DNA of 64,000 nucleotides from an uncultured Pelagibacteraceae bacterium (GTDB lineage: Bacteria > Pseudomonadota > Alphaproteobacteria > Pelagibacterales > Pelagibacteraceae), in contig CACHSP010000001.1 in the NCBI GenBank assembly GCA_902582605.1, positions 62,001 to 126,000 of the forward strand, in the 5' to 3' direction. A program made the position numbers and the translations under genes. The notes below the pieces were generated by a model. The model had not been told where the DNA came from and did no database searches. It saw only the letters and a program-made list of their open reading frames with translations. Shown here piece after piece: positions 1 to 64,000 of the stretch (position 1 is its first letter; each line of letters opens with the position of its first letter).

Positions 1-671
1 ATATCCAAGATCCGAAGGTATCTTTAAATAATTTCGATTTTGTAATTGCTCCAGAACATGATGATCTAAAAGGTGAAAACGTATTATCAACCAAAGGGGC
101 CATCCACTATCTACGAGAAAGTGAATTAGATGATAATATAAATTATTTAAAGCCAAAAATTCAAAAAGAAAAAGTAGTTGTACTTGTTGTTGGTGGTCCA
201 AATAAATATTATAATTTTAGGGATAATTTAATTGAAGAAATTTTCCATAAAATCCAAAAAAATTTTCTTGATAATGGCTACCAATTAATTTTTATTCCTT
301 CAATGAGAACACCTCAAAGAATTATTGATAAAGCTAAAGATTTTTATAATGGGGATCAAATCATTATTTCAGATGTTGATAAAAAAGCTTATTTATCATC
401 ACTTAAGTTAGCAGACCATATAGTGGTAACTTGTGACTCAACGTCCATGATATCTGAAGCTGCAATAACAGGTAAACCTATATATGTAGCTGATATGCCA
501 GCTATTAAGAACAATTATCGCTTCAAAAAATTTTTTGAGTTGTTCAAATCTTTAGATATTATAAGAAATCTAGATTCTTCTGTTGAGAGTTGGAATTATA
601 AAAAACTTAATGAAACTGATAGAATAGCAGGTTATATAGAAAAAAGATTTCAAAATTATGACTTTTCTTAA
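1..671 (+). CDS. Mitochondrial fission ELM1-like family protein (5' partial)
   Basis: The frame is open from base 3 to the stop at 669-671, so the gene begins before the window; the internal ATG at 303 is not its start. The visible part reads IQDPKV, then FVIAPEHD, a GENVLSTKGA segment and a VVVLVVGGPNKYY strand, and ends with a TCDSTSMISEA segment and a KPIYV strand. This is the layout of the ELM1/DUF1022 family, whose fold resembles GT-B glycosyltransferases; the bacterial role is not established. It overlaps the next gene by 14 nt, so the two are probably co-transcribed. Family assignment is from remembered motifs. An unrelated GT-B nucleotide-sugar enzyme is the main alternative. Confidence 0.75.
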   Translation, partial: IQDPKVSLNNFDFVIAPEHDDLKGENVLSTKGAIHYLRESELDDNINYLKPKIQKEKVVVLVVGGPNKYYNFRDNLIEEIFHKIQKNFLDNGYQLIFIPSMRTPQRIIDKAKDFYNGDQIIISDVDKKAYLSSLKLADHIVVTCDSTSMISEAAITGKPIYVADMPAIKNNYRFKKFFELFKSLDIIRNLDSSVESWNYKKLNETDRIAGYIEKRFQNYDFS

Positions 672-1320
672 TTCCATCTTAAACAACTCAAAAAAATATG
701 AATCTCCTTTTGATCATTGGGAATACAATAATGCCTTGAGCGATGAAGCAATTAAAGAAATTGAAAATGCAGACATTCCTGACATCAGTAAACATAATCT
801 TAATTATGATGGAACAAGAGCTATCGACGATGGTGCGGCAGAATTTAGAGAAGGAATAGCATCTGGGGGAAAAGCAATTAAGTTTAGATGTTTTGTCACA
901 AAAGAAAATGCTTCACAATTTCCAAATTTGGTAAAATTTATTACCGAGCTTCAATCAAAGGAAACTTGTAATGCAATTTCAAAAATGATTGAAAAAGATT
1001 TATCAAATTCATATGTAAGAGTTGAAATTATATGTGATCGTGAAGGTTTTTGGCTTAAACCGCATTGCGATATTAAAGAAAAATTAATGTCAGGTTTGAT
1101 TTTTGTTAATAATGCAAAAGAGTCTGAGGATCTAGGCACTGATTTTTATAACGAAAAATTAGAAAAGGTTAAAACAGTTCCTTACAAACATAATTATGGA
1201 TATTTATTTACTAGTGGACCTAATACTTGGCATGGTATGGAAAAAAAGAGGATTATCAAGGAAAGAAGATGTATTCAGGTAAATTATGTCACCTTTCCCA
1301 CTGATTGGAAAGTTGAGTGA
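658..1320 (+). CDS. 2-oxoglutarate/Fe(II)-dependent oxygenase-like protein
   Basis: A 220-residue protein with a plausible double-stranded beta-helix iron site: H136-x-D138 in the KPHCDIKEK segment, a distal H192 in NTWHGM, and R203/R204 in KERRC placed to bind 2-oxoglutarate. The spacing fits 2OG-Fe(II) oxygenases, which hydroxylate proteins, sugars or small molecules with O2; the substrate cannot be read. There is no signal peptide, so it is probably cytoplasmic. The start lies inside the end of the ELM1-like gene, and overlaps of this kind are usual here. Linkage to a GT-B-like protein hints at a glycan or glycoconjugate role, which is inference only. Confidence 0.7.
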   Translation: MTFLNSILNNSKKYESPFDHWEYNNALSDEAIKEIENADIPDISKHNLNYDGTRAIDDGAAEFREGIASGGKAIKFRCFVTKENASQFPNLVKFITELQSKETCNAISKMIEKDLSNSYVRVEIICDREGFWLKPHCDIKEKLMSGLIFVNNAKESEDLGTDFYNEKLEKVKTVPYKHNYGYLFTSGPNTWHGMEKKRIIKERRCIQVNYVTFPTDWKVE

Positions 1321-1326
1321 TTAACT

Positions 1327-1581
1327 TTATAAACTCGAATATAAACCAATAAAACTAAATATGCCCAATACTAAACAGATTCCTGTTACTGCTTTCAACT
1401 GGTCACCATCTTCATGAATATTTGTTTTGTCATAAAGTTTCCAATATGCACATTTATCCAGATTAGTGGTTTTTGATTTAAAAATTTTTTTTTTGATAGG
1501 AAGTCTCAATAGTTGAGCACTAAAAATTTCACTTTTTTTAGATGCGTCCTCGATAATATATTGACGAATTTCTGAACTCAT
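1327..1581 (-). CDS. Small hypothetical protein with C-terminal membrane segment
   Basis: 84 residues: a charged, lysine-rich N-terminal two thirds and one hydrophobic stretch near residues 62-82 (AVTGICLVLGIFSFIGLY) that could cross the membrane, giving a tail-anchored layout. I do not recognise a family. It is convergent with the oxygenase gene, with only 6 nt between the two stops. In so compact a genome an open frame of this size with a membrane-like tail is probably real. It lies upstream of carA-carB on the same strand but is separated from carB by about 100 nt on its downstream side, so it is not clearly part of that unit. Confidence 0.6.
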   Translation of the reverse strand: MSSEIRQYIIEDASKKSEIFSAQLLRLPIKKKIFKSKTTNLDKCAYWKLYDKTNIHEDGDQLKAVTGICLVLGIFSFIGLYSSL

Positions 1582-1684
1582 ATAATTAAATTTTAAAAAA
1601 TAAATTTGATGAATACAACTTATCGATTATTCATTTTGGGCAATTATTCTCAGAAAAAAAATTATACAACTTTTGATTGTAGCA

Positions 1685-4600
1685 TTATTTTAGTTCTTGC
1701 AGTGCAATTATATCAACTTTTTTTGTTTTAAGAGATTTTATTGCTTCCAAACATGCCTGAGCAGTTGACATATTTGTACAATAGGGAACTTTATTTTTTA
1801 TAGTTGCTCTTCTGAGTGCAATAGCATCATTTATTCGATGCTCACTATTTCCCCCACCAGTATTAATTACAAGAGCTATTTTTTTTGAGTCTAAAATATC
1901 TACTATGTGAGGTGTTCCACTGCTGACTTTATTTATAATTTTACACTTCATTCCATGTTTTCGAATGTACTCTGCAGTGCCTTTTGTTGCACTTAATTTA
2001 AAATTTAATTTGATCAAATCTTTAGCAAGACCTATCCCTTCATCCTTATGAGAGTTTTTCAAAGATATAAATGCAAGGCCATTTTTTGGAAGTGAATTGG
2101 CAGCAGCAATTTGACTTTTTGCAAACGCCATGCCAAAATTTTTATCAAACCCCATTACCTCACCAGTTGATTTCATTTCTGGACCAAGAAGTAAGTCACT
2201 ATTTGGAAATTTATTAAAAGGAAATACTGCTTCTTTAACTGCATACATTCCTTTTGATCTTTCCTTTAAATTGAATTTCAATAATTTCTCTCCAGCCATT
2301 ACTCTTGATGCAATTTTTGCTAATGGCAAACCTTTTGCTTTAGATACAAAAGGCACAGTTCTACTAGCTCGAGGATTTACCTCAATCACATAAATTTCAT
2401 CTTTTTTTATTGCAAATTGAATATTCATTAAACCTTTGACGTTTAAAGCTAACGCTAGTTTTTTAGTTTGATTTTCAATCTCCTTTACTAAAAATGGTTT
2501 AATAGATATTGGAGGCAAACTACAAGCAGAGTCCCCAGAATGAATACCAGCTTCTTCAATATGCTGCATAATACCGGCTACATATACCTCTTTACCATCA
2601 GATATTGCATCAACATCAACTTCCATTGCATGATCAATAAATTTGTCAATTAAAATTGGATTTTTTTCTGCAGCATTAAATGCTTCTTCAATAAAATTTT
2701 TTAATTGGCCTTTTTCATAAACTATTTCCATTGCTCTTCCACCTAAAACATATGAAGGTCTTACCATTAAAGGTAATCCAATTTTATCAGCAATCTTGAT
2801 CGCTTCTTTATAAGTTTTGGCAATTCCACTTTCTGCTTGTTTTAATTTTAATTTATTTAATAAATTTCTAAATCTATCTCTATCCTCTGCTAAATCTATC
2901 GAGCTGTATTGAGTTCCTAAAATAGGTAATTTGTTTTGATGTAAAAATTTTGCAAGTTTAATTGGAGTCTGTCCTCCAAACTGAGCAATTATACCAATTA
3001 AGTTTCCATTCATTTGCTCTTTTTTGATGATATTAAAAACAAATTCTTCTTTTAAAGGTTCAAAATAAAGTCGATCACTTGTATCGTAATCGGTAGAGAC
3101 TGTCTCAGGGTTACAATTTACCATGATTGTTTCGAAACCAGCGTCTTTTAAAGAAAAACTTGCTTGACAACAACAATAATCAAATTCTATTCCTTGACCA
3201 ATTCTATTCGGTCCCCCTCCTAGAATAATTATCTTTTTTTTATTAGTCGGCTCTGCCTCACATTCTGAAACTATTGAAAAGTTTCTTTGATAAGTTGAAT
3301 ACATGTACGGAGTGAAAGATTTAAATTCAGCAGCACAAGTATCAACTTTTTTATAAACAGGTAATATTTTTAGTGCTATCCTCTTTTTTCTCACAACATC
3401 CTCAGAAAGATTTGTTAATTCTGATAATTTTTTGTCTGAGAAACCTATAGATTTAATCCTATTAAATTCTGTAAAATTTTTTGGTAATCCTATTTTTTTT
3501 AAATTTGTTTCACAATCAATAATTTCTTTAATTTGGTCTAGAAACCATGGGTCAATTTTAGATAATTTAAAAATCCTATCTAAACTAATCTTTTTTCTTA
3601 TCCCCTCAGCAACTAGTAAAATTTTATTTGGAATATTTTCTTTTAATTTTTTTTCAATTTGTCGTTTTGATAAATTAAATATTCTATCAAGGCCCGAGAA
3701 ACCAGTTTCTAATGATATCAAAGCTTTTTGAAGAGACTCTTTAAAATTTCTCCCTATTGCCATAGCTTCTCCAACAGATTTCATTGAAGTGCCAAGAGTT
3801 GCAGGAGAGGATGAAAATTTTTCAAAAGTAAATCTTGGTATTTTGGTTACTACATAATCGATACTTGGCTCAAAAGATGCTGGGGTAATTTTAGTAATTT
3901 CATTTTTAAGTTCATCCAAAGTATATCCGACAGCTAATTTTGCCGCCACTTTTGCAATTGGAAATCCAGTTGCTTTAGATGCCAAAGCTGATGATCTCGA
4001 TACACGTGGGTTCATCTCAATTATAACCATTCGACCATTTTTAGGATTAATTGCGAATTGAACATTGGATCCACCTGTCTCAACCCCAATCTTTCTTAAA
4101 CATGCAATAGATGCATTTCTCATGACCTGGTATTCTTTATCAGTGAGAGTTAGCGCTGGCGCAACTGTTACCGAGTCACCTGTATGTATCCCCATCGGAT
4201 CAATATTCTCAATGGAACAAATAATGATACAGTTATCTTTCTTATCTCTAACGACTTCCATCTCAAATTCTTTCCAACCCTCCAAGCATTCTTCAACCAA
4301 AACCTGGCCAACAGGAGACTCATGTAATCCATTTTTTACAATTTTAAGATATTCACTCTTTGTTTTTGCTATTCCTCCACCAAGCCCACCAAGTGTAAAA
4401 GCGGGTCTTATGATTGCAGGTAAACCAATTTTTTTTAGAACTTTTGTAGCCTGGTTATTGTAGTTTACAATTTCGGATTTAGGTAAGTCTAAACCAATTT
4501 CTATCATATTTTTTCGAAATTTTTTTCTATCTTCAGCGTTTGAAATTGCCTTTGAATTAGCTCCAATAAGTTCAATTTTATATTTTTTTAAAATCCCTTT

Positions 4601-4912
4601 TTTTTCAGCCTCCATAGCTAGATTAAGAGCAGTTTGACCCCCCATTGTAGGAAGAATTGCATCAGGTCTTTCTTTTTTAAGAATTTTTTCTAAAACATCT
4701 AGAGTTATTGGTTCTATATAGGTTTTGTCCGCAACATCTGGATCTGTCATGATAGTTGCAGGATTGGAATTTATCAAAATTACCTTATAGCCCTCATCTT
4801 TAAGAGCTTTGCAAGCTTGTGTTCCTGAATAATCAAATTCACATGCTTGTCCGATGATGATTGGGCCAGCTCCTACAACTAATATTTTTTTAATGTCTTT
4901 TCTTTTTGGCAT
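1685..4912 (-). CDS. carB: Carbamoyl-phosphate synthase large subunit
   Basis: 1075 residues, normal length. It makes carbamoyl phosphate from ammonia (delivered by CarA), bicarbonate and two ATP, for pyrimidine and arginine synthesis. The protein shows the internal duplication of CarB: a first ATP-grasp half (about 1-550) beginning [23 protein letters not shown] and containing [10 protein letters not shown], a second half (about 555-930) beginning [20 protein letters not shown] and containing [11 protein letters not shown], and a C-terminal MGS-like allosteric domain (about 940-1075). The start overlaps the end of carA by 23 nt, consistent with translational coupling. No downstream terminator is evident. 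Confidence 0.98.
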
Positions 4913-6083
4913 TTTTTTTTATGTTATGAATAAATTCTTGAAATAAATAAACGCTATCTTGTGGTCCTGGATTTGATTCCGGATGATACTGAACAGAAAA
5001 TACTGGTTTATTCTTTAATCTTATGCCTTCGATACTACCATCAAATAAAGATTTATGAGTAACCTCAATATTTTTTGGCAACGTTTCTTTTACCACTTCA
5101 AAACCATGATTTTGACTGGTGATTTCAACATTATCATGAATCAAATTTTTAACTGGATGATTTGCTCCTCTATGACCTAATTTCATTTTTTTTGTTTTAC
5201 CGCCAAGAGCCAGTGCAAGAATTTGATGACCTAAACAAATACCAAATATTGGTAAATTTTTTTTAATAAGGTCTTTGATAATATTGATCGCATATTTGCC
5301 AGTTGCTGCTGGATCTCCAGGCCCATTAGATAAAAAAATTCCATTTGGCTTAAGTCTCAATATTTTTTCTGCAGAAGTCTTACACGGAACAACAGTAACT
5401 TTACAATTAAAATTCGAAAAATATCTTAAAATATTTTTTTTTATCCCATAGTCAATTGCAACAACATGCAAAGACTTTTTTTTATTTTTCTCAAAACCAG
5501 TTTCTTTTTTCCAAGTTTTAAGCCCTTTCCAAATATAATTTTTTCTGGTGGATACGACCTCGGCAAGATCTAAATTTTTTAGACCACTCCATTTTAATGT
5601 TGTATTTGTGAGTTTGTTAATACTGAATTTTCCTTTATTTGAATTACAAATGGTACCTTTAGGAGCTCCCTTATCTCTAATGAAATTTGTAAGGCTTCTA
5701 GTATCTAATCCAGTGATACCAATAATTTTGTTTTTTTTAAGCCAATAATCTAAATGTAAAAAAGATCTATAATTTGAGGGATTAGTTATTTCAGAATTAA
5801 AAATTACTCCTCTTGTCCAGATTTTATCAGACTCATGATCCTCATGGTTTGCTCCAACATTTCCTATGTGAGGAAAAGTAAAATTTATAATTTGACCTGC
5901 ATAAGAAGGGTCAGATATGATCTCTTGATAGCCAGTTAATGAAGTATTAAAGCAAACTTCTCCTGTTGCAACGCCTTCATAACCAATTCCAATACCTTTA
6001 AAAACTTTCTTATTTTCAAGAACTAAAATACCTGTATGAGTTTGAGAAATTTTTGAGCTATTATTTTTTGCTTTTTTGATCAA
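4890..6083 (-). CDS. carA: Carbamoyl-phosphate synthase small (glutamine amidotransferase) subunit
   Basis: 397 residues. It hydrolyses glutamine and channels ammonia to CarB. The N-terminal CPSase small domain ([33 protein letters not shown]) is followed by a class I glutamine amidotransferase domain with the nucleophile C283 in GICLGHQ and H367/E369 in QYHPES. Translation appears to start at TTG (6083): no ATG or GTG lies between there and the first conserved segment, and an ATG 11 nt upstream is out of frame and closes after four codons. It is the first gene of a carA-carB unit, divergent from yqeY. Confidence 0.96.
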
Positions 6084-6208
6084 TTACAACTCATGAGTTA
6101 AAGGTTAATACAATAAAAGGTTTATTATCGCAACAGAGATGTATTATAAAATTGTAAAAAAACAATTTTTCTTTTGAAGAATTTTTTCTTTAAAGTAGAT
6201 TAAAAATT

Positions 6209-6670
6209 ATGTCCTTAAAAGAGACCATAGAAATTGAATATAAAAAGTCGCTTAAATCAAAAGATAAAACTAAAATCTCAACTTACAGGTTAATTCTATC
6301 CTCCATTAAGGATTTGGATATCTTAAATAGATCCGGTCCAAATAAAAAAGAGACTGATGATGAAGATATTAAAAAATTATTTAAGAAGATGATGAAACAA
6401 AGAGCCGAATCAATTGAAATTTATAAAAAAAATAATCGGTCTGATCTTTTGGAAGTTGAGCAAAATGAATATGATATTTTATCAAGTTTTTTACCAAAAC
6501 AATTAAATGAGGAAGATACAAAAAAAATATGTGAAGAGATAATAGCTAAAGTAGGTGCTAATTCAGTAAAAGATATGGGCAAAGTTATGGGAGAATTAAA
6601 AAAACAACATGCCGATGAGATTGATTTCTCCAAAGCAGGAGCGCTGATTAAACAAATACTTAATAAGTAG
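6209..6670 (+). CDS. GatB/YqeY domain protein
   Basis: 153 residues, the usual length of the free-standing YqeY family, related to the tail domain of the amidotransferase subunit GatB that contacts tRNA. Typical features are the YRLILSSIKDLDI helix, the KMMKQRAESIEIYKKNNR segment and the FLPKQLNEED stretch. The biochemical role of free-standing YqeY is not settled; binding to tRNA or acceptor-like RNA is suggested by homology. It sits 2 nt upstream of dnaG and heads a yqeY-dnaG-rpoD cluster, an arrangement found in many alphaproteobacteria. Transcription is divergent from carA. Confidence 0.9.
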   Translation: MSLKETIEIEYKKSLKSKDKTKISTYRLILSSIKDLDILNRSGPNKKETDDEDIKKLFKKMMKQRAESIEIYKKNNRSDLLEVEQNEYDILSSFLPKQLNEEDTKKICEEIIAKVGANSVKDMGKVMGELKKQHADEIDFSKAGALIKQILNK

Positions 6671-6672
6671 TC

Positions 6673-8448
6673 ATGAAATATCCAAAAGAATATTTAGAGG
6701 AAATTAAAACGAGATTAAAAGTTTCAACAGTAGTTTCAAAATACGTCAGTTTAAAAAAAAGAGGTAAAGAATATGTTGGACTTTCACCATTTAAAAATGA
6801 GAAAACTCCATCCTTCACTGTAAATGATGAAAAAGAATTTTATCATTGTTTTGCAACATCCGAACATGGAAATATTTTTGATTTTGTAATGAAAACTCAA
6901 AATTTTAAATTTGGTGAGGCTGTAAAGCACTTGGCAAATTTAGCTGGCATGCAACCTTATATTTTTTCAAAACAAGATGAAGAAAGAGAAAAAAAGTGGA
7001 AAATATACTCATCTATTTTCTTAGAATATGTGGACTTTTATCATAATCAACTTTTGAAAAATGAAAAATATTCTAAAGCAAGAGATTATCTAAAAAATAG
7101 ATCACTTGATAAAGATCAAGTTAAAAAATTTAAAATAGGTTTTATAGAAAAAAATCCAAATTTATTTGAAGAATTAAAAAAAAATTATCAAATTGATGAT
7201 TTGCTAGGAACAGGATTATTTTATTTAGATGAAAAAAAGAATATTTATGTTGAAAGGTTTAGAGGAAGATTAATTTTTCCAATCAATAATATTTCAGGAC
7301 AACCAATTGCTTTAGGGGGAAGAATAATCGAAAAAAGTGATTTTCTGGCTAAGTATGTTAATTCTCCAGAAACATTATTCTTCAAAAAAGGATACAACTT
7401 ATACAATTTAGATTTAGTAAGAAAATTGTCTAATAAATTTGACAATATTTTTTTAGTTGAGGGTTATATGGATGTCGTTGGTTTAAGTAAAAATGGAATA
7501 GAAAACGCTGTTGCTAACTTAGGCACTTCTTTAACAGATAAGCAAATATTTACACTCAATCAGTTTTTTGATGATATTATTATTTGTTTTGATGGTGACG
7601 ATAGTGGTTACAAGGCAGCCTTAAGAGCAGCAGAAAATTCTATAAAAGATATGAAACCTGAAAAGCAAATATCATTTTTATTTTTACCAGATCAAGAGGA
7701 TCCAGATAGTTTTGTAAATAAAAATGGAAAAGAATATTTTTTTGATTATGCAAAACAAAATAAAATCTTAATACATCAATTTATATTTGATCATTATAAA
7801 AAAAATTCTCAAAATAATCCATCTTCTATGGCAATTTTTGAGAAAAAATTAAGATCCATAGCTCACACAATAAAAGATAATTATATAAAAAAATACGTTT
7901 TAGAATATTTCATAGAAAAAATATCTGGATTAACTCCATACACAAGTCAAAATCAAAAAAACTTTTATACAAAAAAAACCAGATCTTTAGATAAAACCAA
8001 AAAGCATTTTAAGGAAAGTCAATCATTGTCAGGCGTAGAATTAAAAGAATTTTCATTAATTTACCTTGTAGTGAATAACTTGAATTTGATGCGGAATCAC
8101 ATTCATTTGCTGAAAGATATAAGATTATTTTCTGAGGTAAATAAACAAATTTTTGAAAAAATTGTATTCAAACTAAAATCAGAAAATGACTTGTCTGTTG
8201 AACAGCTAGATATTGATGTTCAATTAATTGATAAAATTACAAAATTTGCTCCCATAAAACACATTTTACAGAAAAAGTCTAATAAGGATCATGAAATTAT
8301 TGAGTTATTAGAGGACATTGCTCGTGATTTAAATAATTATAATTTAGAATTTAGGATACAAGAATTAGAATCGAAATTTTCAAAAGATTTGAGTGAGACA
8401 ACTTTTAATGAGCTAAAAGAGCTAAAAAAAAAGCAAAATGTCAATTAA
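6673..8448 (+). CDS. dnaG: DNA primase (zinc-ligand-poor N-terminal domain)
   Basis: 591 residues. It synthesises RNA primers at the replication fork. The N-terminal CHC2-like domain is recognisable (KNEKTPSFTV), but three of the four canonical zinc ligands are replaced: S38 and K41 stand where C and H are expected, C59 is kept, and T62 replaces the last cysteine. The core carries a Toprim fold (FLVEGYMDVVGL with its glutamate, and IICFDGDDSG), and a less conserved C-terminal helicase-binding domain follows. As I recall, several alphaproteobacterial primases share this loss, so it probably still works. It lies between yqeY and rpoD. Confidence 0.97.
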   Translation: MKYPKEYLEEIKTRLKVSTVVSKYVSLKKRGKEYVGLSPFKNEKTPSFTVNDEKEFYHCFATSEHGNIFDFVMKTQNFKFGEAVKHLANLAGMQPYIFSKQDEEREKKWKIYSSIFLEYVDFYHNQLLKNEKYSKARDYLKNRSLDKDQVKKFKIGFIEKNPNLFEELKKNYQIDDLLGTGLFYLDEKKNIYVERFRGRLIFPINNISGQPIALGGRIIEKSDFLAKYVNSPETLFFKKGYNLYNLDLVRKLSNKFDNIFLVEGYMDVVGLSKNGIENAVANLGTSLTDKQIFTLNQFFDDIIICFDGDDSGYKAALRAAENSIKDMKPEKQISFLFLPDQEDPDSFVNKNGKEYFFDYAKQNKILIHQFIFDHYKKNSQNNPSSMAIFEKKLRSIAHTIKDNYIKKYVLEYFIEKISGLTPYTSQNQKNFYTKKTRSLDKTKKHFKESQSLSGVELKEFSLIYLVVNNLNLMRNHIHLLKDIRLFSEVNKQIFEKIVFKLKSENDLSVEQLDIDVQLIDKITKFAPIKHILQKKSNKDHEIIELLEDIARDLNNYNLEFRIQELESKFSKDLSETTFNELKELKKKQNVN

Positions 8449-8514
8449 TACCATTAAATTAATAATGGATTTTTTAAATTTTGCCATTATATACATCTTT
8501 TCAGATATATTAGT

Positions 8515-10341
8515 GTGGAAAGAATAATTACAAAATCATTTGCTCGTTTAATGGGACGTGGAACCCATAGAGGTTTTATTACCCATGAAGAATTAAGCAA
8601 ATCCCTTGGAAAAAGAAATCTATCTGATCAAAATCTAGCCCAAGCTTTTATTCATATTTTAGATGAAAAGATAACCTTAGTTGAAAAAAAATCAGATTTT
8701 AAAGTTTTAAGAAAAAAAGAAGGTTCATCAAAAGATGAGGGTAAAACTATCGAGAAAAGTGACGATCCAATTCGAATGTATCTTAGAGAAATGGGAGGAG
8801 TTGAACTATTATCAAGAGAAGGTGAAATTGCTATTGCAAAACGAATAGAGGCTGGAAAGGATGTAATGCTTATTGCTTTATCACAAAGCCCGATAACTGG
8901 CCAACAGTTTTTTGAATGGAATGAAAAACTTCAAAAAGATGAAATTTTAGTTAGAGAAATTATTGATATTGATACCAATTATATGGAAGACGAGACTACT
9001 GGCCCAAGTGCAAAACAAAAAAATTCTGGCGAAGTTGAAACTGATAACAATTCTGGTGATGAAGGTGATGAAGATTTCAATCCAACATTAGCTGCAATGG
9101 AGACAGAGATAAAACCTAAAGTTCTTAAAACTGTAAGTAATTTGACCAAGGATTATAATAAACTTATTAAATATCAAAAAGAAAAATTAGATTGTGTTTT
9201 AAATTCTAAAATTTTTTCTCCAGCAAAGGAAAAAGGCTATGAAAAAATTGTAAAAGAAATTTTAGAAGACATAAAATCACTGCAATTATCCCCATCTGTT
9301 TTAGAGGGACTAGTACAAAAACATTATGTAGAAAATAAAAAGATTGTTTCTTTAGAGGGAAATCTTTTGAGACTAGCTATGGATAATAAAATTCCAAGAA
9401 ATGAGTTTTTGAAATTTTATGTAGGAAATGAAATTAACCCAAACCTTAAAAAATTTTTAGATACAAATTCAACTTGGAAGCAATTTTTTTCAAAAAATAA
9501 AGAAAAATTCAGAGATATTCGAGAAAGATTAATTGAATTCAGTCACAAAATTGGAATGTCTGTGACTGATTTCAAAAAACTTGTAAGCAGAGTTCAAAAG
9601 GGTGAAAAAGAGTCAAGAATAGCAAAAAAAGAGATGGTTGAAGCAAATTTAAGATTAGTAATCTCAATTGCAAAAAAATATACCAACAGGGGATTACAAT
9701 TTTTGGATTTAATTCAAGAGGGCAATATAGGGTTAATGAAAGCAGTTGATAAGTTTGAGTACAGAAGGGGTTATAAGTTTTCTACATATGCAACATGGTG
9801 GATTAGACAAGCAATTACAAGATCGATAGCTGATCAAGCTAGAACAATTAGAATTCCAGTACATATGATAGAGACTATTAATAAAATTGTTAGAACCCAA
9901 AGACTTATTTTAAGTGAATTTGGAAGAGAAGCTACTCCAGAGGAACTAGCAAAAAAACTTAGAATGCCATTAGATAAAGTTAGGAAAGTCTTAAAAATTT
10001 CTAAAGAACCTGTATCATTAGAAAAACCAGTAGGTGATGAAGAAGATAGTAGCTTAGGAGATTTTATAGAGGATACAAAAGCCTTAGCGCCGCTTGAACA
10101 AGCTATTAAATCTAACCTAGGAGAAGCTACAACTAAAATATTATCAACTTTGACACCAAGAGAGGAAAGAGTTTTAAGAATGAGATTTGGAGTTGGTATG
10201 AACACAGATCATACATTAGAGGAAGTTGGTTTGCAGTTTTCTGTCACTAGAGAAAGAATTCGTCAGATAGAAGCTAAAGCACTTAGAAAATTGAAACATC
10301 CTAGTAGATCAAAACAATTAAAAAGTTTCTTAGAAAGTTAA
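8515..10341 (+). CDS. rpoD: RNA polymerase primary sigma factor (sigma70)
   Basis: 608 residues. The housekeeping sigma factor, with region 1.1 at the N-terminus, region 1.2 ([22 protein letters not shown]), an acidic non-conserved insert rich in D, E and N, regions 2.1-2.4 ([32 protein letters not shown] and, near residue 420, [22 protein letters not shown]), region 3, and region 4.2 near residue 566 ([24 protein letters not shown]). I keep the GTG start at 8515, which gives a full region 1.1; an in-frame ATG at 8551 would remove 12 residues. It is 66 nt from dnaG and followed by two tRNAs with no evident terminator. Confidence 0.97.
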
Positions 10342-10351
10342 AATTGATTTT

Positions 10352-10426
10352 GGGCCGTTAGCTCAATAGTAGAGTACTGCATTGACATTGCAGGGGTAGT
10401 TGGAGCGTAACCAACACGGCCCACCA
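10352..10426 (+). tRNA. tRNA-Val (anticodon GAC) with aberrant D- and T-loops
   Basis: All four cloverleaf stems pair: acceptor GGGCCGT with ACGGCCC, a D stem, anticodon stem CTGCA with TGCAG around loop TTGACAT (GAC at 10384-10386), and T stem GTTGG with CCAAC. A discriminator A and an encoded CCA follow. The elbow is abnormal. The T-loop reads AGCGTAA instead of the TTCRANY form, and the D-loop AATAGTA lacks the GG pair. In contrast, the next tRNA and the tRNA-Leu at 43058 have canonical TTCGAGT loops. It lies 10 nt after rpoD. Confidence 0.8.
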
Positions 10427-10481
10427 TTACTAGATTTGTTTATTGATTAAAATTATAAAACAAAGTAGAAAAGATTTTAAA

Positions 10482-10558
10482 GGGCCTGTAGCTCAGTTGG
10501 TTAGAGCAGTACACTCATAATGTATTGGTCCCAGGTTCGAGTCCTGGCGGGCCCACCA
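10482..10558 (+). tRNA. tRNA with CAT anticodon (elongator Met or Ile2)
   Basis: A full cloverleaf: acceptor GGGCCTG with CGGGCCC (one T-G pair), D-loop AGTTGGTTA, anticodon stem GTACA with TGTAT around CTCATAA, variable loop TGGTC, T-arm CCAGG-TTCGAGT-CCTGG, and A plus encoded CCA. The CAT anticodon could belong to elongator Met or, if C34 is modified to lysidine, to Ile2. The GGGCCTG acceptor resembles alphaproteobacterial tRNA-Ile, which favours Ile2, but sequence alone does not settle it. It does not look like an initiator tRNA, because the three G-C pairs at the base of the anticodon stem are absent. Confidence 0.93.
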
Positions 10559-10568
10559 ATTCTCAATA

Positions 10569-11159
10569 TTAATTATTAGAAAATTCCCTCAAAGTTTTGA
10601 ACAAAGCATTAATGTCATTGTTATTAGAGTTTAAAATAGAGGTAAACTCCTCTTTTTGAGTTCTAGCTAAACTTAAACCTTCAATGATAAGATCTCTTAT
10701 TAAAGGATTGTCTGGATTTTTTGTATAAACTCTCCAATCAATTTTTACTTCTGGCCTTTCTGATGTACCCTTTAAAAGGCTATTCACTATTGTATAATTT
10801 TCACTCAATACTTCTTTAGATAAAACATCAATTTCTGGGTTAGTGTATTCAGAAAGTCTACTAGAGAAGCTTTTCAAAAAATATTCCCTAAATAATTCTG
10901 AATACTTTTTTTTTTGATTGTCATCGAGGTTTTTTCTTATAGATCCAAGTGTATAGAAACCTATGCCATTTATATCCACAGTTTCTTCAGCAATTAATTT
11001 TAGTTGATTTATTTTTTCTTCTTTGGATAAATTTTCAGAAAGTATTTTGGAAGCTCTATTTACTGTTGATTGAACAAATACATCTGGTTCTATAGAATGG
11101 GTGTTACCCAATATTAAAAAATAAAAAAAAACTATTGAAAGAATCTTCCTAGGATACAT
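10569..11159 (-). CDS. mlaC: MlaC/Ttg2D-like periplasmic phospholipid-binding protein
   Basis: 196 residues with a Sec signal peptide at about 1-22, then the MlaC family pattern: a helical N-terminal part, IAEETVDINGIGFYTLGSIRKNL, a YSELFREYFLKSFSSRLSEY segment, and a C-terminal beta-rich part ending ILNSNNNDINALFKTLREF. MlaC shuttles phospholipids between the MlaA complex in the outer membrane and the inner-membrane MlaFEDB transporter, keeping outer-leaflet asymmetry. It follows mlaA by 9 nt on the same strand. The other mla genes are not in this window. Confidence 0.85.
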   Translation of the reverse strand: MYPRKILSIVFFYFLILGNTHSIEPDVFVQSTVNRASKILSENLSKEEKINQLKLIAEETVDINGIGFYTLGSIRKNLDDNQKKKYSELFREYFLKSFSSRLSEYTNPEIDVLSKEVLSENYTIVNSLLKGTSERPEVKIDWRVYTKNPDNPLIRDLIIEGLSLARTQKEEFTSILNSNNNDINALFKTLREFSNN

Positions 11160-11168
11160 TTAATAATT

Positions 11169-11954
11169 TTATTGGTTAATCTCTTCCCAGTCGCTATCAT
11201 CCTGGGTATTAATTATTTTTCTTGAGTTAAGAATTTTTTGTTGTCGGTCCTGTAAATACAAGCTTTTAACTGAGGCATAAAAGTCTAATGAATTATTTTC
11301 TAAGTTTTCAATTGAGTCATAATTCTTGGCTCTAAAGTCTACCCCGGCTGCACCTTTAGAGTAATAATAATCTGAATTCTTAAAATATTGAGTATCATTA
11401 TTGATCGTCACATTGTACCAAGGGTCACCACCTAGGTAATTTAGAGTTGAAGCGATTGTATCTCTTACTGTACTTGGACCTAAAACTGGTAACACGATGT
11501 AACAGCCTGGGCCAACTCCAAATTTTGCTAAAGATTGACCATAGTCTTCTTTTTCATAATTTGAAAGACCAAGATATTCAGCAACGTCAAAAATTCCTAA
11601 AATACCTAATGTTGTATTTATAATAAATCTTCCAGTATTAATTCCAGCTTGTTTGAAATCTCCTTGTAAAACATTGTTAGGTATTGTTAATAAATGGGAA
11701 ATATTTTCTAAAGAATTACTGACACCAGTTTTAGCTGGTGCAGGTAGTTTTCTATATAATGACGCAACAGGTTTAAAAATCACACCATCTAAAGCTTGAT
11801 TAAATGCAAAAGTCACTCTGTTAATTTTTTCAAAACAATCCTTTACCTCTGCGGGTTCATTTTTTTTTAATATTAAATCTCCATCAGATCCAGCATTGAC
11901 ATTTAGAGTTAGCGCCAGGGTTGTAAATACAATAATTAAGAATTTTTTTATCAT
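11169..11954 (-). CDS. mlaA: MlaA/VacJ-family outer-membrane lipid asymmetry protein
   Basis: 261 residues. It matches MlaA: KINRVTFAFNQALDGVIFKPVASLYRKLPAP, then NISHLLTIPNNVLQGDFKQAG, RFIINTTLGILGIFDVAE and GVGPGCYIVLPVLGPSTVRD. MlaA sits in the outer membrane and extracts mislocalised phospholipids for MlaC. The N-terminus has a Sec-like signal (about 1-21, ending NVNA) with no lipobox cysteine at the cleavage position, whereas enterobacterial MlaA is a lipoprotein. The usual DPFE motif appears altered to DCFE. It is upstream of mlaC on the same strand and divergent from the amidase gene. Confidence 0.9.
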   Translation of the reverse strand: MIKKFLIIVFTTLALTLNVNAGSDGDLILKKNEPAEVKDCFEKINRVTFAFNQALDGVIFKPVASLYRKLPAPAKTGVSNSLENISHLLTIPNNVLQGDFKQAGINTGRFIINTTLGILGIFDVAEYLGLSNYEKEDYGQSLAKFGVGPGCYIVLPVLGPSTVRDTIASTLNYLGGDPWYNVTINNDTQYFKNSDYYYSKGAAGVDFRAKNYDSIENLENNSLDFYASVKSLYLQDRQQKILNSRKIINTQDDSDWEEINQ

Positions 11955-12014
11955 TGATACTTATATATATAATATTAGATCATAAAGTAAATTAAGTATT
12001 AATTAAATATCAAA

Positions 12015-12755
12015 ATGTATCAGAAAATAGGCTTAAAAATGGCCACAAGTTATTCCCCAAATTTTAATTTACCCAAAAGGTTAAAACAAAATATTAAATT
12101 TATTATAATTCATTACACAGGTATGAAAAAAGAATCTGTAGCGATTACAAGACTGCAAGACCCAAAATCAAAAGTAAGCTCGCATTATCTAATTAAAAGA
12201 AACGGTGAAATAATAAATTTGGTTCCAGATCTTTTTGAAGCTTGGCATGCGGGAGTCTCCGGCTGGAAACATTTTAAATCTCTTAATAAAAATTCAATAG
12301 GTATTGAGATAACTAATCCAGGCCATCAACATGGCTATAAAAGATTTTCAAAAAAACAAATATTTTCACTTCAAAAATTACTTAATATTTTAGTAAAAAA
12401 ATATAAGATTAAAAAAAAGTATATTCTTGGTCATTCTGATATATCTCCTGGTAGAAAAAAAGATCCAGGTGAAAAATTTCCATGGGAAATGTTAGCCAAA
12501 AACAAATTAAGTTTTTGGCATAATTTAGATCAAAAAAAAATTAAAAAGTTTAGAGAAAAAAATCTTACTACCAGAATTGATGAAAATTTATTTTTAAAAA
12601 ATCTGCATAAAATTGGCTATAATGATGTAAAAAAATTCAAATCTCATAAAAACACCAAGTATCTTACACTAGCTTTTCAAAGACGATTTAGACAAAGTCT
12701 TGTTAATGGAAAGATTGATAAAGAGTGTCTATTAATTAGTAAAAACCTTTTATAA
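12015..12755 (+). CDS. N-acetylmuramoyl-L-alanine amidase (AmpD/AmiD type)
   Basis: 246 residues, Amidase_2 fold. Zinc ligands are H33 (FIIIHYTG), H140 (ILGHSDISPG) and D150 (KKDPG). The amidase domain spans about 10-165, and a helical C-terminal part (about 190-246, LTLAFQRRFRQSL) resembles a peptidoglycan-binding domain as in AmiD. It cleaves the bond between muramic acid and the stem peptide, for wall turnover or recycling. No clear signal peptide is seen, which favours a cytoplasmic recycling role. A start at ATG 12039 is an alternative, 8 codons shorter. Confidence 0.88.
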   Translation: MYQKIGLKMATSYSPNFNLPKRLKQNIKFIIIHYTGMKKESVAITRLQDPKSKVSSHYLIKRNGEIINLVPDLFEAWHAGVSGWKHFKSLNKNSIGIEITNPGHQHGYKRFSKKQIFSLQKLLNILVKKYKIKKKYILGHSDISPGRKKDPGEKFPWEMLAKNKLSFWHNLDQKKIKKFREKNLTTRIDENLFLKNLHKIGYNDVKKFKSHKNTKYLTLAFQRRFRQSLVNGKIDKECLLISKNLL

Positions 12756-12801
12756 CAATAAAAATTTAGCTTGAAATATTAATTTTTAGCAATAAATTGA
12801 A

Positions 12802-13161
12802 TCTGCCAGATGAACGACTTATCGCTTTAAATTTTTTAAAGAGGAAAGTCCGGACTCTACAAAGACGCAGTGCCAGATAATACCTGGCAGGGGCAACCCT
12901 AGGGATAGTGCCACAGAAAATATACCGCCTTAACAAGGCAAGGGTGAAAAGGTGTGGTAAGAGCGCACCGGTTCTATTGGTAACAGTGAACGCTGGAAAA
13001 CCCCACTGGGAGCAAGACTAAGTAGAGATGACATTGTTGAAAAACTAAAAGCTATCTTTGGCTCGTCATCAGGGTTAGTTGCTTGAGCTTAAGAGTGATC
13101 TTAAGCCTAGACAAATGGTAAGTTTAAATGACAGAACCCGGCTTATAGTTCATCTGGCTTC
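12802..13161 (+). ncRNA. rnpB: RNase P RNA (bacterial type A-like)
   Basis: The 5' end GCCAGATGAAC (12805-12815) pairs perfectly with GTTCATCTGGC (13148-13158), forming helix P1. Conserved core elements are GAGGAAAGTCCGGAC near 12841, GGGCAACCCTAGGGATAGTGCCACAGAAA in the 12891-12920 stretch, GGTAAGAGCGCACCGG near 12956, GGTAACAGTGAACGCTGG near 12979 and ACAGAACCCGGCTTA near 13131 (the P4 partner). The RNA removes 5' leaders from pre-tRNAs. It lies alone between the amidase gene and the mraZ promoter. The ends are estimated from P1 and may be off by a few bases. Confidence 0.96.
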
Positions 13162-13247
13162 TCATCTAAACTAAATATCTATTAAATGTTCGCGTTTTGA
13201 TTCATCATTGCCTTCAATCGGTAAATTTTAATTATAAATAGTATTTG

Positions 13248-13276
13248 TTGACTCATGTCAAAAAAACCCATATTAT
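13248..13276 (+). promoter_or_regulatory. Sigma70-like promoter of the mraZ/division cluster
   Basis: A -35 hexamer TTGACT (13248-13253) and a -10 hexamer TATTAT (13271-13276) are separated by exactly 17 bp and lie 44 nt before the mraZ ATG. Each differs from consensus at one position, which stands out even in AT-rich sequence. It is the obvious promoter for the long downstream run of same-strand genes. No start site has been measured. Confidence 0.7.
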
Positions 13277-13290
13277 CCCATAAATTCCCA
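13267..13290 (-). promoter_or_regulatory. Candidate MraZ operator: three TGGG repeats at 10-bp spacing
   Basis: CCCA occurs at 13267-13270, 13277-13280 and 13287-13290, i.e. TGGG on the minus strand, exactly 10 bp apart. MraZ is known to bind TGGGN direct repeats with 5-nt spacers near its own promoter. The repeats bracket and overlap the -10 hexamer, so binding should block transcription and give autorepression of the cluster. Confidence 0.65.
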
Positions 13291-13319
13291 AATAAGGAAT
13301 TTTTAGGACTTTATGGTTT

Positions 13320-13775
13320 ATGTTTTTATCGACCTACGAAAACAAATTGGACAAAAAAGGAAGGGTGTCAGTGCCTGCAAGTTATAGATCATATCTATCC
13401 AATTTGGGATATAATGGCGTAATTTGCTATCCTTCTTTTAATAATCAATCAATAGAAGCATGGCCTCAAGATAGAGTAGAAAAAATTTCAAACACAATAG
13501 ACTCTTTAAATCCATTTGAAGAAAAAAGAGATTTTTTTGCAACTTCCATTTTGTCTGAAAGCACAAATTTACAATTTGATAGTGAGGGAAGAATTTCACT
13601 TACTTCAAAATTACTAAAACATGCAAAAATCAAGAATAGCATGATCTTTGTTGGCCAGGGTAAAACATTCCAAATATGGGAACCAACAATATTTGAAAAA
13701 TTTAAGGTCAATGCAAGAAAAAAAGCTAATTTAAATCGAGCCAGCCTTAAATGGGAGCATCAACTAAACAAATAA
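13320..13775 (+). CDS. mraZ: Transcriptional regulator MraZ
   Basis: 151 residues with two SpoVT/AbrB-like repeats: [23 protein letters not shown] at the start and [22 protein letters not shown] in the middle, the DxKGR / DxEGR signature of MraZ. It forms ring-shaped oligomers that bind repeats upstream of its own gene and repress the division and cell-wall cluster. An AGGA-type ribosome site lies about 12 nt before ATG 13320; the nearby ATG at 13313 is out of frame. It is the first gene of the cluster and sits 14 nt before ftsZ. Confidence 0.95.
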
Positions 13776-13789
13776 CGGGGGATAACAAA

Positions 13790-15253
13790 ATGACAATTAA
13801 TTTTAAGGTACCAGAAATAAAAGAACTTCAACCAAGATTATTGGTAATGGGAATAGGTGGAGCTGGAGGAAATGCAATCAATGAAATGATTGATAATGGT
13901 ATGCAAGGTGTTGAATTTATTGCAGTTAATACTGACGCTCAAGATTTAAAACATAGTAAAGCAAAATCTAAAATTCAAATTGGTTTAAATTTAACAAAAG
14001 GTTTAGGAGCTGGAGCAAAACTTGATATTGGCCAAGCTGCTGCTGACGAATCTTTAAATGATATAGTGAATATTTTACAAGGTGCGAACATGGTTTTTAT
14101 AGCTGCTGGTATGGGTGGTGGAACAGGCACAGGTGCTGCGCACGTAATTGCAAGAGCTGCTAAAGAATTAAATATTTTAACAGTTGGAGTAGTTACATTA
14201 CCATTCTTATACGAGGGCCCCTCAAGAATGAGAAGAGCTCAACAAGGTTTGGAGGAGCTAAGAAGACATGTTGATACAATTATTGTTATTCCAAATCAAA
14301 ATTTGTTTAAGATTGCTAATGAGCAAACTACATTTGAAGAGTCATTTAATCTTTCAAATAATGTTTTAATGCATGGTGTTCAGAGTATTACTGATTTAAT
14401 GGTAAGACCAGGATTGATCAACCTTGATTTTGCTGACGTAGAGTCTGTCATGGCTTCAATGGGCAAAGCGATGATGGGCACTGGAGAAGCTGAAGGAGAA
14501 GATAGATCAATGAAAGCTGCAGAGATGGCGATTAGCAATCCTCTAATTGATGATTATACATTAAAAGGAGCAAAAGGGTTGTTAGTTAATATTACTGGTG
14601 GCAAAGATCTTAAATTATTTGAAGTTGATGAGGCTGTAAATAAAGTAAGAGCAGAAGTAGATCCTGAAGCTGAATTAATTATCGGCGCTATCACAGATCC
14701 AGAACTTGATGGAAAAATGAGAGTTTCAATTGTAGCCACATCTTTAGATGGCCAACAACCAGAAACTAAATCAGTTATTAACATGGTCCATCGTATTCAA
14801 AATCGAAATCCTGGTTATTCTGATTTTGGCACAACTGCTGGAACAACTTCTTTTAATTTTCAGAATACAAACTCAAACCCTATTTCTGATGGTGCGACTG
14901 CACTTAAACTAGAAAATGAGATAGTATCAGAGAATATTCAGGGTCAGTCAGTTGATGATATGAACAAGCAGTATCATGAAGAATTGTTGAAAAATCAAGA
15001 GGCTGAACATATTGTAGAAAATATCTCAGAGGACAATGACAATTCCTTTTCACATGAAGTATTAAGCTCATCTAATACTGAGGAGGGGTCCTCAAATGAT
15101 TTGAAGGAATTTGGTGTAGATACAGATGAACCAGATTTATTTAACACAGAAAATCAAGCTTCAACTTCTGACGATTTGCTTGGATCATCAGATGAAGATC
15201 AAGAAGAGGATGATTTGGAAATACCCGCATTTTTACGAAGACAAAAAAATTAA
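13790..15253 (+). CDS. ftsZ: Cell division protein FtsZ
   Basis: 487 residues from ATG 13790, which has a strong GGGGG ribosome site 9 nt upstream; the in-frame ATG at 13751 lies inside mraZ and is unlikely. FtsZ is the tubulin-like GTPase that forms the division ring. It shows [13 protein letters not shown] at the N-terminus, the tubulin signature [11 protein letters not shown] near residues 107-117, a long acidic, Q/N/S-rich linker (about 325-470), and an intact C-terminal peptide [13 protein letters not shown] that usually binds FtsA and other partners. Its place between mraZ and rsmH is unusual: in most proteobacterial clusters ftsZ follows ftsA. Confidence 0.98.
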
Positions 15254-15271
15254 TGGTCTTCGAAAAAATAA

Positions 15272-16282
15272 ATGGACGCCACCATGGTATCGGATGCTCC
15301 AAAACATTATCCGGTATTGCTTAATGAAATAATTAGCATTATTACCCCTCAACATGGTGGCACATTTATTGATTGTACTTTTGGTCAAGGTGGCTATACC
15401 AAAAAAATTTTAAGTTATAAAGACACTCAAGTAATTGCAATAGATAGAGATATAGAAAGTAAAAAAATTGCGGATAAAATTTCTGAAAAGTTCCCAAACA
15501 GATTTATTTTTAAACATAAAAAGTTTAGTCAATTAGACAACCTCAAACTTAAAAATGAAAAAATTAGAGGGATACTCTTAGATTTAGGTTATTCTTTTAC
15601 TCAAATCAAAGATCCGAAAAAAGGTTTGTCATTTAATTCTGTTGGAGATCTTAATATGCAGATGGGTTTAAATAATTTTTCTGCAAGTGATGCAATTAAT
15701 AATCTGGATGTTCATGAACTAGAGAAAATTTTTAAATTTTTTGGTGAAGAACTAGAAGCCAAAAGAATTGCTTTTAATATTGTTAAAGAAAGAAAGACAA
15801 AAAAAATTGATACAAAAAAATTAGTCGAATTGGTAGAAAAATCAAAAAAAAGAAAAAGTTTTAAGACAAATAATTCTACAAAAACTTTTCAAGCTCTTAG
15901 AATTTTTGTCAATAAAGAAATTAGTGAATTAATATATGGTTTAATTGCAGCTACAAAAGTATTAAAAAAAAATGGTATATTGGCAGTTGTAACTTTCCAT
16001 TCACTAGAGGATAAAATCGTTAAATATTTTTTTAAAAGTTTATCTGAAAAAAAAAGCATATCCCGATATATGCCAAATATAAATCAACCTGAAACATTAT
16101 TTAGTATGGTTGAAAAAAAACCAATAATACCATCAGCCAAAGAATTAAAAGAAAATACTCCATCAAGATCAGCAAAACTGAGATACGTAATTAAGAAAAA
16201 TGATTTTTATAATTTTGAGACAGATATAATTAAAAAATTTAAAACATTTTTAGATATTGAGAATTTTGGTGAAAAATTATGA
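15272..16282 (+). CDS. rsmH: 16S rRNA (cytosine1402-N4)-methyltransferase RsmH (MraW)
   Basis: 336 residues. Recognisable from [12 protein letters not shown], the S-adenosylmethionine motif [48 protein letters not shown], and the C-terminal [15 protein letters not shown] and SRSAKLRYV segments. It methylates C1402 in the decoding centre of 16S rRNA. The start is ATG 15272 (MDATMVSD); ATG 15284 is a possible alternative. The end overlaps ftsL by 4 nt (ATGA), so translation is probably coupled. Confidence 0.96.
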
Positions 16283-16587
16283 AAAAATTTTTTGTTACAA
16301 TCTTTGTATTTTCTTTAATTTTCTCAACGGCAATAGTTAAAAATTCAACAAAAAGGATTGACGATGAAATATTTGTTTTAAAAGAAAACATTAGAGATTT
16401 AAAAAAAAATTTCGAAAATACTAGATTGGAATTTGATTATTTGAGCTCTACTGAAAAATTACTTCAGTTTCAAAATCTTTACTTTGACAATGAACTAATA
16501 AAAATTGATATCCAGAAAATTCAAACAATTACTAGAAAAAATAACGAAATCGAAATAGGTCAATTAAGTTTTAATAAAAATGAGTAA
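16279..16587 (+). CDS. ftsL: Cell division protein FtsL-like
   Basis: 102 residues: a short N-terminus, one membrane segment (about 4-20, [17 protein letters not shown]), then a charged heptad-like region ([30 protein letters not shown]) likely to form the coiled coil that pairs with FtsB, and the short conserved [11 protein letters not shown] motif. Sequence similarity in FtsL is weak, so the call rests on topology, size and position between rsmH and ftsI. It overlaps both neighbours (4 nt and 8 nt). Confidence 0.8.
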
Positions 16588-18271
16588 TAAAAATTCACAA
16601 ATTATTTTAGAGGATAATCGTAATGATTTTTCTTTTAAAAAAAATAAGTCTAATATTAATATTTCATTTAATAGGGTCTCATTTATTTTTTTTATTTTTT
16701 TTATAATTTTTATAATTTTTTCTATACACTTAGTACACCTTGGCTCTAGAGATTCCAAAAAAGTAATAAATGAAAATTTGACTATTACTTCCAATAAACT
16801 TTATAGAGCAGACATAATTGATAGAAATGGAAAATACTTAAGTAAGACAGTAAGTTCTATTGATATTGGTATAAGCACTGGAAAAGTTATTGATAAAAAA
16901 AAGTTATTAATAAATCTAAAATATATTTTTCCCAATAAAGATTTTGTCAAAATTCAAAATCAATTGAAAAATAAAAAATTTTTTTACTTAGAAAAAAAAA
17001 TATCTGAAGAAAATTATGAAAAGGTAATGAAACTAGGTGACAAATCAATTCAACCTGAGGAAAAATTAACAAGAATTTATCCTGAAAAAAACTTATTTAG
17101 CCATATTCTTGGTCAAATTGATAATGATAATAAAGGAGTCTCAGGTCTGGAAAAATCATTAGACAAAATTTTAAGAAATAGTAAAGAACCTATTCAATTA
17201 ACAGTAGATAAAGACTTACAATTTTTAATCAGAGAAGAGTTAATTAAATTCAACAAAATTTTTAATACCATTGGAAGTGCTGCAATTTTGATGGATGTAA
17301 ATAATGGTGAAATACTATCTTTAGTTTCTCTTCCCGATTTTGATCCAAATCAAAGAGAGAAAATCTCAGATTTAAATTATATAAATAGAGTCACTAAAGG
17401 TGTCTATGAATTTGGATCTGTATTTAAAACTTTCACATTAGCTGCTGCTCTTGATGAAAAAATTATTACTGCTGAAACGGAATATATTGATTTACCAAAA
17501 TCTCTTATGTGTGCAGGATTTCCGATAAGAGAATACGACAAAAAAATCCCATCCAATCTTACTGCTGAACAAATATTAGTTCGTTCTGGTAATATAGGCT
17601 CAGTTAGAATTGTTCAGCAAGTGGGCGAAGAAAAATTTAAGTCATTTTTATCAAAGATTGGTATTTTAGAAAAAATTGACTTTGATATTGAAGAAGTAGG
17701 AAAACCAATACAATTCAATTGGGGAAAATGTCCACTTGCTACAGCATCATTTGGTCATGGCATTACAACTACATTGCTTCAATTAGCAAAAGCTTATTCT
17801 ATTGTTGTTAATGGTGGTTTTCAAATAAAACCAAAATTGGTCAAAAATAACAACAATGAAAAAAAAGAAAAAATTTTAAGTCAAGACTTGTCTAGAGAAA
17901 TTTTACCAATCTTGAGAAAAATTGTTTCAACAAAAGATGGAACCGCATCACTAGCAGATGTCAATGGATATGAAATTGGTGGTAAAACAGGAACAGCCGA
18001 AAAAAGTGCGGATGGAGAGTATTCAAATAAGAAGGTTAATTCTTTTGTGTCGGTATTTCCAACATCTAAACCAAAATTTGTTTTAGCCGTCATGTTGGAT
18101 GAACCAAAAATAAATGAAAACTATATTTATCATTATAGAGATGGATCAAACATAAAGTATAAAGGGACACCTTTTAATACTGCTGGATGGACAACAGTAG
18201 AAGCTACGGGTCAAATTGTTGAAAAAATTGGGCCTATTTTAGCCACAAAATACAGTGAATTTAATTTCTAA
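16580..18271 (+). CDS. ftsI: Septal peptidoglycan transpeptidase FtsI (PBP3)
   Basis: 563 residues. One N-terminal membrane anchor (about 34-54, very F/I-rich), a PBP dimerisation domain (LYRADIIDRNGKYLSKTVSS, GVSGLEKSLDKIL), and a transpeptidase domain with the three penicillin-binding motifs: S280-V-F-K283, S336-G-N338 and K469-T-G471. It cross-links septal wall with FtsW as glycosyltransferase partner. It is downstream of ftsL with an 8-nt overlap and directly abuts murEF. Confidence 0.97.
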   Translation: MSNKNSQIILEDNRNDFSFKKNKSNINISFNRVSFIFFIFFIIFIIFSIHLVHLGSRDSKKVINENLTITSNKLYRADIIDRNGKYLSKTVSSIDIGISTGKVIDKKKLLINLKYIFPNKDFVKIQNQLKNKKFFYLEKKISEENYEKVMKLGDKSIQPEEKLTRIYPEKNLFSHILGQIDNDNKGVSGLEKSLDKILRNSKEPIQLTVDKDLQFLIREELIKFNKIFNTIGSAAILMDVNNGEILSLVSLPDFDPNQREKISDLNYINRVTKGVYEFGSVFKTFTLAAALDEKIITAETEYIDLPKSLMCAGFPIREYDKKIPSNLTAEQILVRSGNIGSVRIVQQVGEEKFKSFLSKIGILEKIDFDIEEVGKPIQFNWGKCPLATASFGHGITTTLLQLAKAYSIVVNGGFQIKPKLVKNNNNEKKEKILSQDLSREILPILRKIVSTKDGTASLADVNGYEIGGKTGTAEKSADGEYSNKKVNSFVSVFPTSKPKFVLAVMLDEPKINENYIYHYRDGSNIKYKGTPFNTAGWTTVEATGQIVEKIGPILATKYSEFNF

Positions 18272-21115
18272 ATGTTACTTAAAGATTATTTCCCAAATAT
18301 TGGAAAAAAATTTGAAAATACTTTTTTTTCTGACATCTGTTTTGAGAGTTCAAAAATAAAAAAAGATAATGTCTTTTTTGCGATTAAAGGCACAAATATT
18401 GATGGAAATAATTTCATATTAGATGCAATAAACAAAGGCTCAAAAATTATTGTAACTGAAAAAAAAATAACAAAATTTCCAAATGGAGTATTAATTATTC
18501 ATTCAAAAAATGTTAGAAAATTATTAGCTGAAGTTTCATTTAAAATTTATGACAAAAAACCAACAAATCTCATAGCAATTACAGGAACTAACGGAAAGTC
18601 TTCTGTAGCTGATTTTTATTATCAAATATTAAAATTTAATAAAAGAAAAGTTGCATCAATTGGAACTTTGGGTGTTAAATCAATCAACGAATATATAAAT
18701 TTATCCAATACAACCATCGACCCAATTCAATTGGGGAAGATATTAAATTATCTTAAAAATCAGAAAGTAGATGATGTAATATTGGAAGCTTCAAGTCATG
18801 GTTTAAGTCAAAATAGGTTAGATGGTTTAAAATTTAATTCAGGAATATTTACAAATTTATCTCAAGATCATTTAGATTATCATAAAAATTTAAAAGATTA
18901 TTTAATCGCAAAACTTTATCTTTTTGAGAAACTTCTATCTATTAAAGGCAATGTAATTACTGATGAAAAAATACCTGAATTTAGAAACATAAAAAAAATT
19001 GCATTAAAAAGAAATTTAAAGATTTATTCTATAAATAATCCAAAAAATCATTTTAAAATTTTATCTCACTATTTTGTAGGTGAGAAACAAATGTTAATAA
19101 TCAAATATAAAAACTTAATCAAAAATATTAAGCTCAATCTTATAGGTAAAATACAACTCAAGAACATAATGATGGCAATTATAGCCGCTCAAAAAAGTAA
19201 TCTAAGTTTAAATAAAATTTTGGGAGTTATTCCAAAAATTAGATCTGTTGAGGGAAGACTAGAAAAAATTGGCAATATTAAAAACAAATCTAAAGTTATC
19301 TTAGATTACGCACATACACCTGATGCATTAAAAATATCTCTTCTTTCACTAAGAGAGCAATTTCCTAATAAAAAAATTGTTCTTTTGTTTGGTTGTGGTG
19401 GGAATAGAGATCAAAATAAAAGATCAAAAATGGGCAAAATTGCTTCATCATATGCTGATCAAATATATTTGACAGATGATAATCCTAGACTGGAAAATCC
19501 TAATAAAATTAGAAAAGATATTAAAAGGGGGATAAATAGTAAAGAAATATCAGAAATTTCTGATAGAGCAAAGGCAATTTCTGAAGCAGTTAAAAATTTA
19601 ACTACAGGCAATATCTTATTAGTTGCTGGCAAGGGTCATGAAAAAATTCAAGAAATTGGTAATCGTAAAATTTATTTTTCAGATAAAAAAATAATTTTAA
19701 ACGCAATTAAATTAAAAAATTTGAATTTATCAAATAATTTGAAATTAAATCTTATTAAAGAATCATCTGGTGATAAAAAATTAAATACAAATTTAACTCT
19801 GGGACAAGCTAGAATTAATTCAAAAGAAGTTAAAAAAAATGATATTTTTTTTGCTATACGAGGTAGGAAAAATGATGGAAATAAGTTTGCAGAAGAAGCT
19901 CTGAAGAAAAAAGCTTCCATAGTAGTTGTTAATAAAATTAAAAAAAAATTAGATCATAAAAAACAAATAAAAGTAACAGATACATTGAAATTTTTGACCA
20001 AAACATCAAGTATTTTTAGAGAGAATATTGATGCAAAGATAATTGCAATAACAGGGAGCTGTGGAAAAACTACACTTAAGGAGTTATTAGGCAAAACTTT
20101 AAAAAAAATTTCTAAAACAACTATTTCCCCCAAATCTTTTAATAACAAATATGGGGTCCCATTAAGCCTTTTTAATTTGCGTAAGAACGATAATTATGGA
20201 GTTTTGGAAGTTGGCATGGATAAAAAAGGGGAAATTGATTATTTATCAAAAATTATCAAACCAGACATAAGCGTTATAACTAATATAAATTACGCTCATG
20301 CTAAAAATTTTAAGAATATAAAAGATATTGCACTTGCAAAATCTGAAATAATTTCAAATACGAAACCAAATGGTTTTGTGATTTTAAATGCAGATGATAA
20401 TTTTTTTAGATTACATCAAAAAATAGCTACCAAAAACAATATTAATACAATTTCATTTGGGATCAAAAATCATAAATCTGATGTGAAGTTAATTAATATT
20501 ATTAAAATTAATGATAATTTTAAAATAAATATCAAAGTTAAAGATTTTAACAAAAATTTTGTGATTTCTAATAATTTTCAAAATAATATTTATAATATTT
20601 TAGCTGCTTTAGCGGTAATGAGTATTAATATTGATATTACAAAATTAGATAAAAAAGTTTTTTTTAATTTTACAACTCCCCAAGGAAGAGGAGATTTATC
20701 AAGAATAAAAATAAATAAAAAAAATATAAACCTAATAGATGAAAGTTATAATTCAAATCCTTTATCCCTTAAATCTGCCATATTAAATTATGATAAAGTA
20801 AAGAGCAAAAAATTCAAAAAGTATCTATTACTTGGTGATATGTTAGAACTTGGAACTCATTCCAAAAAACTTCACCAGTCAATCGTTCCAATAATTAATA
20901 AAACAAAAATTGATAAAATTTTCTTAAAGGGAAACTATATAAGTCCAATATTCAAAAAGATTGTAAAATCAAAAAGAGGTAAAGTTTTTAGAACCAACTC
21001 TCAAATAATTAAATTTATTAAAAATGATTTGAATAATAACGATTATTTAATGGTTAAAGCCTCAAATGCGACAGGTTTTAATAAGATGATTAATGATTTA
21101 AAAGGAATTAAGTAG
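18272..21115 (+). CDS. Fused UDP-MurNAc-tripeptide synthetase / tripeptide-D-Ala-D-Ala ligase (MurE-MurF)
   Basis: 947 residues in one uninterrupted frame, about the sum of MurE and MurF. The MurE half (about 1-480) has the ATP loop AITGTNGKSSV, EASSHGLSQNRLDG, DYAHTPDALK, and the DNPR motif (residues 403-406) that selects meso-diaminopimelate. The MurF half (about 490-947) has NSKEVKKNDIFFAIRG, the ATP loop AITGSCGKTTL near residue 594, NNKYGVPLSL, and DESYNSNPLSLK. The protein should add meso-DAP and then D-Ala-D-Ala to the stem peptide. Fusion may channel the tripeptide intermediate. It abuts ftsI and mraY with no gap. Confidence 0.96.
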   Translation: MLLKDYFPNIGKKFENTFFSDICFESSKIKKDNVFFAIKGTNIDGNNFILDAINKGSKIIVTEKKITKFPNGVLIIHSKNVRKLLAEVSFKIYDKKPTNLIAITGTNGKSSVADFYYQILKFNKRKVASIGTLGVKSINEYINLSNTTIDPIQLGKILNYLKNQKVDDVILEASSHGLSQNRLDGLKFNSGIFTNLSQDHLDYHKNLKDYLIAKLYLFEKLLSIKGNVITDEKIPEFRNIKKIALKRNLKIYSINNPKNHFKILSHYFVGEKQMLIIKYKNLIKNIKLNLIGKIQLKNIMMAIIAAQKSNLSLNKILGVIPKIRSVEGRLEKIGNIKNKSKVILDYAHTPDALKISLLSLREQFPNKKIVLLFGCGGNRDQNKRSKMGKIASSYADQIYLTDDNPRLENPNKIRKDIKRGINSKEISEISDRAKAISEAVKNLTTGNILLVAGKGHEKIQEIGNRKIYFSDKKIILNAIKLKNLNLSNNLKLNLIKESSGDKKLNTNLTLGQARINSKEVKKNDIFFAIRGRKNDGNKFAEEALKKKASIVVVNKIKKKLDHKKQIKVTDTLKFLTKTSSIFRENIDAKIIAITGSCGKTTLKELLGKTLKKISKTTISPKSFNNKYGVPLSLFNLRKNDNYGVLEVGMDKKGEIDYLSKIIKPDISVITNINYAHAKNFKNIKDIALAKSEIISNTKPNGFVILNADDNFFRLHQKIATKNNINTISFGIKNHKSDVKLINIIKINDNFKINIKVKDFNKNFVISNNFQNNIYNILAALAVMSINIDITKLDKKVFFNFTTPQGRGDLSRIKINKKNINLIDESYNSNPLSLKSAILNYDKVKSKKFKKYLLLGDMLELGTHSKKLHQSIVPIINKTKIDKIFLKGNYISPIFKKIVKSKRGKVFRTNSQIIKFIKNDLNNNDYLMVKASNATGFNKMINDLKGIK

Positions 21116-22201
21116 ATGCTTTATCAATTTTTATTAAACTATGTAGATACGTTTGGATTTTTGAATGTTTTTAAATACTTAACTTTCAGAACTGGTTTAT
21201 CTGTTTTCACATCACTCATAATAGTTTTAATAATTGGAGGGCCGTTTATAAAATTCTTCTCAAATCAAAAAATTTTAAATCCTATAAGAGATGACGGACC
21301 TGAAGATCATATAATTAAAAAAATTGGTACACCAACAATGGGTGGATTAATTATTTTATTAGGTTTACTCACATCAGTAATTTTGTGGGCAGACTTATCA
21401 AATATTAATATTTTGTTTTGTGTGTACGTTGCTGTCTCATTCGGACTTCTAGGAGCATTTGATGATTATAAAAAAATTAAGTATAGCAACTCTTCAGGAA
21501 TTTCATCTAAATTTAAAATAATTTTACAAATTGTATTATCAATTATTGGTGTTGTTATTTATGTAAATTTTATAGATTACCAAGATATAACTAATTTATA
21601 TTTTCCATTTTTTAAAAACTTAATCATTAATCTTGGTTGGTTTTTTATTCCTTTTGCAATATTTGTAATTATTGGTTCATCTAATGCTGTTAATTTGACA
21701 GATGGTTTAGATGGTTTGGCAACTGTTCCAGTAATTTTAGTAGCAGCATGCTTTGCATTTATTAGTTATGTAACTGGTAATATTGTATTTTCAGATTATC
21801 TACAAATTCCTTACATAGAGGGAACTGGAGAGGTAGCAATATTTTGTGGAGCTATAATAGGTTCATGTCTTGGATTTTTATGGTTTAACGCTCCTCCAGC
21901 TAAAATTTTTATGGGTGATACTGGTTCATTGTCATTAGGGGGGTCTTTAGGAGCTATTGGAATAATAACAAAACATGAAATAGTTTTAGCAATCACCGGA
22001 GGCCTTTTTGTATTGGAAGCGGTATCTGTAATGGTTCAAGTTATTTCATTTAAACTTACTGGAAAAAGAATTTTTAAGATGGCTCCTATCCACCATCACT
22101 TTGAGAAAAAAGGTTGGCCAGAGTCGACTGTTGTAATAAGGTTTTGGATCATTTCTATAATTCTTGCAATGATAGGATTAGCTACTTTAAAATTGAGATG
22201 A
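21116..22201 (+). CDS. mraY: Phospho-N-acetylmuramoyl-pentapeptide transferase
   Basis: 361 residues, about ten membrane segments. Conserved motifs: DDGPEDHIIKKIGTPTMGGL, GAFDDYKKI, NAVNLTDGLDGLA, GSCLGFLWFNAPPAKIFMGDTGSL and FKMAPIHHHFEKKGWPE. It transfers phospho-MurNAc-pentapeptide to undecaprenyl phosphate, making lipid I on the inner leaflet. It starts directly after the murEF stop, and its stop codon overlaps the murD start (ATGA). Confidence 0.98.
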   Translation: MLYQFLLNYVDTFGFLNVFKYLTFRTGLSVFTSLIIVLIIGGPFIKFFSNQKILNPIRDDGPEDHIIKKIGTPTMGGLIILLGLLTSVILWADLSNINILFCVYVAVSFGLLGAFDDYKKIKYSNSSGISSKFKIILQIVLSIIGVVIYVNFIDYQDITNLYFPFFKNLIINLGWFFIPFAIFVIIGSSNAVNLTDGLDGLATVPVILVAACFAFISYVTGNIVFSDYLQIPYIEGTGEVAIFCGAIIGSCLGFLWFNAPPAKIFMGDTGSLSLGGSLGAIGIITKHEIVLAITGGLFVLEAVSVMVQVISFKLTGKRIFKMAPIHHHFEKKGWPESTVVIRFWIISIILAMIGLATLKLR

Positions 22202-23484
22202 AAAAAAAAATTGAAAATATTTTTTTGAAAAAAAAAATATTAATCTATGGTCTTGGAAAAAGTGGGATATCATCTTTTAAATTTTTAAGAAACAAAGCTG
22301 ATATTTATTTATTTGATGATTTAAAAAACACACATCCAAAACAAATTTCTAAATTAAAATTATTAAAAATAAAATTTGATATAATCATTATTAGCCCAGG
22401 TATCAATATTTTTAATTGTAAATTATCTAAATTTCTAAAACTTAATAAGAAAAAAATTTATACAGATTTAGATGTATTTTTTACTTTTTTTAAAAATAAA
22501 TACATTACTATTACAGGTACCAATGGAAAATCTACTACTGCTAAAATTTTATATGAAGTTTTAAAAGATCAAAAAAAAGATGTGAGACTTATCGGAAACA
22601 TTGGCAACCCTCCATTTAATGAAAAAAAAATATCAAAAAATACGATTTTTGTGATAGAGGCATCTTCTTACCAGCTTGAATACAGTCAGTTATTTAGTTC
22701 AAAATATTCAATAATCTTGAATATTAAACCTGATCATCTTGAGAGACATAAAACTCTTCAAAATTATGTTGATGCAAAATTTAAACTTTTAGATTCTCAA
22801 TCCAAAAGTTGTTCAGCATTTGTAAAAAGCGATGACTTATTAATTTCAAGAAAATTAAAAACTAAAAAATTTAATTGTAAAATTGTTAAAGTAAATACAA
22901 AAAAAAATTACAATGATTTTCTGGAAGTAAGAAATAAATATTTTTTAACTGAGTCAAATAGAGAAAATCTATCTTTTATTATAGAATTGGCAAAAAAATT
23001 AAAACTTAAAAACTATCTTTTACAAAAAACGATAAAAAATTTTAAGGGTTTGAAATATCGCCAACAAATTATTCTTCAAAAGAAGAATCTCACTATTATA
23101 AATGACTCAAAATCTACCAGTTTCTCATCTTCTGTCGGAATGTTTAAAAAAGGCTCCAACATATTATGGTTATTGGGTGGTATTTATAAAAAAGGTGACA
23201 AATTAGAATTAAAAAAAAAAGATTTAAGGAATGTTACCGCTTTTATTTATGGAGAAAATAAAAATCTTTTTATCAAACAGCTTAGAAGTAAAGTAAAATA
23301 TAAAAATTATAAAAATTTAGAAGACGCAGTGAAAAACGTTTTTTCTATAATCAAAACAAAAAGATCTATTAAATATACGATATTATTTAGCCCTTGTGCA
23401 GCGTCGTTTGATAGTTTTAAAAATTTCGAGGAAAGAGGTTTATATTTTAATCGATTAGTAAAAAGATTTATGTATGGAAAATAA
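22198..23484 (+). CDS. murD: UDP-MurNAc-L-alanine:D-glutamate ligase
   Basis: 428 residues from ATG 22198, which shares 4 nt with the mraY stop; an in-frame ATG at 22114 would add 28 residues from inside mraY and is not credible. MurD features: N-terminal Rossmann part (ILIYGLGKSGISS), the ATP loop ITGTNGKSTT near residue 105, VIEASSYQLEY, NIKPDHLERH, INDSKSTSF and WLLGGIYKKGD, and the C-terminal LFSPCAASFDSFKNFEERG. It adds D-glutamate to UDP-MurNAc-L-Ala. It overlaps ftsW by 11 nt. Confidence 0.96.
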   Translation: MKKKIENIFLKKKILIYGLGKSGISSFKFLRNKADIYLFDDLKNTHPKQISKLKLLKIKFDIIIISPGINIFNCKLSKFLKLNKKKIYTDLDVFFTFFKNKYITITGTNGKSTTAKILYEVLKDQKKDVRLIGNIGNPPFNEKKISKNTIFVIEASSYQLEYSQLFSSKYSIILNIKPDHLERHKTLQNYVDAKFKLLDSQSKSCSAFVKSDDLLISRKLKTKKFNCKIVKVNTKKNYNDFLEVRNKYFLTESNRENLSFIIELAKKLKLKNYLLQKTIKNFKGLKYRQQIILQKKNLTIINDSKSTSFSSSVGMFKKGSNILWLLGGIYKKGDKLELKKKDLRNVTAFIYGENKNLFIKQLRSKVKYKNYKNLEDAVKNVFSIIKTKRSIKYTILFSPCAASFDSFKNFEERGLYFNRLVKRFMYGK

Positions 23485-24598
23485 GAATACTTTATTTGGT
23501 ATCTATTATGATTGGTGGAAAAATATTGATAAGTTTCTTTTTTCACTGATTATTTTATTATTTTTAACAGGTTTATTTTTTTCCTTAGTTTCCACATCAT
23601 TAATTGCCTCTGATAAATTAGACACAAATGATTATCAATTTTTTTTCAAACATTTAGTTTTTATTTTGTTAGGAATGGTTATAATTTTTTTATTATCCTC
23701 AATCAAAAAAGAACAACTTCTAAAATATTCTTCTCTATTCTTTCTTTTATCATTAATATTTTTAATTTTAGTGCCTATAATTGGGGTAGAGGTTAAGGGT
23801 TCAAAAAGATGGATAGATCTATACTTTCTACCTAGATTTCAACCGATAGAGTTAGTAAAGCCATTTCTTATCGTTTTTATAAGTTCGATATTGTGTAGCC
23901 AAAAATTTAGAAATATTTATTTAAAGTATTTATTTTCTTTTATAATAACTTTAGGTATTGCCTTATTATTATCATTACAGCCAGATATAGGACAAACTCT
24001 TTTAGTTTTTTTTAGTTGGTCGGTTTTGATATTTACTTCGGGTATAAGTATATTTTTACTTTTTTTTTTATTTTCATCAATTGTTTTAACATTTTTTTAC
24101 TTAATTTTTTTTGTTTCGAAATTTACATACATTAAAAATAGAATAATATCTTTTTTAGACTCTGAAACTGGAACTTATAATTTTCAATCAGACAAAGCTT
24201 TAGAGTCTATTACGAGTGGAGGCTTTTTTGGGAAAGGTATAGGAGAGGGGACTTTAAAAAATAGAGTTCCAGAGGCACATACAGATTATATCATTTCTGT
24301 AATTTCTGAAGAGTTTGGTGTAATTGCCATAATTTTAATCTTTTTATTATTTTTAATATTTATTTACTCGGTGTTTAAAAAAGTAAATTTTGAAAATAAT
24401 GAAACTATTAAATTAATTTTAGTTGGATCTATAAGCCTTATATTAATGCAAGCTATAATTCATATTGGAGTAAATATTAGATTATTTCCTACAACTGGTA
24501 TGACATTGCCATTTATAAGTTATGGAGGTTCCTCAATAATTAGTATTTCAATTTTATCTGGAATAATTTTGAACCTAACAAAAAGAAATCTAAATTAG
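23474..24598 (+). CDS. ftsW: Septal peptidoglycan glycosyltransferase FtsW
   Basis: 374 residues, about ten membrane segments with very F/L/I-rich composition. SEDS-family motifs: KGSKRWIDLYFLPRFQPIELVKPFLI, LQPDIGQTLLVFF, GGFFGKGIGEGTLKNRVPEAHTDYIISVISEEFG, and RLFPTTGMTLPFISYGGSS near the end. It polymerises lipid II at the septum with FtsI. A single-nucleotide gap separates it from murG. Confidence 0.97.
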   Translation: MENKNTLFGIYYDWWKNIDKFLFSLIILLFLTGLFFSLVSTSLIASDKLDTNDYQFFFKHLVFILLGMVIIFLLSSIKKEQLLKYSSLFFLLSLIFLILVPIIGVEVKGSKRWIDLYFLPRFQPIELVKPFLIVFISSILCSQKFRNIYLKYLFSFIITLGIALLLSLQPDIGQTLLVFFSWSVLIFTSGISIFLLFFLFSSIVLTFFYLIFFVSKFTYIKNRIISFLDSETGTYNFQSDKALESITSGGFFGKGIGEGTLKNRVPEAHTDYIISVISEEFGVIAIILIFLLFLIFIYSVFKKVNFENNETIKLILVGSISLILMQAIIHIGVNIRLFPTTGMTLPFISYGGSSIISISILSGIILNLTKRNLN

Positions 24599-24599
24599 A

Positions 24600-25664
24600 A
24601 TGAATAAAAATTACTTAATAACTACAGGAGGATCAGGGGGCCATGTAATCCCCGCAGTGATACTTTATGAACATTTGTCTAGAGATGCAAAAGTAATAAT
24701 TACAACCGATAAGAGAGGTTTAAAATATTTAAAAAATGAAAATTATCAATTAAGGATTATTGATACTCCAAGGTTAAATAATATATTTTTATTTCCAATA
24801 AATTTAATATTAGTAATTATACTGACGATAAAATCATTTTTATTATTAAAAAAAAATAATATTGAAAAATTATTCTCTACCGGGGGTTATATGTCTCTTC
24901 CACTATTATTAGCAGCAAAATTTTTAGGATTAAAGATTTACCTGTTTGAACCCAATCAAGTTTTGGGTAGAGCAAATAAATTTTTTTTAAGCTCATGTGA
25001 AAAAATAATTTGTTACAGGGAAAAAATTAAAAATTTTCCACTAAAATATATAAGTAAAATTGAGACAACATTTCCTTTGGTTAGAGAAAAATTTTATAAT
25101 TTGAAACAAAAAAATTTTAATCATCAAAAATTAGATTTATTGATTGTTGGAGGAAGTCAAGGGGCGAATATCTTTGATGTCAATCTCAAAAATAAGATTG
25201 TTAATATTTCAAAAAAATACCCAATCAGAATTTTGCATCAAACTAATGAGAAAAATATTCTTAATCTAAAAAATTTTTATCATGAAAATAATGTTGAATG
25301 TTTAATCTTCAGTTTTAATAAAAATTTTGAGGAAATAATTAATAATTCAGATATCTGTATAACCAGAGCAGGTGCTTCAACATTAGCTGAATTATCTCTA
25401 TTAAATATACCGTTTATTGCAGTGCCATTACCAAATTCTAAGGACAATCATCAATTTGAAAATGCTTTATTTTACAAAGAAAAAGAATGTTGCTGGATGC
25501 TTAATCAAAAGACATTTGATGATAACATTGAGCAACTTTTAAATAATATATTATCTGAAAATTCTGATTTTTTACAAAAAAAGGAAAATTTAAAAAAATT
25601 AAATTACAAAAATACTTGGACTAATGTACATCAAAAAATATTAAATATAATTAATGAAAATTGA
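24600..25664 (+). CDS. murG: UDP-GlcNAc:lipid I N-acetylglucosaminyltransferase
   Basis: 354 residues, GT-B fold (GT28). Motifs: LITTGGSGGHVIPAVIL at the N-terminus, KLFSTGGYMSLPLLLAAKFLG, LFEPNQVLGRANKFF, LLIVGGSQGANIFD, and the C-terminal donor site CITRAGASTLAELSLLNIPFIAVPLPNSKDNHQFENA. It converts lipid I to lipid II on the cytoplasmic membrane face. It overlaps murC by 11 nt. Confidence 0.97.
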   Translation: MNKNYLITTGGSGGHVIPAVILYEHLSRDAKVIITTDKRGLKYLKNENYQLRIIDTPRLNNIFLFPINLILVIILTIKSFLLLKKNNIEKLFSTGGYMSLPLLLAAKFLGLKIYLFEPNQVLGRANKFFLSSCEKIICYREKIKNFPLKYISKIETTFPLVREKFYNLKQKNFNHQKLDLLIVGGSQGANIFDVNLKNKIVNISKKYPIRILHQTNEKNILNLKNFYHENNVECLIFSFNKNFEEIINNSDICITRAGASTLAELSLLNIPFIAVPLPNSKDNHQFENALFYKEKECCWMLNQKTFDDNIEQLLNNILSENSDFLQKKENLKKLNYKNTWTNVHQKILNIINEN

Positions 25665-27048
25665 ATTAGCAAAAACTGAGGTTATTCACTTCATTGGTAT
25701 CGGTGGTATCGGTATGAGTGGACTTTCTTTAATAATGAAAGGGAAAGGATTTAAAGTTCAAGGTAGTGACATATCATCAAATAAAAATATAGATAGATTA
25801 AAAAAAGAAAAAATAAAAGTTTTTATCGGTCAAAAAAAACAAAATTTAAAGAATGCAACAATAGCGGTTATTTCCTCAGCAATTAAAAAAAATAATTCAG
25901 AATACATTGAAGCTAGAAGAAAAAAACTTCCAATTATTACTAGAGGAAGAATGTTAGCTCATATTGTCTCTCTTATGAAAAATATTGTCGTGGTTGGTTC
26001 ACATGGTAAGACCACAACAACTTCTTTAATTACCTCAATATTGCAAAAAACCAAATTAGATCCAACAATTATTAATGGAGGAGTAATTAATTCAATCAAA
26101 AATACTGCTAAGCTAGGAAATAGTGATTGGACAGTTTTGGAAGCAGACGAGTCTGATGGAAGTTTCCTCCATATTCCTCCTACTTATTCAATTATTACAA
26201 ATATAGACAGAGAGCATATGGATTTTTACAAATCTATGGATGACTTAGAGAAATATTTCATTAATTTTATAAAAAAAGTTCCTTCGTTTGGAAAATCATT
26301 TATTTGTTTAGATGACCCTGTAAATAATAAGATAATTAAAAAATTATCGAATAGAAATTTTTATACCTATGGACTTCATTCAAAATCAAATTTTTTAATT
26401 AAGAATATAAAGCAAAACAAAACCTTTACAGAATTTGACATGTTAGTGAATGTCCCAAATAAGAAAAGAATAAAGATAAAAAAAATTAGAATTCCACTAC
26501 TAGGTATTCATAATGTAAGAAATTCTGTTGCAGCTACTGCAGTTGCAATTACTATTGGTATTTCAATTTCTGATATAAAAAAAGGATTAAAAAATTTTAA
26601 AGGTGTTCAAAGAAGATTTAATAAAATATTTACTTATAACAATATTGATTTCTATGATGATTATGCTCATCATCCAACTGAAATAAAAGTAGTTTTGGAT
26701 GGTGTAAACAAGGTTTATAAAGATTATGAAAAAGTTTGTATTTTTCAACCACATAGAGTGTCAAGACTTAAAGATTTAAGAAAAGAATTTTCCTTTGCAT
26801 TTAAGAATGCCGATATTGTTGTTTTATGTCCAATATATTCAGCGGGAGAAAAAATAAAGTTAGGATTTAATTATATAAATTTTGCTAAGGAGATAATAAA
26901 AAATTCAAAAGTAAAATTATTTTTAGTAAATGATAATTTTCAACTGGCTAAATTTATCAAAAAAAATATGAGTGGAAAAAAAATCGTAATTGGAATGGGT
27001 GCAGGTTCCATATCTAATTGGATGAGGCAACTCCCGAAATTAATATAA
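25654..27048 (+). CDS. murC: UDP-MurNAc:L-alanine ligase
   Basis: 464 residues. Motifs: IHFIGIGGIGMSGLS (UDP-binding N-domain), VVVGSHGKTTTTSLI (ATP loop near residue 115), VLEADESDGSFL, TNIDREHMDFY, FYDDYAHHPTEIKVVL and IFQPHRVSRLKDL. It adds the first stem-peptide residue to UDP-MurNAc. The TAA stop shares one base with the murB ATG. Confidence 0.97.
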   Translation: MKIELAKTEVIHFIGIGGIGMSGLSLIMKGKGFKVQGSDISSNKNIDRLKKEKIKVFIGQKKQNLKNATIAVISSAIKKNNSEYIEARRKKLPIITRGRMLAHIVSLMKNIVVVGSHGKTTTTSLITSILQKTKLDPTIINGGVINSIKNTAKLGNSDWTVLEADESDGSFLHIPPTYSIITNIDREHMDFYKSMDDLEKYFINFIKKVPSFGKSFICLDDPVNNKIIKKLSNRNFYTYGLHSKSNFLIKNIKQNKTFTEFDMLVNVPNKKRIKIKKIRIPLLGIHNVRNSVAATAVAITIGISISDIKKGLKNFKGVQRRFNKIFTYNNIDFYDDYAHHPTEIKVVLDGVNKVYKDYEKVCIFQPHRVSRLKDLRKEFSFAFKNADIVVLCPIYSAGEKIKLGFNYINFAKEIIKNSKVKLFLVNDNFQLAKFIKKNMSGKKIVIGMGAGSISNWMRQLPKLI

Positions 27049-27956
27049 TGAAATTAGATAAACTAAAAACATTGTTTGGAGAATTTAATAAAAATGTAAG
27101 ATTTGAGCACGATCTTAAAAAAAAAAATTGGTTTAATATTGGTGGAAAAACAAAAGTTTTTTTTAAAGCCAACAATCTTCACGAATTGATTAAATTTTTG
27201 AAAATAGTAAATAATCAAGAAAAAATATTTATTCTTGGAGCAGGTTCTAACACTCTAATATCTGATGATTTATTTGATGGTATAGTGATAAAATTAGGAA
27301 AAAATTTTAATAATATCTCACTTCTTGGAGATGATGTTATAATTGCTGGAAGTGCGGTGACTGATAAATCTCTCTCAGATTTTGCTGAAAGAAATAGTCT
27401 AAGTGGATTTGAATTTTTATCTTGTATACCAGGCACAATAGGAGGTGGAATTAGAATGAACGCAGGTTGTTTTAATAAAGAATTTAAAGATATATTGATA
27501 TCAGTTCAAGCAATCGATAAATCTGGAAATATCGTTACTATCCCAAGTAAAGAAATAAAATTTGAGTATAGAAAAAGTAACTTACCCGATAATTTGATCT
27601 TTTTAAGTGCTTCATTTAAAGGGTCAAAATCTAGTTCCTCTCAAATAAAAAATGAAATTGAGAATTTAGTAAAAAAAAAAGAAAAAGCACAACCTACAAG
27701 AATTAAAACTAGTGGAAGCACTTTTAAAAATCCTAAATCACAAACAAATAAGAAAGTTTGGGAGTTAATTAAAGAGTCAGTTCCTTTAGACAAAAGTTTT
27801 GGGGATGCATGTATTTCAGAAAAACATTGTAATTTTTTTGTCAATAAGGGTACCGCTTCTTTTAATGATATGAACAACTTAATTGAATTTGTATCAAAAG
27901 AGGTTTTAAAAAAAACTGGTATAAAATTAGAAAAAGAAATTAAGATTTTAAAATAA
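27048..27956 (+). CDS. murB: UDP-N-acetylenolpyruvoylglucosamine reductase
   Basis: 302 residues from ATG 27048, which overlaps the murC stop by one base; an in-frame ATG 30 nt earlier lies inside murC and is less likely. FAD-binding motifs KNWFNIGGKTKVFFKA, ILGAGSNTLISD, SGFEFLSCIPGTIGGGIRMNAGC and TSGSTFKNPKSQT are typical. It reduces enolpyruvyl-UDP-GlcNAc to UDP-MurNAc with NADPH. The length and the FKNP segment suggest the type IIa/IIb MurB common in alphaproteobacteria. Stop and ddl start are one base apart. Confidence 0.96.
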   Translation: MKLDKLKTLFGEFNKNVRFEHDLKKKNWFNIGGKTKVFFKANNLHELIKFLKIVNNQEKIFILGAGSNTLISDDLFDGIVIKLGKNFNNISLLGDDVIIAGSAVTDKSLSDFAERNSLSGFEFLSCIPGTIGGGIRMNAGCFNKEFKDILISVQAIDKSGNIVTIPSKEIKFEYRKSNLPDNLIFLSASFKGSKSSSSQIKNEIENLVKKKEKAQPTRIKTSGSTFKNPKSQTNKKVWELIKESVPLDKSFGDACISEKHCNFFVNKGTASFNDMNNLIEFVSKEVLKKTGIKLEKEIKILK

Positions 27957-27957
27957 A

Positions 27958-28869
27958 TTGAAAAAAATATTAATAATTTCAGGAGGAATTTCAAAAGAAA
28001 GAGCAATCAGCCTTGATACTGGAAAGCAAGTAGCCAAGGAATTGAAAAAAAATAATTATTCTGTAAAAATAACAGAGCCAAATTTTCAGCTATTTGATGT
28101 TATTAAAAAATTCAAACCAAACCAAATTTTTAATGCATTGCATGGTCAGTTTGGTGAAGACGGTTACATTCAAACAATACTAGAGAGTTATAAAATTCCC
28201 TATACTCATTCAGGTGTAATTTCATCATCAATAGCAATGGATAAAGTGTTGTCAAAAAAGATTTTTATAAAGAATAAAATATTGACCCCAAAATTCTTGA
28301 CCTTTTCTTTCAGCAAAAATGAAAAAAATATTGTTAGAACTGTTGAAAAAAAACTTAAATTTCCAGTTGTTTTAAAGCCAATCAATGAGGGTTCAAGTGT
28401 AAATGTGTTTATATGCACAAAAAAAAATATCAAAAAAAAATTGCGGTATTTAGAAGATTATAAAAAAATAATCATTGAAGAATTTATTCCAGGTCGAGAA
28501 ATACAGGCTGCAATGATTGGTTCTAAGAAACTTGGTGCAATTGAATTAAAACCAAAAAGGAAATTTTATGACTATCAAGCAAAATATAATCCAAAAGCAA
28601 AAACTGAACATATCATACCAGTGGATTTACCAAAAAAAAAATACGAACAAATAATGAAAATTTCTTCTAAAGCACATAGTTTAGTTGGTTGTAGAGGAGT
28701 TACCCGTTCAGATTTCAAATATTACAGGGGTAAGTTTTATCTTTTAGAAATTAATACTCAGCCAGGAATGACAAAACTTTCTTTAGTTCCTGAGATTGCT
28801 GCATTTCGTGGTATAAGTTTTATTAAACTTATTGAATTAATTTTAAAAGATGCTTCAACAAATAAATAA
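27958..28869 (+). CDS. ddl: D-alanine--D-alanine ligase
   Basis: 303 residues, ATP-grasp. Motifs: ILIISGGISKERAISLDTGK, FNALHGQFGEDGYIQTIL, YTHSGVISSSIAMDKVLSKKIF, FPVVLKPINEGSSVNVF, GCRGVTRSDFKYY and LLEINTQPGMTKLSLVPEIAA. It makes the D-Ala-D-Ala added by the MurF half of the fusion. The start codon is TTG, directly after the murB stop; no better start is present before the conserved glycine-rich segment. It overlaps ftsQ by 20 nt. Confidence 0.96.
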   Translation: MKKILIISGGISKERAISLDTGKQVAKELKKNNYSVKITEPNFQLFDVIKKFKPNQIFNALHGQFGEDGYIQTILESYKIPYTHSGVISSSIAMDKVLSKKIFIKNKILTPKFLTFSFSKNEKNIVRTVEKKLKFPVVLKPINEGSSVNVFICTKKNIKKKLRYLEDYKKIIIEEFIPGREIQAAMIGSKKLGAIELKPKRKFYDYQAKYNPKAKTEHIIPVDLPKKKYEQIMKISSKAHSLVGCRGVTRSDFKYYRGKFYLLEINTQPGMTKLSLVPEIAAFRGISFIKLIELILKDASTNK

Positions 28870-29518
28870 GAAAATTATTTTTTATATTTCTTTGGTAATC
28901 ATTCTTGGCACTTTCAATAACAAAAATTTGAAAGGTTTTGATCTTCCTAAAATTAATATAATTGATATAGAAGGAATAGAATTTAATAATAATGAATTTC
29001 TTAAAATCACAAATTTAATAAGATTTAATAATTTATTATCTATTCAAAAATCTCAAATAAAAGAAATATTAAACTCTAATAATTTAATTGAAGAATATGA
29101 AGTGTTTAAAAGATATCCATCATCTCTTGAAATCAAGATTAAAAAAACAAATTTTTTAGCATCTACAAATGTAAATGGAAAAAATTATTTAGTTGGATCT
29201 AATGGAAAATTTATTGATACAAAAAACTATTCTAAAAATTTACCTTTTGTTTTTGGAAACTTTAAAACAGTAGAATTTATAGAATTTAAAAATATCATTC
29301 TTCAAACTGATTTTGAATATGATAATATAAAGAATTTCTACTATTTTCCCTCAGGGAGATGGGATATTGAAATGATCTCAGGAATTTTAATAAAATTACC
29401 GATTACAGGAATTAAAGAGTCATTAAATTTATCAATTGAATTACTTAATAATATAAAGTTCAGAAATATAAAAATTTTAGATATACGTCAAAAAAATCAA
29501 ATTGTCATAAATGACTAA
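28850..29518 (+). CDS. ftsQ: Cell division protein FtsQ-like
   Basis: 222 residues, shorter than usual (about 250-310). One N-terminal membrane segment (about 8-24), then a POTRA-like domain (INIIDIEGIEFNNNEFLKITNLI, followed by ILNSNNLIEEYEVFKRYPSSLEIKIKKTNFLA) and a beta domain (NVNGKNYLVGSNGKFIDTKNYSKNLPFVFG), in the FtsQ order. It links the early and late divisome through FtsBL. The place between ddl and the ftsA slot supports the call. The cytoplasmic N-terminal tail is almost absent. It overlaps the next gene by 8 nt. Confidence 0.88.
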   Translation: MLQQINKKIIFYISLVIILGTFNNKNLKGFDLPKINIIDIEGIEFNNNEFLKITNLIRFNNLLSIQKSQIKEILNSNNLIEEYEVFKRYPSSLEIKIKKTNFLASTNVNGKNYLVGSNGKFIDTKNYSKNLPFVFGNFKTVEFIEFKNIILQTDFEYDNIKNFYYFPSGRWDIEMISGILIKLPITGIKESLNLSIELLNNIKFRNIKILDIRQKNQIVIND

Positions 29519-30215
29519 AAAAATAGATTTCCAGACATATCTTTATTTAAATCATAATCAATTTATTATTTATGTTGATGAAATTTCAACTAAGGAAAAA
29601 ATTTATTCTGAAAAATTAGTAATAAAAGAAAATTCTACAGAATTAAGGTTAAGTAAATTGGATGAATTTTTAGATTCCAACATATTTAAAATTGAAAAAA
29701 AATTAAATAGTTTTGTTAAAGATACACATGTAATTTTAGATAGTAATGAATTTCACTCCATAAAATTGTCAATCAAAAAAGATAATAATGGAAATCTTAT
29801 AAACTCAGAGGCTTTAATTCACCCATTAAATGATTTAAAAAATTTATGTCAATCGAATTTACAAAATAAAAAAATTATACATTTTCTTATAGAAAGATAC
29901 ATAATCGACAATAAATTTTATACAGCTTTACCAGAAAATGTTAATTGTAATATTTTTTCTTTAGATACAGAATTTATTTGCCTTTCAAAAAATTTAATTG
30001 AAAATACAGAAAAGATTTTAAAAAAATATCATATTTCGTTAAATCAAATTTTAAGTGCTAGTTATTTAGAAAAATTGAAAGATAATTCAGATAACACTAT
30101 TTTTACAACAGCAAGTAGAATTATTTCAGGCCACAATAGCAATGAGGTTTTGCTTATTGGTAAAACTAACAAAAAATATGGTTTTTTTGAGAAATTCTTT
30201 AATTTTTTTAATTAA
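29511..30215 (+). CDS. Reduced FtsA-like protein lacking the ATPase core
   Basis: 234 residues, against about 420 for FtsA, located exactly where ftsA belongs (after ftsQ, before the usual ftsZ slot and lpxC). Residues 66-190 resemble FtsA subdomain 1C: a helix, IIHFLIERYIIDNKFYTALPENVN (compare the IDG...P.G pattern of FtsA), a strand, a helix (NLIENTEKILKKYHIS) and SASYLEKL. The actin-fold phosphate motifs and the DIGGGTTD segment of subdomain 2A are absent. The last 14 residues (KKYGFFEKFFNFFN) could form an amphipathic membrane helix like the FtsA targeting sequence. I infer a minimised FtsA relic or derivative; an unrelated protein in the same slot is possible. Confidence 0.6.
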   Translation: MTKKIDFQTYLYLNHNQFIIYVDEISTKEKIYSEKLVIKENSTELRLSKLDEFLDSNIFKIEKKLNSFVKDTHVILDSNEFHSIKLSIKKDNNGNLINSEALIHPLNDLKNLCQSNLQNKKIIHFLIERYIIDNKFYTALPENVNCNIFSLDTEFICLSKNLIENTEKILKKYHISLNQILSASYLEKLKDNSDNTIFTTASRIISGHNSNEVLLIGKTNKKYGFFEKFFNFFN

Positions 30216-30279
30216 TTAGTAGTTTATCGTAATATTTGTTGTTTTTAGTTTTTTTTCTCAACACATTAAAAGTCTTTTC

Positions 30280-31200
30280 GTGTCATTGTTAAGTCAAAAA
30301 ACTTTAAAAAAAACAGCAACTTTTAGTGGAGTTGGACTTCACAATGGTAAATTAGCTAAAGTATTAGTTAAGCCCTCTGAACCAAACACAGGTATTGTTT
30401 TTAAAAGAGTTGATTTAAAATCAAAAAATTATGTTTATCCAAGTTTTACTAACGTAACTAATACATTATTAAATACAACTATATCTAACGAGCACGGAGT
30501 AAAAGTATCAACCATTGAACATTTAATGGGTGCTTTATTTGGATTAGGGATTGATAATGCGCTGGTGGAAATAAATAATGAAGAAGTTCCAATTTTAGAT
30601 GGTTCAGCAAAAGAATTTATAGAAATTTTAAAAACTTGTGGATTAAAAAAAAGTGAGGCGCCAATTAAAATAATTAAGATACAAAAAAAGATAACATATC
30701 ATTACGGAGAGAAATTTATTTCCATAGAGCCTTCTAAATTAAGTTTGGATATTAGTTTTAAGTTGAAATATGAAGATTGTTTGATTGGAAATCAAGAAAA
30801 TAAAGTAAACGTTTACGAAGACGATTTAATAGATATTTTTAACTCAAGAACGTACTGTTTATTCGACGATGTAGAAAAAATTAAAAAAAAAGGACTTGCA
30901 AAAGGTGGTAGTTTAGATAACGCGATCGTTGTAAAGGGTAATGAAATTTTAAATTCTGAAAAGCTTAGAAATCCTAAAGAGTTTGTAAATCACAAAATAT
31001 TAGATTGTATTGGAGATTTATACACAAGTGGTTATAGAATAATCGGAAGTGTAAATTGCTCACAAGGAGGTCATTTCCTTACAAATCAACTTTTAAAGAA
31101 AGTATTTGAAAATAAAGAAAACTTCTCAATAATTGAGATACAAGAAAGAAATCTTCCACATACAATTCTAAATAAAACCTTATTAAGATCGATTGCCTAA
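30280..31200 (+). CDS. lpxC: UDP-3-O-acyl-N-acetylglucosamine deacetylase
   Basis: 306 residues. It commits UDP-acyl-GlcNAc to lipid A synthesis. Motifs: GVGLHNGKLAKVLVKPSEPNTGIVF, STIEHLMGALFGLGIDNALVEINNEEVPILDGSA (one zinc histidine), FNSRTYCLFDDVEKIKKKGLAKGGSLDNAIVV, and NHKILDCIGDLYTSGYRIIG (further zinc ligands). The start is GTG 30280. Its presence indicates that this organism makes lipid A. The preceding 64 nt have no evident hairpin. Confidence 0.96.
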   Translation: MSLLSQKTLKKTATFSGVGLHNGKLAKVLVKPSEPNTGIVFKRVDLKSKNYVYPSFTNVTNTLLNTTISNEHGVKVSTIEHLMGALFGLGIDNALVEINNEEVPILDGSAKEFIEILKTCGLKKSEAPIKIIKIQKKITYHYGEKFISIEPSKLSLDISFKLKYEDCLIGNQENKVNVYEDDLIDIFNSRTYCLFDDVEKIKKKGLAKGGSLDNAIVVKGNEILNSEKLRNPKEFVNHKILDCIGDLYTSGYRIIGSVNCSQGGHFLTNQLLKKVFENKENFSIIEIQERNLPHTILNKTLLRSIA

Positions 31201-31213
31201 CATATATTGATCT

Positions 31214-31241
31214 TTGAAATTTTTAGCTAAGTCTGTATAAA
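31214..31241 (+). promoter_or_regulatory. Possible promoter upstream of bamD
   Basis: TTGAAA (31214-31219) and TATAAA (31236-31241) are 16 bp apart, ending 6 nt before the bamD ATG (31248). The fit is fair, but the AT-rich background makes such matches common. If used, it would give a nearly leaderless bamD transcript and let bamD-ligA be expressed apart from the division cluster. Confidence 0.3.
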
Positions 31242-31247
31242 ATAACT

Positions 31248-32096
31248 ATGTTCAAATTAAAGATTTTAGTTTGTATAATAATTCTAATTTTATTTGGCTC
31301 TTGTTCAAAAGAAGTCTCAAAAAATGATTTAATTAAAGAAAAAAGTTTGGAATTACAAGTAGAGGAAGCTTATAAAGAGGGCATTGAAGCTTTAAACAGT
31401 GGTGATGTTTTATTTGCTGCAAAAAAATTTAATGAGGCTGAAATACTATTTCCGCAGGCTTTATCAGCTCCTCAGTCAGCATTAATGGCTGCATATTCTT
31501 ATTATACACAAGATTATTATGGTGATGCAATAGCTGAATTAAAAAGATTTATAAAAGTATATCCTGCCAATAAAGATTTAGGATATGCATATTATTTGTT
31601 AGCAATTTGTTATTATGAACAGATAGTTGACGAAAAAAAAGATTTACAATCAATTATAAACGCTAAAGAAAATTTTAATATAATTTTAAAAAATTATCCT
31701 AATACGGAATATGCAATTGACGCTGAATTTAAAATAGACTTAATTAACGATGTTCTTGCTGCTAAAGAGATGTATTTAGGAAGGTATTATTTTGAAAGAA
31801 AAAAATGGATTCCAGCAATCAGTAGATTTAGAGAAATTATAGATAAATATGATACCACCATTTATACTGAAGAAGCTCTACACAGGTTAGTTGAGGTACA
31901 TTATACAATAGGTTTGATTGATGAAGCTGAGAAATATGCTCAATTATTAGGTTATAATTATCAATCCTCAAAATGGTATGAAAATACTTACAGTTTATTT
32001 GATAAAACTTATGAAAAAAGAAAAAAAGAGAGAGTTAAAACATATAAGAAAAAAAGCAAAGGTCTTATTAAAAAATTTAAAACTCTTTTAGAATGA
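31248..32096 (+). CDS. bamD: Outer membrane assembly lipoprotein BamD (ComL)
   Basis: 282 residues. A lipoprotein signal peptide ends in the lipobox LFGSC (residues 15-19, lipidated C19). TPR-like repeats follow: EEAYKEGIEALNSGDVLFAAKKFNEAEILFPQ, YYTQDYYGDAIAELKRFIKVYP and YFERKKWIPAISRFREIIDKY. BamD helps insert beta-barrel proteins with BamA. In many alphaproteobacteria recN lies between bamD and ligA; here ligA follows directly, 1 nt after the bamD stop. Confidence 0.93.
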   Translation: MFKLKILVCIIILILFGSCSKEVSKNDLIKEKSLELQVEEAYKEGIEALNSGDVLFAAKKFNEAEILFPQALSAPQSALMAAYSYYTQDYYGDAIAELKRFIKVYPANKDLGYAYYLLAICYYEQIVDEKKDLQSIINAKENFNIILKNYPNTEYAIDAEFKIDLINDVLAAKEMYLGRYYFERKKWIPAISRFREIIDKYDTTIYTEEALHRLVEVHYTIGLIDEAEKYAQLLGYNYQSSKWYENTYSLFDKTYEKRKKERVKTYKKKSKGLIKKFKTLLE

Positions 32097-32097
32097 G

Positions 32098-34128
32098 ATG
32101 GACAAAAATAAAATTAAAAAAAAATATAATGAAAAGATTCAAAATTTAGTAAAACTTAATAAACATTACTATGATTTAAGTAAGCCTTTAGTGAATGATC
32201 ATGAATATGATCAAATTAAAGAAGAAATATTATCTTTAGAAAAAAAGTATATTTTTTTAGAGAGTGAAAATTCGCCCTCAAAAATTGTAGGTTTTAAACC
32301 ATCTAGAACTTTTAAAAAGATTTCCCATAGAGTTCCCATGCTTTCTCTTTCAAATGCATTTAGTGAGGAAGACTTGATAAATTTTGAAAAAAAAATCAAT
32401 AATTTTTTAGGTCAAAAAAGTTCAAACCAATTAGAGTACAGTGCAGAACCTAAGATTGATGGTATTTCTGCTTCTTTAATTTTTAAAAAGGGAAAATTTA
32501 TTATGGGACTTTCCAGGGGTGACGGCAAAGAGGGTGAGGATATTACTAATAATTTGATGACAATTGATGATATTCCTAAAAATATTTCTGCTGAAAATTT
32601 TCCTGATGAAATAGATATTCGGGGTGAAGTATTTATCCAAAATAATGATTTTGAAAATCTAAAAGATAAGTTTGCTAACGCAAGAAATGCTGCGTCTGGA
32701 TCTTTACGACAGAAAAATCCTCAAGATACAAAGAAAATTCCTTTAAAGTTTATTGCGTATACATTTGGATATGTAAATAAAATGGAAATAAAAAATCAAA
32801 GCAATTACTTACAACAATTAAGCAAGTGGGGTTTTAAAACAAATCCATTTAATAAAACTATAAGTGGTATTAAAAATTTAATGAAAAATTACCAAGAATT
32901 AGAGAAAAAAAGAAATGAGATTGATTTTGATATTGATGGTATTGTTTACAAAATAAATAGTTTTGACTTACAGAAACGTTTAGGTAACGTTGCAAATTCA
33001 CCTCGTTGGGCTATTGCGCACAAGTTTTCTGCAAACAAAGGTATTTCAGAGATTTTAAATATTGACATCCAAGTCGGTAGGACAGGGGCATTGACACCTG
33101 TTGCAAAAATAAAACCAATTAATATTGGTGGTGTAGTTGTATCGAATGCAACTCTTCATAATGAAGATGAAATAATAAGAAAAGATATAAGAATAGGGGA
33201 CATAGTAGTTGTAGAGAGAGCGGGAGATGTTATTCCACATATAATAGAGGTAGATTTAAAAAAAAGAAAAAAGAACTTAAAAAAATATATTTTTCCAATC
33301 AAGTGTCCATCTTGTGGAGCTAAAACAATTAAAGAATACAATTCGATTACTAAAAAAAATGATGCAGTAAGAAGATGTTCAAGTGAGGGGTATGAATGTG
33401 ATAAAATGACAATAGAAAAAATTAAGCATTTTGTATCAAAAGAAGCTTTTAATATTGATGGTTTTGGAAAAAAAATTGTAGAAAATTTTTGGAAACTTAA
33501 AATGATTAGATTGCCACAAGATATTTTTGTTTTGAATTATGAAGAAATAAAAACAATGGATGGATGGGGACAACAATCTGTCGCTAATTTAAAATATTCA
33601 ATTGAAGAAAAGAAAAATATTTCTTTTGAAAAATTTATATATGCTCTTGGAATAAGACATATTGGTTTTGAAAATGCTAGATTGATTGCAAAAACACTTA
33701 AAACTCCTGAGAATTTCATAAATCTTTCTAAAGAAAATAAAATTGATGATTTATTGAATATTGATGGGATCGGTGAAACTCAAATAACCTCTTTAAAAAA
33801 ATTTTTTTTAAATAGGACTAATTTAAAAGTGCTTCAAGATCTTCAAAAAATTTTAAAAATCCAGAAAACATCACAAAATAAAAAAGATGGTGTATTAAGT
33901 GATAAGATATTTATGTTTACGGGAAAATTAACAGGCATGAGTAGAGCAGAAGCTAAGTCTTTAATAGAAAAAAATTCAGGAACAATAATTAGTAATGTTT
34001 CAAAAAAACTTGATTATCTGATAATTGGAGAGAAACCCACTAAACGGAAAGTTGAAGCTGCAAAAGAGTTGAAGATTAAAATTATAGATCAATCAGAATT
34101 ATACAAATTATTGAATAAAAGTAGCTAA
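32098..34128 (+). CDS. ligA: NAD+-dependent DNA ligase
   Basis: 676 residues, full length. Adenylation domain with the nucleotidyl lysine K119 in EPKIDGISAS, NARNAASGSLRQ, an OB fold (VGRTGALTPVAKIKPI), a complete zinc finger (CPSCG and RCSSEGYECDKM), helix-hairpin-helix repeats (IDGFGKKIVE, IDGIGETQITSL), and a C-terminal BRCT domain (about 600-676, MFTGKLTGMSRAEAKSLIEKN). It seals nicks in replication and repair. The 3' end overlaps the convergent pepP gene by 21 nt. Confidence 0.97.
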   Translation: MDKNKIKKKYNEKIQNLVKLNKHYYDLSKPLVNDHEYDQIKEEILSLEKKYIFLESENSPSKIVGFKPSRTFKKISHRVPMLSLSNAFSEEDLINFEKKINNFLGQKSSNQLEYSAEPKIDGISASLIFKKGKFIMGLSRGDGKEGEDITNNLMTIDDIPKNISAENFPDEIDIRGEVFIQNNDFENLKDKFANARNAASGSLRQKNPQDTKKIPLKFIAYTFGYVNKMEIKNQSNYLQQLSKWGFKTNPFNKTISGIKNLMKNYQELEKKRNEIDFDIDGIVYKINSFDLQKRLGNVANSPRWAIAHKFSANKGISEILNIDIQVGRTGALTPVAKIKPINIGGVVVSNATLHNEDEIIRKDIRIGDIVVVERAGDVIPHIIEVDLKKRKKNLKKYIFPIKCPSCGAKTIKEYNSITKKNDAVRRCSSEGYECDKMTIEKIKHFVSKEAFNIDGFGKKIVENFWKLKMIRLPQDIFVLNYEEIKTMDGWGQQSVANLKYSIEEKKNISFEKFIYALGIRHIGFENARLIAKTLKTPENFINLSKENKIDDLLNIDGIGETQITSLKKFFLNRTNLKVLQDLQKILKIQKTSQNKKDGVLSDKIFMFTGKLTGMSRAEAKSLIEKNSGTIISNVSKKLDYLIIGEKPTKRKVEAAKELKIKIIDQSELYKLLNKSS

Positions 34129-35808
34129 CCATTTTTTTTCGCTTGGGTTTAAAAATTTATGAAGTTTTGTGTAAATATCTAAATGATATTTCCAAAGGTA
34201 ACTCTTTTCGTCATTTGTTAATAAATCCAAATTAATTAAATCTTTATCAATTGGAGCTAGTGTTAAATTTTCAAAGCACAGCTTATTTTTATTCTTTTTG
34301 ATATAAATCAAATTTTCTATACGTATTCCAAATTTATCTCTCTTATAATATCCTGGTTCATTACTTAAAACCATTCCCTCAAGTAATTTAATCTTATTAA
34401 ATTTAGATATACCTTGGGGGCCCTCATGCACATTTAAAAAAAAACCTACACCATGTCCGGTTCCATGCTGGTAATCTAAGTTTATTTCTTTTAAAAATTT
34501 TCTTGCCCTGATATCTATCAGATTACCAGAGGAATGTTTATTTAGATTAGATTTTACAACTGCAATATGACCTTTTAATACTCTTGTGAAAATATTTTTT
34601 ATATTTTTTTTGGGTTTTGAGAAACAAATAGTTCTGGTCACATCCGTGGTACCGTATTTATATTGTCCACCTGAGTCACACAAAAAAATATCTTTTTTAT
34701 TAATTTTTTTTGTATTTATTTTTGTTGCTCTATAATGAACAATTGCGCCATTCCCCCCGGCACCAGCAATAGTATTAAAACTTGGATATAAATACTCTTT
34801 ATTTTTTTTTCTAAAATTTTCTAATTTATTTTGTGCCTCAAACTCAGTAATTTTTTTTTTGTTAATATTTTTGATCCAATAAATAAATTTTGTTAATGCA
34901 ACACCATCAAAAACATGACTTTTTAACATATTTTTGATTTCTGTTTTATTTTTTAATGATTTGAGTAAATAAATTGGATCGTCTTTTTTTAAAATTTTAA
35001 ACTTTTTTTTAATCATATTTTCAAAAAAAATTGAGCAGGTGTTTTTATCAATTATAATTTTTTTACCTTTAAGATTTATTATAAATTTATTAAAATTCTT
35101 TGGTTCAATTATCTGATTAGATTTCAATTTTTTTTCCTTAATCAACTTTGAAACTTTATTTTTATAAGTAATTAAATAAAAACTATTTTTGTTGTTTATG
35201 ATTAAGTGACAATTAGGAATGGGACTATTCGGATTGTCATGTCCTCTTATATTAAGGAGCCATGCAACATTCTCAGGCGCTGTGATAAATAAATAATCTG
35301 ATTTATTTTTGGTTAAGTATTTTCTTATCTTCATAATTTTACTTTTATAGTCTTCACCAACTATTTTATTTTTAAGAGAAAAAAAAGGTTTGCTAGATTT
35401 AACTTTATCTTTATGAATTTGATCAATTAAATTTGACTCAATACTTTTCACCTTATTATTCTTAAAAAAAAACCTCTTTATTTGTCTAGATGTAAAAAGT
35501 TTTGGATCAAAACCTATTGACAAATTTTTGAGCAAATTACAATTAATAATTTTATGTAAGTCTATAACTTGAAAGTTTTTACCCGCCTCTTTTTTTGCTT
35601 GGATAGTGTATCTTCCATCAACAAATAAATAGTTTTTCTTTTTAAGAATGATTGAATAACCAGCGGAGCCAGAAAAGTTTGAGATTGTTTTAAGCCTATC
35701 ATTTGCTGAGTATTCTGAAAAAAATTCATCATTTTTGGGAATAATATATCCGTCTATATCGTATTTATTAAATTTACTTACTAGTTTGTTTATTCGATTA
35801 TTAATCAT
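34108..35808 (-). CDS. pepP: Xaa-Pro aminopeptidase (aminopeptidase P, M24 family)
   Basis: 566 residues: two creatinase-like N-terminal domains (about 1-290, YIIPKNDEFFSEYSANDRLKTISNFSGSAG) and an M24 pita-bread catalytic domain. Metal and catalytic residues sit in FLCDSGGQYKYGTTDVTRTI (two aspartates), QHGTGHGVGFFLNVHEGPQG (histidines), LSNEPGYYKRDKFGIRIEN (two glutamates). It removes N-terminal residues ahead of proline. The long form resembles eukaryotic-type APP1. The start overlaps the end of the helicase gene by 4 nt, so the two are co-transcribed. Confidence 0.92.
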   Translation of the reverse strand: MINNRINKLVSKFNKYDIDGYIIPKNDEFFSEYSANDRLKTISNFSGSAGYSIILKKKNYLFVDGRYTIQAKKEAGKNFQVIDLHKIINCNLLKNLSIGFDPKLFTSRQIKRFFFKNNKVKSIESNLIDQIHKDKVKSSKPFFSLKNKIVGEDYKSKIMKIRKYLTKNKSDYLFITAPENVAWLLNIRGHDNPNSPIPNCHLIINNKNSFYLITYKNKVSKLIKEKKLKSNQIIEPKNFNKFIINLKGKKIIIDKNTCSIFFENMIKKKFKILKKDDPIYLLKSLKNKTEIKNMLKSHVFDGVALTKFIYWIKNINKKKITEFEAQNKLENFRKKNKEYLYPSFNTIAGAGGNGAIVHYRATKINTKKINKKDIFLCDSGGQYKYGTTDVTRTICFSKPKKNIKNIFTRVLKGHIAVVKSNLNKHSSGNLIDIRARKFLKEINLDYQHGTGHGVGFFLNVHEGPQGISKFNKIKLLEGMVLSNEPGYYKRDKFGIRIENLIYIKKNKNKLCFENLTLAPIDKDLINLDLLTNDEKSYLWKYHLDIYTKLHKFLNPSEKKWLATFIQ

Positions 35809-37838
35809 TTAATTCTTTTTTGATATCTTATCCATCCGGGGCTATTTATACCGCTTTCATTTTCAATATCTTGATTAAATTCAAATTCTTCTATTTCTTC
35901 CTTGGTTTCATCGAAAAAAGAATTTTTTTCTAAATATTTGTCAGGTAGCTCATCAATAAATCTTGACGCCATACTATCTATCCAATCACCCTGATAAAAT
36001 CTGTTCATCGAAAAAGATACTACTACTTTTTTCTTAGCTCTAGTTAAACCCACATATGCCAATCTCCTTTCTTCCTCTAAACCACTTTGACCTTTTTCTT
36101 CTATAGATTTTTGGTGAGGAAAAAGTCCTTCTTCCCAACCAGGTAAAAAAATTACATCAAACTCAAGACCTTTCGCAGCATGCATTGTCATCATATTAAC
36201 TTTTTCACCTTCCCATTCTTGATCAATTGATGTTGCTAGCGAAACATGATCTAAAAAACTTTCCAAATTATCAAACTCTTTCATTGCGCTTAACAATTCT
36301 TTTATATTTTCAAGTCTGTTTTCATTTTCTAGATCTTTTTTATTTTTAAGCATTGCTGAATATCCAGACTCATCAAGAATAGTTTGTAATAATTTAACAT
36401 GACCCATTTTTTTTATTGTTAGATCATTTCTCCATTTTGAAATTAAATCTAAAAAGGACATCAAACTGATTTTAGCCTTTGGTTTGATTAAATTTTCCTC
36501 TATCATTTTTCGAGATGAAATCTCTAAGCAATCTTTTTGCTTTTTTGCAAATTCATGAATACTTTTCAGCGTGCTATCACCAATCGAGCGTTTTGGATTA
36601 TTAACAATTCTTTCAAAAGCTAGATCATCTTTCTCTTGATAAACTAATCTTAAATATGCAACACAATCTTTTATTTCAGCTCTCTCATAAAATTTGATTC
36701 CTCCTAAAATTCTATAAGGTAGTCCAATTTTTAAAAATCTTTCTTCAAATTCTCTAGTTTGAAATATTGCCCTTACAAGAATGGTAATATTATTATATGA
36801 ATAATCTTGCTTTATTTTTTCAATTTCATCCGAAATTCCAATAGCCTCGTCTTTTCCATTTTTATAACAATTTAACTTGACTAATTCACCTTCGTTTAAA
36901 GTTGATTTTAATGTTTTGCCAACTCTATTTTCATTATTTGCTATTAAATTTGATGCTACTGCAAGAATATTTTCAGTAGATCTATAATTTTCTTCCAGTC
37001 TTATTACTTTTGTATTTTCATAAACTTGATCAAATTCTAAAAAATTTTTTATTTCAGCTCCTCTCCAACTATAAATTGATTGATCATCATCTCCCACGCA
37101 ACAGATATTTTTATTTTTTTCTGAGAGTAATTTAAGCCATTTGCTTTGTATGAAATTTGTATCTTGATATTCATCAACTAGAATATATTTAAAATTTTTT
37201 GAGTAAATTTCTTGTATATCTTTATTTTTTTCCAAAATTTTGACCGCATGAAGAATTAGATCACCGAAGTCACATGAATTTAAATCGATTAACTTCTGTT
37301 GATAAATTTTATAAATTGGCAGTATAGTTTTTTCGTAAATGTCCTTATGATTGATTATAACTTCACTTGGATAAAATCCTTTATTTTTCCATTTATCAAT
37401 TATTGCAAGAATATATCTTGGAGCTAATTGTTTAATATCAATATTTTCTGCTTTACATATATTTTTAATCAGCCTTGTTTGGTCATCAGCATCTACTATT
37501 GTAAAATTTGAGTTAAGATTAACCGCTGGAGCGTGTTTTCTCAAAAGTTTGGCACATATAGAGTGAAAAGTTCCAAGCCATGATAACCCTGTTGCTGAGG
37601 CGCCTAAAATTTTGCTTACTCTAGTTTGCATTTCTTTAGCAGCTTTGTTGGTGAATGTTACTGCTAGTATTTGATTAGGATAAGCTTTTTTCTCTTTAAT
37701 TATATTTGCTATCCTTGTTGTAAGCACTTTGGTTTTTCCAGAACCAGCACCAGCCACGATTAAAAGCGGTCCATCAAGATGTGTAACAGCCTCTTTTTGG
37801 GCTTTATTAAGACTTTCTAAATATTCAGAGTTTAACAT
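35805..37838 (-). CDS. uvrD: UvrD/PcrA-family superfamily 1 DNA helicase
   Basis: 677 residues. Motifs in order: Q-motif (LNKAQKEAVTHLDGPLLI), Walker A AGAGSGKT (29-36), motif Ia TFTNKAAKEM, DEBox VDEYQDTN, motif III CVGDDDQSIYSWRGAE, motif IV RLEENYRS, motif V MTMHAAKGLEFDVIFLPGWEEGLFPH, and motif VI ERRLAYVGLTRAKKKV. It unwinds DNA 3' to 5' in repair and clears RecA or stalled polymerase. UvrD and PcrA cannot be told apart here. The shortened C-terminal tail lacks an obvious Tudor-like domain. Confidence 0.95.
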   Translation of the reverse strand: MLNSEYLESLNKAQKEAVTHLDGPLLIVAGAGSGKTKVLTTRIANIIKEKKAYPNQILAVTFTNKAAKEMQTRVSKILGASATGLSWLGTFHSICAKLLRKHAPAVNLNSNFTIVDADDQTRLIKNICKAENIDIKQLAPRYILAIIDKWKNKGFYPSEVIINHKDIYEKTILPIYKIYQQKLIDLNSCDFGDLILHAVKILEKNKDIQEIYSKNFKYILVDEYQDTNFIQSKWLKLLSEKNKNICCVGDDDQSIYSWRGAEIKNFLEFDQVYENTKVIRLEENYRSTENILAVASNLIANNENRVGKTLKSTLNEGELVKLNCYKNGKDEAIGISDEIEKIKQDYSYNNITILVRAIFQTREFEERFLKIGLPYRILGGIKFYERAEIKDCVAYLRLVYQEKDDLAFERIVNNPKRSIGDSTLKSIHEFAKKQKDCLEISSRKMIEENLIKPKAKISLMSFLDLISKWRNDLTIKKMGHVKLLQTILDESGYSAMLKNKKDLENENRLENIKELLSAMKEFDNLESFLDHVSLATSIDQEWEGEKVNMMTMHAAKGLEFDVIFLPGWEEGLFPHQKSIEEKGQSGLEEERRLAYVGLTRAKKKVVVSFSMNRFYQGDWIDSMASRFIDELPDKYLEKNSFFDETKEEIEEFEFNQDIENESGINSPGWIRYQKRIK

Positions 37839-37872
37839 TTTTTATTTTAAATTATAACTTGTTTCAATTTAT

Positions 37873-39360
37873 ATGAGAAAACATAATTTATTATCAAAAA
37901 AAATCAGAAAACAAATTTTATCTATAAATAATTTATTAGAGAGTTATTTCAATAGTTTAAGACGCTTCATATTAGACGCAAAAAAATTGAGGTTTGATAA
38001 GAATAATAAATTTTTCATTGTTATAGTATCAACTATATTTTTGACACTTGTGTATTTTTTAATACCTACTGCTTATAATAAAGAAATAATTCAAAAAGAG
38101 ATAAAGAATCAGGTTTTTCAAAAATACAACATAACCATAAAATTCGATAATGAGATTCAATATAACTTTTTACCCAAACCACACTTTAGTTCAAAAAATT
38201 TATTAATACTCAATAAAAAAAAAAAAATTGGAGAAGTAAAAAATTTTAAAATCTTTATTAATTTTAAAAATTTTTTTAAATTTAATCAAATTCAAACGTT
38301 AGATATAATTTTTGATAAAGCTGATTTTAATATAAAAAAGTCTGACCTAAGTTTTTTTACAACCCTCCTTAAAACTGAGCCGAATAGATACAAAATAAAA
38401 ATTAAAAGAAGTAATCTTTTTTTTATGAATAAAGATGATGAGGTTTTATTTATTAATCAAATAAATGATAGCCAGATTTATTATGATCTTAAAAATCTAA
38501 AAAATATTTTTGTTACTAAAAGTAAAGTTTTTAATGTCCCATATAAATTAACTATAGGAAATGATAAATTAAATAAAATTTTAGATTTTGAATTAGTTTC
38601 TAAAAAACTAGTATTAAAGATTGAAAATAAAACAGATTATAAAATGGAAAATGATACTGGAAGTTTGAAAATAAGTTTTAAAAATAAAAGTAATATTTTT
38701 GATTATCAAATAAACCAAAATACTTTGGATATTTTTCTAAACGACACAAACAAAACGTTTAAAGGATTATTGGAATTCAAACCTTTTTATTTAATATCAA
38801 ATATTAATTATCAAACTTTTAGAGTAACAGATCTTTTAAATAATCCTTTTTTTATGGAGATTCTAAAATCCCAAATTTTCAATAATAAAAATCTTAATGC
38901 ATTAATAAATTTTAATGTAAAAAATGTTTATGATTTTAACAGATTTTCAGATTTATCATTAAAATTGAAAATAGAACAAGGAAATTATAATTTCTCAAAT
39001 TCCAATATTTATTGGAGAGAAAATGTGAAAGTACTATTTTTAGATGCATTTTTAAATTTTAATCAAGAAAAAATTAATTTAAATGGAAGAACATCCTTTG
39101 AAGTTAAAAATAAAGATGAGTTTTATAAGTTTCTTCAAATTAAAAAAGAGCTTAGAAAAAATATCGAGAAAATAGAGTTAGACTTCAATTATGATTTGAA
39201 CGAAGAAAAGATTACTTTTGATAATTTAAGAATTGACAATAAATCAAATGAAAAAATTGAAGAAATTGTCTCAAATTTTAACTCAAGTAATAAAAAGTTT
39301 TTTAATAAAATTACTTTTAAAAATTTTGTAAATGATATTTTGACAGCTTATTTTGGGTAA
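37873..39360 (+). CDS. AsmA-family-like membrane-anchored protein
   Basis: 495 residues. One N-terminal membrane segment (about 47-66, [18 protein letters not shown]) is followed by a long beta-strand-rich, asparagine/lysine-rich periplasmic region, beginning with an AsmA-like stretch ([36 protein letters not shown]). AsmA-like proteins are thought to bridge the periplasm for lipid transport to the outer membrane. Similarity is topological and weak, so the function is inference. It is divergent from uvrD (34-nt gap) and its end overlaps fumC by 13 nt. Confidence 0.7.
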
Positions 39361-40736
39361 ATCATTTTTTTTGGATTGACAATTCTATCAAAATCCTTTT
39401 CATTAATTAACTTTGTTTTAAGAGCTTCCTCTTTTAAGGTCGTACCTTTTTTAAGAGCTGTCTTGGCTATTTTGGCTGAATTGTCATATCCAATGTGAGG
39501 TGCTAATGCAGTGACCAACATTAATGAGTTATCTAAAAATTCTTTTATCTTAACTTTATCAGCCTTAATTCCTTTTACACAATATAAAGCAAAATTCTTT
39601 GTGCTATCTGCTAGAAGATCAATAGATTGTAAAATGTTATGGGCAATAAGCGGCTTAAAAACATTAAGCTCAAAATGCCCATGTGAACCTGCCATTGTGA
39701 TCCCATTATGATTACCAATCACTTTAACACAAACCATAGTCACTGCTTCAGACTGAGTTGGGTTCACTTTTCCAGGCATAATTGAAGAACCGGGTTCATT
39801 TGCTGGTAAAATTATCTCACCATATCCAGCTCTAGGTCCTGATCCCAAGAATCTAATATCATTTGCAATTTTCATTAAACTAACAGCAGTAGTATTTAAG
39901 GTTCCAGAAAAATTTACTATCTCATCATGAGCTGCTAAAGCAGCAAATTTATTCTTGGTTGGTTTAAAAGGTAGTTTGGTTATTTTTTTTATTTCATTTA
40001 TTACCTTTTTATCGAAACCTTTTTTACTATTAATTCCTGTGCCAACTGCAGTACCACCTTGAGCTAAATAATAAATTTCATTTAAAGCGTTCTTAATTCT
40101 AAAAATACAATCTTCTAATTGAGATTGATATCCTGAAAACTCTTGTCCTAATGACAAAGGAGTTGCGTCTTGAAGATGAGTTCTTCCTACTTTTACAATA
40201 TTTTTAAATTGAGAAACTTTTTTTTTCAATTCTTTGTTTAAAAGCTCAAGAGATGGTAATAACTTATTTTTAGTTTCCATAGCAATAGCTATATGCATTG
40301 CCGTAGGAAATACATCATTGGTAGATTGAGATTTATTAACATGATCATTTGGATGTACTGGTTTTTTTGTACCTTTTCTTCCACGCAAAATTTCGATTGC
40401 TCTATTTGCAATGACTTCATTTACATTCATATTAGTTTGAGTACCAGAGCCGGTTTGCCAGACTTTTAGTGGAAAATGTTCGTCTAATTTACCACTGATT
40501 ACCTCATTAGATGCTTTTACAATTGCATTAGAAATTTTTGGTACAATCTGTTTTTCTTTTCTATGAACAATAGCAGCAGCTTTTTTAATTATTGCAATAG
40601 ATTTTATTAAAACTGGTCTAACTAGAAATTCTCCAATATCGAAATATTTTTTTGATCTTTGAGTCGATGCTCCCCAATATTTATCATTAGGAACATTAAT
40701 TGTTCCAATACTATCGAATTCTTTTCTTAATTTCAT
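39348..40736 (-). CDS. fumC: Class II fumarate hydratase
   Basis: 462 residues, homotetrameric iron-free fumarase that converts fumarate to malate in the TCA cycle. Conserved segments: [71 protein letters not shown], and the superfamily signature [11 protein letters not shown]. It is convergent with the AsmA-like gene and divergent from the MazG-like gene. Confidence 0.97.
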
Positions 40737-40802
40737 TGATTAATAGACAAATATTAAATTACTATAAATATACATTAATTTTATAAAACTTACAGGAGCA
40801 TT

Positions 40803-41174
40803 ATGTCAAATTTTAGCAAGGTTGGAATTTTTATGAAAACTTTTGGTCAAGAAGTTAAAAAAAAACCTTCATTTAGCACAGATAAAATCAATAAACTGCG
40901 ATTAGATCTTATAAAAGAAGAATTGAGCGAGCTTACTGATGCAATGAATAATAAGGATTTATTAGAGGTTGCTGACGCTCTAACAGATATCTTGTATGTT
41001 ACATATGGAGCAGGTCATGCTTTTGGAATTGATTTAGATAAGTGTTTTGATGAAGTTCAAAATTCTAATATGAGCAAGTTAGACGAGGATGGAAAACCAA
41101 TTTATAACGAACATGGTAAAGTAATGAAAGGTCCAAATTACTTCAAGCCAGATCTCTCAAAATTTGTTAATTAA
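40803..41174 (+). CDS. MazG-like nucleotide pyrophosphohydrolase
   Basis: 123 residues. All-alpha NTP-PPase fold with an EELSEL motif (about 39-44) and a downstream EVADALTDILYVTYG motif (about 55-69), matching the EExxE...ExxD metal site. The C-terminal part (KLDEDGKPIYNEHGKVMKGPNYFKPDL) is typical of short stand-alone members annotated as phosphoribosyl-ATP pyrophosphohydrolase-like. Probably a house-cleaning enzyme that hydrolyses abnormal NTPs. A good AGGAG ribosome site (40794-40798) precedes the ATG. The stop overlaps the convergent nadC end by 4 nt. Confidence 0.88.
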   Translation: MSNFSKVGIFMKTFGQEVKKKPSFSTDKINKLRLDLIKEELSELTDAMNNKDLLEVADALTDILYVTYGAGHAFGIDLDKCFDEVQNSNMSKLDEDGKPIYNEHGKVMKGPNYFKPDLSKFVN

Positions 41175-42004
41175 ATTTCTAATTTAAAATCAATTGCTGG
41201 TGCGCTATGAGTTATTCCACCAACAGAAATTCTATCTATACCAGTTTTTGCAATCAATTTAACTTTTTTGAGATTAATATTTCCTGAAGCTTCAGTTTGA
41301 TAGTATTTTTTTGCAAGCTTAACACCTAATTTTAAATTTTTAACATTCATATTATCAAATAAAACACAATCAAATTTTAATCCGATTATTTTCTTCAGCT
41401 GTTTAATTGTGTCTACTTCCACAGTTATTTTTTTTCGTTTTTTATTTTTGATTGCCAAACTTACTAATTCCCTTATGTTCGAATTTGCAATATGATTGTC
41501 TTTTATCAAAAATTCGTCACTTAAGTTAAATCTATGGTTGGTTCCCCCACCTAATTTTACAGCATATTTTTGTATTACTCTTAAATTAGGTATTGTCTTT
41601 CTAGTGCAACAAATTTTACATTTCTTACCTGCAAATTTGACAAATTGATTTGTTTTTGTAGCTATGCCCGAAATATGAGATAAAAAATTTAAAGCAACTC
41701 TTTCTGCAATCAAAATATTTTTTTTATTTCCTCTAATAATTGCGATTATTGAATTGCTTTTAATAAAAGATCCATCTTTCGTTTTTGCAATGAATTTAAT
41801 TTTTTTATCGATTAGTAAAAAAGTGTATTTTGCAAATAGTAGCCCACCAATCACAGCGTTTTGGTTAGACACTAATTTTGCTTCTATAATCTTATCATCT
41901 TTAATTAAACCAGAAGTAATATCGCCCAATGGATATAAATCTTCATTCAGTGCAAGTTTAACATTACTTTTTATAAAATTTTCGCTAAGTTTTATTTGAG
42001 ACAC
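41171..42004 (-). CDS. nadC: Nicotinate-nucleotide pyrophosphorylase (quinolinate phosphoribosyltransferase)
   Basis: 277 residues. It converts quinolinate and PRPP to nicotinate mononucleotide. Motifs: ALNEDLYPLGDITSGLI, ERVALNFLSHISGIATKT, CTRKTIPNLRVIQKYAVKLGGGTNHRFNLSDEFLIKDNHI, VEVDTIKQLK, and EASGNINLKKV with ISVGGITHS near the end. It lies 6 nt downstream of nadA. nadB (aspartate oxidase), often between them, is absent, so iminoaspartate must come from an enzyme encoded elsewhere. Confidence 0.96.
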   Translation of the reverse strand: MSQIKLSENFIKSNVKLALNEDLYPLGDITSGLIKDDKIIEAKLVSNQNAVIGGLLFAKYTFLLIDKKIKFIAKTKDGSFIKSNSIIAIIRGNKKNILIAERVALNFLSHISGIATKTNQFVKFAGKKCKICCTRKTIPNLRVIQKYAVKLGGGTNHRFNLSDEFLIKDNHIANSNIRELVSLAIKNKKRKKITVEVDTIKQLKKIIGLKFDCVLFDNMNVKNLKLGVKLAKKYYQTEASGNINLKKVKLIAKTGIDRISVGGITHSAPAIDFKLEI

Positions 42005-42010
42005 AAAAAG

Positions 42011-43000
42011 TTATCTGCCAATAGCAACCATTTTTTCTACTGACATTCTCGCTTTGTTGATTGTTTCTTGATCCATAATAATTTCACCAGTTTCATTCTC
42101 TAAACAATCTAGTATTTTTGGTAAGGTTATTTTTTTCATATGAGGACACATGTTACATGGTCTAATAAATTCTACATTTGGATTTTCGACTTGAATATTG
42201 TCACTCATTGAACATTCAGTAACCATCATTACTTTTTTAGGCTGATTATCTTTAACATAATTTATCATTCCTGAAGTTGACCCAGCAAAATCGCTTGCTT
42301 TAATTACATCTGGTGGACACTCAGGATGAGCTATGATTTTTATCCCTGGGTTGCTCTTTCTGATATTTTGAATTTCTTTTTCATTAAATTGATCATGAAC
42401 AATACAAATTCCTTTCCAAGAAATAATTTCAACATCTGTTTGAGAGGCAACATATTTTGCAAGATAATCATCTGGTAAAAAAATTACCTTTCTTACTCCT
42501 AAAGATTTTACAATCTTTACAGCATTTGCAGATGTACAACACACATCTGTTTCTGCTTTTACATCTGCAGAAGTATTGACATAAGAAACTACTGGAACAC
42601 CAGGATATTTTTCTTTTAATAATCTTACATCTTTTCCCGTAATTGAAGATGAAAGAGAACAACCTGCTTTCATATCTGGAAGTAAGACTTTTTTATTTGG
42701 ACTCATTAGTTTTGCAGTTTCAGCCATAAAATGTACACCTGCCATAACAATTATATCTGCTGAAGTTTTTGAAGCTTCTACAGCTAGAGCTAGAGAGTCT
42801 GCTGAGAAATCTGCAATACCATGATAAATTTCTGGGGTTTGATAATTGTGAGCTAAAATTACTGCATTCTTTTCTTTTTTAAGTTTATTGATTTTATGTA
42901 TATAAGGAGCATGCACTGACCATTCAATTTCAGGCATAACCTTTGAAATCTTTTTATAAATTGGATCAGTTGCTTGTTTTACTTCTTGATTAAATTCCAT
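42011..43000 (-). CDS. nadA: Quinolinate synthase A
   Basis: 329 residues. A 4Fe-4S enzyme that condenses iminoaspartate with dihydroxyacetone phosphate. Motifs: KEKNAVILAHNYQTPEIYHGIADFSADSLAL, MAGVHFMAETAKLMSPNKKVLLPDMKAGCSLSSSI, YVNTSADVKAETDVCCTSANAV, AHPECPPDV, VTECSMSDN and RPCNMCPHMKKITL. Likely cluster cysteines lie in KAGCSL, DVCCTS and PCNMCPH. It is the first gene of a nadA-nadC pair. Confidence 0.97.
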   Translation of the reverse strand: MEFNQEVKQATDPIYKKISKVMPEIEWSVHAPYIHKINKLKKEKNAVILAHNYQTPEIYHGIADFSADSLALAVEASKTSADIIVMAGVHFMAETAKLMSPNKKVLLPDMKAGCSLSSSITGKDVRLLKEKYPGVPVVSYVNTSADVKAETDVCCTSANAVKIVKSLGVRKVIFLPDDYLAKYVASQTDVEIISWKGICIVHDQFNEKEIQNIRKSNPGIKIIAHPECPPDVIKASDFAGSTSGMINYVKDNQPKKVMMVTECSMSDNIQVENPNVEFIRPCNMCPHMKKITLPKILDCLENETGEIIMDQETINKARMSVEKMVAIGR

Positions 43001-43057
43001 AATAAAAATTTATCAATTTGAAACCTACTTGTCATTGATTTAATGTGGGTCAAATTT

Positions 43058-43143
43058 GCGGCTATGCTGAAATTGGTAGACAGGCACGGTTGAGGGCCGT
43101 GTGGACCTAGTCCATGAGAGTTCGAGTCTCTCTAGCCGCACCA
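43058..43143 (+). tRNA. tRNA-Leu (anticodon GAG)
   Basis: Class II tRNA: acceptor GCGGCTA with TAGCCGC, D-arm with AATTGGTAGA, anticodon stem CACGG with CCGTG around TTGAGGG (anticodon GAG), a long variable arm, a T-arm with loop TTCGAGT, then A and encoded CCA. It reads CTC and CTT leucine codons. It sits on the plus strand between two minus-strand genes, nadA and ygfZ. Confidence 0.97.
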
Positions 43144-43147
43144 AAAT

Positions 43148-44035
43148 TTAAATTTTAAGCCATTCGGGCACAAAAACTTTAAAAGAACCATTCTTACCCC
43201 GAAATATTTTGTTTTTTTCAAAATTTGAATCTAAATATTTAATGAGAGCAAAAGGATACGTTTCATTAATTAAGACTTTACCAATCTCAACATTATTATT
43301 AAAAACACCTTCATTTTCAATTAATTCTCCATCAATAATCTCGATTGGTAGTAATCTTTTTGAAAGCTTATTCTTTAATTTTATTCTAGCAGTATTTTCT
43401 TGCCCAACATAACAGCCTTTTTTAAAATCAATACCATTTAGCTCCTCAAAGTTACACTCAATACCAAATAATTTATTCTTCAATTTGTTTAAGTTTTTTG
43501 GAACTATACCAAGTTTATGACTATGAATATGATAGTTTTCAATTTTATCATTTTTAAGATCAAGTTTTTTTAAAGATAAATAAAGTTTTTCAAGATTAAT
43601 TATAAGTCTAGCACCCAAGTGTTTATTTCTTGGATCTAAAAAAATTGGATCTTCTCTATATTTAAGAGTAAAGCCCAACATATCCTTTGCACCTTCAATA
43701 GATAAATATTTTTCGTATCCAAAACTAGCAACTACAAATTCGTTACTTAAATTAAGAATTTCTACTTTTGATCTTATTTTATATAAATTTAATTGTTTAA
43801 ATATATCTTCAGACTGAGATTTTTCACAATCAATGAAGTAACCCAATTTGTGTTTCACAACCATGAATTCATATAAAAATTTACCTTGTGGAGTAAACAA
43901 CGACGCAAAACAACTGGAGTTATCTGTGACTTTATTAATGTCATTGCTAATCAGATTTTGCAAAAAATCTTTTGCATCTGAACCATTGACGTAAAGTATG
44001 GCTCTATCCTCTAATATATAAACATTATTATTCAT
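43148..44035 (-). CDS. ygfZ: YgfZ/IBA57-type folate-binding Fe-S cluster protein
   Basis: 295 residues, GcvT-like fold. The YgfZ signature KGCYVGQE is present with C208 in it, and the start has DRAILYVNGSDAKDFLQNLISNDI, typical of the family. YgfZ/IBA57 uses folate and aids assembly or repair of 4Fe-4S enzymes. It is divergent from the dihydroorotase gene and convergent with tRNA-Leu. Confidence 0.93.
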   Translation of the reverse strand: MNNNVYILEDRAILYVNGSDAKDFLQNLISNDINKVTDNSSCFASLFTPQGKFLYEFMVVKHKLGYFIDCEKSQSEDIFKQLNLYKIRSKVEILNLSNEFVVASFGYEKYLSIEGAKDMLGFTLKYREDPIFLDPRNKHLGARLIINLEKLYLSLKKLDLKNDKIENYHIHSHKLGIVPKNLNKLKNKLFGIECNFEELNGIDFKKGCYVGQENTARIKLKNKLSKRLLPIEIIDGELIENEGVFNNNVEIGKVLINETYPFALIKYLDSNFEKNKIFRGKNGSFKVFVPEWLKI

Positions 44036-44078
44036 ATTTGATTGATATCAGATTTTAATATAATAACTTTTCTCAAAA

Positions 44079-45386
44079 ATGTTAGATCTAATAATCAAAA
44101 ATGGGCAATGTTATATTAATGGGAAGTTAGAGAATAAAGATGTTGCTATTAAAGATGGCAAGATATCAAAAATTGGTGAAGTGTCAGAAAAAGCAAAAGA
44201 AGTGTATGATGCAAAAAACCTAATAGTCTTACCTGGATGTATTGATACCCAAACTCATTTTAGAGAACCAGGTTCAACAGACACTGAGGATCTTCATTCT
44301 GGAAGTAGGGCAGCTGTCGCTGGAGGAATTACTGCAGTATTTGAAATGCCAAATACTAACCCACCTACATCAAACATAAAAGAATTTCAAAGAAAATTAG
44401 ATCTTGCAAAAAATAGAATGTATTGCAATTACGCTTTCTATTTTGGTGCAACAGCTGAAAACGTTAATCAGTTAGCAGAGCTTAAAGATTTGGAAGGATG
44501 TTGTGGTATTAAATTATTTGTAGGTTCATCAACAGGTAATCTTTTAGTAGCTCTTGAAGAGGACATTGATAAAGTCTTTCAACATTGTTCTAAAATAGTT
44601 GCAGTGCATTCAGAAGATGAGGAAATTTTGAATAGGAATAAAAAATTAATAAAAAATGGTGATGTGCATTCACACCCTGTTTGGCGGAGTGAGGAGTGTG
44701 CTATTTCTTCAACTAGAAGAATTGTTAGAATTGCCAAAAAATATAACAAGAAAGCTCATGTTCTTCACATAACAACTAAGCAAGAGATAGATTTTTTATC
44801 TCAACACAAAGGCAATATTACTTTCGAAATTACCCCGCAGCATTTAACAATCTATGCACCAGATTGTTATGATAAACTTGGAACGTATGCACAAATGAAC
44901 CCGCCGATCAGAGACAAATCTCATTACGATCGATTATGGTATGCGGTTAAAAATAATATCAACGACACCATTGGTTCAGATCATGCACCTCATTTAAAAG
45001 CAAATAAAGATAAAGAATATCCTAATTCACCCTCAGGAATGCCCGGAGTTCAAACATTAATGCCAGTGATGTTAAACCATGTAAATGATGGAAAATTATC
45101 TCTTAATCAATTAATAAACTTAGTGTGTGAGAACCCGATAAAAATTTTTGGCATTCAGAATAAAGGATTTATTAAAGAGGGTTATGATGCTGATTTCACA
45201 ATTGTTGATATGAATAAGAAGATTATGATTAAAAATGAAAATATAGAGAGTAAATGTGGCTGGTCACCTTTTAATGATGTTGAGTTTAAAGGAACACCTG
45301 TAGCCACTATTATTGCTGGTAAAACTAAAATGAAAGATGGAAAAATTATAGGAGATCCAGAAGGAACCCCATTAGAGTTTAATTAA
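44079..45386 (+). CDS. pyrC: Dihydroorotase (class I-like amidohydrolase)
   Basis: 435 residues, amidohydrolase superfamily. Segments: LPGCIDTQTHFREPGSTDTEDL, AGGITAVFEMPNTNPPT, CGIKLFVGSSTG (metal-bridging lysine), VHSEDEEI, AHVLHITTKQE, TPQHLTI and GSDHAPH. It should cyclise carbamoyl aspartate to dihydroorotate, downstream of CarAB. The usual D-x-H-x-H first metal motif is D-T-Q-T-H60, so the first histidine is glutamine. I recall a subgroup annotated as dihydroorotase with DPQVHFREPG. Allantoinase or dihydropyrimidinase would be less likely alternatives. The end overlaps the SMR gene by 8 nt. Confidence 0.88.
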   Translation: MLDLIIKNGQCYINGKLENKDVAIKDGKISKIGEVSEKAKEVYDAKNLIVLPGCIDTQTHFREPGSTDTEDLHSGSRAAVAGGITAVFEMPNTNPPTSNIKEFQRKLDLAKNRMYCNYAFYFGATAENVNQLAELKDLEGCCGIKLFVGSSTGNLLVALEEDIDKVFQHCSKIVAVHSEDEEILNRNKKLIKNGDVHSHPVWRSEECAISSTRRIVRIAKKYNKKAHVLHITTKQEIDFLSQHKGNITFEITPQHLTIYAPDCYDKLGTYAQMNPPIRDKSHYDRLWYAVKNNINDTIGSDHAPHLKANKDKEYPNSPSGMPGVQTLMPVMLNHVNDGKLSLNQLINLVCENPIKIFGIQNKGFIKEGYDADFTIVDMNKKIMIKNENIESKCGWSPFNDVEFKGTPVATIIAGKTKMKDGKIIGDPEGTPLEFN

Positions 45387-45711
45387 GTTTTATTGTAAAA
45401 CTATTTACTAACACTACTCCAATTACAATTAAAAATAATCCTAATATTGCCTGCCAAGCCAAAGTTTGTTTGAAAAAAATATACCCCAGTATTGCAATGG
45501 TAAATATTCCAAGACCACTCCAGGTAGCATAAACTATTGCTATAGGAAGCTTGTTCACTACGAAAGTAAGTAGATAAAAAGCGGTTAAATAAAATATTGC
45601 AAGAAAACTTGTAGGAATTAGTTTGGTAAAATTTTGTGATACAGGTAATAGCATAGTGCCAGCTACTTCGCAAAAAATTGCACCGATTAGAAATAAATAA
45701 GTTTTAAGCAC
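45379..45711 (-). CDS. Small multidrug resistance (SMR) family transporter
   Basis: 110 residues, four membrane segments. The essential membrane glutamate of SMR proteins is E15 in FLIGAIFCEVAGTMLLPVSQ, and the family loop YATWSGLGIFTIAILGYIFFKQTLAWQAILGLFLIVIGVVLVN is clear. It probably exports cationic compounds (quaternary amines or guanidinium-like) by proton exchange as a dimer; EmrE-like and SugE/Gdx-like specificities cannot be told apart. Its start overlaps the prpE stop by 8 nt, which suggests co-transcription. Confidence 0.9.
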   Translation of the reverse strand: MLKTYLFLIGAIFCEVAGTMLLPVSQNFTKLIPTSFLAIFYLTAFYLLTFVVNKLPIAIVYATWSGLGIFTIAILGYIFFKQTLAWQAILGLFLIVIGVVLVNSFTIKLN

Positions 45712-47605
45712 TTTTTAGAATATTATTTTTGATTAAATCCTCTTTGATCTCATCTAAAATAGCTGGATCATCAATTGTTGGAGGCATTTTATACTCAACA
45801 CTATCAGCGATTTTTCTTATTGTTCCTCTTAAAATTTTACCTGATCTTGTTTTTGGAAGTCTTTTTATAACTATTGCAACTTTAAAAGCAGCCACAGGTC
45901 CTATTTTATCTCTCACCATTTGAACACATTCTTTAGAAATTGTTTCGTTATCTTTATCTACTCCTGCTTTTAAAACAATTAATCCAATAGGTAATTGCCC
46001 TTTTAATTTATCAGCTATTCCAAGCACTGCACACTCAGCAACTGATTGATGTTCTGATAAAATTTCTTCTATAGCACCCGTAGATAATCTATGACCTGCA
46101 ACATTGATAATGTCATCAGTTCTAGACATAATCCAGATGTAACCATCCTCATCAATGTGACCCGCATCATAAGTTTGATAATAACCCTTATAATTTGACA
46201 TGTAATTTTCTTTATATCTTTGATCTGCATTCCACAGAGTTGGAAAAGTTCCTGGAGGTAAAGGTAACTTTACTACAATATCTCCCATCTCATTTGGTTT
46301 AGCTAACGTTTGATCTGATTTTATAATTTTAACATCATAACCAGGTACTGCTTTACAAGCTGAGCCGTATTTGGTTTTCATCATTTCTATTCCAGTGCAA
46401 TTTGAACTGATCGCCCAACTTGTTTCAGTTTGCCACCAGTGATCAATTACTGGAACTTTTAATAAATTTTCTGCCCATTTAATAGTATCTGGATCAGCAC
46501 GCTCTCCAGCAAGAAATAAACTTTCAAATTTACTTAAATCATATTTAGAAAAGAATTTTCCTTCAGGATCTTCTTTTTTAATTGCTCTAAAAGCTGTTGG
46601 CGCAGTGAATAAAGATTTTACCTTATAGTCTGAAATTATTTTCCAGAACGCTCCAGCATCAGGTGTGCCCACAGGTTTACCTTCAAATAATACAGTCGTG
46701 CATCCTTTGAACAATGGGGCATAGACAATGTAGGAGTGACCGACGATCCAACCAATATCACTTGCTGACCACCAAATATCATCTTCATCAATGTTATAAA
46801 TATTTTTCATTGTCCATTTTAATGCAACGATATGGCCCCCTATGTCTCTGACGATCCCTTTTGGAGTTCCAGTAGTCCCTGATGTGTAAAGTATATAAGC
46901 AAATTCATTTGAATTCATTTCAACACAATCAGTATCTTTAGCATTAGCGTGTGCTTCATCCCAACTAATCTCCATTGGTGCATTTAATTTGACTTCGTGA
47001 TCTTTTCTTTGAAATAAAATCATCTTACTAATTTTATGTTGAGCTTGTTTGATTGCTTCATCTACCAAAGGTTTGTATTCAACAGTTCGTCCTGGTTCAA
47101 AGCCACATGATGCGGTCACTAAGAGTTTGGCTTTACTATCATCAATCCTGCTAGCAAGTTCGTTTGAAGCAAATCCACCAAACACCACTGAGTGTATTGC
47201 ACCAATTCTTGCACAAGCCAGCATTGCAACAACCGCTTCAGGGATCATTGGCATATAAATTATAACTCGATCCCCTTTACTGACACCTTGATCCTTAAGT
47301 GCACCTGCAAACTTTGAAACTTTTGATCTTAATTCCTCGTAAGTGAACTTACTTTTGTTTCCTGTGATAGGACTATCGTAAATTAGAGCAGTTTTATCAC
47401 CTTTTCCTTGATCAATATGAAAATCTAAAGCGTTGTAACATGTATTGGTCACCCCATCTTCGTACCATTTGTAAAAAGGAGGATTAGATTTATTTAAAAT
47501 TTTTGTTGGTTTCTTAAACCAAAAGATGTCATTTGCTGCTTCTTGCCAAAATTTTTCGGGATCTTTAATAGAAAGATCGTATATTTTGCTGAATTTGTCT
47601 GACAT
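45704..47605 (-). CDS. prpE: Propionate--CoA ligase (PrpE-type acyl-CoA synthetase)
   Basis: 633 residues, ANL superfamily. Motifs: YMPMIPEAVVAMLACARIGAIHSVVFGGFASNELASRIDD, the P-loop YTSGTTGTPKGIVRD followed by GGHIVALKWTMKNIY (the RD.GGH form is typical of PrpE rather than Acs), DHWWQTETSW, and the C-terminal PKTRSGKILRG with the catalytic and acetylation-prone K590. It activates propionate, or acetate, to the CoA ester. It is divergent from the proteorhodopsin gene across a 210-nt intergenic region. Acetyl-CoA synthetase is the alternative. Confidence 0.92.
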   Translation of the reverse strand: MSDKFSKIYDLSIKDPEKFWQEAANDIFWFKKPTKILNKSNPPFYKWYEDGVTNTCYNALDFHIDQGKGDKTALIYDSPITGNKSKFTYEELRSKVSKFAGALKDQGVSKGDRVIIYMPMIPEAVVAMLACARIGAIHSVVFGGFASNELASRIDDSKAKLLVTASCGFEPGRTVEYKPLVDEAIKQAQHKISKMILFQRKDHEVKLNAPMEISWDEAHANAKDTDCVEMNSNEFAYILYTSGTTGTPKGIVRDIGGHIVALKWTMKNIYNIDEDDIWWSASDIGWIVGHSYIVYAPLFKGCTTVLFEGKPVGTPDAGAFWKIISDYKVKSLFTAPTAFRAIKKEDPEGKFFSKYDLSKFESLFLAGERADPDTIKWAENLLKVPVIDHWWQTETSWAISSNCTGIEMMKTKYGSACKAVPGYDVKIIKSDQTLAKPNEMGDIVVKLPLPPGTFPTLWNADQRYKENYMSNYKGYYQTYDAGHIDEDGYIWIMSRTDDIINVAGHRLSTGAIEEILSEHQSVAECAVLGIADKLKGQLPIGLIVLKAGVDKDNETISKECVQMVRDKIGPVAAFKVAIVIKRLPKTRSGKILRGTIRKIADSVEYKMPPTIDDPAILDEIKEDLIKNNILKSA

Positions 47606-47751
47606 CGTTATTTTGATTCGTTGTTATAATTTGTTGTGGTTTTTAAATCACAAATTGTATTTAATTTTAAAAAACGAGTAAAATCAATGTAAATTAATGA
47701 CAATTAAGTCTTCAATAAAGTCTTTTAATTTGGTATTTAACCACAACTTTT
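47606..47751. promoter_or_regulatory. Divergent intergenic region prpE / proteorhodopsin
   Basis: About 146 nt of AT-rich sequence between two divergent starts, presumably holding promoters for both. It contains an interrupted inverted repeat AATTTGT...ACAAATT, and a GTTGTGGT near 47632 that is matched by ACCACAAC near 47740. I could not place either promoter with confidence. Confidence 0.4.
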
Positions 47752-47787
47752 GCTTAGGGCGACCTAAGCTTAGTTTATATAAACTAA
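47752..47787 (+). promoter_or_regulatory. Proteorhodopsin leader: two abutting perfect inverted repeats
   Basis: GCTTAGG-GCGA-CCTAAGC (47752-47769) is a perfect 7-bp stem with a GNRA-type tetraloop. The next 18 bases (47770-47787) form a perfect palindrome, TTAGTTTAT-ATAAACTAA. A second AAACTAA copy at 47791-47797 could replace the first as partner of TTAGTTT. The ribosome site (AGAGGGA, about 47802-47808) lies just downstream. Either RNA structures or operator sites; function unknown. Confidence 0.6.
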
Positions 47788-47815
47788 TAAAAACTAACTA
47801 AAGAGGGAGTTTTTT

Positions 47816-48586
47816 ATGAAAAAACTTAAAATGTTTGCATTAGCAGCTGTTGCCCTTATCGGTATTACAGGTGTTGCAAACGCAGCGACCACTATGTTAG
47901 CTCAAGATGACTTTGTTGGGATATCTTTCTGGATAATCTCAATGGGTATGTTGGCTGCTACTGCTTTCTTCTTCATGGAGAGAGGTACAGTGGCTCCTGG
48001 CTGGAAAACGTCAGTAACTGTTGCTGGTCTTGTAACTGGTATTGCATTCATCCATTACATGTACATGAGGGATGTATGGGTGACTACTGGTGATTCACCT
48101 ACAGTGTATAGATATATTGACTGGTTAATTACTGTGCCATTACAGATGATAGAGTTCTACTTAATTCTAGCAGCTGTAAGAAAAGCAAACTCTGGAATGT
48201 TCTGGAGATTGTTAATCGGTTCATTAGTAATGTTAATCGGTGGATATTTAGGAGAAGCTGGATATATCAACGCTACACTTGGTTTTGTAATCGGTATGGC
48301 AGGTTGGATATACATTCTATATGAAATATTCTCAGGAGAAGCTGGAAAAGCTGCTGCTAAGAGTGGAAACAAAGCACTTGTTACTGCTTTTGGTGCAATG
48401 AGAATGATCGTAACAGTAGGATGGGCTATTTACCCATTAGGTTACATTTTTGGTTACCTAACAGGTGGAGTAGACGCTGACTCACTAAACGTGATTTACA
48501 ACTTAGCTGACTTTATTAACAAAATTGCATTTGGTCTAGTAATCTGGGCTGCTGCAGTAAGTTCAGCTGGTGCAAGAGCAAGATAA
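47816..48586 (+). CDS. Proteorhodopsin (light-driven proton pump, blue-tuned)
   Basis: 256 residues with a signal peptide-like start (to about A23) and seven membrane helices. Key residues by alignment to green proteorhodopsin: H80 (H75), proton acceptor D102 (D97) and donor E113 (E108) in RYIDWLITVPLQMIEFYLIL, and retinal Schiff-base lysine K236 (K231) in LADFINKIAFG. The tuning position 105 is Q110, which predicts blue absorption. The acceptor/donor pair D/E is that of an outward proton pump. No retinal biosynthesis gene lies nearby. A strong ribosome site and a downstream terminator suggest a high-level single-gene transcript. Confidence 0.98.
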   Translation: MKKLKMFALAAVALIGITGVANAATTMLAQDDFVGISFWIISMGMLAATAFFFMERGTVAPGWKTSVTVAGLVTGIAFIHYMYMRDVWVTTGDSPTVYRYIDWLITVPLQMIEFYLILAAVRKANSGMFWRLLIGSLVMLIGGYLGEAGYINATLGFVIGMAGWIYILYEIFSGEAGKAAAKSGNKALVTAFGAMRMIVTVGWAIYPLGYIFGYLTGGVDADSLNVIYNLADFINKIAFGLVIWAAAVSSAGARAR

Positions 48587-48606
48587 TTACGCTTTAAAAT
48601 AAATTT

Positions 48607-48648
48607 ATAGGGCGAGTATGTTTTTACATACTTGCCCTATTTTTTTTC
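48607..48648 (+). terminator. Rho-independent terminator after proteorhodopsin
   Basis: ATAGGGCGAGTATG (48607-48620) pairs with CATACTTGCCCTAT (48627-48640), with one G-T pair, around a 6-nt loop, followed by eight T. It is the clearest intrinsic terminator in the window, and it separates the proteorhodopsin transcript from the ferredoxin gene. Confidence 0.9.
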
Positions 48649-48666
48649 ATACTTATATCTAATCCA

Positions 48667-48987
48667 ATGGCAAAAATTACCTACATCACCCACGACAATC
48701 AAAAGCACGAAGTTGAAGTTCAAAATGGCCTGACTGTTATGGAAGGGGCTGTACAAAATGATATTCCAGGGATTGACGCTGATTGTGGTGGCGGAATGGC
48801 TTGTGCAACTTGCCATGTTTATGTCAAAGAAGATTGGTTTAATAAAATTCCAAAAAAAGAAGATGGTGAAGAAGATATGTTAGATATGGCATTTGAACCT
48901 AAAACAAATAGTAGACTGAGTTGTCAAATTGTAGTCTCAGATGAAATTGATGGTCTTGAAGTAAATATACCATCGAAGCAAGCCTAA
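48667..48987 (+). CDS. 2Fe-2S ferredoxin (adrenodoxin type)
   Basis: 106 residues. Cluster ligands C40, C46, C49 and C85 follow the C-x5-C-x2-C...C pattern of adrenodoxin/Fdx ferredoxins ([17 protein letters not shown] and RLSCQIV). It carries electrons one at a time, probably with the adjacent reductase, whose ATG directly follows its stop codon. Candidate acceptors are Fe-S cluster assembly or a monooxygenase. It begins after the proteorhodopsin terminator. Confidence 0.95.
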
Positions 48988-50007
48988 ATGATTAAAACAG
49001 ATGCATTAATAATTGGTGCAGGACCAACAGGTTTATTTACTGCTCATCAATTAAAATTAATTGGTCTAAATTGTGAAGTGGTTGATAATTTAGATAAAAT
49101 TGGTGGTCAATGTATTGAACTTTATCCAGATAAACCAATTTATGATATACCTGCTGTGCCTGAATGTACGGGTGAAGAATTAACAAATAACTTAATCAAT
49201 CAATTAAAACCATTTGATATTAAATTTCATTTAAACGAAAGAGTAGAAGAAGTTAAAAAAGAAAATGATAATTGGTTGGTAAAAACTAACAATGGTACAT
49301 CTTTTTCAACACCCAATGTTATAATTGCTGGGGGTGTTGGTTCATTTGAACCAAGAAAGTTTTCTCCAAAAGAGTGTGAAAAATTTGAAAATAAATCTTT
49401 ATTTTACTCGGTAAAAGACAAAAAGATTTTTAAAGGAAAGATTGTATCAATTTTTGGCGGAGGTGACAGCGCATTAGATTGGGCTGTTGAATTATCGAAA
49501 GAATCTAGTGTTAATTTAATACATAGAAGAGATGAATTTAGAGGTGCACAAGCTACAATAGATAAAGTGCATCAACTTGCAAAAGATGGAAAAATAAATT
49601 TATTTACTCAATATCAAATGGCTTCTGTTAAAGGAGACAAAAATTTAGAAAGTATTGATATCAAACATGATAACAATGAAATTAAGAATTTAAAAACTGA
49701 TTATGTATTAGGTTTTTTTGGTTTAATTATGCAACTTGGACCAATTGCTAATTGGGGTCTAAATATTGATAAAAAAACTATTGAAGTAGATACAGAAAAA
49801 TTTGAGACCAATCAAAAAGGAATTTATGCAGTAGGAGATATTTGTCATTACCCTGGCAAATTAAAATTAATCTTATCTGGTTTTCATGAAGGTGCTTTAG
49901 CTGCAAGAGCTTGTTTTAAATCAGCTAGACCCAATGAAAAATATCGATTTGAATTTACCACTTCATCAAAAACCATTAAAGAGCGTCTTGGTGTAAAAGG
50001 TGATTGA
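48988..50007 (+). CDS. Ferredoxin--NADP(+) reductase, thioredoxin-reductase-like (FNR type 2)
   Basis: 339 residues, two-Rossmann flavoprotein: FAD motif LIIGAGPTGLFTAHQL, KIGGQCIELYPDKPIYDIPAV (typical of the YumC-type FNR), NAD(P)H motif SIFGGGDSALDWAVEL with RRDEFRGA, and a C-terminal GIYAVGDICHYPGKLKLILSGFHEGALAA. The redox CxxC of thioredoxin reductase is missing, which supports ferredoxin reductase. It directly follows the ferredoxin gene and so should be its partner. The end overlaps the GST gene by 8 nt. Confidence 0.92.
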   Translation: MIKTDALIIGAGPTGLFTAHQLKLIGLNCEVVDNLDKIGGQCIELYPDKPIYDIPAVPECTGEELTNNLINQLKPFDIKFHLNERVEEVKKENDNWLVKTNNGTSFSTPNVIIAGGVGSFEPRKFSPKECEKFENKSLFYSVKDKKIFKGKIVSIFGGGDSALDWAVELSKESSVNLIHRRDEFRGAQATIDKVHQLAKDGKINLFTQYQMASVKGDKNLESIDIKHDNNEIKNLKTDYVLGFFGLIMQLGPIANWGLNIDKKTIEVDTEKFETNQKGIYAVGDICHYPGKLKLILSGFHEGALAARACFKSARPNEKYRFEFTTSSKTIKERLGVKGD

Positions 50008-50626
50008 TCTTTATTCTGCTAATACTCCTAACGGAAAAAAAATAAGTATCATGCTTGAGGAGATTGGCTATGAATACAAAGTAATTAATATAGATCTCAA
50101 CAAAGGTGATCAATTTAAACCTGAATTTAAAAAGATAAGTCCATTAAGTAAAATACCAGTGATCATTGATCAGGATAATAATAAGAATATTTTCGAGTCA
50201 GGTGCAATTTTAATGTATTTAGCCGAACAAAGTGGAAAATTTTATGACACAAAAGATCGATTAGAGATAAACCAATGGTTGATGGCGCAGATGGGTTATG
50301 TTGGACCCATGTTAGGACAACATCATCAATTTCATCATTACAATCCTGGTAAAAGTCAGTTTGGCGAAGAAAGATATTTCAAGATATCTAAAAGAATATA
50401 TGAGGAATTAGACGCAAGATTATCTCAATCAAGATTTCTAGCTGGAGAAAATTATACAATCGCTGACATAGGAACTTTTCCTTGGATAGCACGACATGAG
50501 TGGCATGACATTGGTCTTAAAAATTATAAAAATCTTACTAAATGGTATGTTGAGATATCTGAAAGAGAAGCAGTGAAGAAGGGTTTTAAATTTATGAATA
50601 AGGATGAAGTTCCACCAAAGCCCTAG
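50000..50626 (+). CDS. Glutathione S-transferase family protein
   Basis: 208 residues. Thioredoxin-like N-domain (LYSANTPNGKKISIMLEEIGYEYKVINIDL, then SPLSKIPVI with the cis-proline and ESGAILMYLAE) and an all-helical C-domain (AGENYTIADIGTFPWIARHEW). It resembles the YfcG/YghU (Ure2p-like) disulfide oxidoreductases, with N replacing a catalytic S/C near the start. The GTG start lies inside the FNR gene. It is likely co-transcribed with ferredoxin and FNR, pointing to redox upkeep. Confidence 0.9.
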   Translation: MIDLYSANTPNGKKISIMLEEIGYEYKVINIDLNKGDQFKPEFKKISPLSKIPVIIDQDNNKNIFESGAILMYLAEQSGKFYDTKDRLEINQWLMAQMGYVGPMLGQHHQFHHYNPGKSQFGEERYFKISKRIYEELDARLSQSRFLAGENYTIADIGTFPWIARHEWHDIGLKNYKNLTKWYVEISEREAVKKGFKFMNKDEVPPKP

Positions 50627-50727
50627 TTCATTGAGCTAATTAACCTAAATAGTGAAGCAAAAATTCCGTGACCAGATAGTTCTATGGCTACAATTGCAAT
50701 AATTATTAAAATTAACTTTTGGTTCAT
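50623..50727 (-). CDS. 34-residue small membrane protein candidate
   Basis: A frame of 34 codons starting MNQKLILIIIAIVAIELSGH: a short positive N-terminus, one membrane-length hydrophobic stretch (about 4-17), then a short amphipathic tail. Its ATG immediately follows the stop of the 41-codon ORF upstream (TAGATG), and its stop overlaps the convergent GST stop by 4 nt, so it fills the gap exactly. No family is recognised. Tight packing in a streamlined genome supports expression, but this needs protein or conservation evidence. Confidence 0.5.
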   Translation of the reverse strand: MNQKLILIIIAIVAIELSGHGIFASLFRLISSMN

Positions 50728-50853
50728 CTAATTAATGAATACGAATAACAATAACAGAACCCAAAAAAAACCATAATAATAGTAAATATATTTTTTGGTA
50801 AAATTATAGGTAATTGGGTTATGAACTTTTTTACTTTTCTTTTTTTTAGTCAT
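50728..50853 (-). CDS. 41-residue small membrane protein candidate
   Basis: A frame of 41 codons: a lysine-rich N-terminus (MTKKKKSKKVHNP), then YYYYGFFWVLLLLFVFI as a single C-terminal membrane segment, giving a tail-anchored layout. The ATG overlaps the dksA stop by 8 nt (ATGACTAA), the same junction form as ftsQ to the FtsA-like gene. It is probably translated from the dksA mRNA. No family is recognised. Confidence 0.55.
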   Translation of the reverse strand: MTKKKKSKKVHNPITYNFTKKYIYYYYGFFWVLLLLFVFIN

Positions 50854-51370
50854 CGGCGTGAACTTTTTCGTCCTTTTCATGTTTTTCTTGTGCAGCTATA
50901 GTATATTTTGCAACAGGTCTTGCCATGAGTCTTTTTAGCCCTATTGGTTCTGCAGTATCTAGACAAAATCCATAAGTATCTTCTCTTATTCTGGCTAAAG
51001 CCTTATCAATTTCTGAAATCAGTTTGATTTGTCTATTGATTGCTTTCATTTCAACATTTTTATCTGTGTATGAACTTGCTTGATCGACAATATCGGCTGA
51101 AATACTGTTATCATCCATACTGCCATTATACAGAGCTTCATTATTTGCTCTAACTAGCTCTTTTTTCCACTCTTGTAATTTCATTCTAAAGAAAACCTTA
51201 TGTTTTTCGCACATATATTTTTCAGTTTCTTTTGGAATATATGTTTTGGAAATTTTAATAGGTCCCTTGCTAATCTCTTTTGGTTTACTGATAGTCTTAG
51301 GTTTTGTTTTAGTTACAGTTTTAGTTTTAGCTTTAGTAACCTTTTTTTTAACTTTACTAGTTTTAGGCAT
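50846..51370 (-). CDS. dksA: DksA/TraR-family transcription factor (zinc cysteines mostly lost)
   Basis: 174 residues. It binds the RNA polymerase secondary channel and, with ppGpp, adjusts transcription in starvation. The N-terminal 45 residues are a lysine/threonine-rich low-complexity tail; the coiled-coil (about 55-130) carries DNSISADIVDQASSYTDKN; the C-terminal finger region reads YGFCLDTAEPIGLKRLMARPVAKYTIAAQEKHEK, where only one of the four zinc cysteines of E. coli DksA is kept. As I recall, alphaproteobacterial DksA proteins commonly look like this. It has its own consensus-like promoter and is followed by two small ORFs. Confidence 0.92.
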   Translation of the reverse strand: MPKTSKVKKKVTKAKTKTVTKTKPKTISKPKEISKGPIKISKTYIPKETEKYMCEKHKVFFRMKLQEWKKELVRANNEALYNGSMDDNSISADIVDQASSYTDKNVEMKAINRQIKLISEIDKALARIREDTYGFCLDTAEPIGLKRLMARPVAKYTIAAQEKHEKDEKVHADD

Positions 51371-51391
51371 CTTTCAATTTGAATTCGAGGG

Positions 51392-51419
51392 AGTATATTC
51401 AGCAAAATAGGGGTGTCAA
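51392..51419 (-). promoter_or_regulatory. Sigma70-like promoter of dksA
   Basis: On the minus strand TTGACA (51419-51414) and TATACT (51397-51392) are 16 bp apart, about 20 nt ahead of the dksA ATG (51370). The -35 is perfect and the -10 matches five of six. It overlaps a possible GTG start (51413) of the divergent gene, which argues for that gene starting further downstream at ATG 51449. Confidence 0.7.
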
Positions 51420-51448
51420 GCAACGTTAATTATTGTAAATATTTACTT

Positions 51449-52771
51449 ATGAATGTCTTAAATAGAAATATTAATAATATTTTTTTTATTTTTGGATTAT
51501 CGCATTTAATAATTTGGACACTGATTCCCTCATTAACAAATAAAAATTTACCATTAGACACAATTGAAGCTTTAGCATGGGGAAGTAATTTAGCTTGGGG
51601 GTTTAACAAACATCCACCCATGAGTGCTTTTTTTCCTGAAGTATTTTTTCAAATTTTTGGTTCTCAAGATTGGGTTTATTATTTATTAAGTCAAATATTC
51701 GTGATAATTGCTTTTTATTACGTATTTAAATTTGCTTTTGAAATTTTTAGAGATTTAAAATTAAGCTTAATTTCTGTTTTAGTATTAGTTTCTATCTATT
51801 TCTATAATTTCACCACTCCTGAATTTAATGTAAATGTCTGCCAATTACCATTTTGGTCACTAGTCGTTTACTATTCATGGAAAATTTATTCGTCACAGGA
51901 AATTAAATTTTCAGATTGTTTTCTAGTTGGCTTATTTGGTGCGGTTGGTTTTTTATCCAAATACTTGTTTCTCTACCTTTTGGTATCAATTGATTTATTG
52001 TTTATTTATTTAATCTTTTTCAAAAAAACTAAAAAATTTGATTTTAAATATTTAATAACAATTGAGGTCTTTTTAGTTTTATTAGTTCCTCATTTAATTT
52101 GGCTCTTTAACAATGATTTTATAACTGTAACGTATGGATTAAACAGAACAGGATTAGAAAGTTCTGGTATTTTAGATCACATTAGTAATCCAGTATTATT
52201 TTTATCAAAACAAATTGGAATACTGGTTCCTTTCTTCTTTTTGATTTGGTTGCTCACTAAAAAAATAAAATTTAAACTAAATGTAAATGATAAAAAATTA
52301 ATATTTTTACTATTTATTAATTTTATGCCTATTTTCTTAATGTTTCTAACATCATTGATTACCGGCTCAAAAATAAGAACGATGTGGATGACGCCTTTTT
52401 ATTTATTCTTTGGAGTGTTATTTTTATATCTTCTAAAATCACAAATTAATTTAAAAAAAATAAATTCGTTTCTATATGGATTTCTTTTTCTATTTTTTTT
52501 ATCTCCTATTCTTTATTCTTATGTCTCAATATCACAGATAGATAAGCGAACGGATTATCCTGGAAAAGATATTGCAATGAAAATTCAATATGTTTGGAAT
52601 CAAGATTTTGATAAAGAAATTCAATTTGTAACTGGCGATGAGTGGAAAGCTGGGAACCTTTCATATCACTTAAAATCTAGACCAAAGTGGGAGGGATTTA
52701 ATAATCAAGAGATACTCAATAACTCATCACAATTTATTTGTGTAGGTGATGTTTGTTTGGGAAGATATTAA
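51449..52771 (+). CDS. GT39/ArnT-like membrane glycosyltransferase
   Basis: 440 residues from ATG 51449 (a GTG at 51413 would add 12 residues but lies in the dksA promoter). About 9-11 membrane segments. The N-terminal loop TIEALAWGSNLAWGFNKHPPMSAFF is the periplasmic acidic motif and KHPP signature of PMT_2/ArnT-like enzymes that transfer sugars from polyprenyl-phosphate carriers. A short soluble C-terminal domain follows. The next gene is a polyprenyl-phosphate-type GT2, the usual supplier of its donor, which supports the role. The acceptor (lipid A, protein or glycan) is unknown. Confidence 0.82.
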   Translation: MNVLNRNINNIFFIFGLSHLIIWTLIPSLTNKNLPLDTIEALAWGSNLAWGFNKHPPMSAFFPEVFFQIFGSQDWVYYLLSQIFVIIAFYYVFKFAFEIFRDLKLSLISVLVLVSIYFYNFTTPEFNVNVCQLPFWSLVVYYSWKIYSSQEIKFSDCFLVGLFGAVGFLSKYLFLYLLVSIDLLFIYLIFFKKTKKFDFKYLITIEVFLVLLVPHLIWLFNNDFITVTYGLNRTGLESSGILDHISNPVLFLSKQIGILVPFFFLIWLLTKKIKFKLNVNDKKLIFLLFINFMPIFLMFLTSLITGSKIRTMWMTPFYLFFGVLFLYLLKSQINLKKINSFLYGFLFLFFLSPILYSYVSISQIDKRTDYPGKDIAMKIQYVWNQDFDKEIQFVTGDEWKAGNLSYHLKSRPKWEGFNNQEILNNSSQFICVGDVCLGRY

Positions 52772-52778
52772 TTTTTGA

Positions 52779-53648
52779 ATGAAAATTAAAATTTTAGTAC
52801 CTATTTATAACGACTGGCAATCAGCTTCAAAATTGCTAGATGAAATTGATAGTAATATTTCGGATTTGGATCACGAAATCTCTGTGATTATTGTCAATGA
52901 TGCCTCAACACATGATCGTCAAAAAAAGCAAAACGATTTTAATAATATACAATCAATTAAGATTCTAAATATGAAAATTAATCAAGGTCACGCCAGATGT
53001 ATTGCAACTGGATTGAAATATATCTATGAAAAAGAAGACTTTGATTATGTAATTCCAATGGATGGAGATGGAGAAGATAGACCAGAAGAAATTAAAGAAT
53101 TTATCAATCAAATTGATAATTCAAATAACAATCCAATAGTCGGTGAAAGAGTGAAAAGATCAGAAAAATTAATTTTTAAAATTTGCTATCAATTACATAA
53201 ATTAATCACACTAACTTTTACTGGTAAATCAATTAAATTTGGAAATTATACATGCCTACCAAAAAGTACAGTTGAAAAAATGATCAAAGAAAAAGCGACC
53301 TGGAATAGTTTTTCAGGATCATTAAAAAAAATTGAAAATAATTTATTGCCAATACCATCTACTAGAGCCAGTAGATATTTTGGTCCATCAAAAATGAGTT
53401 TTTTTAATTTGATAAAACATTCGCTTTCAATCATGAGTGTTTTTAGAAAAACCTTTCTAATTCGCTCAGGTTTATTCATCATTTTATATATCTTATTTAT
53501 CAAGAGTAATGCCTCTGTGGTGACAGCATTGCCCTTGGTGTTTTTATTGATAGCTGTCTACTCAATTTCTAATTTAGCTTTAAGAGAAAATATGACTGAA
53601 TTTGAGAAAGCTTTATCTAACATAAACGATATAGAAAATATTAAATAA
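52779..53648 (+). CDS. GT2 glycosyltransferase (polyprenyl-phosphate sugar synthase-like)
   Basis: 289 residues. GT-A fold: ILVPIYNDWQSASKLLDEID, VIIVNDASTHD, NQGHARCIATGLKYI, and VIPMDGDGEDRPEEI (DxD-like metal site); a C-terminal pair of membrane segments (about 226-263). It probably loads a sugar onto undecaprenyl phosphate for use by the GT39-like enzyme, 7 nt upstream. DPM/ArnC-like similarity is inferred from motifs and neighbours. The lyase-like gene begins 5 nt downstream. Confidence 0.85.
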   Translation: MKIKILVPIYNDWQSASKLLDEIDSNISDLDHEISVIIVNDASTHDRQKKQNDFNNIQSIKILNMKINQGHARCIATGLKYIYEKEDFDYVIPMDGDGEDRPEEIKEFINQIDNSNNNPIVGERVKRSEKLIFKICYQLHKLITLTFTGKSIKFGNYTCLPKSTVEKMIKEKATWNSFSGSLKKIENNLLPIPSTRASRYFGPSKMSFFNLIKHSLSIMSVFRKTFLIRSGLFIILYILFIKSNASVVTALPLVFLLIAVYSISNLALRENMTEFEKALSNINDIENIK

Positions 53649-53653
53649 GTTTT

Positions 53654-54484
53654 ATGAAAAAAATTTTTTTTACAATTTTTATAAGTATAATTTTTTTTGG
53701 ATCATCGAATTTTCTAAACAAAGCTGATGCAAAAGAAATTACAAATCTTCAATGGAAAAAAAGTGTAGCAAAAGGTAAGAAGCTTACTAAGTTTAGAGAA
53801 ACTGTTTTCTCTCCAGCTTTAGGGGAAAAAGCTTGGAAGATAACATTGTTACCTAGAGATTGTGGCAGGGATCAAGACGGTGATTATTCCGATTGTACAA
53901 ATAATGGTAGAGATGCTGTTGTTGGACATGGAGGAGGAGATCGAGCAAGAAGTGAGTATTCAGCAAAACCAAGATATACGGGTGAGAAATGGATCTCAGT
54001 TAGTATTTTTATTCCAAAAGATTTTAAAACAGTCGAACCAGTTAGCACCTCTCTTTTTCAGATTTATGAATGGGGAAATACCAATCAACAAAGACATCCC
54101 AGGATGATGCTTAGAGTTAAAAGAGGTAATTTAGAACCGAGATATTTTGCTGTAAATGGAATGGACACTCAAGGATTGATATACAAAGATCTTAAAATTG
54201 ATGACATGAGGGGCAAGTGGACAACTATTATATTTCATACCAAAATGTCAAAAGATCCAGACAAAGGATTTATTAAGATGTATGTAGATGATGTACTCTA
54301 CAATGATTACAAAGGCAGGACAGGTTATGGTGGCAAATTTTTTAATAAATTCGGAATTTATCATAGCTGGATTAGTAGATGGAACGATGAAGTACATGGA
54401 GAATATCCAACACAAGTTGTTTACTATGACAATCTTTTTAGAACTAGCAGCAAAGAAAAACTTTTAAAATTAATTAAGAATTAA
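53654..54484 (+). CDS. Secreted heparin-lyase-like (polysaccharide lyase fold) protein
   Basis: 276 residues with a clear signal peptide (about 1-26, ending NKADA). The mature part looks like the jelly-roll polysaccharide-lyase family: RARSEYSAKPRYTGEKWISVSIFIPKDF, STSLFQIYEWGN, RHPRMMLRVKRG, KWTTIIFHTKMS, GFIKMYVDDVLYNDYKG, KFGIYHSWISRW. It could cleave or bind an acidic polysaccharide in the periplasm or outside. Third gene of a tight cassette with GT39 and GT2 enzymes, so it may trim a glycan they build. Catalytic residues cannot be assigned with confidence. Confidence 0.7.
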   Translation: MKKIFFTIFISIIFFGSSNFLNKADAKEITNLQWKKSVAKGKKLTKFRETVFSPALGEKAWKITLLPRDCGRDQDGDYSDCTNNGRDAVVGHGGGDRARSEYSAKPRYTGEKWISVSIFIPKDFKTVEPVSTSLFQIYEWGNTNQQRHPRMMLRVKRGNLEPRYFAVNGMDTQGLIYKDLKIDDMRGKWTTIIFHTKMSKDPDKGFIKMYVDDVLYNDYKGRTGYGGKFFNKFGIYHSWISRWNDEVHGEYPTQVVYYDNLFRTSSKEKLLKLIKN

Positions 54485-54487
54485 TTG

Positions 54488-55765
54488 TTAAGCTCTTATC
54501 GTTGGTAGACAATAAAAATCAGCAGTATCTATTTTAGAAGAATATTGTCTTCGCATATTCCATTTTTTATGAACGCCAGCACTTGCAAGACTTAAAGTGG
54601 ATCTGCCATATCTATAATTAGTGTTATCTATTGACCGCATTAAACTTTTTATTTTTTCGTCTTTTTCAGATGAAAATAGATTTTTTCTACCATCGTCATT
54701 ACGCAGTCCTGTCAGCATCACACCTGCTTTTTGGTAACGATAACCATTTTTGAATATACTTTCTAGTATTGCAACTGCAGTTTTAACAGTTTCAATGCTA
54801 TTGTTTGTTGCAATAGGAAAATCAATTGTTTTAGCATTTGAATAATAACCATGGTCTCTTTGAAAAGGACTAGTTCTAACGAAAACTGTAATTGCTTTTG
54901 CAACTAGAGACTCTGATCTAATTTTTTCAGATGCATTTAAACAATAGTTGGCAACTGCTTCTTTTAGTTCTTGAAATTTTTCAATTCTTTTACCAAATGA
55001 TCTTGAAACTACACAGCTCTTTCTTTTAGTTTGGGTAGTTTCTAAATTGATACAAGGTATTCCTCTAAGTTCCATTGCAGTTCTAGAGCTTAAAACATTA
55101 GAACATTTTTTGATCCAGGTATTAGATTTATTCTTAAGTTGTTTAGCATTATAGATACCATTTTTTTGATAGAATTTTGTTAGCTGCCTACCAACTCCCC
55201 ATATATCATTGATTTCAACTTTTTCTAAAATGGGGTCTAAATTTTCTATTCCAATTAAACTTGTTACCCCTGATTGTTTTTTCTTGGCAATATGATTTGC
55301 AACTTTGCTTAAAGTTTTAGTTTTAGCAATACCAATACTCGTTGGAATACCAGTCCATTGCAAAACTGTTTCTCTAATTTCTCTACCAACTTTTTCAACT
55401 TCAGAATCTGGAAAATTGGATAAATCTATAAATGCTTCATCGATAGAATACACTTCTATTTCAGTATTAAATCTTTTAAGTGTTCTCATTACTCTTCTAG
55501 ATAAATCGCCATATAAAGAATAATTTGATGAAAAAACCTCAACTTTATTTTTAATAATAATATCTTTTGCCTTAAAATAAGGTTCACCCATTTTAATCCC
55601 CAAAGCTTTTGCTTCATTGGATCTAGAAATAATACAACCGTCATTATTTGATAGTACAACTACAGGTTTTTTTCTTATTCTTGGATTGAATAATCTTTCA
55701 CATGAAACATAGAAAGAATTACAATCAACCAGGCCTATTTTTTTAGTACGTTGAATGGATGACAT
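54488..55765 (-). CDS. umuC: DNA polymerase V subunit UmuC (Y-family)
   Basis: 425 residues. Y-family translesion polymerase: IGLVDCNSFYVSCERLFNPRIRKKPVVVLSNNDGCIISRSNEAKALGIKMGEPYF, the catalytic YSIDEAFIDLS, GIPTSIGIAKTKTLSKVANHIAKK, a helix-hairpin-helix (INDIWGVGRQLTKFY), and the little-finger region ending GVMLTGL. It copies damaged DNA with RecA and UmuD'. The start lies inside the umuD end (23-nt overlap). It is convergent with the lyase-like gene, 3 nt between stops. Confidence 0.96.
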   Translation of the reverse strand: MSSIQRTKKIGLVDCNSFYVSCERLFNPRIRKKPVVVLSNNDGCIISRSNEAKALGIKMGEPYFKAKDIIIKNKVEVFSSNYSLYGDLSRRVMRTLKRFNTEIEVYSIDEAFIDLSNFPDSEVEKVGREIRETVLQWTGIPTSIGIAKTKTLSKVANHIAKKKQSGVTSLIGIENLDPILEKVEINDIWGVGRQLTKFYQKNGIYNAKQLKNKSNTWIKKCSNVLSSRTAMELRGIPCINLETTQTKRKSCVVSRSFGKRIEKFQELKEAVANYCLNASEKIRSESLVAKAITVFVRTSPFQRDHGYYSNAKTIDFPIATNNSIETVKTAVAILESIFKNGYRYQKAGVMLTGLRNDDGRKNLFSSEKDEKIKSLMRSIDNTNYRYGRSTLSLASAGVHKKWNMRRQYSSKIDTADFYCLPTIRA

Positions 55766-56138
55766 AAGTCACAACCCCCCAAATAAAGACGTCTTCTTCT
55801 TCGTTAATCAAAATTCTATTAGAAAAATCTTTAGAGCCTGAGGATAGAAATTTTTTATCTCTTTCTTGAACTAAAGTTTTAACTACAAGCTCGTCATGAA
55901 CATTGGCAATAACAGTTGAAAAGTTTTTTGGTTTTAAACTTTTGTCGACAACTAATAAATCCCCATCATTGATCCCAACATCGACCATAGATTTTCCCTG
56001 AACTCTGATGATGAAAGTGGCTGGAACATTTTTGATTAAATGCATGTTTAGATCGATATCTTCTTCGATATAATCAGTGGCAGGCGATGGAAAACCAGCG
56101 CCAGCTTTATGCAGATAATAAGGAATAGTGAGCTTCAT
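55743..56138 (-). CDS. umuD: UmuD S24-family protein (polymerase V subunit precursor)
   Basis: 131 residues. LexA-like serine peptidase: probable self-cleavage site A14-G15 in KAGAGFPSP, nucleophile S50 in VQGKSMVD, and K87 in VVKTL. RecA filaments trigger cleavage to UmuD', which activates UmuC. The N-terminal part before the cleavage site is short compared with E. coli. It is preceded by a consensus-like promoter and a LexA-type box that covers the likely transcription start. Confidence 0.94.
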   Translation of the reverse strand: MKLTIPYYLHKAGAGFPSPATDYIEEDIDLNMHLIKNVPATFIIRVQGKSMVDVGINDGDLLVVDKSLKPKNFSTVIANVHDELVVKTLVQERDKKFLSSGSKDFSNRILINEEEDVFIWGVVTYVIHSTY

Positions 56139-56153
56139 GTTCTTGTTTTGTTC
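56139..56153 (-). promoter_or_regulatory. LexA-type SOS box upstream of umuD
   Basis: GTTC at 56139-56142 and at 56150-56153 with 7 nt between them: an exact GTTC-N7-GTTC, the known alphaproteobacterial LexA site. It lies between the -10 hexamer and the umuD ATG, overlapping the expected start site, a good position for repression. Confidence 0.7.
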
Positions 56154-56156
56154 TTA

Positions 56157-56185
56157 TTTGTAGCGCAGTTATACAATGCAGTCAA
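56157..56185 (-). promoter_or_regulatory. Promoter of umuDC
   Basis: Read on the minus strand, TTGACT (56185-56180) and TACAAA (56162-56157) are 17 bp apart. The start site would fall near 56150, inside the LexA-type box, giving a leader of only about 12 nt. The -10 matches four of six positions. Confidence 0.55.
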
Positions 56186-56209
56186 TAGGTTGTATTTTGA
56201 GTCCGTAAT

Positions 56210-56231
56210 TGAATCAAAACTGAATCAAAAC
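56210..56231. repeat. Tandem 11-bp repeat in the umuD/GFA divergent region
   Basis: TGAATCAAAAC occurs at 56210-56220 and again at 56221-56231, followed by a looser related copy (TGAACATCGAAAC from about 56233). It lies in the 164-nt divergent gap between umuD and the GFA gene. Possible operator sites or a simple tandem duplication. Confidence 0.5.
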
Positions 56232-56302
56232 GTGAACATCGAAACTATATTTTGTATGCTTGTGGATAACTTCAACCAAGGATAGTTTAACAATTCATCA
56301 AT

Positions 56303-56665
56303 ATGAAAAAATTAATATGTCATTGTGGAGCCGTTGAAGCAGAAATTAATTTAGATGGAGATTTAGCTAAAGTAATAAAATGCAATTGTTCTATTTGTAA
56401 AAGAAAAGGTGCAATTATGTCGATGGTAAAAAATGAAGATTTTAAAATTACAAAAGGCCAAGATAAACTAAAACTTTATCAATTTCATTCAAAAGTAGCG
56501 AAACATTATTTTTGCTCTGAATGCGGAATTTACACGCATCACAATCCAAGGATCAATCCAGCAATGACAGGATTTAATGTTGGCTGTATTGATGAAATAA
56601 ATACTTTTGATATGAAAGAAGTTCCAGTAAATGACGGTCAAAATCATCCATTGGATAAAAAATAA
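56303..56665 (+). CDS. GFA/CENP-V family zinc protein
   Basis: 120 residues. Zinc-binding cysteines in CHCGAVEAEI, CNCSICKRKG and FCSECGIYTHHNPR, the glutathione-dependent formaldehyde-activating (GFA) fold. Members bind glutathione adducts in formaldehyde detoxification, but many small ones have unknown roles. SAR11-type cells oxidise methyl groups and make formaldehyde, so a detoxification role is plausible inference. It is divergent from umuD and 5 nt upstream of the kinase gene. Confidence 0.9.
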   Translation: MKKLICHCGAVEAEINLDGDLAKVIKCNCSICKRKGAIMSMVKNEDFKITKGQDKLKLYQFHSKVAKHYFCSECGIYTHHNPRINPAMTGFNVGCIDEINTFDMKEVPVNDGQNHPLDKK

Positions 56666-56670
56666 TTTTT

Positions 56671-57600
56671 ATGCAACAATTCAGCTTATGCTTTGGTAAG
56701 GTAAAAAAAGATTGTTTAAAGTTTATTAAATCTCAAGAAACAAAAGCAGATAAATTTAAAAATAAAGAAAGAATGATAAAGTCTTTCTTAATTCCATTAT
56801 GTTTTTGGATTAGTAAAAAAGCTGATAAAAAAAGACCTTATTTTGTTGGTTTAGCAGGAGGCCAAGGTACAGGCAAAACAACCATTAGTTCACTTATCAA
56901 AATTATTTTAACAAAGTACTTTAAATTAAAGGTTTTTAGAATTTCTATAGATGATTTTTATAAAACTAGAAAAGACAGAATAAATTTATCTAATAAAATT
57001 CACCCAATGCTTTTAACTAGAGGAGTACCAGGAACACATGATATTAATATGATGTTGAGTTTTTTTAGAAAGGCAAAAAGTAGAAAATTTAAAAGGCTGA
57101 AATTGCCAACATTTAATAAAGCAATAGATGACCGATTTAACAAAAAAAATTGGTATGATTTAAAAGTAAGACCTGATGTAATTATTTTTGAAGGTTGGTG
57201 TGTTGGTGCAAAATCAGAAAAAAATAGTACTTTAAAGAAAAATATCAATTCTCTGGAAAAAGCCAAAGATCAAAGACAAATTTGGAGAAAATATGTTAAC
57301 CAGCAATTGAAATCAAAATACAAAAATTTATATTCCCAGCTTAATTGTTTAATTTATTTAAGAGCGAAAAATTTTAGTTTGCTGCAGAAGTGGAGATTGA
57401 AACAAGAAAGAAAACTTTGGGTAAAAAGTAAAGTAAAATCTAATTTAAAAATAATGAGTAGAGGAGATGTCATCAACTTTATGCAGACATATCAAAGAAT
57501 AACCCAAAATATGTTTAAAAATATGCCTAAATATGCATCTATAATATTTAATCTAAATAGTAACCATCAGATCAAATCTGCAGTATATAAAAGTAAATGA
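56671..57600 (+). CDS. P-loop kinase, D-glycerate 3-kinase-like
   Basis: 309 residues. P-loop GQGTGKT within residues 63-70, IDDFYKTRKDR (substrate/Mg aspartates), GVPGTHDINMM, LPTFNKAIDDR and IIFEGWCVGA follow the order of the plant-type D-glycerate 3-kinase / phosphoribulokinase-uridine kinase superfamily. It probably phosphorylates glycerate to 3-phosphoglycerate. The gene's stop overlaps the tolC start (ATGA). Confidence 0.85.
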   Translation: MQQFSLCFGKVKKDCLKFIKSQETKADKFKNKERMIKSFLIPLCFWISKKADKKRPYFVGLAGGQGTGKTTISSLIKIILTKYFKLKVFRISIDDFYKTRKDRINLSNKIHPMLLTRGVPGTHDINMMLSFFRKAKSRKFKRLKLPTFNKAIDDRFNKKNWYDLKVRPDVIIFEGWCVGAKSEKNSTLKKNINSLEKAKDQRQIWRKYVNQQLKSKYKNLYSQLNCLIYLRAKNFSLLQKWRLKQERKLWVKSKVKSNLKIMSRGDVINFMQTYQRITQNMFKNMPKYASIIFNLNSNHQIKSAVYKSK

Positions 57601-58892
57601 AAAAAATAATTTTAATTTTTCTTGGAACATTCTTTTTATCCGCTCAATTAAGTGCTGAGACCTTTTCTAGTGCTTTATCAAAAGCCTATAAAAATAATTC
57701 AGAGCTTAACGCAGAAAGAGAAAATATTAATGTTTCTGAACAAGATCTTAATATTGCAAGAGGATCTTATTTACCAACCATTACCCTTGAAGGAACTGAA
57801 AGCCAAGAAGAAACTAATAAACTTACAAATCAAGGTGGGGGAAACGCTTCTATTAGCGATGTGGATCCATCAACAAGATCAGTTTCACTTACTCAAACTT
57901 TGATAGATTTTGGAAGAGGTGCAGATCTTGCAAAAAATAAGATAGGTATTGATCTTGCAAAAGCAAAATTATTAAAAAAAGAACAAGATATTCTGTATAA
58001 AACAACAGAGGCTTATACGGGGCTAATTTCAGCAAATGAAAAGTTGGAAATTAACAGAACAAATGTTGAGCTTTTAAGCAGACAAGTTGAAACTGATAGA
58101 ATTAGACTTAGTAGAGGTCAAATTTCTTTATCAGATGTTTCTCAGTCAGAATCTTCTTTAGCGGGTGCTGAGGCACAATTTATTAAAGCACAAAATGATT
58201 TATTAACTAGTAAATTAAATTATGAAAATATCATAGGTAGCATTAATGATGTGCAATCATTAGATAAAAGTTCAATTATTAATTATGAACTTCCAGGAGA
58301 TCTTAATTCAGCAATTGAGCTTTCAAAGAAAAATAATCCTGATTTAATAATTGCAAAGTTAGAGTATGAACAATCTATTAAAGATAAATCAATTGCTAAA
58401 TCTGATTTAGCACCTACTGCAAAATTATCTTTTGAGAGATCATATACTGAAGATTTAAATACAACATATGATGAGAGAGAAAAAGATACTGTTAAAGCAA
58501 CTGTTTCTTGGCCTTTTTTTTCAGGTGGGAAAAACATTGCTAAATATAAAAAAAATCAAAGTTTAGAAAATAGAAAAAGATTGATTTTAGATAGTGCAGT
58601 AAAACAAAATCAAACCGATGTAGCTAGCGCATGGTCCAATTATCAATCTAATAGAAGTTTACTTAATTCTGTTCAATCTCAAGTTAAAGCTGCTGAAATT
58701 GCCAATGAGGGAATTGCTGCTGAATATAATAGTGGGGCAGGAAGAACGACTTTAGAGGTCATTCAATCCAACTCATTACTTTTGAACGCTCAAATTTCTT
58801 TGGCAGATTCTGAGAGAAATTACATTTTATCCCAGTTTAATTTGTTAAAGTCCTTAGGGTTGCTAAACAGCGATTACCTAAAAATAAGATAA
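57597..58892 (+). CDS. tolC: TolC-family outer membrane efflux protein
   Basis: 431 residues with a signal peptide (about 1-20, ending QLSA). Two-fold repeated helix-barrel layout: ALSKAYKNNSELNAERENINVSEQDL, SVSLTQTLIDFGRGADL, NVELLSRQVETDRIRLSRGQISLSDVSQSESSL, and in the second half AIELSKKNNPDLIIAKLEYEQSIKDK, VSWPFFSGGK and YNSGAGRTTLEVIQSNSLLLNAQISLADSER. It forms the trimeric outer-membrane duct for tripartite efflux or type I secretion. Inner-membrane partners are not in this window. Confidence 0.95.
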   Translation: MKKIILIFLGTFFLSAQLSAETFSSALSKAYKNNSELNAERENINVSEQDLNIARGSYLPTITLEGTESQEETNKLTNQGGGNASISDVDPSTRSVSLTQTLIDFGRGADLAKNKIGIDLAKAKLLKKEQDILYKTTEAYTGLISANEKLEINRTNVELLSRQVETDRIRLSRGQISLSDVSQSESSLAGAEAQFIKAQNDLLTSKLNYENIIGSINDVQSLDKSSIINYELPGDLNSAIELSKKNNPDLIIAKLEYEQSIKDKSIAKSDLAPTAKLSFERSYTEDLNTTYDEREKDTVKATVSWPFFSGGKNIAKYKKNQSLENRKRLILDSAVKQNQTDVASAWSNYQSNRSLLNSVQSQVKAAEIANEGIAAEYNSGAGRTTLEVIQSNSLLLNAQISLADSERNYILSQFNLLKSLGLLNSDYLKIR

Positions 58893-58934
58893 TTATTGAT
58901 TTTTTTGAGGAAGAATAAAATATCTTGCCAATGA

Positions 58935-58949
58935 GAACAAAATGTGTAC
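58935..58949 (+). promoter_or_regulatory. Imperfect LexA-type box upstream of recA
   Basis: GAAC-N7-GTAC at 58935-58949 matches seven of eight box positions of GAAC-N7-GAAC and shares the GAACAAAA core with the umuD box read on its coding strand. It sits between a possible -35 TTGCCA (58925-58930) and -10 TACATT (58947-58952), 50 nt before recA. Confidence 0.5.
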
Positions 58950-58998
58950 ATTTATTTTATGATTCGAGTGTTAAAAAAAGCAAGAAAAGAGGCAAAAA

Positions 58999-60147
58999 AT
59001 GACAAAAAATAACTTAAAAGTAGTTAAATCTACAAAAGATCAAGAATTGGATATTAAAGAAAAAAACAAGGCATTAGATGCTGCGATTAGCCAGATAACT
59101 GACAATTTTGGAAAAGGTTCAGTTATGAAGCTAGGCGAAAAAAGAGCAATGGATATCGAGTCGATATCTACAGGTTCTTTAAGTTTAGATTTAGCTTTAG
59201 GAATAGGTGGTTTACCTAAAGGAAGAATTATTGAAGTTTATGGACCAGAGAGTTCTGGAAAAACAACATTAGCATTACAAGTAGTTGCTGAAGCTCAAAA
59301 GGCGGGTGGAATTTGTGCATTCGTTGATGCGGAGCATGCTTTAGATCCAGTCTATGCAAAAAAATTAGGAGTGAATACTGAAGAACTTTTAATTTCTCAA
59401 CCAGATGCAGGTGAGCAAGCTTTAGAAATCGCTGATACGCTAGTAAAATCAGGCTCTATTTCAGTTATCGTAATTGACTCTGTTGCAGCTTTAACTCCAA
59501 AAGCTGAAATTGAAGGTGAAATGGGTGATCATCATGTTGGTCTTCAATCAAGATTAATGAGTCAGGCTTTAAGAAAATTAACTGGTTCAATTTCAAATAC
59601 AAACACAATGATGATTTTCATTAACCAAATTAGAATGAAAATTGGAGTTATGTTTGGAAGTCCAGAAACAACATCAGGTGGAAATGCGTTGAAGTTTTAT
59701 TCATCTGTAAGAATGGATATTAGAAGAATTGGTGCTATCAAAGATAAAGATGAAATTATCGGAAACACTACAAGAGTAAAAGTAGTTAAGAATAAAGTTG
59801 CACCACCATTTAAAGTTGTTGAGTTTGACTTAATGTATGGCAGAGGAATTAGTAAAATGGGTGAGTTAGTTGATCTAGGTGCTAAAGCTGACATTATTGA
59901 AAAATCAGGAGCATGGTATGCTTATAAGGGTGAAAAAATAGGTCAAGGTAGAGAAAACGCAAAAACTTACCTTGCTCAAAATCCTAAAGTTGCTGCAGAA
60001 ATAGAAATGGCGATTAGAGAAAAAGCAGGTGTGATTTCAAAGAAAATTGAAGGAAATCCATTAAGTCCTGAAAAAATTGAAAAAGAGAAGAAAGTAGCTG
60101 AAAAAGAAGAGGCTGCAAAAGAAGCTACTCCTTCTAAAAAGAACTAA
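58999..60147 (+). CDS. recA: Recombinase RecA
   Basis: 382 residues. It forms ATP-dependent filaments on single-stranded DNA for recombination and triggers LexA/UmuD self-cleavage. Walker [10 protein letters not shown] near residue 84, [20 protein letters not shown] (Walker B), ALRKLTGSI and [30 protein letters not shown] (loop L2) are present. Two features exceed the core: about 20 charged N-terminal residues and a lysine/glutamate-rich C-terminal tail. A good GAGGCAAAAA ribosome site precedes ATG 58999. Confidence 0.98.
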
Positions 60148-60172
60148 AATTAAAGGTCATCTTTAAATTATA

Positions 60173-60200
60173 AAAGGCGCTTATTACAAGCGCCTTTCCC
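60173..60200 (+). terminator. Hairpin after recA (probable terminator)
   Basis: AAAGGCGCTT (60173-60182) pairs perfectly with AAGCGCCTTT (60188-60197) around ATTAC. The following CCCCCTTTAT is a poor U tract, so termination may be partial; the A/T flanks make the hairpin usable in both directions. Confidence 0.65.
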
Positions 60201-60247
60201 CCTTTATCCCTAACTAGACATAGAATAAAAAAGCTGTATTTTAAAGT

Positions 60248-62914
60248 ATGGCGGATAAATCATTAAATGAAATAAGAAGTACGTTCTTAAAATATTTTGA
60301 AAAGAATGATCATAAGATTGTTGAGTCTAGTAATTTAGTTCCAAATAATGATCCGACATTAATGTTTGCTAATTCTGGAATGGTTCAGTTCAAGAACGTA
60401 TTTACTGGTTTAGAAAAAAGAGATTATCAAAGAGCTACCACTTCTCAAAAATGCGTCAGAGCAGGAGGTAAACATAATGATTTAGAAAACGTTGGTTACA
60501 CTCCAAGACATCATACTTTTTTTGAAATGTTGGGAAATTTTTCTTTTGGGGACTATTTTAAAGAAAGAGGAATTGAACTTGCATGGAATTTAATCACTAA
60601 AGATTTTGGTTTAGATAAAAATAAACTTTACGTAACAGTTTTTCATGAAGATGATGAAGCCTTCAAATTCTGGAAGAAAATAGCGGGTTTTAGCGATGAT
60701 AGAATTATCAGAATTTCGACATCAGATAATTTCTGGTCAATGGGTGAAACAGGTCCTTGTGGACCTTGCTCAGAAATATTCTACGATCATGGTGATCATT
60801 TAAGAGGTGGTTTACCTGGAACAAAGGATCAAGATGGAGATCGTTTTATTGAAATTTGGAACTTGGTATTTATGCAATATGAACAAGTTTCAAAAGATAA
60901 AAGAATAGATTTACCTAAACCATCCGTAGATACCGGAATGGGATTAGAGAGAATAGCTGCTCTTTTACAAGGCACACACGACAATTATCAAACTGATCAT
61001 TTTAAGAAATTAATAAGTTCGATATCAGATGTAACTAAAGTTAAACAAGCTGATGATAATATATCAAGTTTTAGAGTAATTGCTGATCACTTAAGAGCAA
61101 GTTCATTTCTTTTAGCTGAAGGTGTTCTGCCATCCAATGAGGGCCGTGGATATGTCTTAAGAAGAATTATGAGAAGAGGTATGAGGCATTCTCATTTACT
61201 AGGATCAAAAGAACCTATTTTTTACAAAATTTTTGAATCTTTAAAAAATGAAATGTCTGGAAATTATCCAGAGTTAGAGCGATCTGAGTCTTTGATAACA
61301 GAAACATTAAAAATGGAAGAGGAAAAATTTTTAGTTTTACTTGATCGAGGAATTAAAATTTTGAATGATGAAATTTCAAAAATTGATAAAGTGTTATCAG
61401 GTGAAGTAGCTTTTAAATTATATGACACTTATGGTTTTCCATTAGATCTCACAGAAGATATTTTAAAAAATAAATCATTAAAAGTTGACCATCAAAAATT
61501 TGATGAGTTGATGAAAAAAAGCAAAGAACTTGCAAAAAAGAATTGGAAAGGATCTGGGGACAGCTCAGAGGAAGCAATTTGGTTTTCAATTAAAGATAAA
61601 ACTGGTCCTACAGAATTTTTGGGTTATGAGTCTAATCAATCTGAGGGAGTAGTGTTAAATTTAATTAAAAACAACCAGGAGTCAAAATTATTAGCTGTTG
61701 GAGAAGAAGGAATGATTATAACTAATCAAACCCCCTTTTATGGTGAGTCAGGAGGACAACTTGGAGATAAAGGTACAATAATTTCTGGCAATTCAGTTTT
61801 TGAAGTTGAGGATACACAAAAAAAACTTGGAGATTTATTTGTTCATTATGGATCAGTGAAGACCGGAGAACTTAAAATTAATGATGTAGTTGAAATGAAA
61901 ATTGATGTTGAGAGAAGAAACAATTTAAAAGCTTATCATTCTGCAACTCACTTACTTCATGAGTCTTTAAGAAGAACTTTAGGTAAGCACGTGATGCAGA
62001 AAGGATCATTAGTTGCACCAGATCGTTTGAGGTTTGACTTTAGTCACATGAAACCGATTACTAATGAGGAATTAGAGACAATAGATAAATTAGTTAACGA
62101 ATATGTTAAAAATGGTTCTGAAGTGACCACAAGAATTATGACACCTAAAGCTGCAATAGAAAAGGGAGCGTTAGCTTTTTTTGGTGAAAAATATGGTGAA
62201 GAAGTTCGTGTTGTTTCAATGGGTAAGGAAAAAGATGCTTATTTCTCAACAGAATTATGTGGTGGAACCCATGTAAAAAATACTGGAGATATTGGAAAAT
62301 TTAAAACTGTCAGTCAATCATCTATTGCTGCAGGAGTAAGGAGAGTTGAGGCTTTAAGAGATAAACAGCTTGAGGATTTTATTAAGAATAAAGAAAAGCT
62401 TTCAACTTTATCTGTACAAAAGGATGAGGAGACTATCAAAGACTTATCATCACAAATAATAAAACTTGGAGGTAAACCGAAAGTTGATAATAAAGATTTA
62501 AAAGAAATTATAAAAAATCTTTCAAAACAACTTGAACAATTGAATGTTAATTCAGTTCTTCAAGATAAAACAAAAAATATTATTAATGATCAAAAAATAA
62601 AGGATATAAAAGTTCGATTTCAAAAAGTTCAAGATTTACCCCCTAAAGATCTGAGAAAATTAGTTGATAGTGGAAAAAAAGAACTTGGCGATGGAATTGT
62701 AATTGTCTTTGCAAGTAGTGAAGATAAAGTTGGTTTAGGAGTTGGTGTCACTGAAAAACTGGTTGATAAATATGATGCTGTAAAATTTGCAAAATTAGGT
62801 TCAGAAATTATTGGTGGCAAAGGTGGGGGTGGCCGAAAAGATTTTGCCCAAGCAGGGGGACAGGATAAAAACAAAATTGATGAGGCTTTTGAAAAACTAA
62901 AGGCTTTAATTTAG
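60248..62914 (+). CDS. alaS: Alanyl-tRNA synthetase
   Basis: 888 residues, full length. Class II catalytic domain ([75 protein letters not shown]), the editing domain with zinc residues H564 and H568 in HSATHLLH and C671 and H675 in CGGTHV, and the C-terminal DHH-like C-Ala domain (about 740-888, ending in a glycine-rich [17 protein letters not shown]). It charges tRNA-Ala and clears mischarged serine and glycine. The 3' end overlaps icd by 9 nt. Confidence 0.98.
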
Positions 62915-64000
62915 CTTCTGTTTAAGATTGTTATCAATTACATCCAGAAATTGATTAGTTGTTAGATATTTACTTGAGGGTCCAACCAATATTGCAAGAT
63001 CTTTTGTCATGGAGCCATTTTCAACACTTTCAATACAAACTTTTTCAATTGTGTTTGCAAATTTAATTAGCTCATCATTGCTATCAAGTTTTCCTCTATG
63101 TGCTAATCCTCTTGTCCATGCAAAAATCGAGGCAATTGGATTTGTGGAAGTTTCTTTACCTTGTTGATGCATTCTGTAATGCCTGGTTACTGTTCCGTGT
63201 GCTGCTTCTGCCTCCATTATTTTTCCATCAGGTGTTAATAATGTACTTGTCATTAAACCAAGTGAGCCATATCCTTGAGCCATGGTATCTGATTGAACAT
63301 CACCATCATAATTTTTACATGCCCATATATATTTACCGCTCCATTTCATTGCACACGCTACCATGTCATCAATTAATCTGTGTTCATAAGTAATTTTTGC
63401 ATCCTCAAATTTTTTCTTGAATTCTTTATTATAGACCTCTTCAAATATATCTTTAAATCTTCCATCGTATTTTTTTAGAATTGTATTTTTAGTTGATAAG
63501 TAAACTGGCCAATTCTTAATTAATCCATAACTAAAACAGGATCTTGCGAAATCCTCGATTGATTTATCTAAATTATACATTGAGAGTGCAACTCCTGGAC
63601 CAGTAAAATTAAATACTTCATATTTAATTTCATCTTTACCATCTTCAGAGGTCCATTTTACTTCCATCTTACCTTTACCAGGCACTTTGAAATCTGTTGC
63701 TCTATATTGATCTCCAAATGCATGTCTCCCGATCACTACTGGGTCGGACCATGATGGTACAAGTTTTGGAATGTTAGAACAAATTATGGGTTCTCTAAAT
63801 ACAGTTCCTCCAATGATATTTCTGATAGTTCCGTTTGGAGATCTCCACATTTTCTTTAATTTAAACTCTTCAACTCGTGCTTCATCTGGAGTGATGGTTG
63901 CACATTTAATACCAACACCAATTTTTTTAATTGCATTAGCAGAGTCGATAGTGATTTGATCATCAGAGTCATCTCTACTTTTCATTCCTAAATCGTAATA
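62906..64000 (-). CDS. icd: NADP+-dependent isocitrate dehydrogenase (5' partial)
   Basis: The frame continues through the window end: the five codons before the internal ATG (63985) read YYDLG, part of the conserved YYDLG.....D..DD..T motif, so the true start lies beyond 64000. About 365 of some 400 residues are present, with APDEAR-like [77 protein letters not shown] and [12 protein letters not shown]. It matches the eukaryotic-like homodimeric NADP-IDH. It oxidises isocitrate to 2-oxoglutarate in the TCA cycle and makes NADPH. Confidence 0.96.

Follow-up and report, generated by a model that had tools for sequence, protein, structure and literature searches.

The window analyzed here is a stretch of 64,000 nucleotides from the genome of an uncultured Pelagibacteraceae bacterium (G000; 966,519 bases in 33 contigs, 78% complete). 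A preliminary description had placed a 234-residue protein at the ftsA position, flanked by ftsQ and lpxC, and the open reading frame was read there, between these two genes as FtsA genes are (Table 1). Its start overlaps the 3′ end of ftsQ by 8 bases, and a gap of 64 bases separates its end from lpxC. We refer to the product as half-FtsA.

The ftsZ gene stands about 16 kb away from ftsA, at the head of the cluster instead of after ftsA, and a comparable distance between ftsZ and lpxC was seen in other genomes of the genus and family. It overlaps an ORF that, from reading the sequence, is mraZ-like (window 13320-15253). A 102-aa ORF in the mraW/ftsI interval (window 16279-16587), hydrophobic near its N-terminus and heptad-like thereafter, is probably FtsL, and murE and murF read as apparently one fused ORF of 947 aa (window 18272-21115).

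Table 1. Genes and parts of half-FtsA in the window, with the basis of each assignment
Feature	Position in window	Strand	Basis
ftsZ, head of the dcw cluster	13751..15253	+	C-terminal 12-residue peptide at 15215-15250
ftsQ	28850..29518	+	Pfam FtsQ_DivIB_C, 27.4 bits (cut-off 21)
Short ftsA (half-FtsA), 234 aa, ATG start	29511..30215	+	ORF and FtsA profile comparisons
Residues 1-40, 1A N-terminal hairpin, site of phosphate-1 in FtsA, motif eroded	29511..29630	+	Alignments; least constrained part
Residues 45-190, rest of the N-terminal half of lobe I	29643..30080	+	hhalign to canonical FtsA 52-195, E 1.5e-5
Junction, about residues 190-198, lobe II missing, exact residue uncertain	30078..30104	+	Alignments, spacing
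Residues 198-213, last 1A helix and NEV motif	30102..30149	+	Matches C.SG.K..G.NKQEV of the nearest full-length forms
Residues 223-234, predicted amphipathic membrane-targeting helix GFFEKFFNFF(N)	30177..30212	+	Conserved Phe, helical moment
lpxC	30280..31200	+	Pfam LpxC, 304 bits

Profile comparison firmly indicates that the window protein is a descendant of FtsA; the single-sequence evidence is thin. At E ≤ 10 the only NCBIfam model that it matched was ftsA (TIGR01174; 20.1 bits, E 2.7e-4). The match is co-linear (residues 115-185 on model positions 112-182) and does not reach the cut-off of 175.85, which was passed in just 2 of 61 genomes of the order, most full-length FtsA proteins there falling below it too. 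Among 35 aligned short relatives, the window protein included, 29 matched the ftsA model individually (E ≤ 0.1), and each of the 15 other families listed was matched by one to four of the 35 (best E 5e-4). A Pfam search of the window protein gave no FtsA or SHS2 match at E ≤ 10; the 1C insert, for which Pfam SHS2_FTSA had no match, is covered by the profile alignment to FtsA.

The short forms were aligned (69 rows: 62 named loci, six divergent members of the genus, and the window protein), and this alignment was compared by hhalign with other families, each E-value being that of a single comparison. Against 10 full-length FtsA proteins of the genus it gave E 1e-34 over residues 5-190, and against canonical FtsA E 1.5e-5 and a probability of 79%, residues 45-190 falling on 52-195; seven unrelated dcw families used as decoys gave E 0.08-0.66 and probabilities below 1%. 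The 63 closer short forms alone gave 9e-28 for the full-length genus proteins, 3.7e-5 for canonical FtsA, and 0.07-0.77 for the decoys. The canonical alignment consisted of E. coli FtsA as first row and 17 alphaproteobacterial proteins, which a motif filter had kept from 25 fetched loci, excluding the other 8. In a PDB profile search FtsA chains were the top three among five matches (E 0.033-0.12), in register.

The alignments indicate that half-FtsA is an ftsA from which lobe II was removed by one in-frame internal deletion. Between full-length and short forms of the genus the alignment runs from the N-terminus as far as a helix with SxY at its end (E. coli residue 194). In residues 45-190 the order, with secondary structure inferred from the FtsA fold, is a helix (FL..NI.KIEK), a strand, the 1C insert, and then a helix and a strand. 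The SxY helix and the last 1A helix (E. coli 375-386) flank the missing part, which corresponds to about residues 197-375 of E. coli FtsA. The deletion takes the phosphate-2 motif (E. coli 208-215) and the adenosine motif (334-340), and by the known domain boundaries subdomains 2A and 2B lie wholly inside the lost stretch. Between the columns of Tyr185 and Glu212 there are 27 residues in 64 of the 69 short forms, 26 in three, and 28 in two.

Two free tests bear on what follows the junction. Aligned with the full-length FtsA of G007 or G025, the window protein (P0001) gives two separate blocks of similarity. The short-form profile splits in the same manner on the full-length proteins of G178, G469, and G522; its second block (residues 184/188-233/234) falls there on the C-terminal tail with E-values of 8e-8, 9e-6, and 6e-8, respectively. 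The stretch FTTASRIISGHNSNEVLLIG and its equivalents in the 69 short forms scored 16.9-24.9 against the tails of G025, G030, G007, and G178, and in these four proteins the tail was the best-scoring place anywhere (3.1-10.8 near phosphate-2); the same stretch was uninformative for seven other full-length forms, whose tails have diverged. Because of the second profile block and this scoring, the NEV stretch was assigned to the C-terminal tail. Two whole-length MAFFT alignments placed it beside or under phosphate-2, so the exact junction residue is uncertain; a third put it on the tail by construction, the last 42 residues having been cut out for it. In the alignments the GFFEKFFNFF segment lies on the C-terminal helix of the full-length genus proteins. 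It has a helical moment of 0.56, a value reached by 4% of shuffles (0.57 for the E. coli helix), and is predicted to be a membrane-targeting helix.

We infer that the product is half of an actin fold, made of lobe I (1A and 1C), the last 1A helix, and the membrane helix. The preliminary description of a reduced FtsA is borne out by the profile comparisons and alignments, and so is its similarity to FtsA in the profile-profile check (E 1.5e-5 for canonical and 1e-34 for full-length genus FtsA). It had reported that the ATP motifs were absent, and the alignments agree: neither phosphate-2 (DIGGGTTD) nor the adenosine stretch is present and phosphate-1 is eroded. Its missing 2B is likewise seen in the alignments, where nothing corresponds to about E. 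coli 197-375, and its amphipathic, FF-rich C-terminal helix is the one whose alignment and moment are given above. The similarity to 1C that it saw at residues 66-190 lies within the stretch aligned by profile to lobe I, but not 1C alone was kept, since the rest of lobe I and the last 1A helix are also there. The term "actin-fold-free" is therefore probably wrong, as the alignments place 1A strands and helices together with 1C in an N-terminal lobe.

Like FtsA (TIGR01174; 7q6d, 7q6f, 1e4f), half-FtsA follows ftsQ and has a homologous lobe I, aligned by profile over the 1C insert, the last 1A helix, and a C-terminal amphipathic helix; unlike FtsA it has neither the stretch from phosphate-2 to adenosine nor 2A and 2B. 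With the full-length FtsA of its own genus (for example G025, G030, and G178; 368-394 aa from ATG) it shares the N-terminal half, the ftsQ/lpxC locus, and, for the nearest of them, the tail. It is 135-160 residues shorter than these proteins, which keep lobe II, though their phosphate-2 motif is divergent (DIGFNKTS or DIGYEKTS, for example). The 222-aa short form of L267 (G106) also lacks, by eye, about a dozen residues of 1C, a further reduction.

A tree of seven neighboring genes (30 genomes, quick search, LG+G4, full-length outgroups) showed three changes between short and full-length forms. Taken as the species tree, it implies either three deletions or one deletion and recombination. The ftsA gene itself did not reject a single short clade (p-AU 0.47) and rejected the species topology with all columns of the N-terminal part (p-AU 0.0001), without the phosphate-1 columns (0.0029), and with 1C only (0.013). 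The junction spacing of 27 residues is also found in G008, G009, G034, and G029, which belong to separate species clades, and the NEV tail of the short forms is common to G025, G030, G007, and G178 and not to the other full-length forms. Three independent deletions are thus less likely, given the gene tree and the identical spacing across separated lineages, and we favor one deletion that would later have been exchanged by recombination. It is favored rather than shown, because relaxation shared by the short rows once lobe II was lost could also group them in the gene tree.

A recombined stretch in the dcw cluster was seen in G023 (L190), whose murG, murC, and murB are 65, 85, and 75% identical to those of the window; its tree neighbors G004, G005, and G031 have 44-46, 61-62, and 55-56%, respectively. 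Full-length SAR11 FtsA proteins (L264 of G411, G025, G030, G178, and others) read DFGFDKTS, DIGYEKTS, DMGFNKTS, DVGFNKTS, or DIGFNKTS at phosphate-2, where canonical proteins have DIGGGTTD or a similar motif. A decay of the ATP site before the loss of the lobe was considered, and this idea is weakened since the PDB FtsA chains 3wt0 and 3wqt, which read DIGEDVT, also lack GGGT there; we take these to be S. aureus FtsA, with ATP in one related entry. A 386-aa FtsA-like protein with no ATP motifs by eye occurs in a 0.63-Mb alphaproteobacterial genome (L268, G338), possibly a parallel erosion.

The short gene is widespread in the genus. Of 80 named SAR11 loci, 62 have a complete, ATG-started gene of 232-235 aa ahead of lpxC; in the other 18 the contig ended too early upstream (9), the gene was cut by a contig end (8), or there was a 161-aa piece with a TTG start (L129), so that 62 of the 63 loci intact with respect to contig ends had it. 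No full-length form stood upstream of lpxC among the 80, which come from SAR11 single-cell genomes and MAGs, nearly all Pelagibacteraceae, and which, being those closest in lpxC, do not represent the genus evenly.

An order-wide draw of mostly incomplete genomes, searched with the short-form profile, gave matches in 97 of 148, 80 of them in the genus. These 80 comprised 51 with an intact short form (open frame of 220-245 aa), 21 with a full-length form (370-394 aa), six with pieces only, and two with internal stops (G012, G550). The 13 matches in other genera of the family were 398-407 aa long, save two lying by contig ends (216 and 320 aa), and the four in another family of the order were 397-403 aa. 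Among 20 listed of the 51 genomes without a match, seven belonged to the genus (at least 91% complete, single-contig G471 included) and seven to other genera of the family; the lack of a match does not equal absence, because the search misses G010, a known divergent full-length case. In that genome (L184) the full-length gene has an in-frame TAA near the border of lobes I and II. A draw from the genus matched 207 of 300 genomes. Of 143 genomes drawn from the whole class, 142 had a match to the ftsA model at 1e-10 (counting those due to MreB), and the cut-off was exceeded in 126; no other uncut short FtsA was present among the matches listed.

We consider it reasonably probable that this lobe II-deleted ftsA encodes a nucleotide-free half-actin that serves as a membrane adaptor of the divisome. 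The reading follows from the parts lost and kept: the deletion takes away the ATP pocket, the site for FtsZ, and the contact used in polymers, and the cleft, the membrane helix, and the surface for lateral contacts stay. The folded half-actin would sit on the inner membrane by its C-terminal helix and would neither bind nor hydrolyze ATP. Assembly into the FtsA protofilament would be impossible for it, as the longitudinal IIA-IIB contact has lost both of its sides, and it would present its IA-IC cleft and 1C surface to divisome proteins acting downstream. The contact of 2B with the FtsZ peptide would be lost, and FtsZ might be held by a re-sited contact on half-FtsA or by an unrecognized anchor.

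In FtsA of E. coli and Vibrio, the tail of FtsN is bound in the IA-IC cleft, and the antiparallel double filament has lateral contacts through IC and longitudinal ones through IIA-IIB (Nierhaus et al., PMC7613929). The same text compares PilM-PilN with FtsA-FtsN (PMC7613929). As an adaptor whose IA-IC cleft holds the peptide of a bitopic partner, PilM resembles the use proposed for half-FtsA, and it matched two full-length SAR11 FtsA proteins weakly. PilM has a full actin-like fold and binds ATP. A search for SPOR domains found matches in 24 of 31 genomes, 12 of them over the cut-off. No bitopic FtsN was recognized among them: 16 SPOR proteins, read out of 20 loci fetched, look like RlpA-type lipoproteins. 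Since no FtsN was recognized, nothing in these genomes can be named as the partner of 1C known from E. coli. The failure of Pfam to see 1C in half-FtsA also counts against a folded half-actin. The FtsA truncations T1, T2, and T6 of N. gonorrhoeae showed no binding to either FtsZ or FtsN in two-hybrid assays, and both contacts were attributed to 2A and 2B (PMC5727935). Those results speak against lobe I alone sufficing, and they count in the same way against half-FtsA as an adaptor and as a tether of FtsZ.

The latter, that half-FtsA still tethers the Z-ring to the membrane by holding the FtsZ peptide on lobe I (for example in the IA-IC cleft) without ATP or polymers, is possible but in our judgment doubtful. 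The preliminary description had stated that FtsZ keeps its C-terminal binding peptide, which was found in place (Table 1), and the ending (the 10-residue peptide plus one residue) did not vary among the 24 genus genomes read, of which 13 have a short FtsA and 11 a full-length one. This unchanged peptide fits a retained contact with FtsZ at least as well as it fits an adaptor; the peptide may, on the other hand, be kept for other ligands.

Nor was another tether found. SepF was over the cut-off in none of 31 genomes (sub-threshold matches of 20-22 residues in six), its domain PF04472 had no match in P0001 at E ≤ 10, and ZipA was found in none of 32 genomes, with E. coli as the sole control that gave a match. 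SepF and ZipA are membrane-bound and can hold FtsZ without an ATPase; neither family matches half-FtsA in Pfam. The search for anchors covered these two families; other FtsZ anchors, such as FzlC, are known. The conservation of the membrane helix, described below, would suit a tether. Against a tether stands the loss of 2B, the known FtsZ-binding subdomain, which reportedly binds the FtsZ peptide in a Thermotoga complex, as does the absence of FtsZ binding by the gonococcal truncations (PMC5727935). In the broadest form of this idea, which we advance only tentatively, the half-actin would be the sole tether and organizer of the Z-ring in much of SAR11, with the FtsZ peptide now bound by the IA-IC lobe in place of 2B.

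Half-FtsA is under purifying selection. The median dN/dS was 0.257 (0.138-0.397) over 105 pairs of 15 close relatives, with 0.074 for lpxC. By region, pN/pS was 0.50 in the N-terminal hairpin, 0.24 in residues 67-190, 0.15 (the lowest) in 201-215, and 0.22 in 216-234. In the 69 short forms the membrane helix is the most conserved stretch; Glu62, Glu212, Phe226, and Phe230 are invariant and Phe233 is conserved in 99%, as are Lys110 (91%) and His124 (99%) in 1C.

We therefore regard it as very improbable that half-FtsA is a decaying remnant without function, on its way out, and a pseudogene was rejected on the substitution pattern (dN/dS). Such decay could be read into the internal stops in two of the 80 matched genus genomes (G012, G550), the 161-aa TTG piece that is all L129 keeps, the still shorter open frames of 220-223 aa in G106, G135, and G516, and the at least seven genus genomes of at least 91% completeness listed without a match. 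These cases stand against the dN/dS range over the 105 pairs, 51 intact copies with an open frame of 220-245 aa, and the invariant Phe residues of the membrane helix. In single-contig G012 (L020, L185) the short gene is split by a frameshift at a run of A, where a sequencing error is plausible.

A supply of the missing lobe in trans, by a split FtsA or by MreB, deserves equally little credence. The preliminary description had raised the possibility of a second ftsA; none was found in the window's own genome, which is 78% complete, or, with the ftsA model, in 18 short-form genomes of at least 90% completeness. Three of these are single contigs (G321, G106, and G012, in which the short gene is broken), and as the search found none in these three, it is unlikely that the 22% lacking from the window's genome contains another ftsA of full length. 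In the 18 genomes the model found the short gene in 11, proteins of MreB size in 16, and proteins of DnaK size (both named by size and matched region), together with two weak matches in other proteins (G158, 515 aa; G009, 1,139 aa). It missed the short gene at E ≤ 0.1 in G106, G012, G135, G217, G029, G022, and G309, where searches with the short-form alignment or protein recovered it. Nor would another copy of full length have been overlooked for weakness, because in ten genomes with the full form the model found every full-length genus FtsA at E 2e-14 or better. The MreB-sized proteins (336-359 aa) match the actin core of the model and might supply a lobe, but an MreB-like gene is also present in genomes with full-length FtsA. 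A split gene with lobe II elsewhere was rejected, since the model found no separate lobe II gene in the 18 genomes; no room is left for one between ftsQ, the short gene, and lpxC.

That an unrelated protein replaced ftsA at the same place, as the missing Pfam FtsA/SHS2 domain and the weak single-sequence similarity might suggest, has next to no probability and, provided that the alignment of full-length relatives is itself correct, is ruled out by the profile match to full-length genus FtsA (E 1e-34) and the C-terminal tail common to the nearest full-length forms.

The open-licence papers searched contained, in the portions covered, no earlier report of a reduced FtsA in SAR11. ATP binding, filaments, and the contact of 2B with FtsZ are usually taken as the heart of FtsA, and half-FtsA has dropped all three, in a genus that includes some of the most numerous cells of the sea and in which related species keep the whole protein. 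With 2B gone and neither SepF nor ZipA found, the question is raised of what anchors FtsZ to the membrane. If half-FtsA were indeed the sole tether, FtsZ-based division would proceed there without an ATP cycle of FtsA, FtsA filaments, or any known second anchor. Either way, the short ftsA is a natural deletion experiment, in which the functions of lobe I are separated from those of FtsZ tethering and polymerization.
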